Positions 1-12,839 of a stretch of 12,839 nt of DNA are shown here, in pieces; the stretch's first letter is position 1; each line of letters starts with the position of its first letter. The notes under the pieces were generated by a model, which worked only from the letters and a program-made list of their open reading frames with translations, did no database searches and had not been told where the DNA came from. The translations under genes and the position numbers were made by a program. The DNA is from Pseudomonadota bacterium. GTDB lineage: Bacteria; Myxococcota; Polyangia; Polyangiales; Polyangiaceae. The DNA lies in contig JAEZYO010000460.1 of NCBI GenBank assembly GCA_023419055.1, positions 1-12,839 on the forward strand, given 5' to 3'.

Positions 1-395
1 TTCGCGACCTCCGCGTCGGGCGGCGGGGCCGAGGCGTCCTTGATGGCGACTGGGCTCGTGGGAATGGCTTCCGGCGTCTTCTCGGCTTGAGGAGAGGGCG
101 CGCTCTTCTCCTCGAAACGCTGGACCGGGGGGTTCTTCTTCCACATGTCCGGCAGCTTCGGCTTCACCTTGCCGCCGAGCTTGAGGAGCGGCGCGTCGTC
201 CAGCACCGGCAGCACCTTCATCGGCACCGGCTCGGGCGGGGGCGTGTCCTTCGGCTTGATGTGGAGGTTGCTGCCCGCGCCGACGATCAGGACGAAGAGG
301 CCCATCTCGACGGCGACGGCGAGCGCGAACGCGAGCGCCACCTCACCGCTCGAGAAGGCGGCCGGCGGCCGTTTCGCGACGCGCGGGGTGCTCAT
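1..395 (-). CDS. TonB/TolA-like energy transducer, N-terminal part (runs off the left edge)
   Basis: The ATG at 393-395 opens a frame that stays open to base 1, giving 131 residues of an incomplete protein. It has a short basic N-terminus, one predicted membrane helix (about residues 19-40), then a Pro/Lys-rich periplasmic stretch with motifs such as PKLPDMWKK and many PP/EP pairs, the usual layout of TonB and TolA spacers. The C-terminal TonB/TolA domain would lie outside the window. It starts 3 bp after the TolR/ExbD stop, with no clear Shine-Dalgarno, so translation is probably coupled. By position it should be the third partner of the TolQ-TolR motor and pass proton-motive energy to Pal or to an outer-membrane partner. 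The helix lacks the usual SxxxH motif and carries Glu30 instead. TonB and TolA cannot be told apart without the C-terminus. Confidence 0.8.
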
Positions 396-398
396 GGC

Positions 399-884
399 CT
401 AAGGCGCCGGGACGGTGTTGGCTCGCCCGGAGCCCGGCTTGTCCGCCGGAGCCGCAGCTGCGCCGGCGGGCGCCTCTTCGAGCTCCGGCTGCACCAGCAG
501 ATTCAACGATTCGACGCCGCTGTTGCGCGCCGCGGCCACGACCTCCGCGACGGTGCCGTAGCGGGCCTCTTTGTCGGCGCGGATGTAGAGCTCGCGCTCC
601 TTCTGCACGCGCGGGTTCTGCTTCAGCGCGTCGTCGATGCGCCCCGTGACGTCGTCCTCGCCGAACAAGATGCGCTCGTCCTTGGTCACGGTGACGAGGA
701 GGCGCGCGTCCTTCACCGGCGTCTGCGCGGCCTGCACCTCGGGGAGGTCGATGCGCAGCCCCGTCGTCAGGAGCGGCGCCGTCACCATGAAGACGATGAG
801 CAGCACCAGCATGACGTCGACCAACGGCGTGACGTTGATGTCGCGGAACCCGCCGCGCCGTCGCCCGCCGAGGGCCATCCCCAT
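399..884 (-). CDS. tolR: TolR/ExbD family proton-channel subunit
   Basis: The 161-residue protein has the family layout: short cytoplasmic N-terminus with the motif [18 protein letters not shown] (from residue 15), one membrane helix (about 21-37), then a periplasmic domain of about 100 residues. Asp23 in the helix matches the proton-carrying Asp of ExbD/TolR. With TolQ/ExbB it forms the proton-driven inner-membrane motor that energises TonB/TolA. An AGGGAGG ribosome site lies just upstream of the ATG at 884 and overlaps the end of tolQ; the gap to the tolQ stop is 3 bp. The last 30 or so residues are Ala/Pro-rich and look disordered, an extension beyond the usual E. coli length. The name tolR rather than exbD rests on the adjacent pal gene. 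Confidence 0.93.
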
Positions 885-887
885 GGG

Positions 888-1619
888 TTAAGCGCCTCCC
901 TGGACGGGGAACCGCTGATCGCGCGTGAGCGGGACCGGGGGCGTTTCGCCCTGCAGGCGCTCGCCCGCCAGCATCTCCACCCAGACCTCGCTCGACGCTT
1001 GCAGCTCCTCGAGCAAGTCGCCCAGGCGCTTGTCGACGAAGTTGTAGCCGATGGTGGCGGGGATGGCGGCGACGAGGCCGAAGGCGGTGGCGATCAGGGC
1101 CTCGCCGATGGCGGGCGCGACGACCGGGAGAGACGCGCTCTTCTCCACGCCGATGCGCAAGAAGGCGTCCATGATGCCCCACACCGTGCCGAACAGGCCG
1201 ATGAAGGGCGAGGCCGAGGCGATGCTCGAGAGCGACGGCATCAACACGCTGGCCCGCTGCTGCTCGGCGGCGATCGCGCGCTTCGCGACGGCGTTCAAGA
1301 AGTCGGCGGTGCCGCCGCCCTGACGGCGGCGCTTGCCGAGCTCGAGCACCACGCGAGCGCCCGGCGCGCTCTGGTAGCGGCTCGCGAGCTCGAGCAGCTC
1401 GGGCCCTCGCTCCGCGCGCGCAGCCGCTTGCTCGAACGTGCGATTTTGCGCGAACAAGCGGCTAAGCTGCGCGGATTTCAAGAACCAGATCACCCACACC
1501 GCGAGCGAGGCCAGCACCAGGATCAGGAGCACGACCAACACGACTCCGGACGAGCCGAGCGCGAGGTCGACGGGGTTCAGCGAGGTGTGCGCGGGCGCGC
1601 TTGCGGGCGTTTCGGGCAT
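888..1619 (-). CDS. tolQ: TolQ/ExbB family motor subunit
   Basis: The 243-residue inner-membrane protein has three predicted helices at about residues 25-47, 134-156 and 168-192, and a cytoplasmic loop of about 85 residues between the first two, as in TolQ/ExbB. The family signatures are visible: [17 protein letters not shown] in helix 2 and [18 protein letters not shown] in helix 3, which line the proton path together with TolR. The ATG at 1619 lies 15 bp after the pal stop; no good Shine-Dalgarno is seen, so coupling to pal is likely. It forms the pentamer-type base of the motor in this family. Membership of the family is clear; the choice of TolQ over ExbB comes from the order pal-tolQ-tolR. 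Confidence 0.94.
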
Positions 1620-1634
1620 GAGTGACCGTTCGGG

Positions 1635-2165
1635 TTACTGTCCCAGCACGATGTCGACGCGGCGGTCCTCGACCCAACCCGCTTCGTCCGTGCCCGTGGC
1701 GTCCATTTCACCCCGCGAGGTGGAGCTCACCTTCGCCTGATCCATCCCGGCGGTGATGATCGCGCCCTTGACGTTGTCGGCGCGGCGACCGCCGAGCAGC
1801 ATGTTGTACTCGTCCTCGCCGCGCGGATCCGCGTGGCCGACGAGGTTCATCTGCCGGCCCTTGAGCGGGCCCGTCGTGAAGCACGCGGCGAGCTTCTTCA
1901 GCACGGCGCGATCGCTTTCTCGCACCGAGTCCGAGTCGTAGGCGAAGTGAGCGTCGGCGTCGGTGAGGCCGCACGCCTTCTTGATGTCCTCCGAAATCCG
2001 GATGCTGCTCTTGTTCGGATTGTCGTCGGGCTTGGGGTTGTCCGCGGCCGGCGCGGGCGCCGGTTGCGGCGCGGGCTCCGTGGCCACGGGGGCCTGGGCG
2101 GGGGGCGGGGGTTCCGATCCGCAGGCGATCAGGCAGGGAAGCAGAGCTAGGGCGAAAATTCTCAT
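1635..2165 (-). CDS. pal: Pal-like peptidoglycan-associated lipoprotein
   Basis: The 176-residue protein begins with a lipoprotein signal ending in LIAC, so Cys15 should be lipidated and anchor it in the outer membrane. Residues 16-55 form a Pro/Ala/Asp-rich linker. Residues 72-175 are an OmpA-C domain with the peptidoglycan-binding signature GHADPRGEDEYN (110-121) and GGRRADNV (125-132); Asp113 and Arg128 are 15 apart, as in the diaminopimelate-binding pair of OmpA-type domains. Cys65 and Cys95 could form a disulfide. The start is secure: an AGGAGG ribosome site (2173-2178) sits 7 bp before the ATG. It is the first gene of the operon and links the outer membrane to the cell wall and Tol motor. 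No tolB is visible near it. Confidence 0.93.
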   Translation of the reverse strand: MRIFALALLPCLIACGSEPPPPAQAPVATEPAPQPAPAPAADNPKPDDNPNKSSIRISEDIKKACGLTDADAHFAYDSDSVRESDRAVLKKLAACFTTGPLKGRQMNLVGHADPRGEDEYNMLLGGRRADNVKGAIITAGMDQAKVSSTSRGEMDATGTDEAGWVEDRRVDIVLGQ

Positions 2166-2172
2166 CGGCTTT

Positions 2173-2178
2173 CCTCCT
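2173..2178 (-). promoter_or_regulatory. Strong ribosome binding site of pal
   Basis: On the minus strand the bases read AGGAGG, 7 nt before the pal ATG. It is one of the few near-perfect Shine-Dalgarno sites in the window, fitting a highly made structural lipoprotein. Confidence 0.8.
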
Positions 2179-2181
2179 TGC

Positions 2182-2216
2182 GAAACCCGGTTCTACTAAA
2201 GACGCTTCGGGGTTTC
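2182..2216 (-). promoter_or_regulatory. Possible stem-loop in the pal leader, next to the ribosome site
   Basis: The heptamer GAAACCC (2182-2188) and its perfect complement GGGTTTC (2210-2216) face each other across a 21-nt loop. In the pal mRNA the stem would end 3 nt before the AGGAGG site. The arms lie in an AT-richer leader, so the pairing stands out more than in the GC-rich surroundings, but seven pairs with a long loop may be chance. Confidence 0.3.
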
Positions 2217-2383
2217 ATTTTCAAAGGCGAGGTGGCGGCATCTATAACCCGGATCGCTTTGGAGTGCAGGTTTCGTCTGGAAACCGAACGCGCATTTCTC
2301 TACGGGTATTCCGGGCTTACTGAAGCCGTGCTCTTTGCCTCGAAGTCGCGTGTGCCACGCTGACTCGGGCGACTCGAAGTGAC

Positions 2384-2731
2384 TCACGGAACACTCGACT
2401 GCAGGTAGGCCAACAGGCCAATCGTCGCGGCGACGAAGAGCGCGATCAGCGCGTAGGCGGCGCTCCGGTTGCGCGCGCGGCGATCGGGGGATCGCAGCAC
2501 TTCGAGCTTCGTCATCGCCAGCACCGTGATCGCGCCGAGGCGCTTTTCTGCGCTGGGCCCGCGTTCGTGGTCGCCTTTCATCCCGCGGTAGCGCACCGCC
2601 GCCTCGACCAGACGATCTCGTTCCTGGCAGTAGTCGATGAAGGCGCGGTGCGCGGCGTCGTCGTCCCAGTGCTCGATCGTCTTCTTCCAGAGGGCTTCGA
2701 GGACGGGATCGCGATCGCTACCGGAGCTCAC
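2384..2731 (-). CDS. Small unknown protein with a C-terminal membrane anchor
   Basis: The 115-residue protein starts at a GTG (2729-2731); a TGA two codons upstream in the same frame excludes a longer form. Residues 1-80 are predicted helical and soluble, with the pattern LWKKTIEHWDDDAAHRAFIDY and AAVRYR resembling small two- or three-helix proteins. Residues 92-110 form one hydrophobic helix followed by only five residues, the layout of a tail-anchored membrane protein with its bulk in the cytoplasm. It is the last gene of a three-gene unit, 26 bp after the cysteine-rich gene. I recognise no named family. It could tether the partners upstream to the membrane, but that is only inference from gene order. 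Confidence 0.75.
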   Translation of the reverse strand: MSSGSDRDPVLEALWKKTIEHWDDDAAHRAFIDYCQERDRLVEAAVRYRGMKGDHERGPSAEKRLGAITVLAMTKLEVLRSPDRRARNRSAAYALIALFVAATIGLLAYLQSSVP

Positions 2732-2757
2732 GTTTCACTCGCGAGGAGGATCGCCGA

Positions 2758-3183
2758 TCAGAGCCGGAGCTCTTTGACGAGCTTCTGCGTGATGAGGAAA
2801 TACTCTCGGCGACCGTAGGGCTCGTTCAGGATGTGGTAGTCGCGACCGCTCAGGCCGACGCACCCGAAGCAGTAGGTCGAGCTCGTCATCGACACGCAGC
2901 GCACGAGGTACGAGCTCGACGAGCAGTTCTCGCAGTCCGTGCAGTGCTGGCAGCCGACCAGACCGCGCGAACCCCGGCAGTGCGAGCAGTCGGTGCAGAG
3001 CGCGCACTTCACGCAGAAATGGCAGCGGATCAGGCGCTCCGAATCCTTGCAGAACGTGCTCTGAGAGCAGGAGACGCAGCGCTCGCACTCGACGCAGCGC
3101 TCGTTGCCGCGATCCTTGCCGACGCTCTGCACCAGCTCTCGAAAGCGGGCCTCGAAGGCGCGCGCGGAAAGCTCTTCGCTCAT
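2758..3183 (-). CDS. Cysteine-rich three-residue-periodic repeat protein, function unknown
   Basis: The 141-residue protein carries 18 cysteines, all between residues 30 and 108 and all at positions divisible by three. It has a charged, probably helical N-terminus (1-28), then runs of CxxCxxCxxC separated by SxxL spacers, and a C-terminal part GCVGLSGRDYHILNEPYGRR (107-126) ending in a helix. The start ATG at 3183 is 2 bp after the upstream stop, indicating an operon with the basic protein before it and the membrane-anchored protein after it. There is no signal peptide, so it is presumably cytoplasmic, where the cysteines would be reduced or bind metal. The C-terminal motif reminds me of uncharacterised Cys-repeat proteins seen in other bacteria, but I cannot name the family. 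A metal-binding protein or a Cys-lined solenoid are the two readings. Confidence 0.8.
   Translation of the reverse strand: MSEELSARAFEARFRELVQSVGKDRGNERCVECERCVSCSQSTFCKDSERLIRCHFCVKCALCTDCSHCRGSRGLVGCQHCTDCENCSSSSYLVRCVSMTSSTYCFGCVGLSGRDYHILNEPYGRREYFLITQKLVKELRL
2851..3096 (-). repeat. Cys/Ser/Leu triplet repeat array inside the cysteine-rich gene
   Basis: Residues 30-113 form 28 consecutive triplets whose first residue is always Cys, Ser, Leu or Met. Read as blocks these are two 24-residue units starting at Cys30 and Cys54, each ending with Ser-x-x-Leu, then two 18-residue units starting at Cys78 and Cys96. Block junctions follow the pattern Cys-x8-Cys (45 to 54, 69 to 78, 87 to 96, 96 to 105). 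Confidence 0.75.
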
Positions 3184-3185
3184 GA

Positions 3186-3878
3186 TCAGGTCCTGAGCCC
3201 CCGCCGGAGCTCGGAGGCGCTCGCGCGCGTGGCCTCGTCCTCTGCCGTGTCTTCGAGGCGCTTCAAGCGCTGCTCGAGCACCGGACGCTTCAACACCGGC
3301 TCGACCGCGAGCAGCGCGGAGAGGTGCGAGATGGCTTCCCGGATGACCTCTTCGTCGAGGTGCTCCAGCAGCTTGAGCTGCACCGCCTGCTCGCGCGGGT
3401 ACTCGAAGTTCTGCGAGCGGTAGTCGCTCGCGGCTCGCGTGACCGCGGCGCGGCCCTCGCTGCCGAGCAGCCGCGACAGCAGGCGCTCGCGTTCGCGCTC
3501 TCGCTGATCGATGCTCGACTCAGTCGGCTTGACGATTCGCGCAACCCGCTTGGGTGACTGCGCGACGCTCGCCTTCTCGCCCTCCGCCGCGGCCTTTTCG
3601 GCGTCGAGCGGCGGCAGTGAGTCGCGCTTGGTCTTGGGCGCGGCCGAGGCGCTCGCGCGCGCCTTCACGTAGAGCGGAGAGTTCGGGCGACGCGCCGCGA
3701 TCAGCACCGGCTCCGGCGCTGATCGGCGGTTCTGCGAGCGTCGCCGCGCTCCTGCCTTCGGGGGTTGCCCTTTGCGCTGGCCGTCCGCCCTCGCGTTCGA
3801 CACTGGCTTGTCCCTACCTTGACCCTGCTGCCTGCGGCTCAAGCTCGACGTTTCCTTTCGTCGGTTCGGCGCGGACAT
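3186..3878 (-). CDS. Basic, partly disordered unknown protein with helical C-terminus
   Basis: The 230-residue protein has three parts. Residues 1-55 are rich in Arg, Lys, Gln and Ser and lack hydrophobic clusters, as in nucleic-acid-binding tails. Residues 56-120 are a charged, Ala/Pro-containing linker. Residues 122-230 begin with an Arg/Glu-alternating segment and continue as amphipathic helices (for example EEVIREAISHLSALL at 176-190), possibly a small HEAT-like or coiled-coil domain. The start ATG at 3878 is preceded by an in-frame TAG seven codons upstream, so it is the only good start, though no clear ribosome site is seen. It is the first gene of the three-gene unit, 2 bp before the cysteine-rich gene. 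RNA or DNA binding is a guess from charge. No family recognised. Confidence 0.75.
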   Translation of the reverse strand: MSAPNRRKETSSLSRRQQGQGRDKPVSNARADGQRKGQPPKAGARRRSQNRRSAPEPVLIAARRPNSPLYVKARASASAAPKTKRDSLPPLDAEKAAAEGEKASVAQSPKRVARIVKPTESSIDQRERERERLLSRLLGSEGRAAVTRAASDYRSQNFEYPREQAVQLKLLEHLDEEVIREAISHLSALLAVEPVLKRPVLEQRLKRLEDTAEDEATRASASELRRGLRT

Positions 3879-3981
3879 ATCACGCCGGCCGTTCGGCTAG
3901 GTGGGTTTTCGTCTGCGACCGCTCGATCGCCTCCGTGAGCTCGCTCTTGACGATGCGGTGGTGAGTCACGACTGTCACGGC

Positions 3982-4614
3982 ATGAGTGGGCCCTGCCGCG
4001 CCTCGTTCCTCGCGCTCGGCCTCGTGCTCGCTTGCGGGCCCACGCCGTCGGCGACGACGCAGGCTGGGGCGAGCCCGAGCTCGCCGAGCGGACCAGAGCG
4101 CGCGCCGGAGTCGTCCGGCTTCGACGGCGCGGCCGGCGAGTGGGAGGCGCGCGAGGCCGGGCTTCGGCTACGCCTGCCGGATCGCGCGGGGTGGAGTGAG
4201 CTCGCGAGCAAGGACTGGGTCGTCCTCCAGCACCCGCGCGCTCACGCGAGCTTTCGGCTCCGCCTCACGCGCGCGGCTCGGCTGGTGACCCCGAACGAAT
4301 GTCTGGACGACGCGCGCCTCCGCGATCCGGAGCTACCCGTGCTCGACGAGGAAGAGGTCGTCGAGCGTCGCGCGCTCGTCGCGCCGGATCATTTCAGTGG
4401 AGAGGTCGTGCTCGGCGTGCGTGAGGCCGGACCGTCGGTGCACGGTTACGCGGTCGCCCGGGGAGCTGCGATCGGCAAGTGTTACGTCGCCGTTTTCGAG
4501 AGCGCGGCGAGCGGCGCGGGTAGGGAGAGCGTCATCGCTGCCCGGCTGCGCGCCATCGCCCAGAGTCTCGATTCGGTCGAAGTCCCGAGCGTCGAAGACA
4601 GGCTCGGGCGCTGA
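3982..4614 (+). CDS. Predicted lipoprotein, function unknown
   Basis: I place the start at the ATG of 3982 because it gives a clean 17-residue signal with lipobox VLAC (Cys18); the frame is open further upstream to a GTG at 3901, but that would bury the signal. The mature protein of about 190 residues has a Ser/Pro/Thr-rich linker (19-50), then a globular part with alternating strands, for example LRLRLP and ASFRLRL, and two cysteines (NEC and GKCYVAV) that could pair in the periplasm. The C-terminal helix VIAARLRAIAQSLDSV closes a compact alpha/beta fold. It is followed after 117 bp by the parvulin gene, another envelope protein, and runs divergently from the gene at 3878. No family recognised. 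Confidence 0.75.
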   Translation: MSGPCRASFLALGLVLACGPTPSATTQAGASPSSPSGPERAPESSGFDGAAGEWEAREAGLRLRLPDRAGWSELASKDWVVLQHPRAHASFRLRLTRAARLVTPNECLDDARLRDPELPVLDEEEVVERRALVAPDHFSGEVVLGVREAGPSVHGYAVARGAAIGKCYVAVFESAASGAGRESVIAARLRAIAQSLDSVEVPSVEDRLGR

Positions 4615-4630
4615 GGAATCCGCTCGTGGA

Positions 4631-4638
4631 CCCCCCCC
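4631..4638 (+). repeat. Homopolymer of eight C upstream of the parvulin gene
   Basis: Eight consecutive C lie 16 bp after the lipoprotein stop and about 90 bp before the next start. They are outside any gene, so a length change would alter only spacing in this leader. Confidence 0.6.
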
Positions 4639-4731
4639 AGGGAGCGTGCTATGCCCGCGCGCCCGACCGCTTGACCGGACCGCCTGGCGAAGCCTGGTTC
4701 TCTCGAGCGTCGGCCCTACCCCGAAGCCCCC

Positions 4732-6468
4732 ATGTTGAGATTTTTCAGAGGCGGAGGCGTCGCCCAGATCGTCGTCGGCGGCATCGTGAGCGCGATCATC
4801 GTCGTGTTCGCGCTCGAATTTCGCGCTGGCCGCGGTAGCTCGACGGCCAACCTGCAGCGTGACTGCGCGGTCGAGTTCGACGGCAACTGCGTCGACGCCA
4901 AGGACTACGGTGCCTCGTTCGCGCTCATCGCGCCTCGCGGGCTCGACCCGAAGCAGGTGAAGTCGCTCGGCCTGCGCCGCAAGGTGCTCGACGGCCTCAT
5001 CGAGCGCGAGCTCCTCGTCGCCGCCGCGAAGAAGGAAGGCCTCGGCGTCTCCGACGACGCGGTCGAAGCCGAGCTCTTCGCCGGCCGCGCGCACGTCTCC
5101 TTGCCAGCCGAGATCGCGCCGGAGCTCGCGCCTTCACTCGGGCTCTGCCTGATCAGCGAGTCGCGGAACGGCTGCGAGCCCGGCACCTCGCTCGGGGTGC
5201 GCGCGCTGCGCGTGAAGCGAACCGCCGCGGAGCCGTTCGACTACAAGCTCTACGAGCGCGAGGTGCGCATCCTCACGAACCGCGGCCCCAAGGAGTTCCG
5301 CGAGATGCAGGAGCGCGAGCTCATCGCCGATCGGATGCGCGCGCTCGTCGGGAGCCGCGTGCGCGTGCCGGAGTCCGAGGCGCTCTCGGTCTTCGAGCGC
5401 GGCCGCACCCGCGCGACGATCCGCAGCGTCCGGCTCGAGCAGAGCTGGTTCATGAAGCACGGCATCGACCACAGCGACGGCGCCGTGAACGCGTGGGCCG
5501 CGAACAACGCCGCCCAGGTCGACGAAGCCTGGAAGGCGGCGCAAGCGAAGTACGTCGCCGGGTGTCCCCTCGTGCGCGAGATCAGCGTGTCCGTTCCGGC
5601 GCTCGCGCTCGACGACGAGCGCGCGCCGCTCAAGCAGAAGATCGTGGAAGCGCGCGACCGCGTGAAGAAGGGCGAGTCGTTCGAGGCGGTGGCGCGCGAG
5701 GTGAGTGACGCGCCTTCGGCGGCCTTCGGCGGTCAGATCGGCTGCCTCACGGACGCTTACGGGCTCGGCGCGGACGTGCTGCTCAAGGCAGCGGCCGCGG
5801 CGAAGCCAGGCGAGCTCAGCGACGTGATCGAGAGCCCGCGCGGCCTGCACGTGATCGAAGTCGTCGGCAAGCTCGAACCCGCGAACGTCGCGACCGAGGG
5901 CCGCCTCAGCGTCGCGCGCAACCTCTACGCGCGCTTCGCCGCCGACGAGGCGATGCGCAAGTTCGCGGATCAGCTCATCCAGGACGTGAAGGCCGGCGGC
6001 AAGCTCGAAGAGTCGAGCGACGCGCTCGCGAAGGCGCTGGCCGCCCGGGAAAAGCCGGCCAAGGCGCCCAAGAAAGACAAGGCCGACGAGATCCCGGCCG
6101 CGCTCAAGAGCGCGGACAAGCCGACGTTCGAGATCTCGCCTCCCTTCAACGTCTCCGGCAACCCACTGCCCGACGTCGAGCCACGCGAGCCCATCGCGCT
6201 CCGCGCGTTCGAGCTCAAGCAGCCGGACGAGGTGTACTCGAAGCCGATCGAGACCGCGACGGGGCTGGTCGTGATCCAGCTCAAGGAGAAGACGGTCGCC
6301 AAGCGCGAGGACTTCGAGAAAGAGAAGTGGCCTCTGCTGCGCGCGCTCCGGCAGGCCAAGGCGAACGACGCCGTGGCTCGCTACGTCGCTGACCTGCGCT
6401 CGGCGGCCGGCGACAAGCTCAAGATCGGCGCACACTTCGGAGAAGATCCGAAGGTCGCGGAGCAGTAG
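4732..6468 (+). CDS. Membrane-anchored periplasmic parvulin-type chaperone (PpiD/SurA-like)
   Basis: The 578-residue protein has one N-terminal membrane helix (about 11-29) and a large periplasmic part, as in PpiD (623 residues in E. coli). Residues 75-225 form a SurA/PpiD-like helical chaperone region. Residues 277-382 match a PPIC rotamase domain, with GGQIGCLTDAYGLG (333-346) and the closing GLHVIEV (371-377). A Lys/Pro/Ala linker (440-460) leads to a second, degenerate rotamase-like half (463-520). In the first strand, where active parvulins have His (HIL), this protein reads REI, so catalysis may be lost while chaperone action remains. Six cysteines fall in close pairs (45/53, 139/148) plus 278/338, suggesting disulfides. 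The M16 peptidase follows after 23 bp, so the two probably share a transcript for handling envelope proteins. Confidence 0.88.
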   Translation: MLRFFRGGGVAQIVVGGIVSAIIVVFALEFRAGRGSSTANLQRDCAVEFDGNCVDAKDYGASFALIAPRGLDPKQVKSLGLRRKVLDGLIERELLVAAAKKEGLGVSDDAVEAELFAGRAHVSLPAEIAPELAPSLGLCLISESRNGCEPGTSLGVRALRVKRTAAEPFDYKLYEREVRILTNRGPKEFREMQERELIADRMRALVGSRVRVPESEALSVFERGRTRATIRSVRLEQSWFMKHGIDHSDGAVNAWAANNAAQVDEAWKAAQAKYVAGCPLVREISVSVPALALDDERAPLKQKIVEARDRVKKGESFEAVAREVSDAPSAAFGGQIGCLTDAYGLGADVLLKAAAAAKPGELSDVIESPRGLHVIEVVGKLEPANVATEGRLSVARNLYARFAADEAMRKFADQLIQDVKAGGKLEESSDALAKALAAREKPAKAPKKDKADEIPAALKSADKPTFEISPPFNVSGNPLPDVEPREPIALRAFELKQPDEVYSKPIETATGLVVIQLKEKTVAKREDFEKEKWPLLRALRQAKANDAVARYVADLRSAAGDKLKIGAHFGEDPKVAEQ

Positions 6469-6491
6469 TTGAAGGCGGGTCGAGTCGCTTC

Positions 6492-7784
6492 ATGAGCAGG
6501 CCCGTCGGGCGCGAATCGTCGCTCGTTCGCGCGCTCCTCGGGCAGGGGGTGCGCGCGTCCTGCCTGCCCATGCCCTCGGCGCACACGGTCGCGGTGGCGG
6601 CGTACGTGCGCGCCGGGCCGCGCTTCGAGAGCGCCTCGAACGCGGGGATCAGCCACTTCCTCGAGCACATGTTGCACCGCGGGACGCGGCGGCACCCCAC
6701 CGCGTACACGCAGGCGCTCGCCTTCGAGGAGCTCGGCGCGACGCTCTCGGCGGCCACGTACGTCGACCACGGCGTGCTCAGCGTGAGCGTGCCTCCGGAG
6801 AACTACGAGCAGGTGGTGGAGCTCCTCGCCGAGGTCTGCCTCGACCCCGTGTTCGACAACATCGAGCTCGAGCGCGGCATCGTGCGCGAGGAGCTGCTCG
6901 AGGGGCTCGACGCGGCGGGTCGCCACGTGGACCCGGAGAACCTGCTGCGCGCCGCGTGCTTCCCCGACCACGGCCTCGGGCTCCCGATCATCGGCACGCC
7001 GGAGACGCTCTCGTCGTTCGACGAGCCCGCGCTCCGCGCGCACCACCGCGCGCACTACACGACGCGAATGGTGGTCACGGTCGCCGGCAAGATCGAGGTC
7101 GATAGAGCGCTCTCGGCCGTGGAGCGCGTCTTCCGCCCCGAGGTCGGGGTCGATCCCGCGAGCACGCCGCCCGCCGAGCCGAGCGGGCCGATCTTTCGCT
7201 ACGTCTCGAACCGCTCGAGCCAGACCGCGCTCCGCGTCGGCTTTCGTGCGCCCTCGGAGCAGGACGCGCTCGAGCCTGCCACCGAGATCCTGCTGCGCGT
7301 GCTCGACGACGGCATGTCGACGAGGCTCTACCATCGGCTCTGCGACGAGCGCGGGCTCTGCTACGACGTGTCCGCGACGTACGAGGCGTACGGTGACGCC
7401 GGGCTCTTCGACATCTCCGCCGAAACGTCTCACGAACAAGCGCTCGAGGTGATGGACGAGCTGTTCGGGATCTTCCGCGCGCTGCGCGAGGAGGGCGCGA
7501 GCGAGGCGGAGGTGCAGAAGGCGCAAGCTCGCTATCGCTGGCAGCTCGACGAGATCATCGACGTGCCGTCGGAGCTCACCGCCTTCTACGGTCTGGGTGA
7601 GCTCACCGGCGTGGCGCGCACGCTCGAGGAGCGAGCGAAGCAGCTGTCGAGCGTCAGCGTCGCGGACGTGAAGCGCGCGGCGGAGTCGCTGTTCGTGGGG
7701 CGCAACCTGGCCGTGGCCGCAGTCGGCAGCTTGCCGCGCAAGGCGCGCACGGAGCTCGAACGCCGCCTGAAATCGCTGAGCTGA
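6492..7784 (+). CDS. M16 family zinc metallopeptidase
   Basis: The 430-residue protein is a single M16B-type chain (about the length of processing-peptidase subunits and of bacterial PqqL-like proteins of this clan). The inverted zinc motif HFLEH is at residues 55-59: His55 and His59 bind zinc and Glu58 is the catalytic base. The third ligand is expected about 73 residues on, at Glu132 or Glu133 in GIVREELLE. The second half has the R/Y substrate motif region, LDDGMSTRLYHRLCDERGLCYDV. No signal peptide is seen, so it probably acts in the cytoplasm, although some family members are exported. The ATG at 6492 is 23 bp after the parvulin gene. All catalytic residues are present; the substrate is unknown. 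Confidence 0.93.
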   Translation: MSRPVGRESSLVRALLGQGVRASCLPMPSAHTVAVAAYVRAGPRFESASNAGISHFLEHMLHRGTRRHPTAYTQALAFEELGATLSAATYVDHGVLSVSVPPENYEQVVELLAEVCLDPVFDNIELERGIVREELLEGLDAAGRHVDPENLLRAACFPDHGLGLPIIGTPETLSSFDEPALRAHHRAHYTTRMVVTVAGKIEVDRALSAVERVFRPEVGVDPASTPPAEPSGPIFRYVSNRSSQTALRVGFRAPSEQDALEPATEILLRVLDDGMSTRLYHRLCDERGLCYDVSATYEAYGDAGLFDISAETSHEQALEVMDELFGIFRALREEGASEAEVQKAQARYRWQLDEIIDVPSELTAFYGLGELTGVARTLEERAKQLSSVSVADVKRAAESLFVGRNLAVAAVGSLPRKARTELERRLKSLS

Positions 7785-7805
7785 GCTCGCCGAGCTCGAG
7801 TAGGC

Positions 7806-8198
7806 TCAACCGTTCGTGCGGCGGCCGCCGCGCCGCGACGCGGGCTTCTCCTCGGCGTGTTCTTCGCGCACGAGGGCCTCGGCGACGCGCAACACGCGAC
7901 GGCGCGTGGCCGGGTTCGCCGTGCGCAAGATCACGCTGATGCGATCTTCTTTGGGGCGTGGCTTGCCCGGCGCCGACAAGAGCTCGGCCACCTCGACACC
8001 GAGCGCGCTCGCGAGCCGCACCAAGGTCTCGAGCGATGGATTCGAGTTCGCCGATGACCGACCGCGGAGCACGCGTTCGAGTCGCGCCACCGTCTCGACA
8101 GTCACGCCTGCGCGCGCAGCGAGTTCGGCTTGAGTCAAACCGGCTTCCAACCTGAGTTGTCGAACGTGCTCTGCTAATCGCGTCGCAATGTCTGTCAC
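7806..8198 (-). CDS. XRE-family helix-turn-helix regulator
   Basis: The 130-residue protein has an N-terminal Cro/C1-type HTH domain (about 8-75) with the typical run LTQAELAARAGVTVETVARL (21-40) containing the recognition helix, followed by SLETLVRLASALGVEVAELL. The C-terminal 50 residues are basic and lack a known sensor domain. The GTG at 8198 is the likely start; an in-frame TAG nine codons upstream limits any extension. It ends 21 bp from the convergent M16 gene and faces the receiver gene across a shared upstream region, so it may control itself and that neighbour. A recurrent insertion, RGRSSANSNP (46-55), lengthens the loop after the recognition helix compared with typical members. 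Target sites are not evident. Confidence 0.9.
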   Translation of the reverse strand: MTDIATRLAEHVRQLRLEAGLTQAELAARAGVTVETVARLERVLRGRSSANSNPSLETLVRLASALGVEVAELLSAPGKPRPKEDRISVILRTANPATRRRVLRVAEALVREEHAEEKPASRRGGRRTNG

Positions 8199-8236
8199 CG
8201 TGGAGCTCGCCGAACTCCCGCCCTAAGAGCAGGGGT

Positions 8237-8264
8237 AAGTTACGATCTCTGGGGTCGATGTCAT
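8237..8264 (-). promoter_or_regulatory. Weak candidate promoter for the XRE gene
   Basis: On the minus strand an ATGACA hexamer (8259-8264, five of six matches to the -35 consensus) is followed after 16 nt by TAACTT (8237-8242, three of six to -10). It lies about 40 nt before the GTG start. The match is modest and may be chance. Confidence 0.25.
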
Positions 8265-8414
8265 CAGACCTCTGCGCCTGGACTTTCAGCGTGGGGACGA
8301 ATTGACGCGACCGAACGGCCGATTGCAACATTTGATCCAAGTAGGCGGATCACACCAGAGAACGGCTGCTTCGTGAGCTCGGCGCTCGCTCTCGAGGGAG
8401 GGAAGATGCGACTT

Positions 8415-8445
8415 TTGTCTAGACGCAAACGAGGGGTTGTATAGT
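8415..8445 (+). promoter_or_regulatory. Candidate promoter for the receiver gene
   Basis: TTGTCT (8415-8420) and TATAGT (8440-8445, five of six matches to the -10 consensus) are separated by 19 nt. Transcription would start near 8452, after the TTG at 8437, which argues against that codon as the start. The spacer is longer than the ideal 17. Confidence 0.4.
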
Positions 8446-8520
8446 CTCGAGGGGTTAGAACTCTCGCGCATGCAGCTCGGGAGGCGCGGCGGGACCAAAC
8501 TCGCAGAAGGAAGCAAAGTC

Positions 8521-8883
8521 GTGCTGGGGAGGAACTGGAGAGCCGCGCTCGTCGTCGACGACGATCGATTGTTGAGAACGCTCGTGATCAAACTGCTGCA
8601 GGAGCTCGGCCTACCGACCGTTCTCGAAGCTTCGAGCTCGAGGGAGGCGATCGAAATTTTGCAGAGGCATCAGCCCGATCTGGTGCTCACCGATTGGGCC
8701 ATGGAGACCCGCGACGCGGGGCTCGCCGTCGTGCGCGCCGCAGATCAGCTCGGCTCGAATGTTCTGGTGGTCTCGGGGGCGGAGCCGGCGCTGCCTCCCG
8801 AGCACCTCGCGGTGCGTTGGATCCCGAAGACCGAAGTGTCGCTCGAGCGCTTGAGGGCCGAGCTCGACGGCGTGGCGGAGTGA
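8521..8883 (+). CDS. Stand-alone response-regulator receiver domain
   Basis: The 120-residue protein is one CheY-like domain with no output domain. Acidic pocket residues are Asp13 and Asp14 (VVDDD), the phosphate acceptor is Asp58 (LVLTDWAME), the switch Ser is Ser85 (LVVSG) and the conserved Lys is Lys103 (IPK). I choose the GTG at 8521 because AAGGAAG (8507-8513) lies 7 nt before it and the domain begins at once; the frame also allows an ATG at 8470 or a TTG at 8437, adding 17 or 28 residues of unstructured sequence. No histidine kinase gene is adjacent, so it is an orphan that must receive phosphate from elsewhere and act by protein contact. It ends 10 bp from the convergent hypothetical gene. 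Confidence 0.88.
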   Translation: MLGRNWRAALVVDDDRLLRTLVIKLLQELGLPTVLEASSSREAIEILQRHQPDLVLTDWAMETRDAGLAVVRAADQLGSNVLVVSGAEPALPPEHLAVRWIPKTEVSLERLRAELDGVAE

Positions 8884-8893
8884 CGAGCGCGCC

Positions 8894-9319
8894 TCAGCGC
8901 GCCGCGACGGTCTTCTCGAGCGCGAGGGCGTGACGGAGCTCGTCCGGGAGCTCCCCCTCGGAGTCGAGCTTCCGCTCGAAGGTGATCTCGTACCAGGTGT
9001 CGAGCGTCTTCGAGCGATCGCCGGGGTCGCGCACCGGGACCGCGTTCGAGCTCACTTCGCGGTAGCCGCGCTGCTCGACGCTCTTCGCGAGGTCGCGCAC
9101 CCTCTCGTAGAGGGCGTCCGCGCTCTCGCTGGGGAAATCGCTGGCCTGCGCCTTGAAAACGACCCGCACGGAGAGCTCGTGAACGCGCACCCCGACCCCC
9201 GCATCCATCAACAGGTTGTCCCGAACGCGATCGGCGAGCGACACCTGATCGGGGGATGTGCGGTAGATTTCGAAGCCTTGCGCGATCAGCGTCTTCTTGA
9301 GCTCTGAAGGAGTGGGCAT
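8894..9319 (-). CDS. Conserved-looking hypothetical protein
   Basis: The 141-residue protein starts at the ATG of 9319; an open frame runs 62 codons further upstream but that part is Arg/Pro/Gly-rich and looks untranslated. It is a soluble alpha/beta protein: an N-terminal helix (PSELKKTLIAQGFEIYRT), a helix SLADRVRDNLLMDAGV, then strands VRVHELSVRVVFKAQ and TWYEITFERKL around a helix ADALYERVRDLAKSVEQRGY. There is no signal, membrane helix or metal motif. The ribosome site is unclear: GGAG abuts the ATG directly. It stands alone between the receiver and PilZ genes, convergent with the former and divergent from the latter. I do not recognise the family. Confidence 0.75.
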   Translation of the reverse strand: MPTPSELKKTLIAQGFEIYRTSPDQVSLADRVRDNLLMDAGVGVRVHELSVRVVFKAQASDFPSESADALYERVRDLAKSVEQRGYREVSSNAVPVRDPGDRSKTLDTWYEITFERKLDSEGELPDELRHALALEKTVAAR

Positions 9320-9496
9320 CTCCGGATGAAGTTTTCGGGTGAACGGCTTGCTTGCAGCCGCCCCTCTCCTTCGGCGACCGGGACAACTCCCGGCAAGATC
9401 AGGGTAGATGCCGCTTAGGTGAAGCGTCAAGCGCGCTCTCGAGGCAGACCCCGGGTGCTTTGGCCCTCCGGGGGAAGGTGATAAGGTCCTTTGACC
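9320..9496. promoter_or_regulatory. Divergent upstream region with two small hairpins
   Basis: This region lies between the hypothetical gene and the PilZ gene and should hold both promoters. It contains a perfect hairpin CCGGGA-CAAC-TCCCGG (9378-9393) and a six-pair stem CCCCGG/CCGGGG (9449-9454 with 9468-9473) that ends about 10 nt before the probable ribosome site of the PilZ gene. No convincing -35/-10 pair was found. Confidence 0.35.
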
Positions 9497-9832
9497 GTGA
9501 CTCAACCGAAGAATCCAGGCCCGGGCGACTTCGAGCTCCGGGCAAGGCGCCTCGCGGGCGGGGCTCGGCGCGAGGCGTCAGAGCGCGTCGTGATTCGCGG
9601 GCCGGGCTTCGAGACCAACGGTTGGACGTTGAACGTGAGCCGGGGCGGCCTTCGGGTCGTGGTGGAGGAGGCGCTCCGCTTGAACGGTGACTACCAGGTC
9701 CTCGTGGGCGACGGTGAGGCAGATCAGTCACGCGGAGTCACCGTCGTCTGGGTGAAAGACGCGGCCGACGGGCAGATCGTCGGGCTCAAGTACCTCGATA
9801 CCGAGGGCTCGATCCCCCCCGACGACGAGTAA
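9497..9832 (+). CDS. PilZ-domain protein
   Basis: The 111-residue protein is one small beta-rich domain with the PilZ signature NVSRGG (Asn46, Ser48, Gly51; consensus D/N-x-S-x-x-G) and closing strands VTVVWVKD and GQIVGLKYLD. PilZ domains usually bind cyclic di-GMP with an upstream RxxxR pair; here the candidates are Arg25 and Arg30 in RREASER, one residue further apart than the consensus, so nucleotide binding is uncertain. The GTG at 9497 fits the AAGGT site at 9483-9487; a TTG at 9491 would lie too close. It ends 6 bp before the helicase start, in the same frame, and probably shares its transcript. The C-terminal tail is acidic. Many myxobacterial PilZ proteins of this size lack a known partner. 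Confidence 0.82.
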   Translation: MTQPKNPGPGDFELRARRLAGGARREASERVVIRGPGFETNGWTLNVSRGGLRVVVEEALRLNGDYQVLVGDGEADQSRGVTVVWVKDAADGQIVGLKYLDTEGSIPPDDE

Positions 9833-9838
9833 GCCGCC

Positions 9839-11851
9839 TTGGTTTCGGCGCTCGAGCTGCTCGGTCCCGGCGGGCCCCTCCAACGCTCGCTCGAAGGCTA
9901 CGAGGAGCGTCACGGCCAGCTCGAGATGGCGCGAGCGGTCGAGCGCACGCTCCGGGAAGGTCGCGTGCTCGTGTGCGAAGCGGGCACCGGTACGGGAAAG
10001 ACTCTTGCCTATCTGCTCCCTGCCATTCTGAGCGGCAAGAAGGTCATCGTCTCGACGGCGACCCGGGCGCTCCAGGAGCAGATATTCGGAAAGGACCTTC
10101 CCCTCATCGCGCGCACCCTCGGGCTCGCCCCGCGCGCGGCGCTGATGAAGGGCATCGGCAACTACGTCTGCCGGCGCCGGTACCAGGACTTTCGGCGCGG
10201 CGAGGAGGCCGGGCGCCCCGAGCACGCTCGGTCGCTCGCCCTGCTCGAGAGCTGGATCGCCGAGACGGAGACCGGTGATCTCGCCGAGCTCGCGAGCCTG
10301 CGCGAAGACGATCCGATTCGAGCCGAGATCGCCTCATCGAGCGAGACCCGCCTCGGGCAACCCTGCCCTCACTACGAGTCCTGCTTCGTGACCAGCATGA
10401 AGCGCGAGGCCGAAGCGGCGGAGCTCGTGGTGGTGAACCATCACCTCTTCTTCGCGGACCTCGCGCTCAGGGGGCCTCACCCGGGCCGGGTGCTACCCGA
10501 CTACGACGCGGTCATCTTCGACGAAGCGCATCAGCTCGAAGACGTCGCGACCCTGTTCTTCGGCATCCGCGTCTCCGATCGCCGCATCGAGCGAGTGCTC
10601 AGAGATGCCGAGCGCGCGCTCCGCTCGACCGGCGAATCGGGAGCGCTCTTCGCCGGAGGCGAGCGGTTGATCGAAGCCGTGCGCAGCGCGACGCGGCTCC
10701 TGTTCCGCGAGCTCGCGCGCCTGGGCGGCGGCGCGGAGGGCCGCGTCACGCTCGAGCGAGACGTGTGGGCCGGGCCCGCGCAAGAGCGCTGGTTCGAGCT
10801 CGATCGGACGCTCGACGGCCTGGGCGCGCTCGCGGCGAGCACGCGCGGGAAGCTCGAGGGGCCTACCGGGCGCGGGAGCGCCTTCGAGGCGCTCGAGGTC
10901 ACCGAGCGCCGCGCCGAGCTCCTGCGCGAACAGCTCGCCGCGATCGTCGACGGCGGCGCCGGGCGCGTGACCTGGCTCGATCTCGGCCCGAAGGGCGCGG
11001 CGTTGAGCTCGTCTCCCGTGGACCTCTCTCACGCTCTTCGAGAGCGCATCTTCGAGAGCGTACCGGCGGTGGTGCTCACGAGCGCGACGCTCGCCACCGT
11101 CAGGAGGAAGAACGACGAACCCGACACTACGGGCGCGTTCGGCTATTTGCGCTCGCGCCTCGGCATCGCCGATTCGGGCGTCGTGGTCGACGAGCTCGTG
11201 GTGAGCTCGCCGTTCGATTTCGAGCGCCAGGCGCTGCTCTACACGCCGAAGGATCTGCCCCCGCCGAACACGAGCGACTTCACGCGCGCCGCGGCCGATC
11301 GCATCGCCGAGCTCTGCCGCATCACGCGCGGCGGTTGCTTCGTGCTCACCACCTCGGTGCGCTCGATGCGCGCGCTGCACGCGCTGCTCCGCGAGCGCTT
11401 GCCGCTCTCGCGCTTGCTCCTGCAGGGCGAGGGCTCGAAAGCGGCGCTGATCTCGGCGTTCCGCGCGGACGGCAACGCGGTGCTCGTCGCGACCATGAGC
11501 TTCTGGGAGGGCGTCGACGTGCCGGGCCAGGCGCTGCGCCTGGTGGTGCTCGAGAAGATTCCGTTCGCGGTGCCGACGGATCCGGTCGTGATGGCGCGCT
11601 CGCGCGTGCTGGAGGAGCAGGGCAAGAAGCCGTTCATCGACCTGCACGTGCCTGCCGCCGCGCTCACGCTCAAGCAAGGCTTCGGCAGGTTGATACGCTC
11701 GCGCTCCGATCGCGGCATCGTCACGCTGCTCGACGAGCGCGTGCACCGCCGCGGTTACGGGCGCCTGTTGCTCGAGGCGCTGCCGCCGGCGCGCCGGACC
11801 CACGAGCTCGAAAGCGTGCGCGACTTCTGGTCGTCGCTCGATCGAGGCTAG
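9839..11851 (+). CDS. dinG: DinG/Rad3-type (XPD-like) superfamily 2 DNA helicase
   Basis: The 670-residue protein has the full helicase set: Walker [10 protein letters not shown] (48-56), DEAH (228-231), TSATLAT (414-420), the motif [10 protein letters not shown] (555-564) and motif [11 protein letters not shown] (613-621). It begins with the Q-motif-like [14 protein letters not shown]. Such enzymes unwind DNA 5' to 3' and clear R-loops and repair intermediates. Residues 105-185 correspond to the iron-sulfur domain, where Cys111, Cys176 and Cys182 are kept but the fourth expected ligand is Arg171. The only reasonable start is TTG at 9839, because later starts lose the N-terminal motif. It follows the PilZ gene by 6 bp. 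Codon 171 is CGC, one transition from a Cys codon. Length is close to E. coli DinG (716). Confidence 0.93.
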
Positions 11852-11863
11852 AGGTACCGGCGC

Positions 11864-11879
11864 GCTCGGGCGCCCGAGC
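11864..11879. terminator. Perfect 16-bp palindrome between convergent genes
   Basis: GCTCGGGCGCCCGAGC is its own reverse complement and fills most of the 28 bp between the stop codons of the helicase gene (11849-11851) and the last gene (11880-11882). As RNA either strand can fold into a six-pair stem with a GCGC loop. No T-run follows on either side, so it would not be a classic intrinsic terminator, but it may act as a two-way pausing or 3'-end-protecting hairpin. Confidence 0.45.
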
Positions 11880-12839
11880 CTACTTGCCCTTCTTCTTCAC
11901 GGGAGCCGGGGCCTTCTTGGCGGGCGGCGCCTTCTTGGCGGCGGGCGACGCCTTCGGGGCTGCCTTCTTGGCCGGCGCCTTCGATGGCGGAGCCGCGGCC
12001 GCCGGCGCCTTCTTGGCCGGACCTTTCTTGGCGGGAGCCGGCGCCTTCTTGGCGGTGGGAGGTGCCTTCGCGGGCGCCTTCTTGGCCGGAGCTTTCTTGG
12101 CGGGAGCCGGCGCCTTCTTGGCGGCGGGGGCGGGCTTCGCAGGCGGCGCCTTCTTGGCGGGCGGCGCCTTCTTGGCCGGAGGGGCCTTGGGTGCCGGAGT
12201 AGCCTTCGCGGGTGCCTTCTTGGCGGGCGGCGCCTTTGCAGCCGGTGCTTTCTTGGCCGGAGGGGCCTTGGGCGCCGGAGCAGCCTTCACGGGTGCCTTC
12301 TTGGCGGGCGGCGCCTCCTTCTTGGCCGGAGGGGCTTTGGGCGCTGCCGCCTTGGCGGCTTTGGGCGTTGCCGCTTCAGGCGCCGGAGCAGCCTTGGCGG
12401 GTGCCTTCTTGGCCGGCGGAGCCTTGGGTGCGGGGGCCGCCTTCGCGGCGGGAGCCTTGGGCGCAGGCGCTGCCTTCTTGGCCGGCGGAGTCTTGGGTGC
12501 GGGAGCCGCCTTGGCGGGTGCCGGCTCCTTGGCTGCGGCTGCTTTCGGCTCGACCTTCTTCACGGGTGCAGCCTTCTTGGGCGGCGCCTTCGCTTCAGGC
12601 TTCGACTTCTTTGCGGGCGCTTCGTCCTCGTCCTCGTCGCCTTCGTCCTCGTCGAGATCTTCGTCCTCGTCTTCTTCGTCGAGGTCTTCGTCTTCTTCTT
12701 CGAGGTCCTCGTCCTCTTCGTCTTCGTCGACGGGCTTCGACGCCTTCGGCTTCGAGGCTTGCGGCTTCGACGCTTTCGCCGTCGCCTTGGGAGCGGGCGC
12801 TTCGTCCTCGTCTTCTTCGTCGAGGTCTTCGTCTTCTTC
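11880..12839 (-). CDS. Acidic-then-H1-like Lys/Ala/Pro-rich protein, C-terminal 319 residues (N-terminus outside)
   Basis: The frame is open from the right edge to the TAG at 11880-11882; the GTG at 12563 sits inside it and is not a convincing start. From the edge inward the visible protein has an acidic block, a short Ala/Lys/Ser segment, a second, longer acidic block of Asp/Glu with a few Leu (about 12620-12731), then about 230 residues made almost only of Ala, Lys and Pro in repeats such as PPAKKAP. Such tails resemble eukaryotic histone H1 C-terminal domains and bacterial H1-like proteins, and bind DNA or RNA without fixed structure. A folded domain may lie upstream. CarD of Myxococcus also joins an acidic block to a basic chromatin-like tail, so a related regulator is possible. 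Other options are a topoisomerase or ribosome-associated protein with such a tail. Confidence 0.85.
11890..12560 (-). repeat. Degenerate tandem array coding PAKKAP-type units
   Basis: The core GGCGCCTTCTTGGC and its variants recur throughout, encoding Ala-Lys-Lys-Ala-Pro motifs in one frame. Unit length varies (roughly 5 to 13 codons), so it is an imprecise array likely to expand or contract by recombination. Confidence 0.75.
12659..12698 (-). repeat. 40-bp direct repeat, copy 1 (acidic block)
   Basis: These 40 bases are identical to 12800-12839. The offset is 141 bp, exactly 47 codons, so the two copies encode the same acidic peptide. It points to an internal duplication of the acidic block. 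Confidence 0.8.
12800..12839 (-). repeat. 40-bp direct repeat, copy 2 (cut by the window edge)
   Basis: Identical to 12659-12698 over all visible bases; the match may extend past the right edge. Preceding bases (GCGGGCGC) also match those before a third acidic stretch near 12613. Confidence 0.8.

Follow-up and report, generated by a model that had tools for sequence, protein, structure and literature searches.

The window, as we call the whole stretch of 12,839 nucleotides analyzed here, encodes a 141-aa protein (2758..3183, minus strand) in which Cys, Ser or Leu stands at every third residue over most of the chain. This pattern was real and family-wide, and the explanation that suits it best is a beta-solenoid of the kind known from the Tenebrio antifreeze protein, with these residues as its core ladder. 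The fold itself, built of 12-residue coils, was predicted and is very probably right. We propose that the protein may serve as a cytosolic docking or assembly module, an explanation for which, taken as a whole, we see roughly equal chances of being right and wrong.

The ORF ran from an ATG at 3183-3181 to a TGA at 2760-2758. A preliminary description of this DNA had located the ORF correctly and left its strand unstated; it lies on the minus strand. The GC contents at the three codon positions were 0.54, 0.50 and 0.89, a pattern typical of genuine genes in GC-rich genomes. Together with the homologues found by phmmer (94) and by a profile search (894), this made the ORF look like a real gene and ruled out a wrong-frame or chance ORF; the overlapping plus-strand ORF at 2833-3423 was taken as its shadow. 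All 18 cysteines of the translation (30, 33, 36, 39, 45, 54, 57, 60, 63, 66, 69, 78, 81, 84, 87, 96, 105, and 108) fell in one register of positions divisible by three, as the preliminary description had stated. The 28 register sites from 30 to 111 were occupied by 18 Cys, 5 Ser, 4 Leu, and 1 Met, and the run was bounded by Asn at site 27 and Arg at site 114; its described length of 84 positions holds in whole triplets, the first and last sites spanning 82 residues. If 18 Cys were scattered randomly over residues 30-108, all would share one register with a probability of 2.8e-11; the earlier estimate of 8e-9 had rightly called the match improbable and was too high. The highest 19-residue Kyte-Doolittle mean was 1.16, at residue 93, a hydropathy value that agrees with the reported lack of a signal peptide. 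The protein is probably cytosolic.

A phmmer search yielded 94 homologues among 100 candidates. A profile built from 47 of 95 sequences then gave 894 homologues among 1626 candidates, of which the best 120 were listed. Relatives were encoded in 261 of the 268 pattern-matching stretches of genome contigs, 80 of which formed the locus set; by their titles, 72 loci belonged to a Myxococcota taxon, seven to Deltaproteobacteria or a delta proteobacterium, and one (L007) to Proteobacteria. Of 282 sampled genomes of the phylum to which Sorangium belongs, at least 68 had a match, one per genome, a lower bound since at most 14 candidates were scored per genome and genome completeness was not given; with E values of 3e-13 to 3e-4, three of the 68 matches were weak or partial. 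One copy each was also present in six genomes chosen from the loci. Among viral contigs, 55 stretches matched the pattern and none of them encoded a relative.

No model of Pfam, NCBIfam or PADLOC significantly matched the window protein, and the only PHROGs match was to an unnamed phage family. A literature search, judged by titles and the starts of abstracts, found no paper on this family or its function. The earlier statement that no family known by name was matched is only partly right: it holds for these libraries and does not extend to the fold, which resembles the beetle antifreeze protein, or to the C-terminal cap, which recurs in Patescibacteria. In Pfam at E <= 10, P0001 had only an insignificant LPD1 match. 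The Sorangium homologue P0125 carries the name 'caib/baif family protein', as does a protein of this kind in BFVD, H6SUK4 of Campylobacter virus IBB35. P0125 had no Pfam family at E <= 10, so it lacked a CoA-transferase family III domain and CaiB/BaiF CoA-transferase was rejected; the name is apparently a spreading misannotation.

The register was kept in the homologues, and so the preliminary description withstood a refuting condition of its own, loss of the three-residue register in relatives. Counted without alignment, 2522 of the 2539 Cys in 145 family proteins stood in the main register of their own protein, and in 131 of these proteins all of them did. Alignment was limited to 137 of the 145, with lengths of 130-175 residues, the eight shorter or longer ones being left out. 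Residues 27-117 of this alignment contained 2410 Cys in register and 11 off it, and residues 27-128 showed no gap or insertion relative to the window protein in any sequence. Sites at 3 mod 6 were mainly Cys or Leu (1215 Cys, 593 Leu, 43 Ser, and 7 Ala of 1918) and sites at 0 mod 6 mainly Cys or Ser (1192 Cys, 680 Ser, and 3 Leu of 1918), an alternation expected if every 12 residues form two strands and two turns. Leu occupied strand sites 51, 75, 93, and 111 in 135, 125, 130, and 130 of the 137 proteins, respectively. The repeat units of 24, 24, 18, and 18 residues proposed earlier were not the natural ones; the data pointed to 12-residue coils, each made of two 6-residue halves.

AlphaFold2 predicted a beta-solenoid for the window protein, with mean pLDDT values of 78.0, 72.2, 66.4, 65.3, and 64.4 for the five models. 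In the prediction and the alignment, the solenoid covers residues 31-112 (2848..3093, minus strand) in about seven 12-residue coils, with the 3 mod 6 sites (Cys/Leu) on strands and the 0 mod 6 sites (Cys/Ser) in turns. It would be flanked by an N-terminal helix (residues 7-20; 3124..3165, minus strand; block pLDDT 67-70), in which F10 and L17 were invariant in the 137 aligned proteins, and by a C-terminal helix (residues 125-137; 2773..2811, minus strand; block pLDDT 59-62). Over-prediction of beta-solenoids by AlphaFold2 for perfect repeats is described in one report (PMC11795689); according to its abstract, AlphaFold 3 and other programs are free of this bias. The coils of the window protein shared only 0-5 of their 12 residues. 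The solenoid with an inward ladder of Cys, Ser, and Leu suggested in the preliminary description is thus backed by the structure prediction, the fold match, and the periods of 6 and 12 residues.

The best fold and profile match of the family was the antifreeze protein of Tenebrio molitor (1EZG, 1L1I; thermal hysteresis protein YL-1), which has in common with the predicted fold a beta-solenoid of 12-residue coils with every third residue inward. Foldseek alone gave no PDB match at E <= 0.001; 1L1I ranked sixth (E 0.058) and 1EZG thirteenth (E 0.16), with unrelated chains ahead of them, and the profile match to 1EZG included a composition bias term of 31.1 bits. Compared with the beetle protein, the window family places Leu at a number of strand sites and Cys in its turn columns, carries a Phe/Tyr/His stripe, a cap and terminal helices, and is bacterial and probably cytosolic. 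In Vibrio phage 1.238.B, a protein with CxxC triplets (L081, 2863-3237) carries the annotation 'insect antifreeze protein' and an InterPro entry; the pipeline of its annotator thus arrived at the same fold link.

From the second coil on, one residue per coil formed an outward aromatic and His stripe consisting of F44, F56, H68, H80, Y92, and Y104 (2872..3054, minus strand). At this phase of 12, Phe, Tyr, Trp or His made up 99.4% of the residues (weighted, residues 43-106), compared with 0.8-19.7% at the other seven non-register phases. Residue 44 was Phe in all 137 proteins; residue 56 was Tyr in 99, Phe in 36, and His in 2; residues 68 and 80 were His in 134 and 135; residue 92 was Tyr in 135 and Phe in 2; and residue 104 was Tyr in 136 and Phe in 1. 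All six were present in 132 of the 137 proteins. At the same phase in the first coil (E32), Glu (98) or Gln (19) prevailed, which indicated that the stripe begins in the second coil. Mean conservation was 4.19 bits at the stripe phase versus 1.85-2.05 bits at the four phases that make up the face on the other side, where V109 and G110 belong to the conserved cap. As we read the profile alignment, the TxT face of 1EZG corresponds to the side of the solenoid that faces away from the stripe.

The C-terminal cap (residues 103-129, TYCFGCVGLSGRDYHILNEPYGRREYF; 2797..2877, minus strand) was shared with proteins of Patescibacteria, in which the pattern FGC-x-x-L...K-x-Y...N...Y also followed coils with the Cys register. 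A search with the consensus of a Patescibacteria protein matched 7324 of the 7997 scored candidates at E <= 1e-3; the best 120 of the 7324 were examined, and the organisms named among them were Patescibacteria, Peregrinibacteria, Peribacteria/Peribacteraceae, Gracilibacteria, and Abawacabacteria. When 38 of these 120 proteins were compared with the window family by hhalign, the last coils and the cap aligned over 56 columns (probability 98.5, E 4e-15). A regular expression for the cap, which misses 39 of the 145 Myxococcota and 13 of the 120 Patescibacteria proteins, occurred once in 68 and twice in 39 of the latter (107/120 with a cap), and in the 60 residues upstream of 146 such caps 1060 of 1228 Cys stood in a shared register. 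These best 120 proteins were much larger (516-567 aa versus 141 aa), with extra N- and C-terminal domains and a looser register; some had PF13451 or PF23477, and they were named hypothetical protein or Zn ribbon nucleic-acid-binding protein. Treble-clef matches were found at the C-terminal end in three of the four scanned and at the N-terminal end in one, with one match above the cut-off; in Pfam, the window protein matched no such large domains with treble clefs. In the predicted structure of one Patescibacteria protein, 12-spaced strands preceded the second cap (353-380, block pLDDT 82-93), and the first solenoid region was poorly predicted (131-230, block pLDDT 61-69). This model had no useful PDB match (best E 2.8).

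Weaker similarity extended to viruses. The profile of phrog_15341 matched the window protein at E 3.7e-6, and CxxCxxC proteins of Campylobacter and Vibrio phages were weaker relatives (best tblastn E 6e-4). Like the window family, these phage proteins have Cys at every third residue; three of them, inspected by eye, had Cys at nearly every register site, charged or polar flanks and no cap. A protein of Mimiviridae ChoanoV1 in BFVD (A0A5B8IEK9, labelled TNFR-Cys) matched the model with 35% identity (E 3.7e-9) and may be another weaker relative; Cys-rich matches to phage and giant-virus proteins can also arise by convergence. In Flavobacterium phage FL-1 (L083), a 234-aa ORF at 1300-2004 contained CSDCSGC triplets and its start resembled the Vibrio phage protein P0146; the annotated CDS at 1412-1756, with APIAPV repeats, may be in the wrong frame.

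Gene neighbors were counted in 81 loci including the window, 78 with at least 900 bases of upstream flank and 72 with at least 1500 bases of downstream flank, with probes drawn from the very loci counted. Upstream, 2 bases from the solenoid gene, the window has a gene for a 230-aa protein (3186..3878, minus strand) with, by eye, a basic start and a helical C-terminal half; its family lay on the same strand, near or overlapping the start of the solenoid gene, in 41 of 78 loci, and it had no Pfam family. Downstream is a gene for a 115-aa protein (2384..2731, minus strand) with one C-terminal membrane segment by eye and no Pfam family above its cut-off; 47 of 72 loci had a gene for such a small membrane protein downstream in the same orientation. 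Likewise downstream and co-oriented, a D-aminoacyl-tRNA deacylase gene was present in 38 of 72, e.g., L032 and L030 (PF02580 in two scanned). One of these two downstream genes was present in 62 of 72 loci and both in 23, and for each neighbor family the best match within 2.5 kb always kept its strand and side. In the window, the solenoid gene is accompanied by the upstream gene and the membrane protein gene, with no deacylase gene between. Loci L071, L075, and L078 lacked the usual neighbors and, judged by reading the sequences, adjoined helicase- or methyltransferase-like genes, which indicated that the gene context is not universal.

Elsewhere in the window, TolR-, TolQ-, and Pal-like genes lay downstream of the solenoid gene (399-2165, minus strand), with relatives in 22, 22, and 20 of 80 loci, short-flank loci included; two of the TolR and TolQ matches were weak and on the other strand. 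A 227-aa low-complexity ORF at 11880-12563 (minus strand) was rich in Lys, Ala, and Pro and histone H1-like. Scans of the window for tRNAs, for Rfam families at gathering score, and for PADLOC matches were all negative.

Several explanations place the function in the cysteines themselves. Register-site Cys (30-111) numbered 15-21 in 136 of the 137 aligned proteins and 13 in one, with odd numbers in 69 and even numbers in 68. The strand column beneath the stripe was Cys in 135 (C33), 137 (C45), 137 (C57), 130 (C69), 127 (C81), and 131 (C105) proteins, near-invariant and broken only at site 93, and strand-site Cys was rarely replaced by Ser or Ala. These features would suit a metal or thiol store, in which the ladder would hold Cu(I), Zn or an iron-sulfur species along the axis of the solenoid, as a beta counterpart of the helical copper-storage proteins. 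Such a store is nevertheless unlikely: turn-site Cys exchanged with Ser, the number of Cys varied, no metal-handling Pfam family was found among the subset of neighbors scanned, and the core of antifreeze-type solenoids is narrow. Copper-storage proteins (Csp) are four-helix bundles lined with Cys, whereas the window protein is a beta-solenoid by prediction and so would not have the Csp fold. The polymetal scaffold of the preliminary description was likewise disfavored by the turn-site exchange (1192 Cys and 680 Ser), the range of 13-21 Cys per protein, and the lack of a zinc-finger Pfam match. The strand sites, with 1215 Cys against 43 Ser and 7 Ala, may do something beyond packing, and the rarity of these replacements leaves room for a metal or redox role. 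One form of it, which we consider quite improbable, would make the column 33, 45, 57, 69, and 81 a working thiol or metal wire in the cytosol, i.e., a stack of reduced Cys, one per rung, that holds a Cu(I) chain or relays thiol exchange to a stripe-bound partner. Tenebrio-type antifreeze proteins have a cross-core disulfide in each coil, and a redox switch would keep such Cys pairs reduced in the cytosol and lock them by disulfides under oxidative stress, as in the beetle protein, turning binding on or off. Cys six apart did recur in some but not every coil (33/39, 57/63, and 81/87, or, in the other possible pairing, 39/45 and 63/69), with both Cys present in 130, 125, and 110 of 137 proteins in the one pairing and in 132 and 119 in the other. 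Were a disulfide required in every coil, the two Cys of a pair should vanish together. In the same order, one Cys was lost in 7, 12, 25, 5, and 17 proteins and both in 0, 0, 2 (1.4 expected), 0, and 1 (0.6 expected), a test of five pairs with both pairings counted that is weak for its few losses (both lost 0-2, expected 0-1.4). The single losses at all five pairs (5 to 25 of 137) showed that one Cys can be lost while its partner stays, several strand Cys adjoined Leu sites (51, 75, 93, and 111), and no oxidant-response family was found among the neighbors scanned. A redox switch is therefore distinctly unlikely, even though the fold relative is disulfide-bonded and the losses were too few to exclude pairing.

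A conventional array of zinc ribbons or knuckles would account for the CxxC spacing and for the treble-clef matches in the Patescibacteria relatives, one of them above the cut-off. It was rejected, and we regard it as very improbable, because no zinc-finger Pfam family matched the window protein; the C/S exchange, the strict gap-free periods of 3, 6, and 12 residues, and the beta-solenoid prediction also argue against it. An antifreeze or ice-nucleating protein would fit the best fold and profile match and has otherwise next to no chance. TxT is the ice-binding motif, and the Tenebrio protein has a TxT face; around the strand sites of the window family TxT occurred at only 5 of 1918, so no TxT array forms on one face, and on these sequence counts antifreeze activity was rejected. 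Neither was there any sign of a signal peptide, and the stripe lies opposite the TxT face.

We favor the docking or assembly module. Its roughly seven 12-residue coils would stack into a flattened beta-solenoid like that of the beetle antifreeze protein, in which every third side chain points inward, Cys and Leu from two strand columns and Cys and Ser from two turn columns. The core would be a packing ladder, probably of free thiols, with neither an obligatory disulfide set nor metal sites. The function would then lie outside, where the six-rung Phe/Tyr/His stripe on one face and the conserved C-terminal cap may dock a second copy of the protein or a partner, perhaps the product of a neighboring gene, although the neighbor genes are missing from a share of the loci. 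For the ice-nucleation protein of Pseudomonas borealis, a solvent-exposed tyrosine ladder was proposed from modelling as a dimer interface, in a report that also notes the internal serine ladder of the Tenebrio protein (PMC3196904); by analogy, this could be a precedent for docking. As modelled there, the ice-nucleation protein shares a beta-helix, inner ladders and an outward aromatic ladder with the window protein but is an outer-membrane protein with ice-active faces, and the likeness is one of modelled structure. The stripe may instead only pack on the protein's own N- or C-terminal helix (block pLDDT 59-70). The docking explanation keeps its standing despite the weak disulfide test since its main supports are the register, the periods, and the stripe.

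For the window family and the Patescibacteria proteins alike, no function was described in the four domain libraries or the literature searched. Here a fold known from a beetle antifreeze protein turns up in a protein that is single-copy, probably cytosolic and present in roughly one in four genomes sampled from one phylum (at least 68 of 282). Large Patescibacteria proteins share its cap, and 7324 clustered proteins matched the query built on them. The 141-aa protein offers a compact model for the role of solenoids with Cys at every third residue inside cells, and for asking whether free thiols are enough to sustain a fold known in disulfide-bonded form.
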